Under the pieces are notes generated by a model. It did not search any database. It was not told the origin of the DNA and saw nothing but the letters and a program-made list of their open reading frames with translations. From Nannochloris sp. 'desiccata' (Eukaryota; Chlorophyta; Trebouxiophyceae; Chlorellales; Chlorellaceae): DNA of 64,000 nt. Shown in pieces: positions 1 through 64,000 of the stretch. The stretch spans positions 1,426,001-1,490,000 of the forward strand of contig JAGTXX020000009.1 of NCBI GenBank assembly GCA_019044685.2, in the 5' to 3' direction. A program made the position numbers and the translations under genes. Each line of letters starts with the position of its first letter. The first letter of the stretch is position 1.

Positions 1-2738
1 TAAATCTTGTTCAAGCGCCTCGACATCTTTTAATTGGAAAGACCTCGCATCGTTATTAGCACTACTAGTATTATTCATAGTAAAACCATTAGTACCATTG
101 TTCGTTTCATACTCAGCACTTAAAGTCCTGTTATCACCAATAGAGCTACCAGGAAGATTGATAGTACTACCAACATTCACAGTCCCTTTTCCACTCGTAC
201 TATCAGCTGTCGTACTTTCTCTACCAATACTTCCTAGGGAAATGTCGCGGTACGCTAGAGCAAGTAATCGTAAACCATTCCCAGAAAATAATTCCAACAG
301 CTGTGTTCGATCAGCAGTTGTAAGAGGTATTCGTTCCCTGTATGAATTAAGACGCCAGGTGCAATGTTCTAGAATAATCTCAGCAGCTCCTTTGACAAAC
401 AGCCTACCATCATCACTAGATCTAGTAGTAGCAGTAGCAGCAGCGGCAGCAGCAGTAGAAGAAAGAGAAGAAGACGGGAGTGCAAGAAGAGAAGACATCC
501 TTTTTCTTTCAGACGTGAACGGGGTTTGCACAAGCAGCTTTGCTTCAGTTGCACCCAACCCATTAGTCTCATTATTGTGCGCCGCCGCCTGTAAAGCTCT
601 AGAAAGCTGTAATAAAGCAATTTCCGTTCGACTTCCACTTTCTTGGAGCCTTCCTTGTCTATCAACAAAAACATTCGCAGTGCTATTCACAGCCACGCTG
701 TGGCACAGCAGGCCCAGCACGCGATCATCAACCTTATCTAAAACACATTGGCGTAATTCGGGGCACTGGAGTCGTTCTAAGACATCATCATCGTCAAAGG
801 TCCTACTCCACGACGCTGCCTCTTTTAAGACATCACCAATACCATTACCATTATCGGTTTCTAGGAACATTCCCGATGCCCCTGCCACCTCCACCTCCTC
901 CTCTCCCCCTGCTTCTCCACCAGCAATCAACAACACCGGTGCTGGTTCTTGCGTCGACATAAATTCCCCTACATTGGGTATAACTTCACCTGCCAGCCAC
1001 ATTCTGGTAACTGCCATACGGTTTTGGGTGAGTGTGCCGGTCTTGTCGGTACAAATAACGGTTGCAGTGGCCATGGTCTCTGCCGCTCCTAGGTGGCGGA
1101 CGAGATTGTTCTCTTCGAGCATTTTCATGACAGAGTAAGCGAGAGAGATGGTGACTGCTAAAGGGAGACCTTCTGGCACAGCGACGACCTGTATGGATTG
1201 GAGACAACACAATGATATATTAAGTATAAGATTTTTTTTTTTTTTGTTCAGCGGTAATTATAGAAGAAAACACGCCATTCTCCTTCACTCACTAATATTG
1301 TGACTCCAGTGATGAAGAAACTAAGATAATTATGTAAATACACCCAATCCCAAGGTTGCTGCGCTACAAAGAACGTATCGTAACTAAATCTAGAGGCAAG
1401 AGCAGCTGTCGCTAAAACCGCTGCTCCTAAACCCAATTGACCGATGACAGTTGCATAGCCTTCAAGCTTCTTTTGAAGCGCAGTTTCCTCTCGTAACCTG
1501 CCAAGACCTTCTGTATTATACGTCAGCTCAGAAGAAGCGCTGCTGCTGCTGGGAATAGAAGAAGAAATAGAAGAAGAAGAGCCAGATACTTCTTTGTCTT
1601 CTGTTTTGTTATTGCTATTAGTTTCTGTTGCTATCCTTGCTGCCCATCGTCCTTCTCCAGCAGCAGCAATCATGTTAGCCACAGCTCCAGATTGTGATCT
1701 CTTCCCCACAGCTGTCACAATCATCCGTCCAAAACCAGAGACCACTTTACTTCCACTATAAAGCGCTTGCGCCTTTTCAGAATCTTTTCCGACGTCATCT
1801 GCTTCCCCAGTTAAATGGGATTCATCCACTTTAATATCAGTTCCAGCTACCAAAACACCATCGACACACAAAATATCTCCAGTTTCGACTAATAAAAGGT
1901 CTCCTACAAGAACATCTAACGTAGAAAGTTGTACCTCCCTGCCGCCGCGTAGGGCTCGTACGCTGTCCTCTCGTTGGATGTCTTGTAGAGCTTTAAATTG
2001 TTGTTCTTTTTGGTAATTATTCCCTGCAGTGACTAGGGTCACAACGGCTACAGCGGCGAGAATGCTGACTCCTTCGATCCAGTTTGGGGAAGAGCCATCG
2101 TTGCCAGCAAGCCAGTATTCTAGGGCAAGAGATGCAGAACCGGCACCTAGCAAGATCTTCACTGTAAAGTCATCTAGAGCTTCTAAAAACAGCTCTACAA
2201 ATGTAGCTGAAGGTGGGGAAGCGACTGTATTTATTCCATACCGAGCAGAACGTTCAGCTAAAGTTAAACTGGTACTAGCATTGTTGTTCTCTTGATTCCT
2301 TTTTCGTTGCTGCCGAGAGGAGAGTAAACCAGAATTGATATCCGTAGCTAAAAAAGAAGCGAGTTCAGTGGCATTTTGAACTATTCCAAGCTCGTAGACA
2401 TTGCCTGCGTGTAGTGTGGTGAGGCTCTGTGCTTCATCTGCTGTTAGAAGATGGCTGCTGCTATTGTTTAATTTGTCATTGCTACCGGTGGAAGAGGTGG
2501 CGGGTTTGTCAGAGGAAGGAGCTTCAGTCGGCAAATACGCTGCAGTATACATAATCCTTCTGTACTTTTTTTGAAGAGAGTTTTGGCGCCCTAATAGGGT
2601 GCTTGGGCTCCATTTTGTATGGCTTTGAGCACTAGGTGGCCGTAGGAAGCAAGATGTGCCTTGGTTTATCCTTGCTGTTCCCGCGCTTGGATGCAGCATC
2701 TGTGAGCGGAACCCACTATTTATGCTCACTTTTATCAT
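1..2738 (-). CDS. P-type Ca2+-transporting ATPase (type IIB-like), 3' end outside window
   Basis: Membrane pump that would move Ca2+ out of the cytosol using ATP. Two exons are visible: 2738-1293 and 1188-1. The intron 1292-1189 has GTGAGT/ACAG borders and joins ...TIL to VVAVPEGLP. The frame stays open to base 1, so the C-terminal half is missing. Visible parts in order are a Ser/Thr-rich leader, the N-terminal cation-ATPase region (residues about 115-215), the actuator domain with SHLTGE (about 315), a Ser-rich insertion (about 390-420), membrane segments, the ion-site motif PEGLP, and the phosphorylation motif CTDKTGTLT at about residue 530. PEGLPLAVT and the block [17 protein letters not shown] match type IIB pumps. 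The start at 2738 is the first in-frame ATG; an upstream TTG codon is not needed. A shorter start at the later MYTAAY is possible. Family confidence is high; membrane location is not determined. Confidence 0.93.
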
Positions 2739-3050
2739 GATAGCGACGAGGAACAAGGAGTGGAGGTTTCAAACAAAGGAGAAAATTTAGGACTTCGAAT
2801 CTTTTTAGAATTGTTGTTTCGTAACGTATGACTAGTTTCAGGGGTTCGATTAACAATGCGCCTATCAAATTTTCCAAGAATTGAAATGCAAGGGACGATA
2901 TATCAAATGCTACCATCTCCACGATGAAACATTGCTTTATTTTAAAATTCCGGTCGGCAACTTGCCACGTCATAGATGATCGCTTATTTAAAGTCGCAGC
3001 TAAATAAATACAGCTGTTAAGCCTTTTGTGTCGAACTCTTAAAAAACAAG
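2739..3050. other. Divergent intergenic region (ATPase / MPP6)
   Basis: A 312-base spacer between two divergent starts, presumably holding both promoters. Short ORFs here look random and I see no specific motif. Confidence 0.5.
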
Positions 3051-3546
3051 ATGTCGGGAGTTATCAGCTCAAGGGTCTCAAATTTGAAATTTATGCAAAG
3101 AGCCATTCAGAAAAATGAACAAAAGACTCAAGCAGAAGCAATCGACAAAAGAATTCCAGAAGCACATAATGAGGTATGCAGTTTCATAAAGATATTGAAT
3201 CGATTGGAATAACCAGATATTAACATGCATTTAAATCACTTCGCAGGAACATTGGATTGCTCCCCGACGTGGCAGAGAAAAAGGTTGTGTAGTTCTTCTA
3301 GAAGGAGACCCTCCAGCGACATCTGGACGGATGTCTTTCCAAGGATTCACAACAGATTCCAAAGCAGCATCGAGAATAGAAGCAAGTGAGCAGGGCGAGG
3401 TTGCAGAAGTTCAGGAAGGCGTGTCGGTCTGTAATGAAGTTATGGCGGAGAAGCTAGGTAAAACGAAGAAGAAGAAAAAGAATAGTAACAGTAAAGAACC
3501 TGAGCACTTTCATAGAGGGGTAAAGAAATTCAAAAGTAAGAAATAA
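3051..3546 (+). CDS. MPP6: M-phase phosphoprotein 6 (MPP6), nuclear exosome cofactor
   Basis: Small basic protein of about 140 residues, two exons: 3051-3173 and 3247-3546 (intron 3174-3246, GTATGC/CGCAG, phase 0). MPP6 family proteins tether RRP6 and MTR4 to the nuclear RNA exosome and act in pre-rRNA processing. The three conserved MPP6 blocks are present in order: SNLKFMQRA near the N-terminus, EHW directly after the splice junction, and GRMSFQGF. The C-terminus is a Lys-rich tail with KKKKK, consistent with RNA binding and nuclear location. The start is the first ATG of the exon and gives the usual N-terminal spacing. Another exosome component, RRP45, lies at 16699-18328. A TGTAA sits at 3551, right after the stop. 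Confidence 0.87.
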
Positions 3547-4203
3547 TAATTGTAATAATTGTCAAATCAGTAGGAGAAATTTAGAAACATTTGCTCTGGA
3601 GGTTTCCGGTGGCAAGAAATCTTTTTGGGGCTATTTTGTGGGACTGCAAGCTTGTGCAGCTGGCTTTAATTGTGTTACTGCAACTCGGTTTTTTAATCGG
3701 TGTCGAGATTTCATATTGTATGATGGTCTAAAACGTGCTCTCTGTGCGGCCGTACTCAGAGATGGCAAAAGATGTCCAGAGAGGTGTGCCCTTTGGGGGG
3801 CGGGAGGGTCAAGGAAGAGGAAGGAATGAAGGCGGACAAAAATGACGCTACAGTGGTTATGCCTTCCCCATTAGACCATTGCTACTGTATTTAAAAAGGC
3901 GGGGTAGGGATAGTAATGGTGGTGGAAATATGGGGCTAGATTGTAAGATAGAAAGGGAGTGGCCACCCATGGGGAAAAAAAATCCTACTAGGCGGCCTGC
4001 TACTGTGATCAAAAATTTAGATGATAAGTAGAGAAAATCAGGACCAAATGAGCATATCCTCATACCTCTAAAGTTTCAAAAAAAATGCAGAAAGCATTTT
4101 AATTCTCCAATTTGCTTTTCTTGTAAAATTCAATCAGATTCGATCGCAAGTTGATACTCATGCAATATTAATTTCGGATTTTTAAGTATTAAAGACACGT
4201 GCA
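3547..4203. other. Spacer between MPP6 and PUS1, no gene recognised
   Basis: A 657-base stretch downstream of MPP6 and upstream of PUS1. Short ORFs on both strands show no recognisable domain. The part at about 3590-4060 is richer in G and lacks the A/T runs of other spacers. It holds an imperfect hairpin at about 3739-3760 (CTCTG...CAGAG). A structured non-coding RNA is possible but I could not match it to U1-U6, SRP, RNase P or U3. Confidence 0.35.
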
Positions 4204-5871
4204 ATGCCTAATCAAGACGATAGAACACCCGAAGAAGCTGCAGTTCAGCCTTCTGATCCTCCCACAGACAACGCCGCTCCAGCAATCACCGACGCTCAAC
4301 CAGCAGAACCTGTCGCTCCTACTGCCCTTCCTCCAGGCGAGCTTCCTGCAGACACAAACCCGAACAAAAAACGTAAATGCGCTCTATTCTTATCATACGT
4401 TGGCCATGGCTACCAAGGAATGCAGCGTAATCCTGGTGCTAAGACTATTGAAGATGATCTATTTAAAGCTATCACAGAAGCCGGTGGAATTTCAGAAGCA
4501 AATGCTGATGAAGAAGGTTTCAAAAAGGTAGAGTAGTATCTGCTATTTTGATATTTACTAGTATTAAAAAGCGTATATAGAACAATTATATGGTATTTGG
4601 GATTACAAAAGTACTTAATGAACGCATAAATACATAGTATATAATAATCAACTGGTCTTTGTCTCTTACAACGCTCTCTACCTCTTTCTTGCTTACAGAT
4701 ACACTTTATGCGTGCTGCTCGTACCGACAAGGGGGTCAGTGCTGTAGGTCAAGTCGTCTCTCTCATGATGGTGGTCAATCCACCTGGAATTATCGATCGA
4801 ATTAACGCTGCACTCCCTCCTGCTATAAGAGCCTATGGCTACCGTCGAACAGTTAAAGGATTTGATGCTCGTAAGGCGTGTGATAAGCGTCGATATGAAT
4901 ACATCTTTCCTGTGTGGATGTTTGATCCGAAATTGGAGGGCATATACCGTCCTAAACTTAAGAAAATTGACACCTCTGAAGAAGGGGCAAAGGAAGATGA
5001 TGAAGAAGAAGAAGAAATTGATATTGATATTGACGAGGCAGCGCGAGAAGAAGATGCTGCTACAGCAGAAGGCACCAACTTGCCATCAGCTGGTCAACCG
5101 TATGGCAGTGATTCGACCTTTGTGTTCGATACAGACTGTATTAATCGTTTAAATGGCATATTAAGTCATTATCAAGGTACTCGGAATTTCCACAATTACA
5201 CCATCCGCGTCGCGGCCAGCGCTCCTCAAGCAAAACGTTACATCCACAGCGTTGTCTGCGACGGCGTCTTTGAAATTAACGGTACGAAATGGGTTCGTAC
5301 AGTCGTTATAGGCCAATCTTTCATGCTTCACCAGATCAGAAAAATGATTGGTATGGCATTGGCAGAGTTCAGAGGCGTAGCGCCCGAGGGTTGTTTGAAA
5401 CACGCTCTGGGAACATTCCACCTCGCCAAGACACCTATGGCACCAGATTTAGGTCTCTTTCTAGATGAATGTTATTATGAAGCGTATAACAACCGATGGG
5501 GACATCAAAACGAACATTTACAATTATCCGATTGGCAAGGAGCGGTGGATGAGTTTAAAAAAGAAAAATTGTATCCTGCTTTGGCGAAACGAGATCTTGA
5601 AGAGAATACCAATGCGATTTGGCTGTATGGATTGAAAGATTCGACATATAAGTTCTCAGAGTGGTTGGATAGGGGGGACTCGGCGAAGGGTAATAGGGGA
5701 GGAAGTGATGGTGGTGACCGAGGCGTAGGGAAGGACCAAACGAAGAGACCGGCGCCTGGTGGCAGTGCGAATGGTGGTGGTGGCAGCACTGGACAAGAAG
5801 CAGATAAAAAGGCAAAGTTGGATAGTAGACACGCTGGGAATATGAGTTTACAAGCAGAGTACTCTGATTAA
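4204..5871 (+). CDS. PUS1: tRNA pseudouridine synthase of the TruA/PUS1 family
   Basis: Isomerises uridine to pseudouridine in tRNA and probably other RNAs. Two exons: 4204-4527 and 4699-5871 (intron 4528-4698, GTAGAG/TTACAG, phase 0), encoding 498 residues. Exon 1 carries a Pro/Ala-rich leader, then the family opening LSYVGHGYQGMQRNP. Exon 2 opens with IHFMRAARTDKGVSAVGQ, where the Asp in ARTDKG is the catalytic residue of TruA-type enzymes. Further family blocks are GTRNFHNYT, FMLHQIRKMIG and the C-terminal LFLDECYYEAYN. An acidic insertion of about 40 residues splits the catalytic domain, and the C-terminus is Gly-rich. The intron-based model is required because exon 1 otherwise ends before the catalytic loop. 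It converges on the next gene with a 118-base spacer. Confidence 0.95.
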
Positions 5872-5989
5872 TAACAAGAGAATTCTAAATCTAAAGATAA
5901 ATCCCGTCAATGTGTAAAACAGAATAATACAGCCGCAAAGAAGATTTATTCTTTTAAACTAAGCAAGCATCTAACACAGCATTACAACT

Positions 5990-7414
5990 CTAAATTTTTC
6001 GACGAGTAATTCTATGCAAAACAATACGCTCTCTTGCTGCTTCTAAACTTGCAACGTGGCAAAACCTGACACTACAAGATGCCGTTTTATAGCCAACTGC
6101 CTCTGTACCTCCTTCTTTGCTGATATCGTCTACCTGCAACTCCACCTCATGTTCTAGTGCATCTACGAACTTTTGAAATGTTGCTTCACTTCTCCGTGTT
6201 GTAGCAATATAGGCCACTACGTCGTTGGCGGTGTCGGTGTTCTTGTCAGGAGAAATCAAGACCTCTTTTAATATTTTTACGAGGGGTGGAATGTTGACTG
6301 GATCGTATGTTAGATCTGCACCTACAACGATATCTATTGAATCGGTTGGTAAAGTGGCTATACCGTCTTCCCATCGTAGTCTTTGTACTGCTATTGAGGG
6401 CATTTCAGTTTCTTCTGATATTTCGGCTCTCCCTTTCTTCACACCCCCCACTGCTCCAGCTGCTGCTTCCACTGCTGTGTCTGCTACCTCAAGTCCATTA
6501 ATACGCAGATTTTGACGGCAATTCTCTAATGCTTCTACATCTCCATCTGTGCATAGAACGGATGCAGCAGAAACACGAGCGAGGGCGACTCCAGCCATGC
6601 CACACCGGCTGCCGAGTTCAAGAATGTTTTTGCCACGGAAAAGGCCGGGATGGTTGAAAATGTATTCTGATAGGAAGAAACCTGCTTCCCAATCCCAGCA
6701 GCCAGTTTCTCCGGCAAGCATATCGTTGCTTACGTGGAGAGCTAGCAGCCCCGATCGTTCGTCCCCTTTCGTGGTGGTCCTAAGGCCATTATGAGTCGCT
6801 GCTATCGCCTCCGTCTCCGCCTCCATGACCTCTGCCGCATTTTCTATTCCAGCTTGCCCTGATTTTCTAATGCCTTCTGATAGGCCCGTATCGTTAACTC
6901 CCCCGCCAGAATTGCTATATGCATAGAGTTTATAACTCCATTGGGAACAAGAATTGTTATTCCTTTCTATATCGGTAATCAGACGTTTGCTGAATGCTGT
7001 CATGAGCTCCTCCGTCAATTCATGGCCATCAGATTCTACAGCTAAAACTACTGCCCGGAGAAGCTTGCTGCCCAATTTTATTGGAAAGGAGTGTGTAAGA
7101 GAAGGGATGAAACGACTTATTAGGGTACTAATTATACAGGTGTATGTAAGATTTTATCTACACCGCTCCAAGATTGCAAGAGAGATAAAAGATTGATCTT
7201 ACTGTTCAAAATCTATACTTCTGGGGAAGTAAGTAACCAAATCTTCATCAATGCATTCGTCTATAAACCAGTATTGATTTTTTGGACATAAACCTCCTTG
7301 AAATCGACATAGCAAGGAAGTTATCGATCCCACGGGCGAAATTTGTCGGCATAGGCATAGACAGCGCCAGCGAAGCTGCTCTTCCTCCTTGCAGCCCTCG
7401 TTATCTACCGTCAT
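5990..7414 (-). CDS. EEF2KMT/FAM86-like protein lysine methyltransferase
   Basis: SAM-dependent methyltransferase; FAM86 family members trimethylate a lysine of elongation factor 2. Two exons: 7414-7203 and 7067-5990 (intron 7202-7068, GTAAGA/GGGCAG, phase 2), 429 residues. The open frame of exon 2 begins at a TTG, not an ATG, which is why a first exon is needed; the phases fit exactly. The SAM-binding motif ILELGSRCGMAGVAL is at about residue 220, preceded by CWDWEAGFFLSEYIF, the typical pre-motif block. The post-motif block VVGADLTYD is at about residue 320, and the substrate-side block VVAYIATTRR follows. The match is to the class I seven-beta-strand lysine methyltransferases. FAM86 is the closest I can place it, from the W-EAG-L-E block and the N-terminal helical extension; another METTL21-type member is possible. 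Confidence 0.75.
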
Positions 7415-7646
7415 GAGTCTCCAAAATTCACAGTTTTGCAAGAAGAATCGCTGCTATAGGGTTGAAAACAGGCGATTTCTGGAGTGAAAAGTTCTCGCGC
7501 CTCAAGTCGATCGAGCTCACGTCGTCAACAAGCCACGCTCCTTATCCCGAAAGTTCGAGCTCGGTTTGGTTATTGCTTAGGTTGTTATATATTTTGAGAG
7601 TCGCAATATGTTTTGAATAGATCAGGATTGTGGTTGATTAATACAA

Positions 7647-9696
7647 ATGCAGAGCCTTGTAGGGCCATGTGCCATGCCTGTGACAATTAATCCTTTACTG
7701 AGCTCTAGACAAGATCGTGTAGCCCCAGCTAGAAATTTGATCGGCAATGTGCATCGCCGGCTTCTCGTTGTGACTGCTGCGGCAAAAGATGGTGACGACA
7801 AGAATGGCAAACCCCTGCTGGGCGGCCGCTCTTTCGGGGAGAATTTAGAAGAGCGCATTGCAAGTGGAGAGTTTGATGACTCAGGATCCACCAAGGAGAA
7901 GATCACGCGGCCCGTGCGCAAGCTGTTGGCCAAGGACCCACTAGGGCCAGGTAATCACTAGACTGGATAATTGGGGGTTAATTTAGGGAACAACATAGCA
8001 CATTGTCCCTCAATTGCTTCTAGTGATTTATTTCCAATATCTATACGCCGATCGCGGCATTCAATCGGTGCATTTTCTCGTATTTTAATTCTTTCAAAAT
8101 CAATCTGCAGGTCGTGCTGTTGCCTATAAAATGGCACAAGCAGCAAAAGACTGGCGCCGCGAAGCAGCAGAACGGATGCCCGTCGCTCGTGGTGATATCC
8201 GTGAAATCGTTGGCCAGCCTGTCTTTGTCCCTTTATTTAAACTCTTTCAAATTTACGGGAAAGTGTTCCGTCTTAGTTTTGGGCCAAAAAATTTCGTTAT
8301 AGTCTCTGATGCTGAAGTTGCTAGGCGTATTCTCTTTACAAATGCAAATAACTACACAAAGGGCATACTTTCAGAGATTTTGGACTTTATTATGGGCTCT
8401 GGCTTGATTCCTGCTGATGGAGAAGTCTGGAGGGTCCGACGGCGTGTTGTTGTACCAGCACTTCACAAGAAGTATATCTCTGCAATGACTGAAATGTTCG
8501 GAGACTGCGCCTTACATGGTACTCGTATGTTACAACAGTCTGCAGATGCTGGAAAACCTGTAGAAATGGAAAATTTCTTTTCCCGTCTAGGCTTGGATAT
8601 TATTGGAAAAGCAGTTTTCAATTATGAATTCGATTCTCTCACGACTGATGATCCTGTTATCCAAGCTGTGTATACTACCTTACGTGAAGCTGAATACCGC
8701 TCTACCTACCCTATTCCTTATTGGAATTTCGCTCCTCTTCGGTATTTGGTGCCTCGACAACGAGAATGCACTGCGGCGTTGGAAGTCATCTCAAACACCC
8801 TGGATGAGTTGATTGCCAAGTGTAAGAAGCTCGTTGAAGAAGAAGATGAAGAATTTGTAGAAGAATTCTTATCCAGAGCTGACCCCTCTCTTTTACATTT
8901 CCTCATTGCATCAGGGGATGACATCACCTCAAAGCAGCTGAGAGACGATTTAATGACCTTATTGATTGCTGGTCACGAAACCACTGCTGCCGTACTAACA
9001 TGGACATTCCATTTAATTGTTGATCGACCTGATGTCATCGCTCGCATTCGCGCAGAAGTTGATCAAGTATTGGGAAATCGCAAACCAAATGTTGACGACA
9101 TGCGTGCTTTAAAATACACAACCCGTGTTATTAACGAATCTATGCGGTTATACCCACAGCCACCTGTTCTTATTCGCCGTGCTGTAGATGATGACGTGCT
9201 TGGGGGGTTCAAATGTAAGGCTGGATCGGACATTTTTATTTCGACGTGGAACATTCATAGAAATCCTGCCTATTGGAAAGACGCAGAAAAATTCGATCCC
9301 GATAGATTTCCAATAGATGGACCGGTACCCAATGAAGTTACTCAAGAGTATAACTATTTGCCGTTTGGTGGGGGTAAGAGAAAATGTATTGGTGATCAAT
9401 TTGCATTGTTTGAAAGTATCGTTGCATTAGCAATGTTGGTGAGTCGGTTTGACTTCTGGAGAGGGGAAGATGCTCCTGAGGTAGGAATGACGACGGGAGC
9501 GACTATTCATACGACTAATGGACTATGGTTAAGGATGAAACCAAGGGAAGGAGGTCCTGCTGATGGGGAGGGTGGAGTAGTGACTGCCGCCGCTGCTGCT
9601 GCCGCTGCTGCTGCCGCTACTACTGCTGCTCAGCCTGAGGTTGCTATGGCGTTTACAGACGATAATGAATCAAACAGCCAGCAACGATCGACCTAA
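7647..9696 (+). CDS. CYP97A: Plastid carotenoid beta-ring hydroxylase, cytochrome P450 CYP97A type
   Basis: Haem monooxygenase that hydroxylates the beta-ring of alpha-carotene on the way to lutein. Two exons: 7647-7950 and 8111-9696 (intron 7951-8110, GTAATC/CTGCAG, phase 1), 629 residues. The N-terminus has a transit-peptide composition (Arg/Ser/Ala rich, ending near VVTAAAK). P450 landmarks are the I-helix AGHETTAAV (about residue 388), the K-helix ExxR in ESMR, PDRF, and the haem loop PFGGGKRKCIG (about 519) with its Cys ligand. Long stretches agree with plant LUT5, for example SGLIPADGEVWR and LIASGDD. The C-terminus carries an unusual poly-Ala run encoded by GCC/GCT repeats. The start is the first ATG giving a plausible leader. 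It diverges from the methyltransferase gene (232 bases). Confidence 0.95.
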
Positions 9697-10280
9697 TTAG
9701 AAGTAATGCTACTACTTTCTCTATTTCTCATTTTCCTCAAAGAATCCGTGTTTTTTTTCCCGGGCATGTCCCTTCCTCTTGTGGGCAATTGATCGCAGCT
9801 AATGGGCTCGATTAGTACAAACACCATGTTGTCATCACCGCCATATCACCATCGTTTTTCCCTGTTGGGATAAGATAATGCAATTCTAAATATATAAAAT
9901 CCTAAAAGAGAATAATAAACATATCGGACGTCATTGTTCTTCTATTTTTTTTTTTTTGTTGCAACTACTTTTTCTCATTTTTCAAGGTTGCGCTTGATTC
10001 GTCCCTACGCTCAGCGCTAGCTCCAGGCTATATCAAGCACTTTTTCAAAGTTTTCACGCATCTAAAGCTGTCTCACTCTCTACTACTTCCTCGAAAGTTT
10101 ATTGAATCTAGCTCGCCTTGTCCTCACCCTCCTTTATTTCCAATTTTCTACTTGTTTTCTTCTAAAAAATTTTTTTGAGGTGAAGGCGACTATTTTTAAA
10201 TCAAAATTTTACTCACCCATCAGCTTTGTAATGCAATAATCACATAATAGTAATATTTAATTTAAAATAAATGCAAGTTA
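9697..10280. other. Convergent 3' spacer, no gene
   Basis: A 584-base AT-rich region between two convergent genes, with T runs near 9946-9957 and 10166-10173. It probably holds both 3' UTRs. I see no coding or RNA signal. Confidence 0.5.
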
Positions 10281-12215
10281 CTAAAGCGTAGTGTTTGCAT
10301 TTGCAGTCACCTGTGCTGCTGCAACTTCTTCTACCAACAATCCCAGAGCCAGCAATGCCTCTGGCCCCAGCTTCCCCGCCACATCTGGTCGGTCAAAGTC
10401 AACGGCTGCTGCGCTCGCCATGCTTTGTACACTCTGCATCACATCAAGGGTTGCAGGCTTCACATTGTCCACCCACGTACAAGGCACAGTTGCTGGTGCC
10501 CAGACCGCAGCAGGCAGGTCACCACGACCACAGAGGGGACACCCGGTGGTACCGCCTCTGCAGCCGCTACATGGCTCTTTCTGAGGTGGTTCCACTGCAT
10601 TTGCTGCTTGATTCACAGGACAATCTTTGAAACTCATCACAGCATGCCATCCATAGCATAGGCTGCACTGGAGAGCAACTCCTGGGTTTACAGGACGCGC
10701 CCAGCGGGGATCGTCTTCTCCCAAAAGCGCCAGATCAACACCCGCTGCAGCACAATCCACAGCATGGCGCAGCAGGGCAGTCTGAGGTGGTTGCATTATG
10801 AAATCTCTTGGAGGGAATGCAGTAGCGAGACCGGGTATACGGCTTGCTTCTAGGGCTGTGCTTAATGCAGCTACTTCTGTGGTGATTTCAGCAGTGAGCA
10901 TCGCTTCAATATTTCTATGGGAAGAATCGACATCTATGCTGTGATACCATCGTGATATGTTGACAGATTTGCCTTTGGGGGGTTTTTCAAGCCAAATCAA
11001 GTCTTTTTTTGATTGCGATCTCTGTTTTAGGTTTGACTTAATGGGGTGGCTATCTGTACAACCAGCTGCTGCTGCGGTGGCGGTCGCGGCGATGGATGCG
11101 GAAGCACCAGGCCCCCCTTCTTCTTCTTCTTTCTCTTCTTCGCTATGTTCTACTTCTCCATTTCCATCTTCTCCCTCTGCCTCTTCAATCTCTACACCAT
11201 TTTCTAGCATCTTTTCGGCTATTTTCAATGAATTATAGCCTATCTGTCGAGCTTTTTGTTTTCTTTCACACACAGCCCCCAACCACGGCTGTCGACATGA
11301 GCCACACAACCCACACTCTTCCATTTCATTTATTAATGTGCTCGCATCTCTTATACGCCGTATCTTCTTTTTCCGTTGCTGTTCAGATTTAGAAGCTCGA
11401 TCATAGAGTCTTTCTTTTTCATTGATAGCCTTTTTTTTAATCGCAATGGCTTCTTTGCAAATAGAATTTAAAAAGGTGGACAGATGGTGACCAAACCGTT
11501 GCTGCTGGTCTTCTAATTTATAATATCCTGGTTGAGGGAAATGGAGTAAAGGTGCTGCAGGGTGTAAACCCCACATCGCGATCAAAGCGCGGTCAGCAGC
11601 AGAGGCAGCTTGTTCCACCGTGAGAAAGGTGGCGCCAAACGTGGTCAATGCGTTTTTATTTTTATTTGCATGATATGCAAAAGGGTCAAGGGTGGTAGGT
11701 ATGAGTGGTCTGTACCTTGGCGTATTAGCCAAACGAATCGTTTTCACGCGAGGGTATTGCTGTGGAAAGAAAATAGGGAAAGTAAGAGGAAGATTTTCAG
11801 AGGGGTGGCTGGGTGGTGGTGGAGCGAAAAAAGAGGACGCGTCGGTTTTGCTTACCGGCAGTTGAGGGTCTTGTGATTCTTGTCGGTGTCGCTGCTGATG
11901 GGAAGTACCTGCGTCTTCTTTTTCTTCTTCTTCGTCTTCGTCTGCGCTTTCTGATGGGATCGACAGAGAAGAGGAGGACGTTGGGCTAGGTGGTGCTTGC
12001 TGCTTTTTTTGAGATGCTAGCGGTGGCGAAGACTTTTTTGGTAACGGCTTTCGGAGAGGAGCACCTAAAGGTGGCGGTAGACCGAGCCCTTCTAGCCTCT
12101 GTCTTGAGGGATTTTTAAGCGTTTCAATTTGTGGTTGGGACTTTTCTAAAGGGTCTTGGGCTCTTCTTTTCGGCGGATGGCCCGATGGGAGAGGTGGCGC
12201 ATGTTGCCGTTTCAT
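10281..12215 (-). CDS. Cys-rich nuclear-type protein with a degenerate AP2/ERF-like domain
   Basis: Single-exon frame of 644 residues starting at a good ATG. The first 120 residues are Pro/Ser/Lys-rich and then acidic, as in disordered nuclear proteins. At about residues 150-230 the block FGATFLTVEQAASAADRALI, followed by a Gly and HFP, resembles the second half of AP2/ERF domains (a tF-T-EeAA-A-DrA-i pattern ending N/HFP). The first half is poorly conserved. Further on are a Cys cluster CGLCGSCRQPW (about 300), an acidic/Ala-rich stretch, and a second Cys cluster CSLCYGW ... CSGCRGGTTGCPLCG (about 525-580) that could bind zinc. A DNA-binding regulator is a reasonable guess, but no full domain is demonstrable. 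The frame is long and uninterrupted, so a real gene is very likely. Confidence 0.65.
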   Translation of the reverse strand: MKRQHAPPLPSGHPPKRRAQDPLEKSQPQIETLKNPSRQRLEGLGLPPPLGAPLRKPLPKKSSPPLASQKKQQAPPSPTSSSSLSIPSESADEDEEEEKEDAGTSHQQRHRQESQDPQLPVSKTDASSFFAPPPPSHPSENLPLTFPIFFPQQYPRVKTIRLANTPRYRPLIPTTLDPFAYHANKNKNALTTFGATFLTVEQAASAADRALIAMWGLHPAAPLLHFPQPGYYKLEDQQQRFGHHLSTFLNSICKEAIAIKKKAINEKERLYDRASKSEQQRKKKIRRIRDASTLINEMEECGLCGSCRQPWLGAVCERKQKARQIGYNSLKIAEKMLENGVEIEEAEGEDGNGEVEHSEEEKEEEEGGPGASASIAATATAAAAGCTDSHPIKSNLKQRSQSKKDLIWLEKPPKGKSVNISRWYHSIDVDSSHRNIEAMLTAEITTEVAALSTALEASRIPGLATAFPPRDFIMQPPQTALLRHAVDCAAAGVDLALLGEDDPRWARPVNPGVALQCSLCYGWHAVMSFKDCPVNQAANAVEPPQKEPCSGCRGGTTGCPLCGRGDLPAAVWAPATVPCTWVDNVKPATLDVMQSVQSMASAAAVDFDRPDVAGKLGPEALLALGLLVEEVAAAQVTANANTTL

Positions 12216-12488
12216 TGGAGAATGGCCGCTAGAAGAATATTGAAAATAAATTCAAGAACATGCGTATAAGATTAAAATTGACGTTGCCTTCTAGAATTTT
12301 AAACATTTAAGAGAGCAAAAATGAAGGACTGATTTTGAAAAGCAACTTGAAGTTCAGAAATTTGGTCTGGATACTGTATTAATTTATCATTTCTGCATTC
12401 TGATCACAAATCTGCATCCATAACGAAGTTTGGATTGCGCACCGTGCTGGCTTCTGCTTTCAGATCACATCCTAAATTAGCTTATACA

Positions 12489-13665
12489 ATGGCCTTTGCT
12501 GGCGCGAGGCTGGACGTAGCAGCACTGCCTCTACCTCCAACAGTACGACACAAACTACAGTGTGCTGGATTTCGCACAACTAAGGACTTGGAAGGCATTC
12601 AGCCACTAGACCTTGCCAACGGTGTGTGATAGCTTGGACGCCCTTTAAACTTGTTTTATTTATTTGATATGAATTCAAACCTAACTTTGTACTTATTTAC
12701 TAAATCATACTTCTCTATATCATCTTAATATACTTACAGAAGCACATCTTAGCCATGAAGAGGCATTACTAGCTCTCAAAGTTTCTCTACCAAACTCAGG
12801 AGCTGACGGTCTCCTCGGTGCCCAATCCGCTCGCCAAATCTTTAATATAGAACGCAAGACCTGCCGTATCATCACTTTTAGTGCCGAAATGGACCAAATT
12901 CTAGGCGGCGGCGTTGCTCTAGGGCAGGTCACTGAATTCTGTGGGGTACCAGGCGTCGGGAAGACTCAACTAGGAATGCAGCTTGCAATCAACGTCCAGC
13001 TGCCAAATGCCTTCAAAGGCGCAGCGGGGGAAGCGATTTATATAGATACCGAAGGTTCCTTCACTGCTGAACGCTGTGCACAAATGGCAAACTCCTTTTG
13101 CACTCACTTGACGAAAATAGCCGCTCAGAAAAAAGATGCAGAACGTATAGCAGCAGCTGCAGCCACCACACCCGACTCTATTTTATCACATATTCATTTC
13201 TTTCGTGCAAGAGATCACGTCGAGCAATTGGCAATTGTGGACGCACTACCTTCATTTTTGGACGCTCACCCGTCTGTCCGCGTCATCATCATCGATTCTG
13301 TTACTTTCCATTTTCGACAAGATTTCGCAGACATGGCAGCACGTACACGGCAACTAGCACAAATGTCACAATCACTCATGGCTCTTGCAGGAGAGCGTAA
13401 GTTAGCAGTGGTTTTAATGAATCAAGTAACTACAAAGATAGCGACGGGGGGGCAAGGTACCCGCTTGGTTCCCGCGCTCGGAGACAGCTGGGCTCATGCC
13501 GCTACAAGTAGAGTTATTCTATACTGGCAAAATAGCGTGAGACATGCATTTATTTACAAATCGCCGACACAGCCTGCTGCTGCAGCGGAATATGCGATTA
13601 CAACTGACGGGGTGAGAAGCTTAAAGAAACCATCTGCGGCTGTGAAAAGACCTCACCCTGGTTAA
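12489..13665 (+). CDS. RAD51C: RAD51C, RecA-family recombination protein
   Basis: Paralogue of RAD51 that works in the BCDX2 and CX3 complexes in homologous recombination. Two exons: 12489-12621 and 12740-13665 (intron 12622-12739, GTGTGT/TTACAG, phase 1), 352 residues. The N-terminal helical part in exon 1 ends at LANE across the junction. Exon 2 has the RAD51C-type MDQILGGGV, the Walker A loop GVPGVGKTQLG (about residue 116), YIDTEGSF, the Walker B strand VRVIIIDSVTF (about 226), and the motif LVPALGDSWAHAAT followed by KSP. These are closer to RAD51C than to RAD51, XRCC3 or RAD51B. An upstream in-frame TTG at 12435 is not a convincing start. A second BCDX2 member, RAD51D, is at 55211-56535. 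The 3' spacer to the next convergent gene is only 97 bases. Confidence 0.93.
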
Positions 13666-13762
13666 GGTGAAAAAAAGTACACTCATAGAGACTCGTCTTA
13701 AATAAATCAATAAATACAGCCTATTTTTCAACAAGTAAAACAAGATATAAGTCTTAGTAATC

Positions 13763-15254
13763 CTAGTTTCTCCACCAAGGTGTGCCAGCTTCAAATACGA
13801 CGTTCTTTCCTTCTTCTCCAAAGACCCCCAGTCGATCATCGATTTCCAGCCGGAATGCTTGTAGCCCAATAGGACCGTCAGCCTCTGCTAACAACCGCCG
13901 CCCAGTGTCATCGACAATAACAAGCGTAGGATCGCCTACTTCAAGCCGTGCACGCAGCTCTGGCGATGCTAATGGGGTGTATAAATCATCTCCGAGCAGT
14001 GGACAGCCAGCAGCAGAGAGCTGAGCTCGTATTTGATGCGTCCTTCCCGTCACTAACTCGATTAGAACTTCATATCCTGTGTCTATATCTGGGTCAAATC
14101 TTTCTTTAGCAGCTGGCCCAAGGTTGACCTTTTCAACAGCGTGGACTATAAGCTCGCAATATTGCGCTTTGGGTTCATTCTCTATGCCTTTTTCTCTCAA
14201 TACTATTGTGAAAAATGGGGTTCCTTGTTGACGGCACTTAATTTTTACGTGGTGTGTCATGGTTCCTAGAGGCGGGGGAACACGTACAAGGGCTTTATAC
14301 ATCTTCTTATACATAGTAATTGAAGATTCTATCTTATGTGCATCATCGTCTTCACTCTGAATGCCTTCTCCTCGAATAATTTTCCCAAATTTTTGAACAA
14401 ATTCTGCAGTCTTGCCTAAAACAATGAGCCCCTCTGTCGCTTGATCCAGCCGACTGGTGATAAGCAAGGGGTCCTTGGCACCAATTCCCTTTGCAGCCCC
14501 TGAAAGCGCGCTTTCTAGGATATTATCTACAGTAGGAGCTACGGGAAGATATGCTGGCTTGTCGAGTATCACGTAATCACTTCCCTCGGCCATCACCCGC
14601 TGTGGCCAATCGACAGAATGAAATACAGGAAACCGTTTCGGGGAGCAATGCACTCGAATATAGGTGTGTTCTTCTACTACAGTATCCGAAAAGAGTCTGG
14701 CTATTCTAGTATGCAGAATTTCTCTTGTTGCTGTGGCCATGACGGTTTCTCTTCGGCGTCTCATTTCTGCAAGTTCTGAAGAGGAGAGCCTTGACTGGGC
14801 CGTGAGAGGGATTTCTGGGACGATTGGGCATGTGTAAATACCACCAAACTCAAATATTCTAGCTATCATAGACTGCAGAAGTTGAAGATATAGGAGAGCG
14901 AGAAACTTCAAGAGAGAAGGAAAAAGGCAGTGGACGGGAAAAAACATGCAATTTATTGGAGTAACAAGTTTTCGTTTATTGTGCGCTTACCTGAGGGTAT
15001 CCAAGCGATTCTTCGATAATTGTTGCTACTGAATCTTTTCTAGGGGCTGCTATATGTTCTACCCAGGCTCCTAGGCCAGTAAAATCTTGAGGCGGCGGCA
15101 CTGACGTCGCTAGGGCCATCTGTTCTAGTGTTGGACGCTGCTCGAGTTTCATTTCTGTATATTGATTTCGATTCATACGGAAAGCGAAATTTCGTGTCTG
15201 GTTGTTTCCTATGAAGAAAGCTAGGCGTCTTGCGCTGAATTTACAAACGAGCAT
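13763..15254 (-). CDS. RluA-family RNA pseudouridine synthase, probably organellar
   Basis: Pseudouridine synthase of the RluA/RsuA class. Two exons: 15254-14991 and 14872-13763 (intron 14990-14873, GTAAGC/CTGCAG, phase 0), 457 residues. The N-terminus is basic and hydrophobic (CKFSARRLAFFIG), compatible with a mitochondrial or plastid leader. After an S4-like region, the catalytic domain opens with YVILDKPAYLPVAPT and has the active-site loop SRLDQATEGLIVLGKT, with the invariant Asp but TEG where most members have TSG. It ends with ELVTGRTHQIRAQLSAAGCPLLGDDLY, a family signature (here split as two blocks: VTGRTHQIRAQL and GCPLLGDDLY). It resembles the plant chloroplast/mitochondrial RNA pseudouridine synthase group. 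The target RNA is unknown. NDUFA13 lies upstream on the same strand. Confidence 0.9.
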
Positions 15255-15443
15255 CCCATTAAGGATATGAATTTAATTGAGCTACTAAAGAGAAAAGACC
15301 CGGCAGAGCTTTCTTTATCATTTCTATAATTTTCAAAATTTCTATATTTACTTGAATTTGCTAAATTAATTACAACTTGAGAGCAAAATAGAAATTGAAA
15401 AACAACTTCTCAGCGGAAAATATGAGGTGAAGCCAGTGCAATT

Positions 15444-16305
15444 TTACTGGCCCCAAGCACCTACAGGCTGTGCAGGAGGCATCCAGCGGGTCTTGTAGAT
15501 AGGCTCCTGAGGGTTGAAGTCAGGGTTCTGCAAAAAATGGACCCAAAGAAATGAAAGAAAGGTGAGCATATAGATCTCTGATGGCGTTCAATAGATTACT
15601 TTCTTCACATTGTAGAGAAGACTGAAGTCAACTTACATCCTTCAGAACGTTATTTTCCTTCTCTTTAAACTGTCTATATACTTTGACCCATCTGCAGCAC
15701 GTAAAAAAAATGAGAAAAATTAATTTTATTATGTTAACTAGACAAGAAATTATCACCGCCTGCCCTGTCGCTTTGAGTATCCCAGCTTATACTTTCTTCT
15801 GCAATCGCTCACCTTCTGTCCTCTTCTGCCTGTAAGAATGGTACTAAACTCTTTCGTGCCTCCATCTTTTCTGCTGTTTCAGCTCTTCGAATGTGGTTTC
15901 CCTGACCAACTTTATAAAAGCCATAGGCCATGATGCTGGCACCGACAGCAAAAAGAGTGATGCCTGTAGGGCCAGTACTAGGAACGCGCCTTGCGTAGCG
16001 AATTGCGGGGAACCCACCAGGCGGAGGACCATCCTGAACTATGGGCATATCCTTTACAGACTGTTAAAAACAAGAATAAAGAACCGAGTTAGCTGGGGGG
16101 GGGGAATGGTAAAATGAACGTCTCAACCATGGCTTTGTACCACCGTCAGCACGGCATAGATCAGAACCCGCTGTCTCTTATCCACGTCTTGATCAGCGGT
16201 TTGCAGACTCTGCTCAAGGTGGAAGCTAAATATGAATGACCTGAGATTTTTTTGGTTTTTTCCTACCTTCATTCCTGGAGCCCCTCTCCTTAAAAACTCC
16301 GTCAT
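15444..16305 (-). CDS. NDUFA13: NADH dehydrogenase subunit NDUFA13/B16.6 (GRIM-19)
   Basis: Accessory subunit of mitochondrial complex I with one membrane helix. Four short exons: 16305-16267, 16060-15813, 15691-15637 and 15527-15444 encode 141 residues, the normal size. All introns are GT-AG and the phases join without a stop. The order of family blocks is MTEFLRRGAPGMK, KDMPIVQDGPPPGGFP, YARRVPSTGPTG, the hydrophobic segment GITLFAVGASIMAYGFYKVG, QGNHIRRAE, PFLQAEEDRRWV, and the C-terminal KTRWMPPAQPVGAWGQ. These agree closely with plant B16.6. This is the most intron-rich small gene in the window. Confidence 0.93.
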
Positions 16306-16698
16306 TGCTGCAATCTATCTAATATTCTATAGTAACCAAATCCAGGAAACGCTAAAAATATCACCAGCTCAAAGTGTAAACAAAACTTGAACACTGGGTA
16401 AATGGGTCTAAATTTACTGCCCGAGGAAAGATTATAGCGGCACGCAGGCGGGATTATCTAGTAGATCAGGTATATACTATTGATTTTTTTGCTCCGTATT
16501 TATGCGAATGGTCGCCTGAAGAGAGAAACCAAGCCCTCTTTGTGCTAGAAAGAAACGAAATTTAAGGAGCTCGTCTACATAGCATGAGACCCCACTGATC
16601 ATGCTAGCATATTAATTACATTCTAACAGAGACACATTGTTCATACGCCAAACGGTTCTGCCCTGATTGTTTATTGCAGTCATTTTTGAATAATCAGA
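16306..16698. other. Divergent intergenic region (NDUFA13 / RRP45)
   Basis: A 393-base spacer between divergent starts, presumably promoter sequence for both. No other feature is seen. Confidence 0.45.
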
Positions 16699-18328
16699 AT
16701 GTCCTTGCGAAAGGATTCCACAATATCTAACAATGAAAAAGAGTTTGTTGTCAAAGTAAGTTGTTCATATGCACGGTTAGATATCCGATCAATTGCTTTC
16801 TTGCCGTTGCACCCCCCAAACTTTGTGCTTGATTAATAAATTTGAATCCCACATTTGCAGGCTATCAAAGCAGACCATAGGGTAGATGGAAGAGGCACTT
16901 TTGAATATCGTCCGATCCAATTTCAGGTAATTAGACATCACCTTGAACTCTTTGCAAAAAATGGTATTGTTGGTTCTTCTTTACTAGCGGTATTCCTTCC
17001 TGTCGCCTCAATCAGTTCAATTCACCGCCTCTTTTTCATATGTGCCTTTCTCAATTTCCTATCAACAGTTTGCATCCGATGATAGCTCATGCATCGTACG
17101 TCTTGGCCGCACCATGGTCATGGCCTCCATCTCAGCATCTCTAGAAGCTCCCTATGCCGATCGCCACAGTGAAGGGTCAATCACTTTTGACGTCTTGCAC
17201 ACCGCCATGGCAGGATTCGGTCCAGATTTCGCCCGTAAGAATGAAGACACCACCGAACTTTCTAGACTTGTTGAACGCGGTCTTCGGGAGAGTAGAGCAA
17301 TAGATCTTGAAGCATTATGTGTTCAACCAGGTAGAAAAGTTTGGCATCTTCAAGTGGATGTTCGAATTTTAGACAATTGTGGAAATGCGACAGACGCAGT
17401 AGGTCTTGCCGCTTTAGGGGCCTTATGCGCTTTTCGTAGACCCGATGTGACGGTAGATCCTGATGTACCAGGCGGTATAATTATCCATTCTCGCGCTGAT
17501 AGAGAACCTCTACCTCTAACATTGCATCACCTCCCACTGCCTATCACTTTTGCTTTTTTTGAAGCTGGTGATGTTGTAGCCTTGGATCCTATGAGTAAAG
17601 AAGAAGCAGCGGCATCTGGTTCATTTACTGTCACTGTCAACCCGCAAGGAGAACTCTGTGCTGCTCAAAAGGCACATGGTGTTGGTATACAGCCAGCACA
17701 AGTGATGCAGTGCACGAGGATAGCAGCAACCAAGGTGAAGGACCTGACTGCTCAGTTAAGAACAGCATTAGAAGCGCATGAAGTTGCTCGTGTCGCTGCA
17801 AGAGTAAGGAGACACCAGGCTGGTGGTAAAGGAGCGGCAGGCGGCATAGTTGTCGGCGATGACGCTCAGCACCATAGTATGTCTCCTACTGAAATAGAGA
17901 AGCTCCAGCTTCCAGATGAAGAAGAGAATACTGCCGAAGATGAAGAAAGCGAGGAAGAAATTGAAAATGAAGAAGAACAAGATGAAGAAGGTAGAAAAGA
18001 GGAAGATGCCGACGCTGAGGATGCTGTGCCATCAAGCAAGGCGGAGGAAGAGGAAGAGGAAGAGGAAGAGGAGCCAATGGACATCGAAGAAACGAGACCA
18101 CGCTCTTCTTCTAAAAATAAATCCAAATCCAAAAACGCATCTTCTTCTCAAAGCAAGTCTTCTTCAAAAGCAAAGAGACGGCGTTCTTCTCAAAGTGGCA
18201 AAGATGGCGAAGGCGGTGACCCCTATGCGGCAATCGCAGATTTGATTGTTAATGCTGGAGCTGGTGTTGGTGGGAAAGGAGGTCACAGCACTGGGAGTGG
18301 GTTAGAAAGCGCTTTGAAAAAGAAATAA
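16699..18328 (+). CDS. RRP45: Exosome complex subunit RRP45 (EXOSC9), RNase PH fold
   Basis: Ring subunit of the RNA exosome, catalytically inactive in eukaryotes and needed for ring assembly. Three exons: 16699-16755, 16861-16926 and 17069-18328, all phase 0, 460 residues. The start MSLRKDSTISNNEKEFV matches the family N-terminal helix; then DHRVDGRGTFEYRPI, RLGRTMVMASIS, ALCVQPGRKVWHLQVDVRI, ALCAFRRPDV and LTLHHLPLPITFAFF. The RNase PH core is residues about 15-290. It is followed by about 160 residues of very acidic sequence (runs of Glu/Asp), then Ser/Lys-rich and Gly-rich tails. Human EXOSC9 also has an acidic tail. The first two exons together encode only 41 residues. TGTAA lies at 18386, about 60 bases after the stop. 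Confidence 0.94.
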
Positions 18329-19963
18329 TCTTAGGATTAGAAAGATAATGTGATCTTCTTAATAATGAGAACAAAGTATCTTTCTTGTAAAAACTACTTT
18401 CTAACCCGATATTGCTAGACATCAATCAACCATTTACATTTTTTTATCGTATCGTATCAGAAGAATCGTTTATATCGAATCAGCAGAGAGTCAAACAGGC
18501 ATACGGACATTGTGCAGAAGTAGTAATAGGAAATGCATTGCTACATATACACAAATAAAGGAAGACGGGCAGGAAGTAAAATAAGGGAGAGTTTTATAAA
18601 TTTTATATTAATCTGAGGATTCGCGTTCGAGACACTAACAAGGGAGAACAAACGAGGGAGAAAGAAAGCGTGATGAAAAAACATTGCTAAAAAGAGCTAC
18701 TGAGCAGCAATCTTTCATTAAAAAATATGAGAAAGGACAGACGACATGCGCACATGCGGAAAAGAAGAAATATAATAATCTTATAAAGAAAAGTAAAAAC
18801 GCAGACAAGTTTGGAAAATAAAGAATCAATCAAGGTAGCATATCATATCGTATCAACATAAACGTACTTGGTACTTTAATATCGACTCAAAGAGGCGGCA
18901 AAAAAGATGGAGAAACAGACGGAAAAGAAAAAACCGAAAAGAATCGAAGCTAAAAAAACAGATTTATTATTATATAAGCTAGATGATTTTAAGAGGAAGG
19001 ATCAAGTTCCAATAAAAAACAGAATACCATCGAAGAAACTAAGCGGTGAGATGGGGCGGGGAATGTTAAAACTGAAAAGAAAGATAAAAATAAAGAAAGA
19101 CGGAAAAACACGGAAGAGAAAGGAATAAAGATGTTTTTTTTTGTTATAAATTGATTCATTCAACGGCAATTATTGAGCAGCCGAGGTTTATTATTTAACT
19201 AGTAATCAACAAATTAAGAAAGAATCGAATCAATGCAGAGCACTGTAGTAGTAATAGCCAATTAAGCAGAAGAATGGAGTGAGGGGTGGGGTAGGGTGAG
19301 AGTAGATTTTTTATTTTATTTTATCGGCATCAGCATTGGTAGTGTCATCATCATTATTATTCGGAAAAAGAAACGGGAAAAAGAAAGAATCTCAAAGAAT
19401 AAAAAGAAAAGAACGAATGAATGAATAAGGTGTACACGCCAAAAGTTCCACACAACACAATCGAAAGATTTTTATAGCCATTTTTATAATCCATTGCAGC
19501 AGAGTAATCCAAACCATCATAGAAGAACCCAGTCCACGCACTGAAATCCTTAATGTACACCAAATCAAAGAGAAATAAAGGTGGAAAAGTATTTAAAAAA
19601 AAAACAGAAGAAAAACAATGGAACCTCCCGATTTTGCTGCTCGAAAGAGAGATGACGAAAAGCCAAAAAGGGGGGGGGGTCATAGTAAAACACAGAGAAA
19701 GAAAGAATCAAAATAATATATGTATCATCGTTTATATATACACCCAGAGACAGAGGGGAATCAGAGAAAGAAAGAAAGAAAAAAAGACGTCAAAAGAAGA
19801 CGGCTGGGTTGCTATCATAAATCGTATCATAATGCTTTTGATTTTGCAAATGCATAGACGTATAATGCATTAGTGCGTGTGTGTTAGTGTTTAATGCTTG
19901 CGTAGCTATCATAAAGGAAGACAAATTCGAATAAACCTGGAGAATACTTCTCTACTTCAATCA
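18329..19963. other. Long convergent 3' spacer, purine-rich, no gene
   Basis: 1.6 kb between the convergent ends of RRP45 and the MYB gene. From about 18480 to 19840 the + strand is strongly biased to A and G (runs of GAAAGAAAG type). ORFs in it are Lys/Arg-rich or, on the other strand, Phe/Leu/Ser-rich, which reflects composition and not coding. It includes a G run at 19672-19679. It may be a long pyrimidine-rich 3' UTR of the minus-strand MYB gene. Confidence 0.45.
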
Positions 19964-21173
19964 TCAAAGGAAGTTTCCAGCGGAATCTGCCAAGGCAGCA
20001 GCCACCCCCGCCAATGCATCTAAAGCAGCAGTATACGGCGTGCTTGTTGTATCACTGCACACAGAACCTGAATGAGATTCATGCTGTGGTGTAGTTTTAC
20101 GAGTAGTCCTATGCGTTGTTGCGTTGTTAGCAGCGTGTAAACGCTCACGAAGCTCGCGTGCTTGCTCCAAGTGCGCTCTCCTCACAGCGGTGGTCGTCTC
20201 CCTTCGTTGCACCTGGTGTTCCCGCTGAGCACGAGGCTTGCTTTCACCCTTACTTAATGTTGGGAGTTGCTGGACTGTGTGTAAGCTATGGGTATACGTA
20301 GGTTTTGAGAACGAGTGAGGTTTGTTTAAATTGAGACGGCCTGGCTGCACTGGGAGCATAGGTAACTTTCCAGTGGGGGAGGTGATCAGCTGCGGTGGCT
20401 GGGGGATGGGGAAACCGAGAGCTAATCCACTGGCGTCCGCTGGGGGAGGGAGTGAAAATGACATACCGCCTCCAAACTGGGTATAGGAGGGGCCCATATG
20501 AGCTCCAATCCGTGCGCTGGCGCCAGTAGCTGAGCTTATAGCACCTTCGGAAGCTGTAGACACCCCCGCTGGAGCGGCAGCAGGAGACGCTGGCACATGA
20601 AGTTGTTCTTCAGCCGTTTGGTGTGTTTTTCCAACAGTATCAGCTGGTGATACATCAGTAGGAAGATCTTCTAAAGTAGCAAACCTAGAACGACGCTTGC
20701 TGGTGCCAGTGAGTCTCAAGAAATGCTTCTGAGCGTGAGACGCCACCTGGGTTGGTGTTCTCGAAGGCACGTAGTAACGGGAAATCTGTTTCCATTGGCC
20801 CTGCAAGAAATGAAAGTTAGAGATTGTAATGAGCATTGCAAGCCCGGAAAAGGATTTACATATTAATATTAATTTGACAGAGTGAAAATTACTTACCCTG
20901 CCAAAAGCTTTCAATCCATTTAAGAAGGCTAGGTGTTCAGCTTCTGTCCATGCCATTCCTGTCAAAATAATTTATAAAACAGATTAGCAAGGCAAACAAT
21001 GCAAAACCATACAAGAACAAGGGTTGCAAAAGTAATGCGAAAACTGAAGAGATTTCTGTAGGAACGCTCTCCGATGTCCTCGATACAGCCAAGCCAGCGG
21101 TCTTACCTTTATTTCCTGACGCTAGAGGTAGATGGACCGCGGGTGAGGCTCCTGGTTTACGACGGTGGGTCAT
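19964..21173 (-). CDS. Single-repeat MYB transcription factor, SHAQKYF class
   Basis: DNA-binding regulator of the plant 1R-MYB group. Three exons: 21173-21107, 20958-20897 and 20800-19964, phases 1 and 0, 321 residues. The MYB repeat is spread over all three exons (residues about 22-70): GMAWTEAEHLAFLNGLKAFG, then GQWKQISRYYVPSRTP, then TQVASHAQKHFLR. The diagnostic motif reads SHAQKHF, with His in place of the usual Tyr. The W-x-W spacing and RTPTQVASHAQK are otherwise canonical. The rest is Ser/Pro/Thr/His-rich with no further domain. The exon 1 start (MTHRRKPG) is the first ATG in the open segment before the GTAAGA donor. In plants this class regulates light, clock or sugar responses; the target here is unknown. 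Confidence 0.87.
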
Positions 21174-21525
21174 TTTTTCAAAGGAGAGCGGAAATTCCAA
21201 TAAAGGTGGCCCAACAGCTTGGAACAAAGCGCCCATCGCCGGTTTTATATATGTATTATATGGTGGGCTTCCGCCCGAGAATTTTTTTTGTTGCACCATC
21301 ATTTGCCCGGCTGCTAAATAGCTTCGTGGTGGGCAACGTGAGAATTTTGGAAGAAAGTTTCTAAGAACTCTTAGAAAGAATTTTAGACCACAGCAAGTAA
21401 ATGTGGCATGTTTCCACGCGTTATCTACCAAAATCGAACATAATGCAATTCTGAACGCGAGGCCTAAGCTGCTTGATTCACTAGGCAGCATTGCCCTCTC
21501 CCACATTCCACGGACTATTTCAAAA
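21174..21525. other. Divergent intergenic region (MYB / UPF0426)
   Basis: A 352-base spacer between divergent starts. Open frames crossing it lack convincing starts or domains. Presumed promoters. Confidence 0.45.
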
Positions 21526-21867
21526 ATGTCCTTGTCGATCACTTCTTTTTCGCGGTCTTCTCTCCCTAGCCTGCCTAAACGGGGTGTAAATAGAGCCATT
21601 TTTAGAAGATGTATATGCGCAGCTTCCAACGGCATTGGTAGAGACAAAAAACCTTCTAGTGAAGGATTAGATGGAATAGTAGCAGCGGTGGTGGCAGAAC
21701 CCATTTCATTCTTAGGCGGCATGGTGGCTGGCTTTCTAGCTTTAGACGTCAAACAAGACCCATTAAAGATCTGGATTGATACACGAGCGGCAGAGGCAGG
21801 TCTTGCGTACCAGGCAGCCAAGGAACGCCTGGAAGAACAACAACGGAACAGCTCAAAAAAGTCTTGA
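21526..21867 (+). CDS. UPF0426-like small plastid protein
   Basis: Protein of 113 residues with no known function. The first 45 residues are Ser/Arg-rich (MSLSITSFSRSSLPSLPKRG ... RRCICAAS), which looks like a chloroplast transit peptide. The mature part has PISFLGGMVAGFLALDVKQD and then PLKIWIDTRAAEAGL, close to the plant chloroplast family UPF0426 (Arabidopsis At1g28150 type), with the hallmark GFLxLDxxxDPLKxW. The open frame extends upstream to 21403 without an ATG, so the start at 21526 is used. The family link is by recollection of the motif. Single exon; it diverges from the MYB gene. Confidence 0.75.
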   Translation: MSLSITSFSRSSLPSLPKRGVNRAIFRRCICAASNGIGRDKKPSSEGLDGIVAAVVAEPISFLGGMVAGFLALDVKQDPLKIWIDTRAAEAGLAYQAAKERLEEQQRNSSKKS

Positions 21868-22067
21868 ATTTTTGAATAAACCCCTCTCCCCTCTGTCTTA
21901 TTTTTATTTGATACTCATTTTGTTCTTACCTCTTAAAGCCCTTTGTATTATCAATTTCCAATGTAAACATGATTTGAAGAAAAGAACACTTGAACTGCCA
22001 ATATTACAAACAACGTTAAACAAAAAAAAAAGGAAAACCCTCAAAACAACCATTTAAGCACATCTAT

Positions 22068-23462
22068 CTACCTTTTACTATACCCACCCTGACCACCACC
22101 GCTTCCTCCGGCACCTGCTGTCGCAGCTTTCGCTTTCTTCTTCAACTCTACCGCTTCCTCGCTCAACGGCATCCAATAAATCGCAGGTTTTGCAGTCGTT
22201 TTCCTAAACAACTCATCCAAATTGGGGCCAGGATCGCGTCTTTTTCTTTCTGCTGTTCTTACACCACCCGTGGATTTACGGGACAGCAATTCCCGGAGAT
22301 CTTTTACTCTCAATGGACTTGCGTCTTTTAAAACTTCTTCATCGTCGGCAGTGGCTTGCTGTTGTTGACGAAGAGAAGAAGGATGCCCTGCAGGGATGGT
22401 GATCGTGCCTACTACATCCATAGATTTACTGGTATTATTTTCAATTTCAGCTTCATCAGGTCCATCTTCTTCGCTTCTTTCTATCTTAAAATCCTCATTA
22501 CCGTTGCCATGCCCGATAGCTTTTTCCGCAGCACGGATGCTTACGCTGCGAGGCATTAATACTTTCGGGCTCCCAGCAGGCCATTGAAGTTTGAATAATG
22601 CAGTTTTGGCGGCTTCTGCTTCAGAAGTTGTGCTGTACACTACCCAAGCTAAATTTCTGATACTAGGCATCCACATGGCAACGACAGTGCCACTTTGGCC
22701 TAATAAAGTGCGAGCTTGGTTTTCAGTAAATGGACGAACAAATCCCTCGATGAGTAATGCACGACTCCCCGGTTTCCGTTCTTGCTGCTGTTGAGCTTTT
22801 TCAGTGGTGGCGGGAACAGCGGGAGCATCTGAACCTGCAGGTTGTTTTGGTTTAGTGTGCTGTTGCTCTGTTTTAGCTTGCTTTTCAGGACGGGCTTCTT
22901 CTTCAGATTGGGGGACGTCGGAGGTCGGCCGTTTGCGAGAATCGGGCTCTGCTTTCTTCTTCTTCTTCATTTCTTGTTCTTGTTCCTTCTGCTTTTTGGA
23001 AGGCTCAGCACCAGCGGCAGCAGCGACAGGCTTTTCTGCAGATTCCTCTGCGGGTTTTGCTTCTTGTTTCTGTGGCTGTTCGTCATCACTTTCTCCGTAG
23101 TCAAGGTCAACGTCATCAGCAGCTGGAACTTTAGCTTCAGCTGGAACTACTTCTGCTTTTGCTGCAGGTGCAGCTTTTGGCTCCGGCTCTTTTGCAGCCT
23201 TGGCTTCTTTTTCAGGGGCTCGTTCCTCCTGGGCTGCTGTAGCTGCTTCTTCGGCAGCAGGAGCTGCTTGTTCTGCAGCTGCTTCTGCTTTTTCTTCTTC
23301 TACAGCAGGCTCCTCTACTGATCCCGCCTCGTGTTCTTTAACATATTCTTCAAGACGAGCAGTCAGTTCAGCTTTTTTGCCGGCAACTGGTTGGCCTCTC
23401 TTCTTAAGCTCCTCTTTTAGTTCCGCAACTTTAAGCTCTTGAATCCAGTCTGTTGAAGACAT
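22068..23462 (-). CDS. ACIN1: Acinus-like protein (SAP domain, RNPS1-SAP18-binding motif)
   Basis: Single exon, 464 residues. Acinus is the scaffold of the ASAP/PSAP complex with RNPS1 and SAP18, which joins the exon junction complex and controls splicing. Three ordered features support this. There is a SAP DNA-binding helix pair at residues 1-45 (VAELKEELKKRGQPVAGKKA). There is a degenerate RRM at about 235-310 (SRALLIEGFVRPFTENQA ... NLAWVVYST). The C-terminal RSB motif is LDELFRKTTAKPAIYWMPLS at about 425, the sequence that forms the complex with RNPS1 and SAP18. Between SAP and RRM is a long Ala/Glu/Lys-rich linker. The C-terminus is Gly-rich. It diverges from the eS31 gene by 297 bases. 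Confidence 0.88.
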   Translation of the reverse strand: MSSTDWIQELKVAELKEELKKRGQPVAGKKAELTARLEEYVKEHEAGSVEEPAVEEEKAEAAAEQAAPAAEEAATAAQEERAPEKEAKAAKEPEPKAAPAAKAEVVPAEAKVPAADDVDLDYGESDDEQPQKQEAKPAEESAEKPVAAAAGAEPSKKQKEQEQEMKKKKKAEPDSRKRPTSDVPQSEEEARPEKQAKTEQQHTKPKQPAGSDAPAVPATTEKAQQQQERKPGSRALLIEGFVRPFTENQARTLLGQSGTVVAMWMPSIRNLAWVVYSTTSEAEAAKTALFKLQWPAGSPKVLMPRSVSIRAAEKAIGHGNGNEDFKIERSEEDGPDEAEIENNTSKSMDVVGTITIPAGHPSSLRQQQQATADDEEVLKDASPLRVKDLRELLSRKSTGGVRTAERKRRDPGPNLDELFRKTTAKPAIYWMPLSEEAVELKKKAKAATAGAGGSGGGQGGYSKR

Positions 23463-23759
23463 TTTTGGATTATAATATAAAGGTTTTGGATAATCTTTTA
23501 AGCTGCACCAAAAGAGTTTAGAAGGCGATTAAAGCTATCCTATGGATTGATCAGGCGTGATTACTGGATTTTTTTTGATCTACGAGTTGAATGCATCTTT
23601 CGAAACATTTTTATTTGAATTCACTGAAACTTGTTCAGGGTCAAACAAAGCTTTGCCACTTCGCCCCATTTAGGCTGCATTTTCACCCTGTTTCTGCCTC
23701 TTAAATCACGCAAGGACGGCACTAACATTGTGCCCAGCGTTACACGAGCATATAATACC

Positions 23760-24428
23760 ATGCAGATTTTTGTCAACACCGGTAAGTTGAATATTTGATA
23801 TAGCATTTGATGGGTGGATTTGTAGTCTGTCCCAGTAGAGAATATTCAGCGGCGGCACGCGTTAATTAGTCAACTTCATTTATTGCTACGTGTTATGGAT
23901 TGCTCTCTACAAGAATCTTTACTGATTTGAGGCCCATGCACATTATTAAAGATTTGCTTATAATTTTCCTTATTATGCGTTGCAGACAGGACCCATGTCC
24001 TTGAGCTTAGTTCACAGGCCACTGTGGCCGACGTCAAGGCCGCCATTGAGGCTCGCCAGGGCGTTGCCGCTGAGGAGCAGCGTGTGATGTTCGCTGGTCG
24101 CCAGCTTGAGGATGACTCCTCTTTGGCTGCCTGTGGTGTCGCTGACGACTCCCAGATGTACGTCTCTCTCCGCCTCCTCGGTGGTGGTAAGAAGCGTAAA
24201 AAGAAGGTTTACACCAAGCCAAAGAAGCAGAAGCACAAGCACAAGAAGGTGCAGCTCCGCGTCCTTAAATTCTACAAGGTCGATGACTCTGGCAAGGTTC
24301 AGCGCCTTCGCAAGGTCTGCCCCCAGTGCGGACCCGGTATCTTCATGGCTACTCACTTCGACAGAGTTTACTGTGGAAGCTGCCATTTGACCTACGTTTA
24401 CTCCGAGGCTGATGGCAAGACTGCCTAA
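23760..24428 (+). CDS. RPS27A: Ubiquitin-like/ribosomal protein eS31 (RPS27A) fusion
   Basis: Two exons: 23760-23781 (22 bases, the shortest coding exon in the window) and 23986-24428 (intron GTAAGT/TTGCAG, phase 1), 154 residues. The C-terminal part is a clear eS31: [20 protein letters not shown], then VLKFYKVD and the zinc motif [22 protein letters not shown]. The N-terminal part is a diverged ubiquitin, starting MQIFVNTD and ending LRLLGG before the Lys-rich junction. It retains MQIFV, the equivalent of K27 and the terminal Gly-Gly needed for processing. It has Arg at K48, Asp at K63, Met at I44 and Leu at R74, and is two residues shorter in the first loop. Codons are biased to C/G endings, as expected for a highly expressed gene. 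TGTAA is at 24515. Confidence 0.95.
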
Positions 24429-24675
24429 GCTCGTTCTCTCTCTTTTTGGAAGGACAGTGAAGCCATTTTTTTCGAAAGTTTTTGATAGCATGTTTTGAAC
24501 ACTCTGTTTATCCTTGTAATACATCAAACTTTCAATCGAATTAATTTTTTCAGCTAGTATTTCTTTTTGGAGGGTACTGCTGAGGAAAGGAATAAGTCAA
24601 AAACCCATCACCGCCGCTGCCGCTTTCCTCTTAGCCGCTATCCCTCGAAAAACTCAAATAGACCAGCACCCACCC

Positions 24676-25668
24676 ATGGAACTTCGTCAGTTTTTAAGAA
24701 ATATACTCATTACAATGACCAAAATGATTGATATTGACTGGCTTTTATTGCCAACGACGCTTGCGCAGCTTATGATCGCGACCGCGCTGATCACCTTCAT
24801 TTCTTTGCTAATTGGACCAACAGCGCCATACGGAAGGTCGGTTCTAACGAAGAATAATTATTCAGATTTAATACGCATTGCTTTGATGATATCCACGTCA
24901 TCCTTTTTTGTCAATTTCACAACTTGCATTTCTACCGCTGATCAAGCCTGCCGCCCACATCTTCAATAATGGGTTTTCAAGCTTTGCAGATACTCTACTA
25001 GCGGTTGGGGTTTCATGATCAACGGCAAAATTGCTTGGTTTACTCAAGAAATATGGAGTTTCTTAATCCCAGCAACATGGCTCATTCTCTACACGACTCC
25101 TGAACAACTTTATCGAATCTCTATGCCTGCCAACGCCACCCTTATGAGTACTTTCCTTATACACTATTTCAACCGAGATCTCATTTTCCCATTCCGTATC
25201 CGTGCCGGAAAACCAACTCCATTCATCGTGTGGCTTCTAGCTGCTGTGTTTTGTGTATACAACGGCTATATGCAAGCACGATATCTATTTGAAGAAGCCC
25301 CGCTCGATACCACTGCTCACCTCGACCCTATTTTTATTACCGGCATGGCAGTGTGGTTGACTGGATGGGTGATCAATCTACATTCAGACACTACTTTGAT
25401 TTCTCTGAGAAAGCCTAGTGAAAAGAAAGGTGGATATAAGATTCCTAAAGGTGGGTTGTTTGAGTATGTCTCAGCGGCAAATTATTTTGGTGAAATCTTA
25501 GAGTGGAGTGGCTGGGCTGTAGCGTCTCGATCGCTTCCTGCGGTAGCATTTGCAGTGTTTACCTTTGCAAATTTAGCTCCGAGGGGGTGGAAGCACCATC
25601 TTTGGTATAAAAAGCAGTTTAAAAGCTACCCGAAAGCAAGACGAGCGGTGATTCCATTTATTTGGTAG
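24676..25668 (+). CDS. 3-oxo-5-alpha-steroid 4-dehydrogenase family protein (SRD5A1/DET2-like)
   Basis: Integral ER-membrane reductase that uses NADPH to reduce a steroid enone; DET2 is the plant brassinosteroid enzyme. Two exons: 24676-24836 and 24990-25668 (intron 24837-24989, GTCGGT/TTGCAG, phase 2), 279 residues. Family blocks are YGRYSTSGWGFMINGKIAW across the junction, QEIWSFLIPA, HYFNRDLIFPFRIR, NLHSDTTLISLRKP, IPKGGLFEYVSAANYFGEI, LEWSGWA, and the C-terminal HHLWYKKQFKSYPK ... IPF. Several hydrophobic segments fit the usual six to seven helices. In an alga the substrate is likely a sterol intermediate, but this is inference. The donor GTCGGT is weak, but frame and family continuity require it. 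Confidence 0.92.
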
Positions 25669-26184
25669 ATTGTTTTGTTTTCTCTTGTAAATTTTTCTTC
25701 ATATTTGATTTAGCGAGGTAAAACGTGATTAAGTGAGTCGTATCGAGATGTTGATTTCAAGAATGTGATGGCTTTTTAATGAGGAAAATGTGGGAAAATG
25801 AACCTTTTTTCTAAAGTCTGAAAACTCCTCCACCGCCTTTCCTGCCGCCGCTGCTGTCGCCTGCAAAAGGAGAGTGCTCCTTTAGTTTATTGAAATGGTA
25901 CAGATGTGTATGTCAAATACCGTGTTGACACGTTGTTATTGCCATTTAACCTGAGATAAACAACAATAACAGAGAAGATTTTGAGGCAGAAGTTCCAGGG
26001 ACAAATGGCAACCTTTAACCAAAAATTCAAATTTCGGAGGCACTTAAAGTGAGAAATTCCACTAAAATCGGCACACTATTTCCTGCATTTTTTTACTATT
26101 TGCATAATAGCTACTAGATACATAGATTCTCGCCCCTTGTGTATTCTCCAACGTTCTCCGATCTCTGCGATTTTTAATTTAAAA
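25669..26184. other. Intergenic spacer, no gene
   Basis: 516 bases between two same-strand genes. TGTAA at 25686 probably belongs to the 3' end of the upstream gene. The rest is AT-rich and presumably the promoter of the next gene. Confidence 0.45.
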
Positions 26185-27948
26185 ATGGCAAAATCTTCAA
26201 GTCGTGTTTGCGGCTTATTTTACCCCCTTTTCAGCGGTAAGTTATTGTATCTACATAGTTATCTGCTCGTTGAAACGTCATTGGGCTCTATAGCACCAAT
26301 TCTTGGAATATGCATAAATCTTTTTGAATTTTTAACTCAAGTATTTGTGCATTTGGTGCATGATAGTATGATTAAAAGCTTTGCAATAAATCGTTTAAAT
26401 ACTTGCTTACATAATTAACATCGTTATATTTGTTTTGCAGTGATCTTTGGCTCTTGCTTCGCTCCAACCTCCGATGCTATGGACCGAGAGGAGGTGATCG
26501 CTCCTTCTTCAACCCCTCCCCACCCCGTATCTCCCCCCAGGACTGTCAACATTGATGTTGACCCTACACCTGATGCTGTTGAACCGGAAATTGTAGCAAC
26601 TGAACCCATCGTGTCAACCGCTGCTATCGAAGTCACCACCCCTGCTGCCCTCCCCAGAGTCTCTGTCACCTACGATAACTCTGCTTCCCGATACAAATCA
26701 GCTGTGAAACACGTCTATACTTACTTCTACGGCTTCCTCCCCCGCCACGTTCCCTTGTGCCGCGTTGCCTTCTTCTCTACCGAATTAATCCGCTGGGCTA
26801 CCTTAATCACTTCTGAGCTGAATGCTGCGCTTGCCCTCTGCTGCGTCTCCGAAGAACAGCTTGTCTTTGCTATGGGCTTCCTCAAGGTCTCTCGCAATTT
26901 TCTTAGAATCAACCCTGCTCTCCCTCTTGCTGACCCCAACGTCGCCCTCGCCCTCGACACGCTGGGCATGGCTGTCGAACGCTGTGCTAAATTTCTCGCT
27001 CACCAAAGTGCCCCAATTGTGGGCGTACAGTCTACTCGTGCACCCATGCTCCTCCTTGAACGATACGAGGGACCCGCTTTGCCCACCGCTCCTGAGGTTA
27101 ATGAGCCGGCTGACGCGACTCCCTTTGACGTCGACGCCACTCAAGCCGTCCCTACCCTCACTGTTCGCGCTGGCATCACTGATGTTGTCACTGTCGACGA
27201 TACTACTGACGACAAATTTGCTGTTGATATCACCGCCGTCGACACCATCGATGTTTCTTTGGGCGCCTCCTCCGGCAAGAAGAAGTTTGCTCCTAGAGCT
27301 CCTTACGTGCTTTCTCGTGGTCCCCCGGGCGGTCCCTGTCCTTTGGGTGATATTAGGAGCTTCAAAGCAAACAAATCTTTCAACCATGCTCCTCCTGGCC
27401 TTGCCATGGAGAAACGCAGCCCTGGCGAGGTTGCTGCTGCCTTTGCCGCTTATTATGAGACCCTTGACTCCGTCTTCTGTGCTTCCTCTGACTACGATTC
27501 TGCTTTCCCTGATGGATTCGCTGAGTCTTTGAAAGATGAAAATACTAGCTCTGGTGATTTGGCCTCATTGGAGAGGTTTAATAACGTAGAGGCTGAGAAA
27601 AAGCAGGAAATTAAAATTAAAACCCGTGTGTCGGTCTTTGATCGTTTGGGCCCTGTAGCCTCTGCCAGTATTGATGCTTCTAATAACACTTCTCGTAAGT
27701 CTGTATTAGATCGTTTGGGCCCTATCCCGTCTACCGTAGATCTCTCTTCCGTGAAGGTCTCTCCTCCTTGTGCACGCATTTCCGTCTTGAAGCATTCAGG
27801 CTCTGGCAACTCTGGCTCTACCAGCGGCAATGCAACTCCCTTGTCCAGCGCAGGGGATGTCGTTTCAGTAAGTCTTGCTGCTACTGAAGTGGCTGCTGCT
27901 AAGAAGAAAGTCCGCAGGGGCAAGGGCTATGGCCGTCGCCATAACTAG
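26185..27948 (+). CDS. Unknown protein with two VxDRLGP repeats
   Basis: Two exons: 26185-26236 and 26441-27948 (intron GTAAGT/TTGCAG, phase 1), 519 residues. I do not recognise the family. In order: a short hydrophobic/Cys-containing start (VCGLFYPLFSVIFGSCF); an acidic Pro/Val-rich stretch; a helical, Leu/Ala/Phe-rich globular segment at about 105-215; an Asp/Val/Thr-rich linker; a KKKFAPRAPYVLSRGPPGGP stretch; a block with GEVAAAFAAYYETLDSVF; then two repeats SVFDRLGPVAS and SVLDRLGPIPS at about 405-430, with a degraded third (ISVLKHSGS); and a basic tail KKKVRRGKGYGRR. SVFDRLG-type motifs occur in some plant nucleic-acid-binding and gag-like proteins, so an RNA-binding role is a weak possibility. 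Codons are biased to C-ending forms like those of the eS31 gene, suggesting strong expression. Confidence 0.75.
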
Positions 27949-28797
27949 AATCCCCGCCAACCCTCGTGCTGACACTTTAAAAATCGTTCTTCTACACTAT
28001 TATTATGATGCACCCCAAGACTTGATGATTTGCCCCACACTTAGTATGATAAGTATTTAGTAATTATACATATAAATACCTATATCAATTTGATGACTGA
28101 TTTCTGATGATACTATTTTCTTCCCCTTGAATGACTTTTTTACTGCCGTCACCTTCACCTTCGTTGTTACCGCCCGTCTGGTTTCCCCTTTGATATAGAT
28201 ATATACCCATCTGATCCCTTCCCCAGTTTTTATTTTTCTATGACTGAAGATTATTATTCTCATGTTGTCCACCCCTTCATATACCCTCTGATAACTTATT
28301 TTCTTCCCCGAGTAGAATTATTTCCGTTTCATTTTATTGCCTTTTATTACGTTGATACACCCCTCTGATGCCCCCCTCTGTTTTCTTCTGCATATTGGTT
28401 TTTTTCCTTCTGTCTTTAGATAGACATTGTTTTGCATATATTTACATGTTGTTCTCTCTGTTTCTCAATATATAATGCAAACTTACTTTTGTCAGGGACA
28501 AAATATGTTTTCACCGGCCGTCGGCTGCCCAGCACAGCAGCAACTCTGGGTCTGAAAAATGTATGACTGAGCATTATATTCCCAAGTCGAGCATTGTTTG
28601 CATGTATTTGCATACTCATCTATTAAGGAACGCGAGTGTCCAACTTAGTTGCTGCTTTTTCGCAAGTTTAATTCAAAGAGGCTGCATCTTCATATTATAA
28701 GCGGACTGTTTTGGGCTCATCTTTCTCTATAAACCGCACTAGAATATAGTTCAGCATATTTTACATATAGAAGCAGCTTAAATTAATCGCAATCGGA
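27949..28797. other. Pyrimidine-rich spacer downstream of the DRLGP gene
   Basis: 849 bases with no convincing ORF. The + strand is T/C-rich from about 28080 to 28420 and holds several CTGAT-containing repeats in C-rich context (near 28209, 28289, 28365). This is probably a long 3' UTR followed by the RPF2 promoter. I could not define a snoRNA. Confidence 0.4.
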
Positions 28798-30135
28798 ATG
28801 TCTGGGAAAGGCAACAAAGCTCCATCGACTAAAATAGTCAAGCCTAAAACAAAGGCTGGCATCCGTGCTCTAGAAAGACGTGCCCCTAAAATTGTAAGAC
28901 ATCGTCCATATTTCAACTCTTGAGAATAATACACAGTTACTTTACCTGCCATTATGCTCACATTTCCCAACTTTTTTCATCTTGCAGGTTGAAGAGCCCC
29001 GTCGCTCACTTGTTCTCTATGGCAATAAAACGAGCCAAATAATTAAAGATGTCCTTATTGATATCCATAAACTCAAAGGAGTAAGTTAAAGTTTGCCAGG
29101 TGGGAAAATAAAAGGCATTCAGTACGATATCAACGATATTTCTCTCTCAAAATGAAATAAACATCCCGATGCCATTGTCAGCAAGCTATTCTTCTTAAAA
29201 AAACCCCACCATCCACCCTCTTAACTAATTTCTTTTACTTCGCCATCCCCCTCATACAGAATGATTCTTTGAAATATAGTCGTAAGAACGACGATATCCA
29301 TCCATTTGAAGTAGGTGGTGAAGTTCAATTAGAGATTCATACAAACCGCTCAAACTGCAGTCTCTTTGCACTGGGAAGCCACTCTAAAAAACGTCCTCAC
29401 AACCTCGTTCTCGGCAGAATGTTTGATTTCCGACTTTATGACGCTATTGAATTTGGCGTGACGAATTTCAAGCCTATTCGTGAGTATCCAGGCAGTATTG
29501 TAGCTCAATTGGGGAACAAGCCTTCGTTTATTTTTGTTGGAGAGGCGTTTGAGAGCAATCCTGTGTTAAAGCAAACCCGTAGCTTGCTTTTAGACTATTT
29601 CCGTGGCAGACAAATAGAACATTTAAACTTAAAAGGGCTAGATAGAGTCATTTTTGTGACGCATGCTCCTCTAGCAGCTGTAGCGGGTGCAAGTGCCGAT
29701 GGTGGAGTTCATGCCAGAGGTGTTCAACAACAGCAGCAGCCAAAACTGTTTTTCAGACAGTATTCCGTCAAATTTAAGAAATCTGGAACGAAGGTCCCGC
29801 GTGTAGAGTTGACTGAGATGGGTCCTCACATGGATTTGGACATCAGACGGCGTAAAGCACCTCCTGTTGATCTTGAAAAGGATGCGATGACTCAGCCCAA
29901 GGTGGCGCCGAAGAAACAAAAGAACGTTGCTGGGGATGTTTTGGACGGCAAAGTGGGTAGAATTTACATGCCTAAACAGAATGTCGAGACTATGGCGTTG
30001 AATAAGATGAAGGGATTGAAGAGAGAGCGCAGGGAAAGCAAAGCAGCGGCAGCAGCAGAAGGTAATGCCGGGGGAGATGGGGAAGACGGTCGAAGGAGTA
30101 AGAGAACACGCAAAGGAGCACCAGCCGATGAGTAG
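28798..30135 (+). CDS. RPF2: Ribosome biogenesis protein RPF2 (Brix domain)
   Basis: Nucleolar protein that with RRS1 brings 5S RNP into pre-60S particles. Three exons: 28798-28893, 28988-29080 and 29260-30135, all phase 0, 354 residues. Family blocks are KAGIRALERRAPKI in exon 1; EEPRRSLVLYGNKTSQIIKD in exon 2; then KNDDIHPFEVGGE, SLFALGSHSKKRPHNLVLGR and FVTHAPLA in exon 3. The Brix domain covers residues about 30-240. The C-terminus is basic, ending RRSKRTRKGAP, typical of nucleolar proteins. The last-exon frame on its own starts at a TTG; the upstream exons supply the true ATG. Size agrees with yeast Rpf2. Confidence 0.94.
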
Positions 30136-30423
30136 CCATAGTTTCTGTTGTAGTGCGTAATATACTGATTCTGTAGTGTTAGAAAATAGAAAGATAATTT
30201 ACTACAAGTCCTTGCCACCTAAGCCTGTACTGAACAACAGTGTTCAGCTTCAGATATGAATGGAGCCAAAGAAAGTACTGCGTCTTAATCTGCATCGTTA
30301 AAATACACCCAGTGCCAGAATCCCTGTTCTAGATCATAATTTTTATCCTCTAGGTTAATCCTCCAAGATTAATCCTTTAAACAAGGCTTGAACTAGGCAA
30401 GATCATCGGTCTGATTCTTAACT

Positions 30424-33400
30424 ATGGGCGAGCTAAGGAGTTATATCGTGGAGGTTGGCCCTCCAAAGCCCGCTGCGAACGGAAAGCCTGCAACTGGGCC
30501 CGAGTATAGGTAAGTGCTATCATATAATGCACTGTCTGTGTTTTGGGTGCCTTGGATTCCCCCCAACGATACACGATCACCTCGCAACCCACCTAGCCAG
30601 CAACCCTATTGTGAACCAGTATCAACCAGCCAGTTGGTCGCATTTAAACCAATTTTATCCCCTTCTCTGCAGGGCTGTCATCGCCAAGGATGGTCCTCCA
30701 ACCTTGGCTGGAATCACTACTCTCTACGAAGCATTCAGTGCCTCCGTCGTCAAATACCCTACTAACAACTGCTTGGGACACCGCACAGCTGATGGATCCT
30801 ACTCTTGGTTAACCTACCAAGAGACCGCTGAGCGCGCTGCTGCTATTGCCAGCGCTATGGCATCCGTTGGTGTCGGCCCTCACGATCGTGCTGGTGTGTA
30901 TGGAGCCAACTGCCCTGAATGGATGATATCTATGCAGGCATGCAACCGTATGACCATTTACTGCGTCCCTCTCTACGATTCCCTCGGTGAAAACGCTATT
31001 GAATACATCATCAACCACTCTGAGTCTAGCATCGTCTTTGCTCAATCTGAAAAGTTAGGCATGCTTGCAAAAGCTTTGCCCCATGTCAAAGATCAAATCA
31101 AGCATATCGTCTACTGGGGTGCTGCTGATGCAGCCTCTATCGATGTTGCCAAAGGGTTGGGCATGGCTGTCTACTCCTTTGATGAGTTTTTGGCACTTGG
31201 TCGTTCTAAACCTGTTGCTGCCGTCCCGCCTGCAGCAAAAGATCTTTGCACCATTATGTACACCTCCGGTACCACTGGAGATCCCAAGGTAAGGAAATAG
31301 TACAGATAATGCCCCGCCCAATCAAGCAGATCTGCTCCCTCCACCTCTGCTCCTACTCTCTGCCCCTCTACCACTTGCCACTTATTAATTTGCATTATCA
31401 AAACTTAATTATTTATTTATTTAATATTTCTAACCTGTGGCATTCTCTCCCCTTTCTACCTACCTCCCCCGTACTCTCCTACTCTCTCTATCTTATCTCT
31501 GCTATGGATTTGAATCATTTACTACTATCAGGGTGTTGAGCTTACCCACTCTGGTGTACTTGGGGCAATCATCTCTATGAAAAACTTTACAGATTCAGTT
31601 GGCGTCAATTTTGACGAAAACGAGGTGTACTTGTCATTCTTACCTTTGGCTCATATCTTCGATAGGTGGGTACAACTACTATAATCTACATACGTGGGTG
31701 TAGTCTACATCCACTTGTGTTTTACAAAACTTGAAGAAGAAATAAGAAGATTGAATCTAAGACGAGAGAGAGAGAGATAAAGAGAGAGAGGCAGCCAGAA
31801 TATTTATATATTTATTTTTCCCGACACGCCCAATGTATTTATTAATTTACTATTTATTCAGAAGTTTTCCCTGGTTTTTGTTTCCCGCTTCAACCCCTTT
31901 TCCTGGTACATCATACGGGCCCTATCCCCCCTAGTTTATAATTTGGTTTTTTGTTCATTTTCTCTATTATCAGTGGTTGAATTTGTTTTTCCGCATGTGT
32001 ATCTTCTAATTGCAGGGTGCGCTTCTGAGCCACGGTGCTGTCATTGCAACCATTGCTTCGCAGCGTACATTTGAGTTCTCCGTTCCTAAAGGTGGTATAA
32101 CTCCAGATGACTGTTATCTTTCGTATCTGCCTTTGGCACATATATTCGATCGGTTAGTAATCCAATATCGGATTTTCTTCTTTTTTAATATGAAATAAAG
32201 ACGGTTTCTTTTTACCTTTTTCGTCATCTACTTTTCATATCACTGATGTTTTGGGCTTAATTGACCCGTTTTTCGTTCCTTGACCTCTTTTTCCCCAAAG
32301 TCGTACTATTTATTTATATTTATATTTATTCTTCTTCCCCGGAAAGGATCCCCCCGACCTCGGCTGCTGCTTCTCCCTTTTCCAGCCTCCAACACCAAAC
32401 CAAATGAAGCAGCAGTCTTTATGACATTATTGCTTGCTAATGATATTGTATTGCACTCTGAGTATTATTTATACTAGATAAATAGAGAATAATTAGGATA
32501 GATCGATTTATCAATCTAGTTCTCTTGATTATTTAATTACTCCCTGCAGGGAGTGGAGCTGAGCCACGGTGCTGTCGTTGAGACTGTGATTTCACTTGCT
32601 TGGTTTTTATATGCACATAAAGTGGGGCTGACTGAGAAGGATTCTATGCTGGGATTCTTACCTTTGGCACATATCTTTGAACGGTGCAGTTGATTCTTCT
32701 TTCCATATTTTTTTTTTCGGCGTCGCTTTTCTTTTCACCCTTCTTTCCTGGGCCGTTTTCTTTTACCTCTCTCTCATTTTTTCTTTCTCTCTTGTCTCTT
32801 CATTGGTCTTCATTCTGTTTTCTGTCTCTAATTAGTACTACTAACCTTTATCTAACCGATTCTTTCTTCCCTTTCCCCCCTTTCTCCACCCCTTTTATTA
32901 TTACAGGACTGCTGAAGAGTTGATGCTTCACCTGGGTGCCTCCATCGGCTACTGGCGTGGCGACATCAAAGGCCTTGTCGACGATATTGGTGCCTTGCGT
33001 CCCACTCTCTTCTGCGGTGTCCCTCGTGTGTTTGATCGCATTTACGGTGGAGTCATGGCCAAGGTCGATGGCGGCTCTGGCCTTAAGAAGGCTCTCTTCC
33101 ACTGGGGTTACAAACGCAAGCTCCACGCTTTGGACGCTGGCCATGCTTACGACAAGGCAGCCCCCTTTTTCGATAAACTTGTCTTTTCTAAAATCAAAGA
33201 AAGACTCGGTGGCCGTGTTCGCTTAATCGTCTCTGGTGGTGCCCCTCTTGCTCGCCATGTTGAAGACTTCCTTCGCGTCACCATGTGTTGCAGAGTCGTT
33301 CAAGGCTATGGTCTGACCGAAACTTGTGCTGCGTCTTTCATTGCTGTGCCTGATGTCGCTGAGCATGCTGGTACTGTCGGTCCTCCTCAACCCGTACTTT

Positions 33401-34047
33401 CAATGCGTCTGGAAGCAGTACCGGAAATGAATTATGATCCCATGGCAGTACCTCCACGTGGTGAGGTGTGTGTCAAGGGACCTGCTGTATTTACTGGGTA
33501 TTATAAGGCGGATGATAAGACGACTGAGGTGCTTGAATCCGATGGATGGTTCCATACTGGAGACATTGGGGAATTGACTCCGTCTGGTGCTCTCCGCATC
33601 ATTGATCGTAAAAAGAACATTTTCAAACTTTCTCAAGGTGAATACATCGCTGTGGAAAAGGTTGAAGGTATCTACAGCCGTGAAGCCGCTGTAGAACAGA
33701 TCTTTGTGTACGGAAACTCCTTTGAGAGCTCTTTGGTAGCCGTTGTGGTGCCGAATGTGGAAGCCATTCGCAGCTGGTCTTCTGCCGGAGCGGGCGCCAC
33801 GGCCGCTCAGCTTTGTGCTGACCCTGCTGTCAAAGCTAAAATGCTTGAAACGATGACGGCAACTGCTAAAGAGGGCAAACTCAAAGGATTTGAACAGGTC
33901 AGGGCTGTGTACTTGGAGCCAGAGCTGTTTGCCGTCGAGAACGAGCTGCTGACCCCTACTTTCAAATTGAAGCGTCCTCAGTTGCAAAAGAAATATCAAG
34001 CTGAGATCGATGCGATGTACGCCGCTATGAAGACCAATACAAGGTAA
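30424..34047 (+). CDS. LACS: Long-chain acyl-CoA synthetase with three mutually exclusive exons
   Basis: Activates long-chain fatty acids to acyl-CoA through an acyl-AMP intermediate. Constant exons: 30424-30509, 30673-31288 and 32907-34047. Between the last two lie three alternative exons (31532-31665, 32016-32152, 32550-32683), one used per mRNA, giving a 658- or 659-residue enzyme of normal LACS length. Exon 2 ends inside the AMP-binding signature YTSGTTGDPK (about residue 234). The last exon has GDIKGLVDDIGALRPTLFCG, the acyl-AMP loop QGYGLTETCA, SDGWFHTGDIGELTP and the LACS signature DRKKNIFKLSQGEYIAVEKV. Each variable exon supplies the continuation from KG(V/A) to PLAHIF(D/E)R. Each has phase 0 at the left and phase 2 at the right; zero, two or three copies shift the frame. 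No clear signal peptide or PTS1 (C-terminus is KTNTR). Confidence 0.95.
31532..31665 (+). other. LACS alternative exon A (134 nt)
   Basis: Bounded by ATCAG and GTGGGT. Encodes GVELTHSGVLGAIISMKNFT ... FLPLAHIFDR. It keeps the canonical Thr-His after the AMP-binding loop, so it may be the ancestral version. Joining exon B directly after A gives a TGA stop within a few codons. Confidence 0.88.
31764..31792 (+). repeat. GA-rich tract in the LACS intron between exons A and B
   Basis: Nearly pure GA repeat interrupted by TAA. It is complementary to CT-rich tracts in the intron before exon A (about 31473-31500) and in the intron after exon C (about 32766-32800). It could pair with either in the pre-mRNA. 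Confidence 0.6.
32016..32152 (+). other. LACS alternative exon B (137 nt)
   Basis: Bounded by TTGCAG and GTTAGT. Encodes GALLSHGAVIATIASQRTFE ... YLPLAHIFDR, one residue longer than A and C. It has Ala where A and C have Val, and Ser-His instead of Thr-His. Confidence 0.88.
32550..32683 (+). other. LACS alternative exon C (134 nt)
   Basis: Bounded by CTGCAG and GTGCAG (a weaker donor). Encodes GVELSHGAVVETVISLAWFL ... FLPLAHIFER. The middle is more hydrophobic (AWFLYAH) than in A or B, which would change the pocket side of this segment. Confidence 0.86.
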
Positions 34048-34410
34048 ACTACAGAAGTTGGACTACAGAAGTTGGACGGGTGGTTATATCTCTAAAGGGC
34101 TTTATACGTAGGTATTAATAAAACTAAATAGAAATTTAACAGGATTTTCCGGTACTCGTTTTTTTTTTTTTATACGACAAACTAAAGGGATTACAAATAA
34201 GATCATAGTACTCTTTGGACGGTATCACACGAAGTGTTGTTTATCTTCGTTGTTTAAAATAATCTCTATATCTCCCCTGTTTCTATAATAATATTAGTGA
34301 AAAATAAAAAAGTAATAGATACCACCTGCTGATGCTGGTGGTGAAGAGAAGGAAAAAAGAAGACGTTGTTGTAAAAATTAAGCTTTTACATGTTTTTTTG
34401 ACGACAAGAA
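34048..34410. other. Convergent 3' spacer (LACS / NELF-C)
   Basis: 363 bases of AT-rich sequence with a short tandem duplication (ACAGAAGTTGGAC twice) just after the LACS stop and a T run near 34160. No gene is seen. Confidence 0.5.
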
Positions 34411-37079
34411 CTACCTGACTGCAAACCCAGAATTTCTCAACGACATATTTAGTTCACGTAAGTACAACGTCTCTTCCCTTCTTAGTACATTCTCAGAGGA
34501 AGAAGAACCAGCCCTACTGGCTTTATGTGTCGACAAACTTTCCTCACAAGCTGCAGCGAATTCTGCTAAAAGTGCACCTCGCGCCATCCACGCCTTTGAT
34601 CCCATTTTTTGCCGCAACGCACCTCCAATAGCCCCCAAACGCACCATAGAAGCAGCAAAATGCGTTGAATAAGGAGGTGAAGCAATCTCCAAAACACCAA
34701 AGAAGAAAACTCTGACTAAACTCGCATCGGCATTTCGCGCCCAGCGTTCTGCCCATTCCAGTACCTGCTCCACTCTGCCTGCACCAACAAGCGCGACTGC
34801 GACTTGTAGTAATGCACGTGCTACATCAGGACCAGATGGAGCCGCGCCCATAACTCCTAGAGCGGAAGAAATTAAAGAAAGTACCGTGAAATGCATGCTA
34901 TGCTGTTGTCGTACTATCGCTAAAAATAAAGGTAAGAAAGGTGGTTCTTTATGAATATGATACGCAGTAGCCCAATAGTCGTGAGAAGTAAGGCGAGAAC
35001 GAAGCATACTTAATAAACCTGCAGCACAGCAAGGTTCCTGCATGGCTAATTCCCCCTTTTCTCGTTCTTCAGTGCTTAAAATTTCATCTCGGAGAGCTTT
35101 ATGGGCTAGCTCAGCTGCGATTTCTAGTGCTTTGCGTGCAGAGATAGCTGCAGATTGATCTAATGGGGAGGAAATAGGAGCAGCAGCCTTATTTGTATCT
35201 TGCTTTTTATGAACAGCATTTGTGTCATTATATTCCTCGCTGTCATCCAAAGCAGCTACCGCGAGGGAAAGAACCCCCACAAACGCAGCCTGTGCTTCAT
35301 TTTGCAGCTGCTTTCCTGGAGAAAACACAGCTTGAAGAAGCACTTGTATTAATCTAGGTTGCCGTAATAAAGCAACCTTTGGCCTGCGAGGTCGTCTGCT
35401 CCCACGAAATTCTTCCTCTTCATCTTTTCTTCCTTTTTTTTCTTGAGGAGGAGAACAGTACAGGCGATACAACCTGATGACATCAGATGTCGTCGCAGGA
35501 GCACCACCAGAAGTACTAGCTAATATATCAGATACCAGCCAAGCTGCTGTAGATGCCTCGTCTTCTTCCTCACCACTATGTATTTCAAACTGCAAAGCTG
35601 CTTCTGGTTCATACCACCGATGCATCTTCCACGGCGCAGGCCCTGGTACTGCGGCTTCCATTTCTTGGGCTAATCTCAAGAAACGAGGTGCCCACGGCTG
35701 CGTCATATCCGTCGATAAGTCTCTTAACAATTGCTGTGCATGAACATATGCGTGTTGACTCTCTACTGCACCTTCGCATAATTCTTTGCTCAATTGTTGT
35801 AGTGTCACTTCATCACGGGCTGCTGCTGCTTGTTTTAAACGTACAGCGAGTAATCTATGATACACTCCGAAGTAGCCAACCAGGCTGGCACCCACGGCAG
35901 CTGCTTCAACGTCTCTTCCAGGTTGCATTAAAATTTTCTGCATCGCAAAGTTTAATAACAAGCTATTTTGATACTTTGCAGATAAGGTGTAGATGATTCC
36001 ACGACCTTCACGGTCGGAAATTAAGCCGCTAAGCCATTTGGGGGCACCACTACCTCCCGCAGAAAATATTCCTGAAAATTTTTGTGGGTCGAACTTTTCT
36101 AATACAAGTTGACGAAGAAAGTACGCTTCATCCATTGCTGAAAATGGTACTACTCCTGTTGCTGCAGTACCACCGGCCTCTCTTTGTTGTATATTTCGAT
36201 GATGAATTCCTTCTATTTCATCTCCTTCGGGTTTGTTGTTGTTGGTATCACTTCCCGTTCCTGGGTGGTGCCGCTGTTGTTGTTGTTGTTTTGTAAGAGG
36301 CAACTGCAGCTGAGCATCACCCCCTGCCGCATGAGCATTTACATCATTATCACCTCCCCCAACTCCAGATGGTTGAGCTACACTATGACTAGGCGGCGTG
36401 GACCCTGCTACTCTTGACGTTGGTTGGCTCGGTGTGGCACCTGCTACTTCATTGCCATCATTGCTGTCTAATAATTTCAACCAACTGCACGCTAAATTTG
36501 CCATTTGGGCATAGCCAACGTAATTTTCTGTTAAAATTTCAACTGCGTGTTTTGGGTGGCCTTGAGCTTTGACGTAATCTCTTAGACTTGCAAGTATACT
36601 AGGCTCCATCACAGCATCAGGTTGCCGGAGCGTCGCTTCGAGTTCGTTGAGCCGTGCAGCAGAGTCTGGGCCGTTTCCTGCTGGCGGAGGCTGTAATGGG
36701 GGAAGGGCAGCAGCAGCAGCAGCAGTGGCGGCGGCGGCAATAGGGTTGGCATTATCTTTTGGAGGCGGGAACAAAGAGGGGCGGTGTCTTTTCGATGGAG
36801 GAGGGTCTGGTTGGCTAGATTGAGCTGCTGCACCAGAACTTTCACCGCTTTCGACTGAAAAGGCTTCTCTACTATTCCCATCGTGTGAAAATATTGGCTC
36901 TGGTGCCAGGGGCTCCTCTGAGGAAGAGGAGGGAGTAGGATCCTGAACGATGGACGGCGAAAAAATTATTAACTAGTTACTGGGTGGCGCTGAAGTCAAT
37001 TCGTTGTCCAGGCATGCCTGTGTATGATCATATACATGTAGAAAATAAGTACCTTCTTGTCCTTGCTTTTGCCTCCCAT
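34411..37079 (-). CDS. NELFCD: NELF-C/D (TH1) homologue, negative elongation factor subunit
   Basis: NELF holds RNA polymerase II in promoter-proximal pausing; NELF-C/D (TH1) is its helical scaffold subunit. Two exons: 37079-37053 (only MGGKSKDKK) and 36942-34411 (intron GTACTT/GTTCAG, phase 0), 852 residues. The exon 2 frame has only TTG near its start, so the short first exon is needed. The first 250 residues are low-complexity (Pro, Ser, Gly, Gln). The TH1 part runs to the end, with blocks that parallel human NELF-C: SLLLNFAMQKIL, ESQHAYVHAQQLLRDLS, LIQVLLQAVFSPGKQLQNEA, and DASLVRVFFFGVLEIASPPY followed by STHFAASMV. The last pair is the best match (human: SLIRYFVTEVLDVIAPPY). Acidic and basic insertions make it longer than the human protein (about 590). 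Assigned from remembered family sequence, so moderately sure. Confidence 0.78.
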
Positions 37080-37369
37080 TTTTATTCAGTTTTCAAAAAA
37101 GAGATCAGAATTGAAAGATAATCGCTGGAGTATTAAAGGAGCGTATTCGTTCTAGAGGCACCGCAGCTTCATCATGTTCTATTTATTGAATATTATAACA
37201 GCTTTATTAGATAGCTCTTCGCCAATTTATGGGCTGTTCAAAATATGGCGCTGTTCAGGCTGTTCACAGCAGTTGAGGTATTCTGGCCATTTCCAATCTC
37301 AATAGTAACTATCGATCAATAATTTTACTTCATTGCACTTTGGCACAAGTATAAGAGCCTCTGATAAAA

Positions 37370-40300
37370 ATGCGGCGAGGTATTAGCGATGACAAAGCGA
37401 CAAAACAGGCATTAATTGCAAAGCTAGCGGCTGCCAAAAAACAAACAGAAAATGGCTCACGTCCGAATCGCCCTATCATAGGTCTTTCCGATAGTAGTGA
37501 TGAAGACGAAAACGCGTCCTTAGGCTCAGAACATTCACGAAACTCAAGTGATCTGGAGGCAGATGAGATGGCGCCAGTTGTTGCTCCAACAACCTCTTTC
37601 AACAGACTCCGCAAGCAAGATTCTGCTAGCACTGAGTTCTCTAAGAGTAGGTCTCATGTGACAACGGCATCAGCTTCTGCTTCTTCTGTTGCTGATTCTT
37701 TAGTAAACGGCATGCAAGGCCTCAGTGTTGCCGGTGGTGGGGGCGTCAAGAGCACCAACAACATTAAAAGTTTCACTAGGCAACCTTCTGGTGCTGCTCC
37801 AGCTAAGAAAAATCTCACAGATATGAACAGAGTTGAAGAAGGCGGTAAAATTAATGACGACGCTAACTGCCTTGTTCTCAAGGATCATTCCCGCCCCTCC
37901 ACCCACCAATTCCGCCTCTCCCCCAAACTCAGCTCCACTCTCTACCCACACCAAATAGAAGGCGTTACATGGCTATACGGACTCTGGAAAGTCGGAGCTG
38001 GGGGTATCCTAGCCGATGACATGGGTCTTGGAAAAACGATGCAGACTTCAGCCTTTCTTACTGGTTTAATACTGAATAATCTTGCCTCTCGAGCTCTTAT
38101 TTTAGCCCCCACAACGCTATTAGCTACATGGGAAAAGGAGCTAAAAGCGTGTGGCTTAGGGTCATTAACGCACCAGTATTATGGCACTCCGTCGGAGAGA
38201 GAAAGAGCCTTGAGAAGAGTGGTTGGTGCCAATGGAAGGGGAGTGATCTTAACGACATATGGAATGGTACTGCATAATGCAGAGTTGTTAGCACAGCATG
38301 CGCAGCATGATCCCGATGATGGACCATTATGGGATTTAATCATTATGGATGAGGTAAGACCAACTTACCACAGTAGACTTTTATTTTAAACAACTTCAAT
38401 TTCAACCAATATTTTTTTCCTCCGTTTCTTTTTACTTTTTCCGTACTTTGCTGCTTGCTAGTGAAAACTCTTTCTTACCTTTTCTTTCACTGTTTTGCCT
38501 CACACAATCTCATAGTACACGTCTCTTCTCTGTTTAATTTCTTCTATACAGGGTCACAAATTAAAGAATCCTAAAATGCAGCTACGAGCTCGTGTAGAGA
38601 TGCTTCCTGTCCGTCAACGCCTCATCCTCTCTGGGACACCCATCCAAAACAACTTAATGGAGATGCATGCCTTATTCGATCTCGTCTGTCCTGGCTTATT
38701 AGGCGATTTCAAATCATTTAAAGACCACTACGAAAAGCGTATCACTGCTGGCAGTGATAAACATGCAACCATTGGGGAAAAAGAGCGGGGGTCGGCAACG
38801 GCAGCTGCCTTGAGAAATGCGATTGCGCCTCATATATTGCGGAGAGAGAAGAAAGATGTGTTTGGAGATGAAACAGTCGCAGAAAAGAATTGTTCTGATC
38901 TTACTAATAATATACATACCAGTAATCTAAGTACCATAACGAGTGCCTCAAAGGACGCTTTCTTCTCTACAGCTCCTAGTACTTCTTGTGCTACAATACA
39001 CAACGATACCACCTCTGCTTCCACGAATACTGCGACCAACACTGATCACCCTACTACCGGTGCAGTACCCGGGTCAATGCCTCGTAAAAACGATTTTGTA
39101 GTCTGGCTTCGCTTAAAACCAAATCAACGTGCCTTGTACGAATCTTTCTTAAACTCAGATTCTGTACGACAAGTTCTCAACCGTACGAAATCTGCGTTGG
39201 CGTCATTGACCGTGTTGAAGAAGATATGTGATCACCCGGCGTTGTTATCTGAAAGAGCAGCGGAAGGGATTATTTCAGGCGCAGAGAGAGCTGCTCGGAA
39301 AGCTCAAGGACTTGACGGGCAGAAGAGGAATAGTACTAAAAAGAAAAAGAAAGGTAGAAAGAATGAAAATTATATTGACGAAATATTCGCTTCTTCTGAT
39401 TCTGAAGACGCGGACGAAGAAGAAGAAAGCGATGAAGAATTGGAGGAGGGGGAGTATCGATTACCTCATAAAAATAAAAATACTCCAACGGCTCAACTTA
39501 ATGCTTCAACCTCTAATGACCCTGCTATTGTTTCTTCTGACTACGATACATGGCTCGACAGTGGCTTGGATCACAAAATTCTGGATGATCTTCACAAAAC
39601 CGGCTTTGAAGCATCATGCAAAACAGTTTTTGTATTGTCATTGCTACGCAACTTGGTTGCGCACGGGCATCGAACTTTAGTTTTCTCACAATCTAGGGTT
39701 ATGCTTGACATTCTCGAAGCTGCAGTCCGAGCGGAAGGGTGGCATTTATGTCGAATAGATGGCACTGTGAGTGCTCAAGAACGTGCACATCGGGTCAACA
39801 CTTTCCAAACAACGTCGAACATTCCAATATTTTTATTAACGAGTCAAGTTGGCGGCCTGGGGTTGACTTTAACAGCAGCAGACCGCGTTATTGTTGTAGA
39901 TCCTTCGTGGAATCCGTCCGTAGATAGTCAAAGCGTTGATCGCGCGTATCGTATTGGTCAAAAACGTGACGTGGTAGTGTATCGACTCATTAGTTGTGGT
40001 ACGGTAGAGGATAAAATTTATCGTAAACAAGTTTTCAAAGGAGGACTTTCTAGGACAGGGATGCAAGATGGTGAGCAATTTCGTTATTTCTCCGCAGCAG
40101 AACTCCGAGATATGTTCAGATTAGATCCAGTAGAAGCGGTAGAAAGTAGTACACAGAAGCAATTGCATGTGTTGCATGCTAAGCAACGGCAATCGACCCT
40201 GGAATTAGAAAATCATCTGACATTTTTAACGTCTTTAGACGGTTTTTCGGGGATAAGTGATCACGATTTGTTGTATTCAGTAAAAGAGGTAGAAGGAAAT

Positions 40301-41368
40301 GGAGGACCTGAAATGGGAAGTGCTGCGGCAGGAGTGCCGTTGCCAGCAGAGTATCAACCTGGCTTTGCTGTGCCTAGTCCTTTAAAGAAAAATAACCGAG
40401 GCGGCGGTGGTGGTGGTGGTGCTGGGAGTCAAGAATGGGGTGGCGATGGCGATATATCTGCCATGTTTGGTAAAATGCTATCTATAGGTAATAATAATAA
40501 TAATAGTGGAGGTGGTGGTTTTGGTAATAAGAAGAAAGTAGGGCCGCCCTCTTATGAAGCTTCCACAGCGGCAGTAGCCGCCGCCACGTCTGCTGCCTCT
40601 GCACCTTCAATTCAAACAGGTGGTAGAATCTCTCCTGAATCGTCCTTCTCTGAGCTTGATATTCAACAAAAACAGCTGGAATCGTTACAATTGCAATTGG
40701 GAAAACAAGAATCATTGCTTTCAAACCCTGTGTTGGTGGCGGGGCTTGTGGATGGTGGAGCAAAAATAAGAGCAAGAGCTGAGCAACTGCGACAAGAAAT
40801 TTTAGAATTCGGTGGCGTACTGGAATGCGAATCTCAAGATCAGCAAGGCATTCCTCGTCATGTACGTGATGATCCACTGGTTGCTGCAGAAAGGCAGGAA
40901 GGGGTATATCTTCCAGCTCTAGGTGCAGCTGAGGTGCCACCGCCTCCTCCACCGCCGCCGCCTCCTCCTGCTCCTGCTACTGAGAAGCCTTCTTCACAGA
41001 GTCTCAGTCCTTTTCAGATGATTAAATCAAGTATTATGGGCCTGTTTGGAAGTGGCGATGCCACGCCGGCAGTGGTGCCGCCGCCTCCTCCACCGCCGCC
41101 GCCGCCTTGTGAAGAGCAACAGCCAGCAACACCTACTGCTCGTTTAGACAGCGCTTTCGAGCAAGAACAAACGCAAGTTCTTTCTGACACCAATAAGGAA
41201 GCGTTAAAAGACCTTAAATGGCAATTATATCAGCGTGCAAAGGAATTAGCAGCGTCTGAAGCCTCTGGGAATACAGTAGCGACAGCAGCTCTCCGCCAAG
41301 AGGTTGAAGAGCTCAACACTCAATATGGAAAGGCAAAGGAAGCATCAAATACTGTTTTTATTATGTAA
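37370..41368 (+). CDS. SNF2-family DNA translocase, ERCC6L/PICH-like (plant CHR24 group)
   Basis: ATP-dependent DNA translocase; PICH acts on ultrafine anaphase bridges and decatenation. Two exons: 37370-38353 and 38552-41368 (intron 38354-38551, GTAAGA/TACAG, phase 0), 1266 residues. The intron falls inside the Walker B box, IIMDE|GHKLKNPK. Helicase motifs: GGILADDMGLGKTMQ, ILAPTTLLATWEKEL, ILSGTPIQNNLMEMHALFD, FLLTSQVGGLGLTLTAADRV and SVDRAYRIGQKRDVVVYRL. The block RKNDFVVWLRLKPNQRALYE followed by VLKKICDHPALLS is specific to the ERCC6L subgroup. Insertions include an acidic region between helicase lobes. The C-terminal third has poly-Gly, poly-Asn and two poly-Pro runs, then a predicted coiled coil. 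It diverges from NELF-C (290 bases). Confidence 0.92.
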
Positions 41369-41718
41369 ATTACAACCCAGAATAAATAAATGCGCCTAAA
41401 AGGTAGTACTAACAAAACATTGGTTTCTTTATTTGTGGATATATTTTTGAAAACACACCCCGCTAAGAATTTTTACAGAAAATGCATACGAGCATTTGAT
41501 TGCGCTACTAATGCCGCTATTTGATATATGAAACTCTAGATAACTATTCGAATAGAAAAACAGGAACTCTCGTGATATAAAATCAAATCAAAAAACAAAA
41601 ACATCACTAGGAGCTATATGACTAAAAATCGCTAATCTTTAACAAAACAAACTTTGTTTGAAACAACTCCTCTACTACAAGTACCACTTTGCTTTCTTCC
41701 TTTTTAAATTTCAAACAT
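41369..41718. other. Convergent 3' spacer (ERCC6L / malate synthase)
   Basis: 350 bases of AT-rich sequence, presumably two 3' UTRs. No gene is seen. Confidence 0.5.
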
Positions 41719-43371
41719 CTACATCTTTGACCGTGCACCACCACTTTGCCCTTTTTCATTCACAAACTCTTCTGCCAAAATGATATCGTACGCGGGTAAC
41801 GTCAAAAAATCTGGCAAATCTCGTGCAGCCACCATTTGTTTAAACAATGCTGCTGCCTCCAAGTAGTGGCCAGTGGCGAATCTGGCGTTACCAACCTGTC
41901 TTCGCAGCTCATCCAGTTCTTCTAAAATAAATTTCGCAGCACGATCAAGGGTTAACGCTTGCCCATCATCTAAGACCGCCCCGTGTTTTACCCATTGCCA
42001 CGCTTGAGTTCTAGAAATCTCTGCTGTGGCTGCATCCTCCATGAGATTATGCAAAGGGACACAGCCATTGCCGCCTAGCCACGCTTCCAAGTACTGCACA
42101 CTCACATTGATATTCATACGTAAGGCACCAACTGTACGAGGACCATCTGGTACCGCCAGTAATTCGTTGGCAGCCACATTCACATCTGTCCTCGGTTTTG
42201 AAGTGATTTGATTTGGGGTCTTCATATGGTCGTCAAAAATTGATTTCGCGATCGAGATTAGACCCGGGTGAGCTACCCACGTCCCATCATGTCCATCAGT
42301 GACTTCACGGAGTTTGTCTGCACGAACTTTATCCATGACCGCTTGATTGGCAGCAGCGTCATTCTTGATTGGAATGAAGGCCGACATGCCGCCAATTGCA
42401 TGAACTCCACGCTTGTGGCACGTTTTAATCACCATAGTAGTGTACGCACGCATGAATGGCATGTCCATGGTGAGATATCCACGATCAGGGAAGATTCTAG
42501 AAGGATCTGCTCTGAGAGTTTTCATTGCAGAGAACAAGTAGTCCCACCTACCGCAGTTGAGCCCCGCTGAGTGATCTCGAAGCTCGTACAAGAATTCGTC
42601 CATCTCAAAGGCAGCTGGCAAAGTTTCGATAAGACAAGTCGCTTTAATGCTACCACGCGGAATACCTAAACCAGCTTGTGCAGCGAGAAAGATATCGTTC
42701 CATACACGACATTCCAAATGAGATTGCATCTTAGGAAGGTAGTAATAGGGCCCGGAGCCATGATCAAGTAAATATTTGGCATTGTGGAAAAAATGGAGTC
42801 CGAAATCAAAGATAGCGCCAGGAATAGGATGCCCGTCTACAAGAACGTGCTTTTCCCATAAATGCCAGCCCCTGGGTCGAATAATCATCACAGCGGGGGA
42901 GGGGCCAAGTTTGTAAGATTTCCCACCAGTTTGCATTGAGATGGTGCCACGGACAGCGTCGTGAAGATTGACTTGGCCAGAGATAAGGTTATCCCAGGTA
43001 GGACAATTACTATCTTCAAAATCAGGCATAAAGCATTTAGCTCCAGAGTTGAGTGCGTTGATAACCATTTTGCGATCAGTGGGGCCGGTGATCTCAACAC
43101 GACGGTCTTGGAGATCAGCAGGAAGAGGGGCGACTTTCCAGGTTCCTTCACGGATTCGACGAGTTTCTTCGAGGAAATGAGGGCGTTCTCCTGCATCGAA
43201 ACGAGCTTGGCGTTCTTCCCGGCGGTGGAGGAGCTCAGTAACACGAGGAGTGAAGTTGCGAGCGAGATGGGAGATGAAATCTAGAGCTTGAGGGGTGAGA
43301 ATACCGCGGTATTCAGGACGGAGTGGGGCCAAAATAGTGGCTCCACCTAAGGTGGTAGGCGTCAAAGTCAT
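41719..43371 (-). CDS. MLS: Malate synthase (glyoxylate cycle)
   Basis: Condenses glyoxylate with acetyl-CoA to malate, usually in peroxisomes/glyoxysomes. Single exon, 550 residues, the standard length of isoform A. Family blocks: FLEETRRIREGTWKVAPLP, DRRVEITGPTDRKMVINAL, FMPDFEDSNCPTWDN, RPRGWHLWEKHV, GPYYYLPKMQSHLE, ATCLIETLPAAFEMDEFLYE, LNCGRWDYLFS, VHAIGGMSAFIPI, DGTWVAHPG and the C-terminal RTQAWQWVKHGAVLDDG. The extreme C-terminus is SKM, which can act as a type 1 peroxisomal signal in plants. Codon use is biased to common codons. Acyl-CoA metabolism is also represented at 30424 (LACS), but the genes are not adjacent. The 5' end is unambiguous because the ATG is followed at once by conserved sequence. 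Confidence 0.97.
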   Translation of the reverse strand: MTLTPTTLGGATILAPLRPEYRGILTPQALDFISHLARNFTPRVTELLHRREERQARFDAGERPHFLEETRRIREGTWKVAPLPADLQDRRVEITGPTDRKMVINALNSGAKCFMPDFEDSNCPTWDNLISGQVNLHDAVRGTISMQTGGKSYKLGPSPAVMIIRPRGWHLWEKHVLVDGHPIPGAIFDFGLHFFHNAKYLLDHGSGPYYYLPKMQSHLECRVWNDIFLAAQAGLGIPRGSIKATCLIETLPAAFEMDEFLYELRDHSAGLNCGRWDYLFSAMKTLRADPSRIFPDRGYLTMDMPFMRAYTTMVIKTCHKRGVHAIGGMSAFIPIKNDAAANQAVMDKVRADKLREVTDGHDGTWVAHPGLISIAKSIFDDHMKTPNQITSKPRTDVNVAANELLAVPDGPRTVGALRMNINVSVQYLEAWLGGNGCVPLHNLMEDAATAEISRTQAWQWVKHGAVLDDGQALTLDRAAKFILEELDELRRQVGNARFATGHYLEAAALFKQMVAARDLPDFLTLPAYDIILAEEFVNEKGQSGGARSKM

Positions 43372-44428
43372 TTTGACACAGCAAGGTTATATTTTTTTCT
43401 GTAAGATTGGGAATTAAATCAACGTGTTAATAAACTACTATAGGAGAAAAATACCCTAATTAAAACCACATTGAACATGTCGGGTGAGTACAGGTGATGT
43501 ATGTGGCCTGCAATATCTCGAAATGCGTCAACATAGTTGCATTTTTAAAAACCTACGTATTATTTTGAGATGCCAAGATGCTCCTGCTTGCAACAATGCT
43601 CAAGCGCTCTGCAGACCTGGCTGGATTCTATATGATCCGTGAAAATTAAAAGAATTGATTTGAAGCTGTGACCATGAGGGTTTAGTAATTTTTTGGGGGG
43701 CCGCCAACTCAGCTCCGAAACGAGACTCTCAGTCTCAACTTCGAAAATTTTCAAAAGCGCTGTTCTTCCACTGAATGATGAAAGCTATCCCCCCTTGGAA
43801 AAAGCCTAGTCCATCATACAGAGTGAGCTTACAAGTTTTGTGATTTTTGTTGCAAAGGATATACGCTACACTAGATAAAGTGGCAGAAATGCGCTACAGC
43901 AGATGGAAAAATGACTCATTTTTTTATTTTAACGCCCGACGACGACGGGGCGGCTGAAATTATCAAAAAAGGGCAAAAAAAAGCAGGAACAAAGCATTAA
44001 AACTAGACTACACTGATTCTTATTTTTTATGGGAATATATAGTATGCAATATTAGGATCATCATGGTATACAGACAAGAACACAAAATGCCAAAAAAGAA
44101 CTTTTATAAAACACACACGAACAAAAAAAAAATGCCGTTTCTCAAAAGTGGGGAAAATCTACGAGAATCTGGCTGCTAAAAATCTACGGATGGGGGTTGT
44201 GGAAATGCCAAAATAGAAGAGAGAAACATCAAATAATGTACAAAGAACGGAAAGGACGGCGAAATAGCTAGTTGTCTTAAGGTTCTCCTAGAAATCCCCG
44301 ATACTAGATACAAAGGAAGCTATCGAGGTACTATATAGTCTATACTATATATACTATCGAGGTACTAGATTGAAAGGGAGCTATCGAGGTACAACACGAC
44401 TAGGTGGGTAGAATACTAAATATGCTTG
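43372..44428. other. 1-kb spacer between malate synthase and the nuclease gene
   Basis: Upstream of malate synthase and downstream of the nuclease gene, both on the minus strand. A 64-codon minus ORF at 43560-43754 has no domain. The part from about 43920 to 44400 is A-rich on the + strand, like the spacer at 18329-19963, and contains a short repeat cluster. No gene is supported. Confidence 0.45.
44320..44392. repeat. Three copies of a 12-bp motif CTATCGAGGTAC
   Basis: Copies at 44320-44331, 44354-44365 and 44381-44392, separated by TATA-like dinucleotide runs and ACTAGAT elements. It lies just downstream of the nuclease stop codon, so it may be in its 3' UTR. Function unknown. Confidence 0.8.
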
Positions 44429-45842
44429 TTATTCGTACACATCAGAGGTTTCTTTCTGGTTTTCCGCAGCTGTTTGCGCGACCCTATGTTTCTTAAACTC
44501 GTCTCTGAGCCGTGCCGCTTCTTCAAACCTCTGGTCTTCGAGTGCAGTCTCAATTGCAACTACCAATGCCAACGCTCTATCTGACGCTAGAGTTTTTTCA
44601 ATGGCATCACGTAAGCGAGATGCCTCTTCAAATCTTTCTTCCGCAATGGCCAACTGCAATTGCAGCTTATCCATAATAGTAGGATCAATATACTGCAAAA
44701 TCTCTTCTCGACATGATTTTGTAATCTCAATTGCGGAGGGGACCGCGGTGGCATGCGATCCCGTGGCAGCTGCAGCAGAGACATGTCGTTCATCAAAGGC
44801 CAAGGAAGGCAACGACATCTTTGCTGCAACGTCTTTGTTGACGTAAATAGGTGCACCGAAACGGACAGCGAGGTTGAGAGCGTCAGAAGGACGAGCATCG
44901 ATGTCAATTTCTGTTGCAGAGGGGGCTCCATCTTGTGTTTTAATTCCCCGACCTCGGCCGAAATGCACCCTGGCGTGGTAGGTGTTACCTACTAAAGCGC
45001 TGATACGAATCTTAGTGACGCGGTATCCGAGAGCTTCAAGCATGTTCTTCATTAAATCGTGGGTAGCAGGACGGCCCTGTGGGAAGGAAGGGTAAGAAAG
45101 AGGGGAAGATGACAAAGAGGTGAGAAGGTGGAAGCGGAAACAAATCAAGTGAACAATAAATTTAAGTGAAAATATATTTGTAAGAGACCAGATCCGACAC
45201 AATCAACGGAGCTGAACTCGAACCAAGTGATTTCGAGGCATTTATGACCTATACGGAGTTCCTATTTTGTGTCTTACCCCTGGCTTTTTGCTCATTTCCT
45301 TCACCAAGGCGCCGCATTCAAACTCGCCTGCACAACAAGATCAGAAAACCGAAGGGAACAGATGAATCGCAGGGTTTTGCAGGGGCACAGCATGTTTACT
45401 GATATTCTTTCAGGGTAAAACTTGCCTACAAATACACGCAGTAAGCTATTATGCCCGTCGTTCAAACGAAGCAAAATGACGTGCCCTTCTTTATCAGCAG
45501 ACCGAACCCTGCACACAATAAAAGACACCCCGACATCAGTAAAATAATGTAGTATAGCAAGAACAAACAGAGTGGAGCTTCGAAAGCTCCAGATCACGTA
45601 ATTCAAGGGCTGGTTAAATCTCATTCAGACACGACAAGTAACCCTAGCAAAGCTTACTCCTGGATGCTAGCCTCGTAGTACAAGTTTATATCAAACGATT
45701 CTCCCATTGCTCGGGTTTGCACCATCCTCGTCGACCGGTAGGTTGGCCTGGTGGTGCAAAACCTCCTAGTTTGTGAATTACATGAGGTCTGCCTAGGCCG
45801 AGGCGAGACCCTAAGACCTGAAGGGCAGCGCAAAATAAACAT
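44429..45842 (-). CDS. BFN: Bifunctional nuclease family protein (DUF151) with two UVR motifs, probably plastid
   Basis: Plant members (BBD type) have DNase and RNase activity and link to ABA or stress responses. Four exons: 45842-45658, 45508-45426, 45327-45278 and 45076-44429, 321 residues. Exon 1 is Arg/Thr/Ser-rich, like a transit peptide, ending ESFDINLYYEASIQE. Then come ADKEGHVILLRLNDGHNSLL, VFVGEFECGALVKEM, ATHDLMKNMLEALGYRVTKI, GNTYHARVHFGRG, ARPSDALNLAVRFGAPIYV. The C-terminal 90 residues hold two UVR repeats, AIAEERFEEASRLRDAI and ALEDQRFEEAARLRDEF. The second intron (45425-45328) has a GC donor, GCAAGT, and a TGCAG acceptor; it is the only way to obtain VGEFEC, the family core. 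The other introns are GT-AG. All junction phases agree (2, 1, 0). Confidence 0.9.
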
Positions 45843-46162
45843 TTTGTTGACAAGCTCTTTAATATTTGCGAATGGGCTCCTCACTTTTCAATAAATCTAA
45901 GATTTTATTTGGTTTTGGTTTCTTTTTCTGAAAACGCTTTTTTGAAGGAGCTGCGCATTGGAAGCCTATTTCACATCAAAATAGAAGTGTGAATGCATTT
46001 ATGAAACCTGGTAAAGCCTTGGATGTTCAATTACAAGATCTCCCTGCAGTGGAAGAAGCCCTGAAGAACCACATTTCTCTTCAGATCAATTAATTCAAAC
46101 TTTGCTGCCACGCAGACAAATACTTGTTTCATCGAGCACATACTTGAAATTTCCCAGCACAA
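45843..46162. other. Divergent intergenic region, with a short unassigned ORF
   Basis: 320 bases between divergent genes. A 30-codon + strand ORF at 46001-46093 (starts MKPGKALDVQ, ends HISLQIN) has an open, protein-like frame extending upstream to about 45935 without an ATG. It could be a last exon of a tiny gene, but no upstream exon is evident. Otherwise promoter sequence. Confidence 0.3.
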
Positions 46163-47743
46163 ATGCCGTCTCGCATACCACTGTATTTCACAGTGTTGTT
46201 AGCGCTATGTTGCGCGCTAGCACACGCCGCAACAGCAAACATTAATGCTCCTGCCCCACCTAGCACCAACCTTCCCGCTGGCCTCCGAGAAATACTTACT
46301 CTCGAGGACGGCACACGAATCCAAGTAGAAGAATTTCCTGGTGTCAATAAATTGGCCTTTCTCAAACATATGTTCACATCCTCTACTGTCCACGTGCGCT
46401 GCCCTGGCTACAAAGATTTTTCCGTCTTTCATGGACGGTCAGTTGAAGATGTGAGAGAAGCTTACGGTAGAGGAGAGAAGGCCTGGTGTGGGTGGGAAAG
46501 GTTTATGGGCCGTTCTGCAGAGGTGTGCATCGTCCCCGTTCCTGTCTTTGACTCCTCGTACGTTGCAGTCGCGAAACCTAAGAGTTGGCTGAGTGGTAGG
46601 GCTGGTGCCCTTGTCGGTAATCTAAATAGAGATGCTCTTGCTTCTTCTGGTGCCTGTTCCATGACGAGAATCCACGAACTATCCGTGCCTCGGTTATTAT
46701 CTGCACTTATGGGTGCATTTTTCTTCTCAGCTGCACCTCAATTAGCTGAAAATACCCCTTTCCGCCTAGCTGGCGGCAGTATTGGTTTTGCCGCACTTTC
46801 TTCTTTAATAGTACTTTTCGTACTCTACCGTAGCTTACCTCAACGCCGTTCTTTCGTATTTGGGAGTGTATTGTTCGGTTCCACTGTCGCTGCAGCTATA
46901 AGGTACATTTTCGGTACCTGGCTCCCTTCTTTTAATCAATTAATAAAAAATCCAATCGTGCTTGGGTACACCGCTCTTAGCGCCTTGATGGGCTTAGCGA
47001 TGACCTATTACTTTAACGACACCTCCAACCATAAAATCAACATCATGTTGCGTGTGGCGCTACAGTTATCAGGTTTAGGAATGCTTGCAGGCAGTGCGTC
47101 TTCAAAGGAAGGAGCGGTTTTTAATGTTTTTGCGGTGATTGCCTGGCGGTTGGTGCCGTTGTTTAAACAGGAGCGAAGCATGATACGCGTGCTGCGCCGT
47201 GCGAAAGATGCAGTACAACATGATTTCCAAGGAAGTATTCTTGTTGAAGAACAGCCATTAACCCCTCTTCAACGAGCTGCAGCAGCGTTTGCATCAACCC
47301 CTAGAACACCTCCAGCTGCTGGGGCCGCAACCGCAGAAGCCACTCCATTTACCGCTGCTGGGAGAGCTGTAGCAGGAGCCGTTGCATCTGCAACTCAGGT
47401 ACCTAGTCCTTTGGTAGAACGTGGCCTTATTTTGAATGTAGAAACTGGAAAGACTATTCAAATTGGCAAGGGAACTTACAATAAACTAAGAGACGATGGC
47501 TACGATGTTGATTTCATCAACGGGACCATTACACCCCCTGGTGCTAGAGGTGGTGGTGGTAGCGGTAGCGGGGGAGTCAGTGGTGCGAGTGGTGGTGCTG
47601 TTAGTAGAGGCAGAAAGAGTGTCGGTGGTAGTGGTGGTGGGCGTGGGCGTTCTGCAAGTGCTGGCAAGAAGAAAAGTGGTGGCGGTGGCGGTGGCGGTGG
47701 TGGTGGCGGTACACCTCGCTCAAAAAGTAGACGTAAAGAATGA
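46163..47743 (+). CDS. NEMP/TMEM194-like (DUF2215) membrane protein with C-terminal Gly-rich tail
   Basis: Single exon, 526 residues. The N-terminus is a signal peptide (IPLYFTVLLALCCALAHAA). A lumenal region with two Cys follows (VHVRCPGYKDFSVFHGRS, AWCGWERFMG). Then come about five hydrophobic segments at 165-320, including LLSALMGAFFFSAAPQLAEN and FVFGSVLFGSTVAAAIRYIF, the arrangement of the NEMP family of inner nuclear membrane proteins. A soluble part follows with ETGKTIQIGKGTYNKLRDDGY at about 435-455 (pattern TGxxIxxGxxTYxKLxxxGY). This recalls a short adaptor-like domain found in large DNA viruses and some plant NEMP proteins. The tail is Gly/Ser with RGRKS and KSRRK basic patches, which could bind nucleic acid. 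NEMP membership is judged from architecture and partial recall. Confidence 0.72.
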   Translation: MPSRIPLYFTVLLALCCALAHAATANINAPAPPSTNLPAGLREILTLEDGTRIQVEEFPGVNKLAFLKHMFTSSTVHVRCPGYKDFSVFHGRSVEDVREAYGRGEKAWCGWERFMGRSAEVCIVPVPVFDSSYVAVAKPKSWLSGRAGALVGNLNRDALASSGACSMTRIHELSVPRLLSALMGAFFFSAAPQLAENTPFRLAGGSIGFAALSSLIVLFVLYRSLPQRRSFVFGSVLFGSTVAAAIRYIFGTWLPSFNQLIKNPIVLGYTALSALMGLAMTYYFNDTSNHKINIMLRVALQLSGLGMLAGSASSKEGAVFNVFAVIAWRLVPLFKQERSMIRVLRRAKDAVQHDFQGSILVEEQPLTPLQRAAAAFASTPRTPPAAGAATAEATPFTAAGRAVAGAVASATQVPSPLVERGLILNVETGKTIQIGKGTYNKLRDDGYDVDFINGTITPPGARGGGGSGSGGVSGASGGAVSRGRKSVGGSGGGRGRSASAGKKKSGGGGGGGGGGGTPRSKSRRKE

Positions 47744-48521
47744 GTGAAAAGATAGATAAGACGTTTATATCCGGTAGCACTTTGAATACTAATGCGACAT
47801 AACATCAAGTACAGTACTCTATATTTTCTATTCATTTTTACCATTTGACTATCTATCTGTTCCCCATACTTTGATGATCCTTTCTTACAGAGTAGGTTAA
47901 CATTTTAAATCCTGGCAAATGAAAACCGAGCCCTCCAGAGCCAGAAATCCTAAGCGCTCTTTAAAAGAGAATGTGTCTGATAATGTGCTACTTTGCTTCT
48001 TCTTACTTTCTTCCCTAATTTCTCTTGATGACGGTGACTTTGTTCTTACTCGACTATATTCAGGGGTCAATGTATTGTGTATGAAACAATTACAGTGTAC
48101 GTAAAGGATACTTAAAAAGCAGTTGTTGTTGATGATGTTGATGATGAAGTAAATCTAGTGTACACGAACTGAGTAATTCTCAAACAAAGAAACGAGAAAA
48201 TTTCTGAAGAAAATAAAATTTAAAGACGGAGTAGGAGTTCCGACTCGTCTTTAATCGTTTTTTATTCTTCTTCCCATAAAGTAAAGCATTCTCAAGTAGA
48301 GACCAGAGCAGAAACAAGAAAAATAGGAAGATAAAAAGGAAAAGCAAATCAAATCAAGTTGATATCGATATTTAATCGAGAAAAAGGAAGCATTTGTTAT
48401 GAAATTAAAGATTTAATTTTTTTTTAAGACCTCGTTGACATGATACAATTTAATTGGTTGTAGTGTTTTAGCTGCAATGAAATGGTACTACTAATAAAGT
48501 TTCAAAAAGGGTTGTCAAACC
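47744..48521. other. Convergent 3' spacer (NEMP / FHA-TPR)
   Basis: 778 AT-rich bases. A 61-codon + ORF at 47919-48104 has no domain. No supported gene; probably two long 3' UTRs. Confidence 0.45.
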
Positions 48522-50430
48522 CTAGTTTTGTGGTGGTCTCGGAGTAGACTTACTAGGAGGTAAAGATAAAGTAGCAGCAACAGCTTTCTTTGCAGCAGCA
48601 GCTCCATACCCTGGTCGTTTCACTTGCGTGAGCATCGCCCGTCGGTCCGAATTGACAAACTTGGCGCGTTTTTCAAGTCGGTACGCATCAGCATCAGCTC
48701 CACCTTGTGTACGGAGCAGCAATGCCATCTCTTGTAAAGAAGGAGCATGCTTTGCATCAGCTTCCAAGGCAGTTTCCAGGTATTTCATGGCTAAATCGAA
48801 GTTGCCAGCCGTTCTTTCCAACCGACCCAGAGCGCTCAGCGTTTCAACTGATTTCGCCTTCAATCCCAAAGCTTTCTTATACAATTCTCTCGCTTTTTCA
48901 AGGTCTTCAGCCTCCTCTTCAAGCTTCCCCCATGCGTGCCACGCAGCACGGCATTTGGGGTCTACTTGAATGCATTTATTAAACAACGCCCTCGCCGCCT
49001 CGATTTTCCCGCTACGACCTTCTGCTACCCCCCAAGCTTGCAACACAAAGGCATTTTCAGGCTGTACTTTCAACGCTCTACGAAATAAAGTCCTTGCGAT
49101 TTTAATATTGCCATCTTGTGCTTCCATACGAGCCCAGCTTTGTAAACCACTGACGAAATTGCGATCACCAGTGTCAACCGCTTTCTTAAAATAATCTCTG
49201 GCAACTTTAATTTGTCCAGCACTGGCCTCGATGTTCCCTAGTAAAGTTAATGCATAGGGGTTTACTGGTTCGATTTCTAAAGCTTCTTTGCAAAGACGGG
49301 CAGCCAAGGGGGCGTCGCCGAGCTTCCATTCACGAGATGCCCAGGTGAAGAGATGTTTCGCGGTACCTGAGGCGCCGGCGCCTGCTGGGTGCGACCTGGA
49401 GATACGGACTGCCTTTTGGAAAAGAATTCTTGCAGGACCATCGTTCCTCATATCGTACTCAAGCTGTGCCCATGAAGAAAACACGCGAGAGAGCCCAGCA
49501 CGACGCGAAGCAGGGTCGGGCAAAGATTCAAACCGTTCGGCAGCTGCTCGTAAGAACGCACGAGTGGTCCCATAAGAACTGCCTTGTTCCTGTCTACGAG
49601 CGCGTTGTCGTTCCATACCAGCAAGCTGTGCCCATAATGTAGCATCACCAGGAGCAGCCATCACGCTCCCCAGCAGCAACATGTATGCTGCTTGGTAATC
49701 CCCCGCCGCCAGCAAAGATCGAGCTTTACCACCGACATTCACGCTGCACAGAGCTTCCAATGGAGCGAATACACCTCGAGAAGCAGCTTCGGCTTCTAAC
49801 GCAGCTGCTGCACGAAGTGCCGCAGACACTGCAGGACCCCAAACAGGAGCAACACTGCTGCTGCTGCTGTTAGGAGAAGGTGCGTCACTGCTCCCAACAC
49901 GGCCACTAGTTACTTCATTCACTGCTGAAGAAGAAGTATCCTCCGTAGCAGAGTTACCAATACCAGTGCCACTAACAGTAGCGTTATTAGTATTCGTAGT
50001 TACCACTGCTACTTCAAAGGCAATACTAGGTTCCGCCATACACACCACATCTCCCGGGTACAATGGCACTTCTTTAAATGGCGTAATCTTGGCTCTGTTG
50101 ACCCAGGTCCCATTCATACTACCCAAATCCATGATCACACATTTAGATAAACCTATGGTGTGCTGACGAATGATCTCTAGTCGAGCGTGCCGACCAGAAA
50201 TTGTAGGAACGTTGATGATAACATCGCAATCTTTGTTTCGTACGGCTCCAATAATACAAGGCCCATGGCGTGGTAATGGAATGGGAGATTCAGAAGGACC
50301 TATACGCTGCCCAGCAGCATCAGCAGCGGGGGGTGGAGATTGCAGCGGAAGCGGGCAAAGGGACCAGTTGCCAGGTTGCGGCGATTTCCGCTACACCGGC
50401 ACGTTGGAACAACCTCACAAAAGCTTGCAT
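48522..50430 (-). CDS. FHA domain plus TPR/HAT-repeat protein (apparent frameshift near its start)
   Basis: FHA domains bind phosphothreonine; HAT/TPR arrays like those of plastid HCF107/MBB1 bind RNA. The FHA core is clear (GPCIIGAVRNKDCDVIIN, PTISGRHARLEI, DLGSMNGTWVN). The C-terminal 350 residues are at least eight 34-residue repeats with W..WA..E...G....AR.LF..AL patterns, for example QAWGVAEGRSGKIEAARALF. No ATG precedes the FHA core in its own frame before a stop. The frame one base off reads MQAFVRLFQRAG ... TWQLVPLP, a natural FHA beginning. The two frames meet at a run of six G on the + strand (50328-50333); without one base the product would be 635 residues. So this is a sequencing error, a true frameshift, or a small intron (alternatively GTGTAG...TATAG). 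Plastid location is inferred only from the TPR type. Confidence 0.75.
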
Positions 50431-50491
50431 GGCCCGTTCTACTTTCCAGGTGGGCACTTCTGCTTCAAAATCTGAAGATCTGTCTGCTTCT

Positions 50492-53329
50492 TTATTGAAG
50501 GGACGGTGATTTCAGTTCTGGAAGAGCAGGGGCGGAAGGAGGAGGAGAAAGTTGGTTGTGCTCTCGAGATGCCGGAGGTGATGATGAGGTAGCCTTGTTG
50601 TTGCTATTTTCATTCACCCCAATAACCTCTTCTTCCTCTCCTCCTTCTTCCGTTGAAGATGGTAATCCATTAGGATCAGTATTCGCTTCATCCAAGCTGC
50701 CATTAATACTCCATCGCCCACTTCCGTGGGTGCCATTGAGACGATTACTGACACTGCCGTTGTCATTGCTGGTCGATCTAGAATCTCCTTTCTGCAGACT
50801 ATTGATGCCATTGGTGCTGTTTCCATGTGCACTAGTATCAATCGCGTCAGCTTCGCAGAAGTCTTCTTCCTGTTCTATGAAAAAGGCAGCAGCTTGGCGA
50901 CGAGCCTTCATACTACGAGGACTGATGTCCCCGCTGTCGCTGCTCCCGCTCCCCCCACTTCGACTACTATTCCAACTTTGAAGCGATGAAGAAGAAGATC
51001 CATTGTTGATTACTGTTGTTGGTGATGAAGAAGGAGAAAAAGAAGCAGGTGTGGTGGTGGTATCAAGACGGCGGAGCTTTCCGGCACTAACAATACTATA
51101 CTTTCCAGTAGCTGCTATTGCAGAAGTAGTGGAAGAAGAAGTTCTTTTCAGTAACAGCTCTTCTGCAGCTGCTGCTGTGGCTTCATCCATCGCACTCGCT
51201 GCGTGCACCAAGCCCACTCGAGTCTGGAAATCCAAAAACTCATCAAGGGATACTTCCCCGTCAGAATTTGTATCTAATGCAGCCAATAAAGCAGCAGCGC
51301 CAGCATCATCACCACTACCACTCTTATTCCTACCTCCCCCAAGTTCTGTGACTACATACCGAAGCTCGTCTAAAGACACTTTGCCATCACCGTTGATATC
51401 TAAACTACGGAAGAGCGCTTCTGCAGTGCCAGTGCTTGATGTACTACTACAGGTAGTAGTACAATCGTCACTATCACTCAAATCACTACTAGACCCAGCA
51501 ACAGCAGTGCCATTATTACGAGAAAGCATAGATTCGGTCCATTCTCGTAATTGCTTTGCTTGGGAAGCATCCAATCCTCCCTTATAAGCAGCGTGTGCAG
51601 CTTGTCCACTCTCTGCTTGTGAGTGCATAGCTTCTGTCCTAATCTGCAATTCCAAAGTACAGATATCTCTATCTATACTACTAGTACTAGAACTCGTAGA
51701 ATCGACAACACCAACACCAACTGCTTCTACTTCTACTCGTTTTACTTCAGTGCCCTCCATGGCCACGGTTGAGTGCAAACTTTGATATCCATTAGGCTTT
51801 GGCAATTGGATATAATCTTTACTTCTACCTTCTACAGGGCTCCATAAGGTATGCGCTGCTTGTTCTACTAGATAACACGCCTTGATAGCTGCTTCTTCAG
51901 CTTCTTCAGAGGAAGAAAGATCAGACCGAGGGATAACCACAGCTCGTAAGCCAATCAAATCATACACCTCGCTACGTGATCTGCCTCCTTTGATGGTATC
52001 TCCTAGCCGTAATAGCTTCTTGAGAGTACTAAACGGCGACTTTGTACGGCCGTAAATCTTTATTCCAGAGGCTAGTTGATGAAATTCAGGCATAGTAGCA
52101 ACTGCAGCGTGGAGGGTCGCTTGAGCTTCATCAAGGGTCACAGCATTGGCATCAGATTGCTGGTGCAGCCAGACTGTTGTGGCTTCGTACGACGCAGGGA
52201 AAAGGACCTGGAAACACAGGTCTTCTAATCGGGAAGCTATGGACCCCATGCCGAGGGCGTGGCCTAAGGGGGCATAAATTTGAAGTGCCTCTAAAGCGGA
52301 GACTTGGAGGTCCGCATCGTTCATACTAGTATTGCACTCCCCATCGTTATCAGGACTCTTTCTTGTAGCAGAGAGTTCAGCAGCACCTAATTGTAAAGTA
52401 TGCAATCTCGCTACAACCTCGACCGCCGTCGATCTCACATCATAGAAAGCGATGCAGAGTTCTCTAAGTGCAGCTGCTGCAGCGTCATCGTACAATTCAA
52501 TTCTTGAAGGAAGTCGTCGTACTTTCTTAAGATCTGCTAATAACGACATGACGGTACGACCAACACGCTGTTCTAATATGTTCATTCCAGTAGGGAAACC
52601 TTGGGGGAAGGCTTCTGCTAGGATACCTGCTGCAATAGCCCTGGCGTCCAACGGGATGCCATCTCCTGCCATCTCTGCGAGGCAGGAAGCCAAAGAAAGA
52701 GCTCTAGAAGCTGCTGTTTGGTTTGCATGTGCTAATACAAGTTTCAATGTGTTTACTAATAAGTCTGCGTCTGGACCAGCGCCTGTTTGAGGAGGTAAGC
52801 GAGAGGCGAGAGAATTCCAGGCGGCCACGAGCTGGAGCATTGGCTGACTCCCCGAGGAGCCCAAAAATTGTGGCTTTGATGTATCTACGCCGCGACCACT
52901 CGTACTAGGAATATCCATTGAAGCAAGGCTCTGTAGATTGGAAATTAAACATATATCAGTTTCAGCAATGTTGCTGGCCACAGACCCACAAAGATAATTC
53001 AACCTGGTGGTAGAACAGAAACGCGCTCCGAGGGTAGCATAGTTTCTTACCTGTGTTCCACTAGAAGCCGTGTCTAAATTTAATGAAGCCAAATCTTCAG
53101 CTGTGTGTTCGGCCAAGGCTCGTCTTCTGCGCCACTCATTGCCACGAAGACTAGAGGGCCCAGCTGAGCTTTTACCAGAAAAAGCTCCTAGTCCACCACT
53201 TATTTTCACTCCAGGAACATGCTTGCTTGTTATTTGTTTCCTGTTCGCCAAGCTGGGTAGGCACGATGCAGGGTGGGCACGATTTCCAATAGGATTTCGA
53301 AGGCCACTTAGCCCTGGCAGGTCTGCCAT
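50492..53329 (-). CDS. CRSH: Calcium-regulated RelA/SpoT homologue (CRSH), (p)ppGpp synthetase
   Basis: Makes the alarmone (p)ppGpp in plastids; plant CRSH is activated by Ca2+. Exons 53329-53051 and 52930-50492 give 905 residues. The intron 53050-52931 (GTAAGA/CTACAG) is exactly 120 bases without stops, so it could also be retained. The N-terminus is Arg/Ser/Gly-rich, like a transit peptide. The HD hydrolase region (about 200-300) lacks the His-Asp pair, with AIAAGILAEAFPQG where hydrolases have an HD motif. The synthetase domain (about 375-545) is intact: YGRTKSPFSTLKKL, YDLIGLRAVV, KDYIQLPKPNGYQSLHS, LELQIRTEAMH, ESGQAAHAAYK. Two EF-hands follow, with loops DINGDGKVSLDE (about 603) and DTNSDGEVSLDE (about 648). 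The last 250 residues are Ser/Asn/Gly low complexity, making it longer than land-plant CRSH. The FHA gene starts about 60 bases downstream. Confidence 0.94.
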   Translation of the reverse strand: MADLPGLSGLRNPIGNRAHPASCLPSLANRKQITSKHVPGVKISGGLGAFSGKSSAGPSSLRGNEWRRRRALAEHTAEDLASLNLDTASSGTQVRNYATLGARFCSTTRLNYLCGSVASNIAETDICLISNLQSLASMDIPSTSGRGVDTSKPQFLGSSGSQPMLQLVAAWNSLASRLPPQTGAGPDADLLVNTLKLVLAHANQTAASRALSLASCLAEMAGDGIPLDARAIAAGILAEAFPQGFPTGMNILEQRVGRTVMSLLADLKKVRRLPSRIELYDDAAAAALRELCIAFYDVRSTAVEVVARLHTLQLGAAELSATRKSPDNDGECNTSMNDADLQVSALEALQIYAPLGHALGMGSIASRLEDLCFQVLFPASYEATTVWLHQQSDANAVTLDEAQATLHAAVATMPEFHQLASGIKIYGRTKSPFSTLKKLLRLGDTIKGGRSRSEVYDLIGLRAVVIPRSDLSSSEEAEEAAIKACYLVEQAAHTLWSPVEGRSKDYIQLPKPNGYQSLHSTVAMEGTEVKRVEVEAVGVGVVDSTSSSTSSIDRDICTLELQIRTEAMHSQAESGQAAHAAYKGGLDASQAKQLREWTESMLSRNNGTAVAGSSSDLSDSDDCTTTCSSTSSTGTAEALFRSLDINGDGKVSLDELRYVVTELGGGRNKSGSGDDAGAAALLAALDTNSDGEVSLDEFLDFQTRVGLVHAASAMDEATAAAAEELLLKRTSSSTTSAIAATGKYSIVSAGKLRRLDTTTTPASFSPSSSPTTVINNGSSSSSLQSWNSSRSGGSGSSDSGDISPRSMKARRQAAAFFIEQEEDFCEADAIDTSAHGNSTNGINSLQKGDSRSTSNDNGSVSNRLNGTHGSGRWSINGSLDEANTDPNGLPSSTEEGGEEEEVIGVNENSNNKATSSSPPASREHNQLSPPPSAPALPELKSPSLQ

Positions 53330-53640
53330 CTTGGCAATCTAATTTATATGGTCTAGAATTAAGGATGCTAGTTTTAAAAGAATTAAATTAATGAGTGGGT
53401 GAGCTCAAGTTCAAAAGATGAGTGAGCAGATTTTCTCGGCGAAAAAGTGCATTGAGAAATATTTTTTGTAAAAAAAGCAGAGCCTGATAACCCGTCCTCG
53501 CTATTTAAAGTTACAGTGAGTATAAAAGAACCACAAATATACCCGAGATCGCTGAATGCTTTGACTTGGTCATAAATATTTAACCATCAGACAAGGTTGT
53601 TCTTTAACTACTGATCAAAGAGTTGTTAAGAGCTTTTAAG
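53330..53640. other. Divergent intergenic region (CRSH / RPN7)
   Basis: 311 bases between divergent starts, presumed promoters. Nothing else is seen. Confidence 0.45.
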
Positions 53641-54948
53641 ATGACTGTGGAAAACGAGGAAACGCCAATGAACACCGAGGAGCCTTTGGACTTCAAGCTG
53701 GAGCTGGCAGACAAGGTAAGGACAGATTTATTTCAGAGTTTGTAATTTAGTCGAATGCAACTTGTGATCAGGTATTTTTGTTCAGCAGCATAGCACGGTA
53801 TCTTGCTAATCATATTGTTCTCTTCATGGCTGCAGTGGTTCCAATGCAAGACGCCTGATGTGCCGAACGTGGATCGCTCTGCCCTCAAGAAGGACATTTT
53901 AGAGACCATCCTTGCTCACAATATGACTCCAGTCTATGAAGACGTGTGCCAAGATCTCGGATGGGATGTTGACAACTCGGTATTAGAGCGTATGAAGACT
54001 GCAAATGCTAAAACACTTCAAGAACTTGCTGACAAGATCAAAGATGCCGAAGAAAACCTCGGAGAAATGGAGGTTCGCGACGCTTTACTTGCTAAAGCCG
54101 ACTATATGGCTGAGATTGGCGATAAGGATGCCGCTACGGAAGCATATGCAGCCACTGAAGCCAAAACTGCTGGCGCTGGACCCAAGATGGATCTCGCCTT
54201 CTCCCTACTTCGATTACATATTGCTCGCGGCGATTGGGCTGCTGTCAAGGAAGGCATAGAACGTGCCCAAGATCTCTTTTCTAAAGGAGGCGATTGGGAA
54301 CGTAAAAATAGGCTGAAAGTCTACGAAGCAGTCTTTCTCACTGCCACCCGTCAATTCCGCCGAGCAGCCGAGCTCTTTCTGGACTCTGTAGCCACGTTTA
54401 CTGCCACTGAGCTCATGCCTTTCACTCAATGCGTCTTCTATACTGTCGCATTAGCTGTAGTTGCGTTGGATAGGCCTACCCTTAAAGAACAAGTCATCGA
54501 CAACCCTGAAGTTTTGTCAGTGATCGACTCTGTGCCCTACTTGCGCTCTTTCTCAGAATCCCTCTACAACAGCCGCTATGCAGAATTTTTCACTGCTTTC
54601 TCTGGTTTAACAGATGCGCTTCGCAGTAATCGCATTATCCACCCTCATTTCAGATGCTATATGAGAGAAGCACGTGTTGTTGCATATTCTCAATTTTTGG
54701 AAAGTTACAAATCTGTCACCATGGCGGCAATGGCCACAGCTTTTGGCGTTCATTCTGACTTTTTGGATGGTGAGCTTGCTGATTTCATTGTCGCTGGTAG
54801 GCTTGCAGCGAAGATAGATCGTGTGGCTGGTACTGTGGAGACTACTCGTCCTGATGCCAAGAATGCGGCATATCAATCTGCATTACGCCAAGGAGATCAA
54901 TTGTTAAATAAACTTCAAAAATTATCCAAAGTAGTTGATATTGAGTAA
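53641..54948 (+). CDS. RPN7: 26S proteasome regulatory subunit RPN7 (PSMD6)
   Basis: Lid subunit of the 19S regulatory particle. Two exons: 53641-53715 and 53836-54948 (intron 53716-53835, GTAAGG/TGCAG, phase 0), 395 residues, the usual length. The N-terminal half is a helical TPR-like solenoid: MTPVYEDVCQDLGWDVD, LGEMEVRDALLAKADYMAEI, GDKDAATEAYAATEAKTAG, DLAFSLLRLHIARGDW, and KNRLKVYEAVFLTATRQFRR. The C-terminal PCI domain has SFSESLYNSRYAEFF, MREARVVAYSQFLESYKSV and the winged-helix strand DFIVAGRLAAKIDRVAGTVE. The final helix, QLLNKLQKLSKVV, is typical. TGTAA at 55081. Confidence 0.96.
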
Positions 54949-55210
54949 AGTCATGGATACATGGTGATACTAGGAAGGAAGAGATATATGATCAGTTTGT
55001 AGTAGATGCTTTATATTGCATTTGCTTTAGAGAGTATCTTTTCTTCTCTGTAGAACGAATACCGCTTGCTTTTGGATACGTGTAAAAACTAATAATTTTC
55101 GTTCCCGAAATTAAATGAGTTATCGTACAAGTGTATGAAGAATGTGCAGAGCATAGGGTTACTGCAGTCTTTTTAACAAGGCGATTTCTCCTTGCTGCTG
55201 CGTATATTGT

Positions 55211-56535
55211 TTACGAGGCGGCCGGCGCCACTGCACATGCTCCAGCACTTGTAAGCCAATACGGTGCAACACTCTTCCCAGGAGTAAGCATTGTACTCCC
55301 TCTTACCACTGCAGTCCAGGGGTATCCTTCAGAAGGTGGTAGGGACAGTTGCACACGGCAGTGGCACTGATGGCTCCAACTTTCCCCTAGTGCTGGCCTC
55401 TTGATTTCATTTTCATTGAGATTACGACCTGTCGTTCTACTTGGTCCTGCTCCACCTACAGCACCACCTCTATCCCCATCACCACCGCCTCCACCAACCA
55501 TGTGGTTGGTAACCAAGACGGCAGCATTAAGCTGCAAGGCGACCTGTTTCAATAAAGTGGCCGCTGCGGCTAACAAAACATGGCCTTGCAAGTGAGTCCT
55601 ACTACTACCCCCGGCACCTAGGACAGGGGCTATAACAGCACCAATGGAATCTAAAATAACTAAATTGGGTCTGGTATTGGAAGATCTAGAAAAGACAGAG
55701 CTATTTTGTTGTAAAAGAGTGTCTAAAGCGGCGAGGGCTGCATGGGCTGTGTAGGCTCGCACCACAGAAATACGATCTACGGCCTCTTCTAGGTGCTGTA
55801 AGGAGACGGGGAAGAGAAGGATAAAAAAGAAAGAACGGAGGTTAGCAGTATATGTGACAGATACTCTGTAAGTTTTAAATTGGAAGGAGAGAGAATGAAT
55901 GATTAATTAAATACTACTTGCATCTTTGGCATCGGGGATGGCTTTCAGCATTGTGACGATCCTAGTAGAACTAAAAGAATTGCTCGTATCGATGTAAAGT
56001 ACTCGTGCTTTACGAGCGGCAGCACGTGCACATGCCATCATACATAGCTGTGTCTTGCCGGAACCTATAATTAAAGCAAAAGAGAAGTTAAATATCTTAA
56101 TTTGATAGTAATAGACATGGAGAGGCGCCACAGCGGGCACAAATATTATTTTTCTTCCTTGATAATACCTGAATCGCCATAGATTTCAAGGACCTGGCCT
56201 TCACGAAAGCCTCCTTCTAGCATAGCATCTATTGACTCACACCCAAAGGGGAGTATGCGGAGTTTTGATTCTATTTGGCTGAGGAGGTCAGTGCCGCTAA
56301 CAACTGGCGGGGCATGCTGTGAACGAACATTGTCATATGCCTCTTTCAAAGCTTCTTCATTTATTGCATTTGTATTTCCACATGCAATGTCCGTGTCCGT
56401 GATCAGGAAACGCTCGACTGCAACAAGATCATACATTGATCAGTTTAAGTTTTGAAAAATAATGCAAGTTTGTTTCTAACCTGTTGCAAAGGATGCTTGA
56501 GCTGCTGGTGCATCGCGTGGTTGAAAGCGTGGCAT
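55211..56535 (-). CDS. RAD51D: RAD51D, RecA-family recombination protein
   Basis: BCDX2 subunit in homologous recombination; in plants it also affects immune transcription. Four exons: 56535-56481, 56417-56169, 56064-55918 and 55788-55211, 342 residues, near the human length of 328. Exon 2 ends and exon 3 starts within Walker A: EIYGDSG|SGKTQLCMMA. Other blocks are LPFGCESIDAMLEGGFREGQ, ARVLYIDTSNSFSSTRIV, the Walker B strand LVILDSIGAVIAPVLG, LNAAVLVTNH, and IKRPALGESWSHQ. A Gly/Asp loop insertion is present between NHMV and the PALG motif. The last intron needs acceptor CTAG (55790-55789); the TTACAG seven bases earlier breaks the frame. The C-terminus is Ala-rich and less conserved. Confidence 0.88.
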
Positions 56536-58010
56536 TGCAATTAAGTTATTAAATAAGCAAAAGAGCGAGGATAAAGTTACTGTCTCGGGTGTCGGGAGGG
56601 CACTCAGTCACCGAGTGACTGGCGGGCAAACTTTGAAAATTGTGCGTGGGAGATGAGAAATCGAGGCTGGGAGAAAACCTGGGAGATGGCTGGGAACTGG
56701 CATTTAAACGCCAATTTGAGCAATTTTGCAAAAGGGAGATGAGAACCAAGTTTTCTACGAGGGCTGCAGCAGCCTGCTCTCCACCAATGCTGCGCTGATC
56801 ACAATGTTGATGATTGCTCAGGCGATTCCTGATCGCCTGCTTCCTCTGCACCCCTGATTGGCAGCACCCACAATATGAAAGAGTCTGCATCAGATGGTTG
56901 AGTATCCAGCTGCGCTCGTTGTTCTTTTGGCTGACTCGCTGCTGCCTTGAGAAAATCAGCCTGTTTCTCGTCGCCGCCCCCGCCACTGCCCTCTAGCCAC
57001 TATTTGCTCTCAAGATGTCTAGTAGCGGATGCAGGAACCTCGAGAAACCAGAGCTGCTCCTTCATCTATTGCTGGAACACCCGTACGTAGCAAGTCGCCC
57101 TGCTACTACGTTGCTACACCGGCTTTCTAGTTTTATAGAAGGGCGTTTTTTCTCCGTCCTCCGCCGCCAGCCACCGCCAAGCTCTTAAATTCAAACAGTG
57201 CGTCGACTCTGAATCTATCAACCCTACCTCTTCATATTTTATTGAATTAATCTTTCATTGAATTCGTCTTTATGTAACAAAGTAACATACTAATATTATT
57301 AGCCAAGTTGTCTTTATATCACCGTCTATGCAAGACAATCTTTATCTTGCCGTTTGCATGGCCTGTACTGCAGCAGCTTCCAACCTTGAAGGAGCTGCCA
57401 CACGCCCCGTGCATGTTGAGTATCTCTAACCTAGATTCCAATTATCCTGTTGAATCAAATTAACCTTTATTTTGACGCACAGTAGCATTCTCCCTGAGCA
57501 GCATGAGCCACAGCTGATTTTGAATCACAGCCCGGGATCTTGCCCGAGCTATGGCTTTTGGCTGTCCAAAAAGGTGAAGAGGGACAGATAGCTCACTTAG
57601 TAGGTAGAAGGTTCCATGCGGAGGTCGGGGTGCGGCAGTAGCAGCATGCGTAGCGGCGGAAATTACCTTCTCCTCTGCACCCTGTTTTGGTGGTCTCTTT
57701 GCCGGCAACCACCACTTCTTTTAACGTTCTGGCGTAGCCGTAGAGCCAGAATTCGAATCACAACCCAGCAAAGCTCCTCACAGCAACACAAGCACAGCCA
57801 AGCACCTCGTTCTTGCCTTCCCAAGAGCATTCTCGTTGTGAAAAACCAGTAGTAAGCCATTGATCTTCAAAAATACAAATTATTTTATCTAACATACAAA
57901 AGTTACATTAGGCAGAGGGGAAAAAGCAGGGCGTATCATATACAAACTATGGAATTAATGCAAGTAATTTTTAAAGAAAGGGGGAAAAGGAGAAGAAATA
58001 AAGAAATTTG

Positions 58011-58552
58011 TAATTTATTGAGGCTGCTCTTGCCGCCATCGGCCGCCGGTTCACTTTTTCTTGCTAGTTTTTGCACCCTCTTCGTTAACAGCCTTCCTAG
58101 CAGCTTGGAAAAGACGGTATTATTGGGTCTATCGCACTTGTGATTGGCGTGTTAAGTATTTACAAGGGTGACATGGACAGTTGGAGAGTGTTTTTAAATC
58201 GGATTTAACCAAGTTGGAGGGCAAAATGGACATAGTAATGACCAAGCTAAACAAAAAACCTTCCTAGCAGCTCTATCTTCTTCCAAACGCATGAGAATTC
58301 CCGACATTTTGTTTAGCTTGGTCATTACTATGTCCATTTTGCCCTCCAACTTGGTTAAATCCGATTTAAAAACACTCTCCAACTGTCCATGTCACCCTTG
58401 TAAATACTTAACACGCCAATCACAAGTGCGATAGACCCAATAATACCGTCTTTTCCAAGCTGCTAGGAAGGCTGTTAACGAAGAGGGTGCAAAAACTAGC
58501 AAGAAAAAGTGAACCGGCGGCCGATGGCGGCAAGATCAGCCTCAATAAATTA
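58011..58552. repeat. 246-bp near-perfect inverted repeat with 50-bp loop
   Basis: Left arm 58011-58256 and right arm 58307-58552 are reverse complements over 246 bases with one mismatch (58026 versus 58537) and no indels. The 50-bp centre (58257-58306) starts with a 14-bp direct copy of left-arm sequence 58092-58105 (CCTTCCTAGCAGCT at 58259-58272). Read outward-in, the arms could encode a hydrophobic helix (GIIGSIALVIGVLSIYKGD) and then, in a shifted frame, an amphipathic helix (SDLTKLEGKMDIVMTKLNK) continuing into the loop. Near-identity of arms implies a recent event or gene conversion. Confidence 0.93.
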
Positions 58553-58781
58553 TATAATATAATTATAAACCGCCATGCACTCTTTGCGTCCAACTCCTTA
58601 GCCCCGGCAGCAATAATGCTACCGCCGGTGGCGCTGCTCTTGCCAAGCCAGATCCGAAGGAAGCTCAACGCAAAGTTCATTATTCTTTTCAAGTCTCTCT
58701 AAATTCTTCAGCTGTATGGGGTATATGTGGTGTTCTGATGTGCGGCATCGGGGGCTGCGTTCTCCCCAGATGATGGCGCAA

Positions 58782-58803
58782 CTTGGAAAAGACGGTATTA
58801 TTG
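58782..58803. repeat. Third copy of a 22-bp segment of the inverted repeat
   Basis: Identical to 58104-58125 in the left arm and to the complement of 58438-58459 in the right arm. Here it follows ATGATGGCGCAA and would read MMAQLGKDGII, then diverges into a T run. Confidence 0.8.
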
Positions 58804-59390
58804 ATTTTTTTTGAGATGGCCTATAACGAAATTATGGCAACGGAAGAAACCAAGATAATTCTCTCACCTTGCAAACTAATCTGCCTCCTACTATGAGTGC
58901 TGTCGCCCCTAGGGCAAGCTGACCACGGCTCGGGAGGTGCATGACGGAGAAAAACACAAAGAAAAGATCGAGCAAGCAAGAGCGGATAGAATCGGGGGAG
59001 ATCTACATGAGAACAGTCTCGAAAGTTTTTATTAACCTTGGTAAATAGACCATGGCCTTGAGCTCGTGGATTGTCGCTAAAAAGGCAAACAAACAAACAA
59101 AGGGACTCGGTCTCTGTTGAACACTGTGACAGAGAATATTTTGGGCCCGGATCGATGCTCTTCAAGACAAGTTGTGTCGGGGTATGATGACTCAACTCTG
59201 TTTATGCAAGCACAAAGACCATTGCGCATTCCATGTATTACTCTTCCAAGGCGCGATGCGTTGATAAGTTATGATCCTTAGATTGATACTTATAACGTTG
59301 GGATTCTTTGATTGAGCAACCACTACGAAAGCACAATTACGATCATTCCAGACTATCAAATCGAGTTTATCAACACAATTGCAATTGCCA

Positions 59391-60977
59391 ATGGGCAACT
59401 GCATCTCTTTTGCGCCCCAGGTATGCCTAAACCTAGCTTGTAAAATTGCCCGATTGATTTTTGCTTCAAACTATGCATAGAAACAATCCATCAATCCCAC
59501 ATCACTAAAAACCCTTGCTACTCTTTTTTCAACAGGGAATCCCAAAGTGCAAGACATGTGGCAAACAAGGAGATAAAGAATGGTCAGACATGTATGGCAC
59601 CGAGCGGCAACTTTGGATTTGGGACGGCGACTCCTGTGAATGCAGAGCATGCAATGCGAAAGAAGTAATGGATAAAATCAAGTATGAACGTGAACGTAAA
59701 TACTATGAGAAGGCCAAAGAGCAGCTATACCCTAGAATAGAGACTGAAAACACCCTTCGGAGAATTCATTCAGATGAGAGATGGGAAGGCACTGCCTCTT
59801 TCTATGAATCGTGGAGGCTACCGTCGAAACTAGGGCATTTAATACAGCCGTTTTTAGGGGAGAGAAAAGGGACTGGTTTTGTAGGGGATAATTCAGGGAG
59901 TGGGCAAGGTGGTGCCGAAGATGGACACGGTGCCGGTGATGGCAGTGGTTCTTCTGCGTCAAATCACCATGCACAATTAGAGGCATTAGATGAGGAATTA
60001 GAGATAGTAGAAGAAGAGTGGCTTAGTGAAGATGGTAGCGCGCATGGTGGCCAAGCGCTACATACATAGAAAAAGGAACGTTTTCCCCCCTTGTTGACGT
60101 AACGTTTGCTCGACTCTTTCCTTCTTAGAAGGCATATTTTTCAGGCAAGAATTAAATACATAGACGGTTTGATATTGCATATGCATTGTTTAAAAGCATC
60201 AGAGCCTAGTCTTTATTGGCCATGTAAGCTGAAAGACTATTTGCTGTAGCCCGGCTGCTAGCTGGCCGCGGAAAATTTTAATTCTTTACGGTGGTGTGAC
60301 TTGGATGATAAATCAATGCCCGATTAAGAAATAATATATTTTCATTATTAAAATAAATCAGTATACATATTGGAATCAAATGCGTATGCTTACACGGCCA
60401 ATGGGGCCGTTAATTGTCAAGTCAATGAGATTAAATGTTCGAGTGCAGGCTGCCGGAAGAGGGAGAGGTAGGCATTGGCACTTCGGCTCCGTGTTGAAAA
60501 TACTGTTTTAGATATAAAGCTGCGCATGCATGGTGATTTACTTTTGTTTTTTCCCTATTGAACATTGCAGGCTCATCGTTCAACAGCGGCGGTGGCCGTG
60601 GTGGTGGTAGAGATAGTGGTGGTGGTGGTGGTGGCATCCCCCCCTGGAAACGGTATACAAAGAAAACATTAGGTAAACAAGCAGAAGCTACACTTGAATC
60701 TGTCTGGAGGAGAACACAATGGCCTAGTGACGATACAATAGCAAGCTTGTGGAATTTGCATCGTCTGCGTCGCGACCAAGTGCTCACTTGGTTTCAAGAT
60801 AAAAGAAAGCAAGAACGAAGTGGCGGCGGCGGCGGTGGTGGTACTAAAGCTAGTAGTGGCGATAGCAGTAATAGAGATACAGATAATATAATAGGTTCTA
60901 AGACTGATTGGGATGCAGAATGGGATCCTTTAGGGGCAGAAGAAGACGAAGAAGAAGCTTCGGAAGTTGAGGTGTAG
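59391..60977 (+). CDS. Homeodomain-like protein with MGNC N-terminus and Cys motif
   Basis: Three exons: 59391-59420, 59536-60034 and 60571-60977 (GTATGC/AACAG phase 0; GTAGCG/TTGCAG phase 1), 311 residues. Exon 1 encodes only MGNCISFAPQ; Gly2 with Cys4 is a consensus for N-myristoylation plus palmitoylation. Exon 2 begins GIPKCKTCGKQGDKEW and has a CxCRAC group 25-30 residues later (CKTC ... CECRAC), probably a zinc site, then a charged helix (KIKYERERKYYEKAKEQLYP) and an acidic end. Exon 3 is Gly-rich, then a homeodomain-like segment with LGKQAEATLESVWRRTQWPS and the recognition helix DQVLTWFQDKRKQE. WFxDKR recalls the plant OCP3-type homeodomain. If intron 2 is retained, translation ends at 60069 and the homeodomain is lost. 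Both links are from sequence only. Confidence 0.72.
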
Positions 60978-61298
60978 AAATGGAGGGTGATAAAAAAGAT
61001 AATCTTTATAACCTTTAAACTTGACATTTAAATAGTTCTATCTCTACCATCGCTGTTATTTAAATAGCTTGAAACACAAAAGGAAAATTATAGGAAAGGA
61101 GTAATAGAGGTAATAAAAATAAAGAGTTGACAACAGGCTTAACGAAAAGAAAGATGCCTATAATAAAAAAAGGGGACTACCGTATCAGTTATTAGACTAA
61201 TCAAATTCTTTAAATATAGTATTCGTCACAATAAACATCGCTCTTAGTATTCTCTAAAAAAATAAAACGAAATCAAACTAAATAAACAAACCCAAGGA
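60978..61298. other. Convergent 3' spacer (homeodomain / kinesin-4)
   Basis: 321 AT-rich bases, presumably both 3' UTRs. No gene is seen. Confidence 0.5.
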
Positions 61299-64000
61299 CT
61301 ACCTAGCACTCGGTACCCATGCAGGGCGGGAAGGTTCCCTCGATGCTTTTGACCCATTGCTGTCTACTGACGCCCCTGAAAGCGTCTGACCACCACCACC
61401 ACCACCACCATCATGTTGCGTGCTTGGTCTCTTTCCAAGCTTCATCTGTTTTATTGCAATGTTTGACCCCTCTTCAGAAGCGGTCTCGGTAGTAGCAATC
61501 GGCACAGCAATCTCCAGAACATCATCGTCATCGTCATCATAGGTAGCTACGTGAGTGGCCAATTGACGTACCGCCATGGTATCAACACCACCTAACGAAG
61601 GAATATGTCCTCCCATAGTGTTTTTTGGTGGAGCAGAAGACGCTGAAGTGTTTGATTTCCTAGAGCCCCGACTTGCTAACTTTCTAAACGCTGCAAAAGG
61701 GGATTTACGTCCACTGCTAGCGCTGGCGTGTTGTTGAGCAAAGGTGGTTGTGGATGCAGTATCCACAAGGCTCGTTGTTGTATTACTCGTGGTATTACTG
61801 GTATTAGGGTTAATAGAAAGATCACCACCACCACCACCAGTTGTTTGGACGCCCGCTTGCTCACGCATCAAAGCAAAGTAATCTTGCAACATCTCTTTTT
61901 TCTTTTTATTACCCGCTTTCCACTCCTGACCTCGCACAGTAGTACCTTTAAGAGCAGCCCGAAGTTCAGGAACCGTGAGTTTAGGGACTGGAGGTTCACC
62001 ACGAGTGACACGGGCAGAGTTTAGATGCTCGAGTGCTGCAATTTCCGCCAAAGATGGCGGTGATGGTGGTGCAGCAGCAGCAGTATTACTTTTTTTCTTC
62101 GCTTTACCTACAATAGGTGTGGCAATAGATGGATCCCAGGTATCTATGCCCTCCTCATCAGACGTTTCTTCCTCTTCTTCTTCCTCATCATCCTCGTCCT
62201 CATAGAAATCGACTTCGTCGTTGTTGTTGACTTGCTGCTGCTGCTGTTGGCCTTCAGACAAGTCTTCGAGCTCTTTGAGAACGTTCGCTGCTGCAACATC
62301 ATTCGCCTGCAAGTGGAAATACGGGTTAATAAATAAACAAGCAAACTGGGAAGATTAAAAACATGCTTCCACCGTCACAAAACTCAAATATTTCATAATA
62401 TAAAAAATAACATACGTACATCACTAACGATTGAAACTGGCTGTCTCGATTCATCGTCCGTCGTAGGATGTCCACCTTGCTGTGACGCTGCCAAGGCTTC
62501 AGCTGTTGCCTGTGCTTCAGCTGCTTGCATCGCTGCCTCTAATTTTTCAGCTTCGGAAACTTCCAACTTTAATCGAAGCATTTCTACTTCTTCGCTCATC
62601 TCCGTCATTGCCAGCTGCGCTTCATAGGCCTGCGATTTATATTGACTGGCAGAGCGGAAGACAGTAGTCAGCATAGTGCGCACTTCGTTGGAAGCCGCGA
62701 TGCTGGACCAACGAGTCGGGTCGGCGGCACCACCTCCCCGTTCTTCCTCTCGTGCTCGTGCTTGAACAAGAGCGAGTTGAACTTCTTGGATTTGACGACC
62801 GTGTTTCTCAGCTGATGAAGCCAAGCGGGCGCGTTTTTTGAGTAAAACATCTTCCCCCCCTTCTCGTTCAGAGGCTGCGCCGGTAGTAGAAGAGCCCCAC
62901 CATTGAGGATTCTTCAAAGCAGCAAGGCGACGTTCCACCTCACGCAACTGTCGAGCGGCTTCACTCCGCATAGCTTTTTCACCTTCTAGAACTTTTTGAA
63001 GCTCGTAGGAGGAACAGCATATGTCGAGCTCAGATTCAACCCATTCTCTGCGGGTTGTTTCGTCAGCCATCGCCGCAGCAAGGACAGCAGGGTTTGTAGC
63101 ATTAGCACCTGCTGCATTACCGCTTCCAGCTGCACTACTAACGACGTTGAAGGTAGCTTCGCTGCCGGAATCTGCAGGACGTGGACCTGTTATTATACCT
63201 GTACCACCAAGAGATCCAGAACGCGGTCTTCCTGTAGACGTAGACCCCTCAGGAGCGCCGCTGTTCTTGCTACGAGCTCCTCTGCGACCTTCCAGCAACT
63301 GCAGTCGCTTCCTTGCAGCGGCTGCTTCTTCCGTTTTACGTCGTAATACTTCAAGCTGCTTCGAATGGAGAGCCTCCATACGCATTAATTGCGCCGCATT
63401 TGCACGTTTCTCTTTTTTCAGATGCATGACTTCTTTTGTTTGCTCTTTTTTCCAAACATTGAATTCTTTCGCCGCCTGCATTGCTTGTCGCTGTAATACT
63501 GCCTTTTGCTCTTTGATACGCTGAACATCAGTTTGCAAGGTTGACACACTATCCATAGCTCGTCTTTTGGCACCCTCTAAATCGCGAATCTTTCTTTCTT
63601 TATGGTCAACGCCTTTGACTTTCGTATCTAATTGCCGTATTCTTTCTTTATATGTTCTCTCCATACGAATCCTTTCTTCGCTCGAAGCAGCTTGTAGAGC
63701 AAGTAATTTAGCTAACAAATCAGCACGTTCAGTTGCAAGAGCATCACGTTCTGCTGCAATTTCTCTTAATTGCGTTTCATACGTCGCCTTCATTGTTGAA
63801 TGATTCGAAACTGCTGCAATAGCTGCTTCTTTACTTTCTAATTGCTGTTGTAGGATGTCCATTTCTGATTGAACACGGGCCATAGTAGCGCGATGAGCTT
63901 GTTCTTCAGCAATTAATTCAACATCATCACCTTCTTCAGTGCCAGTACCACCGTTTGAAAACATAGGTGAGAAGGGCGACATGATGCCTCCTCCGCTCAT
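61299..64000 (-). CDS. Kinesin-4 (KIF4/chromokinesin type), C-terminal part; 5' end outside window
   Basis: Two exons: 64000-62420 and 62306-61299 (intron 62419-62307, GTACGT/TTGCAG, phase 0; ...IVSD|ANDVAAANVL). The motor domain is not in the window; an ATG coincides with the last base but the coding sequence probably continues beyond it. What is visible is a long coiled coil: LQQQLESKEAAIAAV, KVKGVDHKERKIRDLEGAKR, TDVQRIKEQKAVLQRQAMQA, FNVWKKEQTKEVMHLKKEKR, AAQLMRMEALHSKQLEVLRRK, then TRREWVESELDICCSSYELQ and LEGEKAMRSEAARQLREVE. The blocks W-k-K-KEVM-LKKE-R and LRRKTEEAAAARKRLQLLE are diagnostic of the kinesin-4 stalk. The tail has a poly-Gln and strongly acidic stretch, then KLTVPELRAALKG and Gly/Ser-rich sequence. 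Kinesin-4 members act in cytokinesis or wall deposition. Confidence 0.85.

Follow-up and report, generated by a model that had tools for sequence, protein, structure and literature searches.

An acyl-CoA synthetase gene with three tandem exons

The locus described here raises the question whether an acyl-CoA synthetase gene of the green alga Nannochloris sp. 'desiccata' (N. desiccata below) exchanges one segment of its enzyme by choosing among three similar exons and, if so, which segment is exchanged. The gene lies in the window (the whole stretch of DNA that was analysed, 64 kb), and its exons are listed in Table 1 together with the other features discussed below. An isoform of its product matches the AMP-binding domain PF00501 with 287.9 bits (curated cut-off 29.9), and the best public protein matches carry the name long chain acyl-CoA synthetase 4. 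By the AMP-binding domain and the gate motif described below, the gene can be assigned to the ACSL/LACS type, with long-chain activity as a prediction.

Analysis of the exon boundaries reveals a regular arrangement, as described in the initial annotation, which had reported three tandem exons of 134, 137 and 134 nt, flanked by AG and GT and sharing one phase; these coordinates and frames are confirmed. Each of the exons A, B and C has AG directly 5' and GT directly 3', starts at a codon boundary and ends with the first two bases of an Arg codon, the third base of which is the G at 32907. The isoforms with a single exon A, B or C comprise 658, 659 and 658 aa, respectively, and isoform A is identical, letter for letter, to the public N. 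desiccata protein P0002. Since all three exon lengths are 2 mod 3, the other combinations of canonical sites terminate early: a transcript with no variable exon reaches a stop after 236 aa, those with A+B, A+C or A+B+C after 282 aa, and that with B+C after 283 aa.

Table 1. Features of the LACS4-type gene, its introns, and related loci (window positions unless a contig is given)
Feature	Characteristics	Position	Strand	Source or remark
Exon 1	contains the start codon	30424-30509	+	exon model
Exon 2	3' end just past the P-loop TSGTTGDPK	30673-31288	+	exon model
CU-rich tract upstream of A	other predicted partner of the GA tract, pairing more weakly	31435-31517	+	
Alternative exon A	134 nt, F-gate SFLPLAHIFDR, gating position F270	31532-31665	+	used in public model P0002
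4-nt extension of A	leads up to the second donor, GTACAA; included in P0001	31666-31669	+	
Purine (GA)-rich tract, A-B intron	candidate RNA pairing site	31733-31800	+	folding prediction
Alternative exon B	137 nt, Y-gate SYLPLAHIFDR, gating position Y271	32016-32152	+	present in P0001
Alternative exon C	134 nt, F-gate after Gly, GFLPLAHIFER, F270, donor GTGCAG	32550-32683	+	
CU-rich tract, intron after C	predicted partner of GA tract 31760-31791	32766-32797	+	
Terminal exon	in every isoform, includes the stop codon	32907-34047	+	exon model
Paralogue LACS gene, locus L029	spans 3141 bp	G000:C9:377774-374634	-	
Paralogue exon 1		C9:377774-377646	-	
Paralogue exon 2		C9:377539-376950	-	
Paralogue alternative exon alpha	208 nt, F-gate SFLPMAH	C9:376772-376565	-	
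Paralogue alternative exon beta	208 nt, Y-gate SYLTLAH	C9:376177-375970	-	
Paralogue terminal exon		C9:375689-374634	-	

We consider it likely that three tandem exons, used in a mutually exclusive manner, encode alternative gate segments of this LACS4-type enzyme, where the exclusivity and the use of B and C are predictions. Each mRNA would then contain a single one of them, giving an F-gate (A), a Y-gate (B) or a Gly-Phe gate (C). The exchanged segment would begin where the P-loop ends and reach as far as the gating motif, and the other canonical-site combinations would meet an early stop through the frame.

With the canonical sites, a full enzyme of 658-659 aa does require exactly one exon, as claimed initially, but this is not true of all sites present. 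A second donor is found 4 nt 3' of A and another one, GTAATC, 4 nt downstream of B, and there are AGs located 14 nt inside B or C; any of these would permit in-frame double forms. Public models of the gene comprise one with A alone (P0002) and one with A+B (P0001, 705 aa, a cluster of 11 sequences), in which A plus 4 nt is joined in frame to B and which is the only model that includes B. It could be argued from P0001, from the +4 donor that B possesses as well, and from a fused public model of the paralogue described below (P0121, 715 aa, a cluster of 16 sequences) that two exons are sometimes joined in frame via the +4 donors, giving enzymes of 704-705 aa or acting as an off-switch. The same picture is, however, produced by a gene predictor forced to keep the frame, and P0010 and P0121 fuse their copies via other, internal sites. 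Moreover, a doubled gate segment within the catalytic domain would be unlikely to fold, and the donor of A, GTGGGT, is closer than GTACAA to the general donor consensus, so that we regard such in-frame joining as quite improbable.

Divergence of the exons

The exons are 57-60% identical to each other at the DNA level (for A and B over 110 aligned columns only) and 47-54% identical at the protein level, while the frame, the splice sites and the gate motif have all been kept, in agreement with the earlier suggestion of an old divergence under constraint. To judge this similarity against the chance background, we carried out a six-frame tandem-homology scan of the 64 kb for same-strand segments of at least 30 residues located within 3 kb of each other (E-value up to 0.01). 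It returned four rows. Three of them correspond to the pairwise matches A-B, A-C and B-C, and the fourth is an antisense shadow, 16 residues long, of two of these exons. In a comparison of 31 loci from the 21.55 Mb assembly (18 contigs), all of them around AMP-binding matches and many overlapping (128,965 bases), rows of at least 35 bits came solely from the window gene, its paralogue and two further loci with AMP-binding matches, L006 and L026.

Exon C is absent from all N. desiccata proteins examined, and a search with its residues 236-283 as the sole query gave 8 candidates, none of them reaching an E-value of up to 1. Together with the atypical, weak-looking donor of C, with the presence of Ala in B at Val236, a position invariant in a 27-sequence alignment, and with the fact that the sole public single-exon model contains A, this absence would fit one working exon (A) accompanied by decaying duplicates, so that B and/or C would be relics seldom or never spliced in. 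Decay is at odds, however, with the state of the exons themselves, as A, B and C are all open, in the same phase, equipped with usable sites, and retain the gate motif at 47-54% identity; further evidence on this point comes from other algae (see below).

The alternative exons contain the fatty-acid gate motif

The alternative exons of human ACSL6 and ACSL1 encode 26 residues, which include the element D-x4-(F,Y)-LPLAH-x2-E (PMC1543647, PMC2868784). The corresponding element in the algal exons reads EVYLS-F-LPLAH-IFD in A, DCYLS-Y-LPLAH-IFD in B and DSMLG-F-LPLAH-IFE in C, i.e. C fits the human pattern exactly, B has D instead of the last E, and A has E instead of the first D and D instead of the last E. 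The initial annotation had proposed that the segment swapped in the alga is different from, and adjacent to, the mammalian one; because the algal exons contain the gate element described for ACSL1 and ACSL6, this proposal is wrong and was discarded. The algal exons do reach beyond the gate element, upstream to the lysine of the P-loop.

The gating residue of human ACSL6, Phe/Tyr319, is encoded inside its mutually exclusive exons (PMC1543647). In the alga it is likewise held by the alternative exons and differs between them, being F in A and C and Y in B, and F in alpha and Y in beta of the paralogue. The 3' end of the algal exons aligns, in a motif alignment made by eye, with the gate residue Trp234 of the long-chain fatty acyl-CoA synthetase from Thermus thermophilus, the gate of which (226-VPMFHVNAW-234, as given in PMC3198602) falls in the same place; this bacterial enzyme differs from the algal one in having a Trp gate and no splicing.

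The mammalian ACSL6 and ACSL1 genes resemble the algal one in that adjacent alternative exons supply the (F/Y)-LPLAH gate with either F or Y at the gating position (PMC1543647, PMC2868784). Mammals have two such exons of 26 residues, whereas the alga has three of 44-45 codons that extend back to the P-loop. Skipping of both human exons leads to gateless isoforms (ACSL6_v3 and ACSL1_v3), while skipping in the alga leads to an early stop. A further difference is the paralogue of the alga, with an exon pair of its own and other exon boundaries. With oleate as the substrate, the activity of human ACSL6 was 45 nmol/mg/min for the F-gate form and 5 nmol/mg/min for the Y-gate form, an approximately tenfold difference, and was undetectable for the form without the gate exon; residues past 319 also influence activity (PMC1543647, PMC2868784). 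By analogy with the F- and Y-gate forms of human ACSL6, the algal isoforms would be expected to work at different rates and/or to prefer different fatty acids.

In algae, LACS enzymes supply the synthesis of oil and membranes. If one gene changes its gate by splicing, an oleaginous alga could tune its use of fatty acids without new genes. With the same kind of gate swap in mammalian genes and in two genes from a single alga, the role of the gate in substrate choice becomes directly testable with natural variants that differ in just 44-45 residues.

The initial annotation knew of no described algal case. Among the titles listed in searches of the open-licence literature on acyl-CoA synthetases, splicing and green algae, none concerned an exon swap in an algal LACS gene, and a term search of a review of splicing in microalgae found no mention of acyl-CoA. 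For mutually exclusive exons as such, however, there is a green-algal precedent in cyn23 of Volvox carteri, the exons of which are of equal length (106 nt) and are treated in a verification section of the paper (PMC4378016). The Volvox gene is unrelated to the present one; it encodes a cyclophilin-related protein and has two such exons. Together with the mammalian genes, it is the nearest case that these searches brought up.

A paralogue with its own exon pair

A whole-genome search with isoform A identified a paralogue, revealed by two separate matches on the contig of the window gene that both covered query residues 222-300. Its alternative exons alpha and beta are each 1 mod 3 in length and extend from the Ser of TSGTTG to GYWR. 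Alpha or beta taken singly gives a protein of 660 aa, while both together lead to a stop at 341 and neither to a stop at 245. Public models P0122 and P0123 represent the beta form. In addition, a 2140-bp contig (P0124) with the source code lgn, which we take to stand for Logan assemblies, encodes the whole 660-aa beta form with few residue differences; since it contains the complete protein in 2140 bp, compared with a gene of 3141 bp, its origin is almost certainly a spliced RNA in which beta is the only alternative exon. A protein of the paralogue with alpha alone was not found among the proteins examined, and P0121 consists of alpha fused to an internal part of beta. In both LACS genes, then, the public annotation fuses two alternative exons while preserving the frame, by means of sites that are shifted or internal (P0001 and P0121).

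As the exon boundaries and the phase differ between the two genes, the comparison argues for separate duplications as the origin of their exon sets, a point that the short exon trees do not settle. A third LACS-like gene (C5, ~287.6-289.6 kb) shows a single copy of the segment, with a Y-gate, and gave no tandem row that reached 35 bits. The preferred reading of the window gene is that of a LACS with a choice of three gates, of the ACSL1/ACSL6 kind but in an alga, accompanied in its genome by a second gene of similar design. The view of the exons as alternative versions of one acyl-CoA synthetase segment, as put forward initially, is upheld for this green alga, and their exclusivity is very likely.

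Many AMP-binding matches also lie in the stretch G000:C3:404572-480932 (loci L004, L006, L008 and L028), in open frames of up to 2602 aa; the GC content of these loci is 0.48-0.51, compared with ~0.45 in the window. This stretch looks like a large multimodular synthetase cluster, or is possibly foreign; such a cluster would be unusual in a small green alga.

Related sequences in other algae and the age of the exon cluster

As no DNA of relatives turned up in a single scan of genome_contigs and another of viral_contigs, the exon clusters in other algae were judged from protein models. These carry signs of the same exon cluster. In P0032 from Chlorella variabilis, the first copy of the segment is followed by an apparent translated intron and then by LQGVLISHRQVATTIGSKRAFLD, which is part of a second copy. 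In P0010 (EukProt), a 17-residue piece, GVEISHTAVLSVVVSKR, is joined to a full copy at '..SKR/GVEISHW..' (the slash marks the junction). The comparison with related algae suggested in the initial annotation thus yielded, at the level of protein models, second copies in P0032 ('..LQGVLISHRQ..') and P0010 (GVEISHW...) that begin at the same residue as the N. desiccata exons.

A different kind of evidence comes from two close relatives, P0007, a Y-gate protein of C. ohadii, and P0033, an F-gate protein of 535 aa with the source jgi. Their two flanks are 91.4% and 94.6% identical, as opposed to 60% for the segment (27/45 positions vs 456/490 in the flanks, Fisher P 8e-9). Exon C is more similar to the copy in P0010 (62% protein identity) and to P0008 (58%) than to B (51%) or A (47%). 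As it is about equally close to P0028 from Auxenochlorella (60%), a single-form protein, and to P0061 (58%) and P0024 from Helicosporidium (56%), the class to which C belongs is not sharply set off. Gly precedes the gate in P0008 and P0010, both Gly-Phe, out of 117 scorable proteins (120 listed) in our first set, and in one of the 56 scorable proteins among 59 new ones in the second set, P0132, where it is Gly-Tyr.

The recurrence of C-like Gly-Phe gates in P0008 and P0010 and the exchange of the segment between P0007 and P0033 both speak against B and C being decaying duplicates, an explanation that we consider unlikely. Exon choice might also be frame-controlled splicing noise, with wrong products degraded and no regulation of isoforms, as would be compatible with the early stop in all canonical-site combinations of none, two or three exons. 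Neither a second gene of the same design nor second copies and a Gly-Phe gate that recur in other algae would be expected from noise, which makes this explanation very improbable indeed, and we retain the choice among mutually exclusive gate exons as the preferred reading.

The gating letter itself is Y in 92 and F in 25 of the 117 scorable proteins of the first set. P0127 and P0128, which come from two species of Micractinium and are single-form orthologues of the paralogue, differ in having F or Y. Since the letter varies between single-form orthologues, F or Y alone may matter little.

Exon trees were calculated from ~45-50 columns, with rows chosen by hand from 179 proteins. The first tree had 38 rows, two intended members of the paralogue family (P0125 and P0127) having dropped out owing to a pattern mismatch, and the second used 28 of these 38 rows, again chosen by hand. 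C grouped with P0008 and P0010 in both, with moderate support (ultrafast bootstrap 73 with 38 rows, SH-aLRT 89 with 28 rows). In the 28-row tree, exon B groups with alpha of the paralogue (support 77); a single clade of A, B and C was not rejected (AU p 0.19), nor was a clade of alpha and beta (p 0.62), while a single clade uniting the three exons of the window gene with the two of the paralogue was rejected (p 0.017). The exon trees are weak, and the best reading, short of proof, is that the LACS4 exon cluster probably predates the split between Chlorella and Nannochloris.

A broader scenario can be put forward, to which we give an even chance. According to it, the gate swap would have arisen on two or more occasions in the lineage of the alga, with three exons in the LACS4-type gene and two, differently bounded, in the paralogue, and again in vertebrates, which would make the gate a repeatedly chosen splice-tunable module, and the LACS4 cluster, with a distinct Gly-Phe class, would be older than the Chlorella/Nannochloris split.

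Intron tracts and candidate RNA pairing

The A-B intron contains a GA-rich tract, in which (GA)7 at 31764-31777 is the sole run of at least five GA units in the 64 kb on either strand. Among the six intron pairs tested, only one, formed by the A-B intron and the intron that follows C, was predicted to pair more strongly than all 60 dinucleotide shuffles (-80.9 vs -56.9 +/- 6.1 kcal/mol). In the partition function, the expected number of pairs of the GA tract was 46 for the last intron and 0 for the intron before A; its weaker pairing with the tract upstream of A (-39.9) comes from a duplex calculation only. Pairing of the GA tract with the CU tract after C would loop out B and C, and A would be looped out if the partner were the CU tract on its 5' side, so exon choice is possibly set by competing intron pairings around the GA tract.

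Complementary intron tracts could in this manner expose or loop out exons as in the docking/selector splicing of the Dscam type (PMC6071210). Unlike the Dscam-type systems described there, the alga offers one predicted GA/CU pairing, which involves low-complexity sequence and is without comparative support, and the paralogue has a different layout; for these reasons we rate intron pairing as a hypothesis. An RNA-structure design common to both genes was considered and found unsupported, as the strongest inter-intron pairing in the paralogue is between its two outer introns (39.1 expected pairs).

Outside the introns, the presumed 3' UTR carries a 14-nt unit, ACTACAGAAGTTGG, twice (34048-34077), immediately 3' of the stop.
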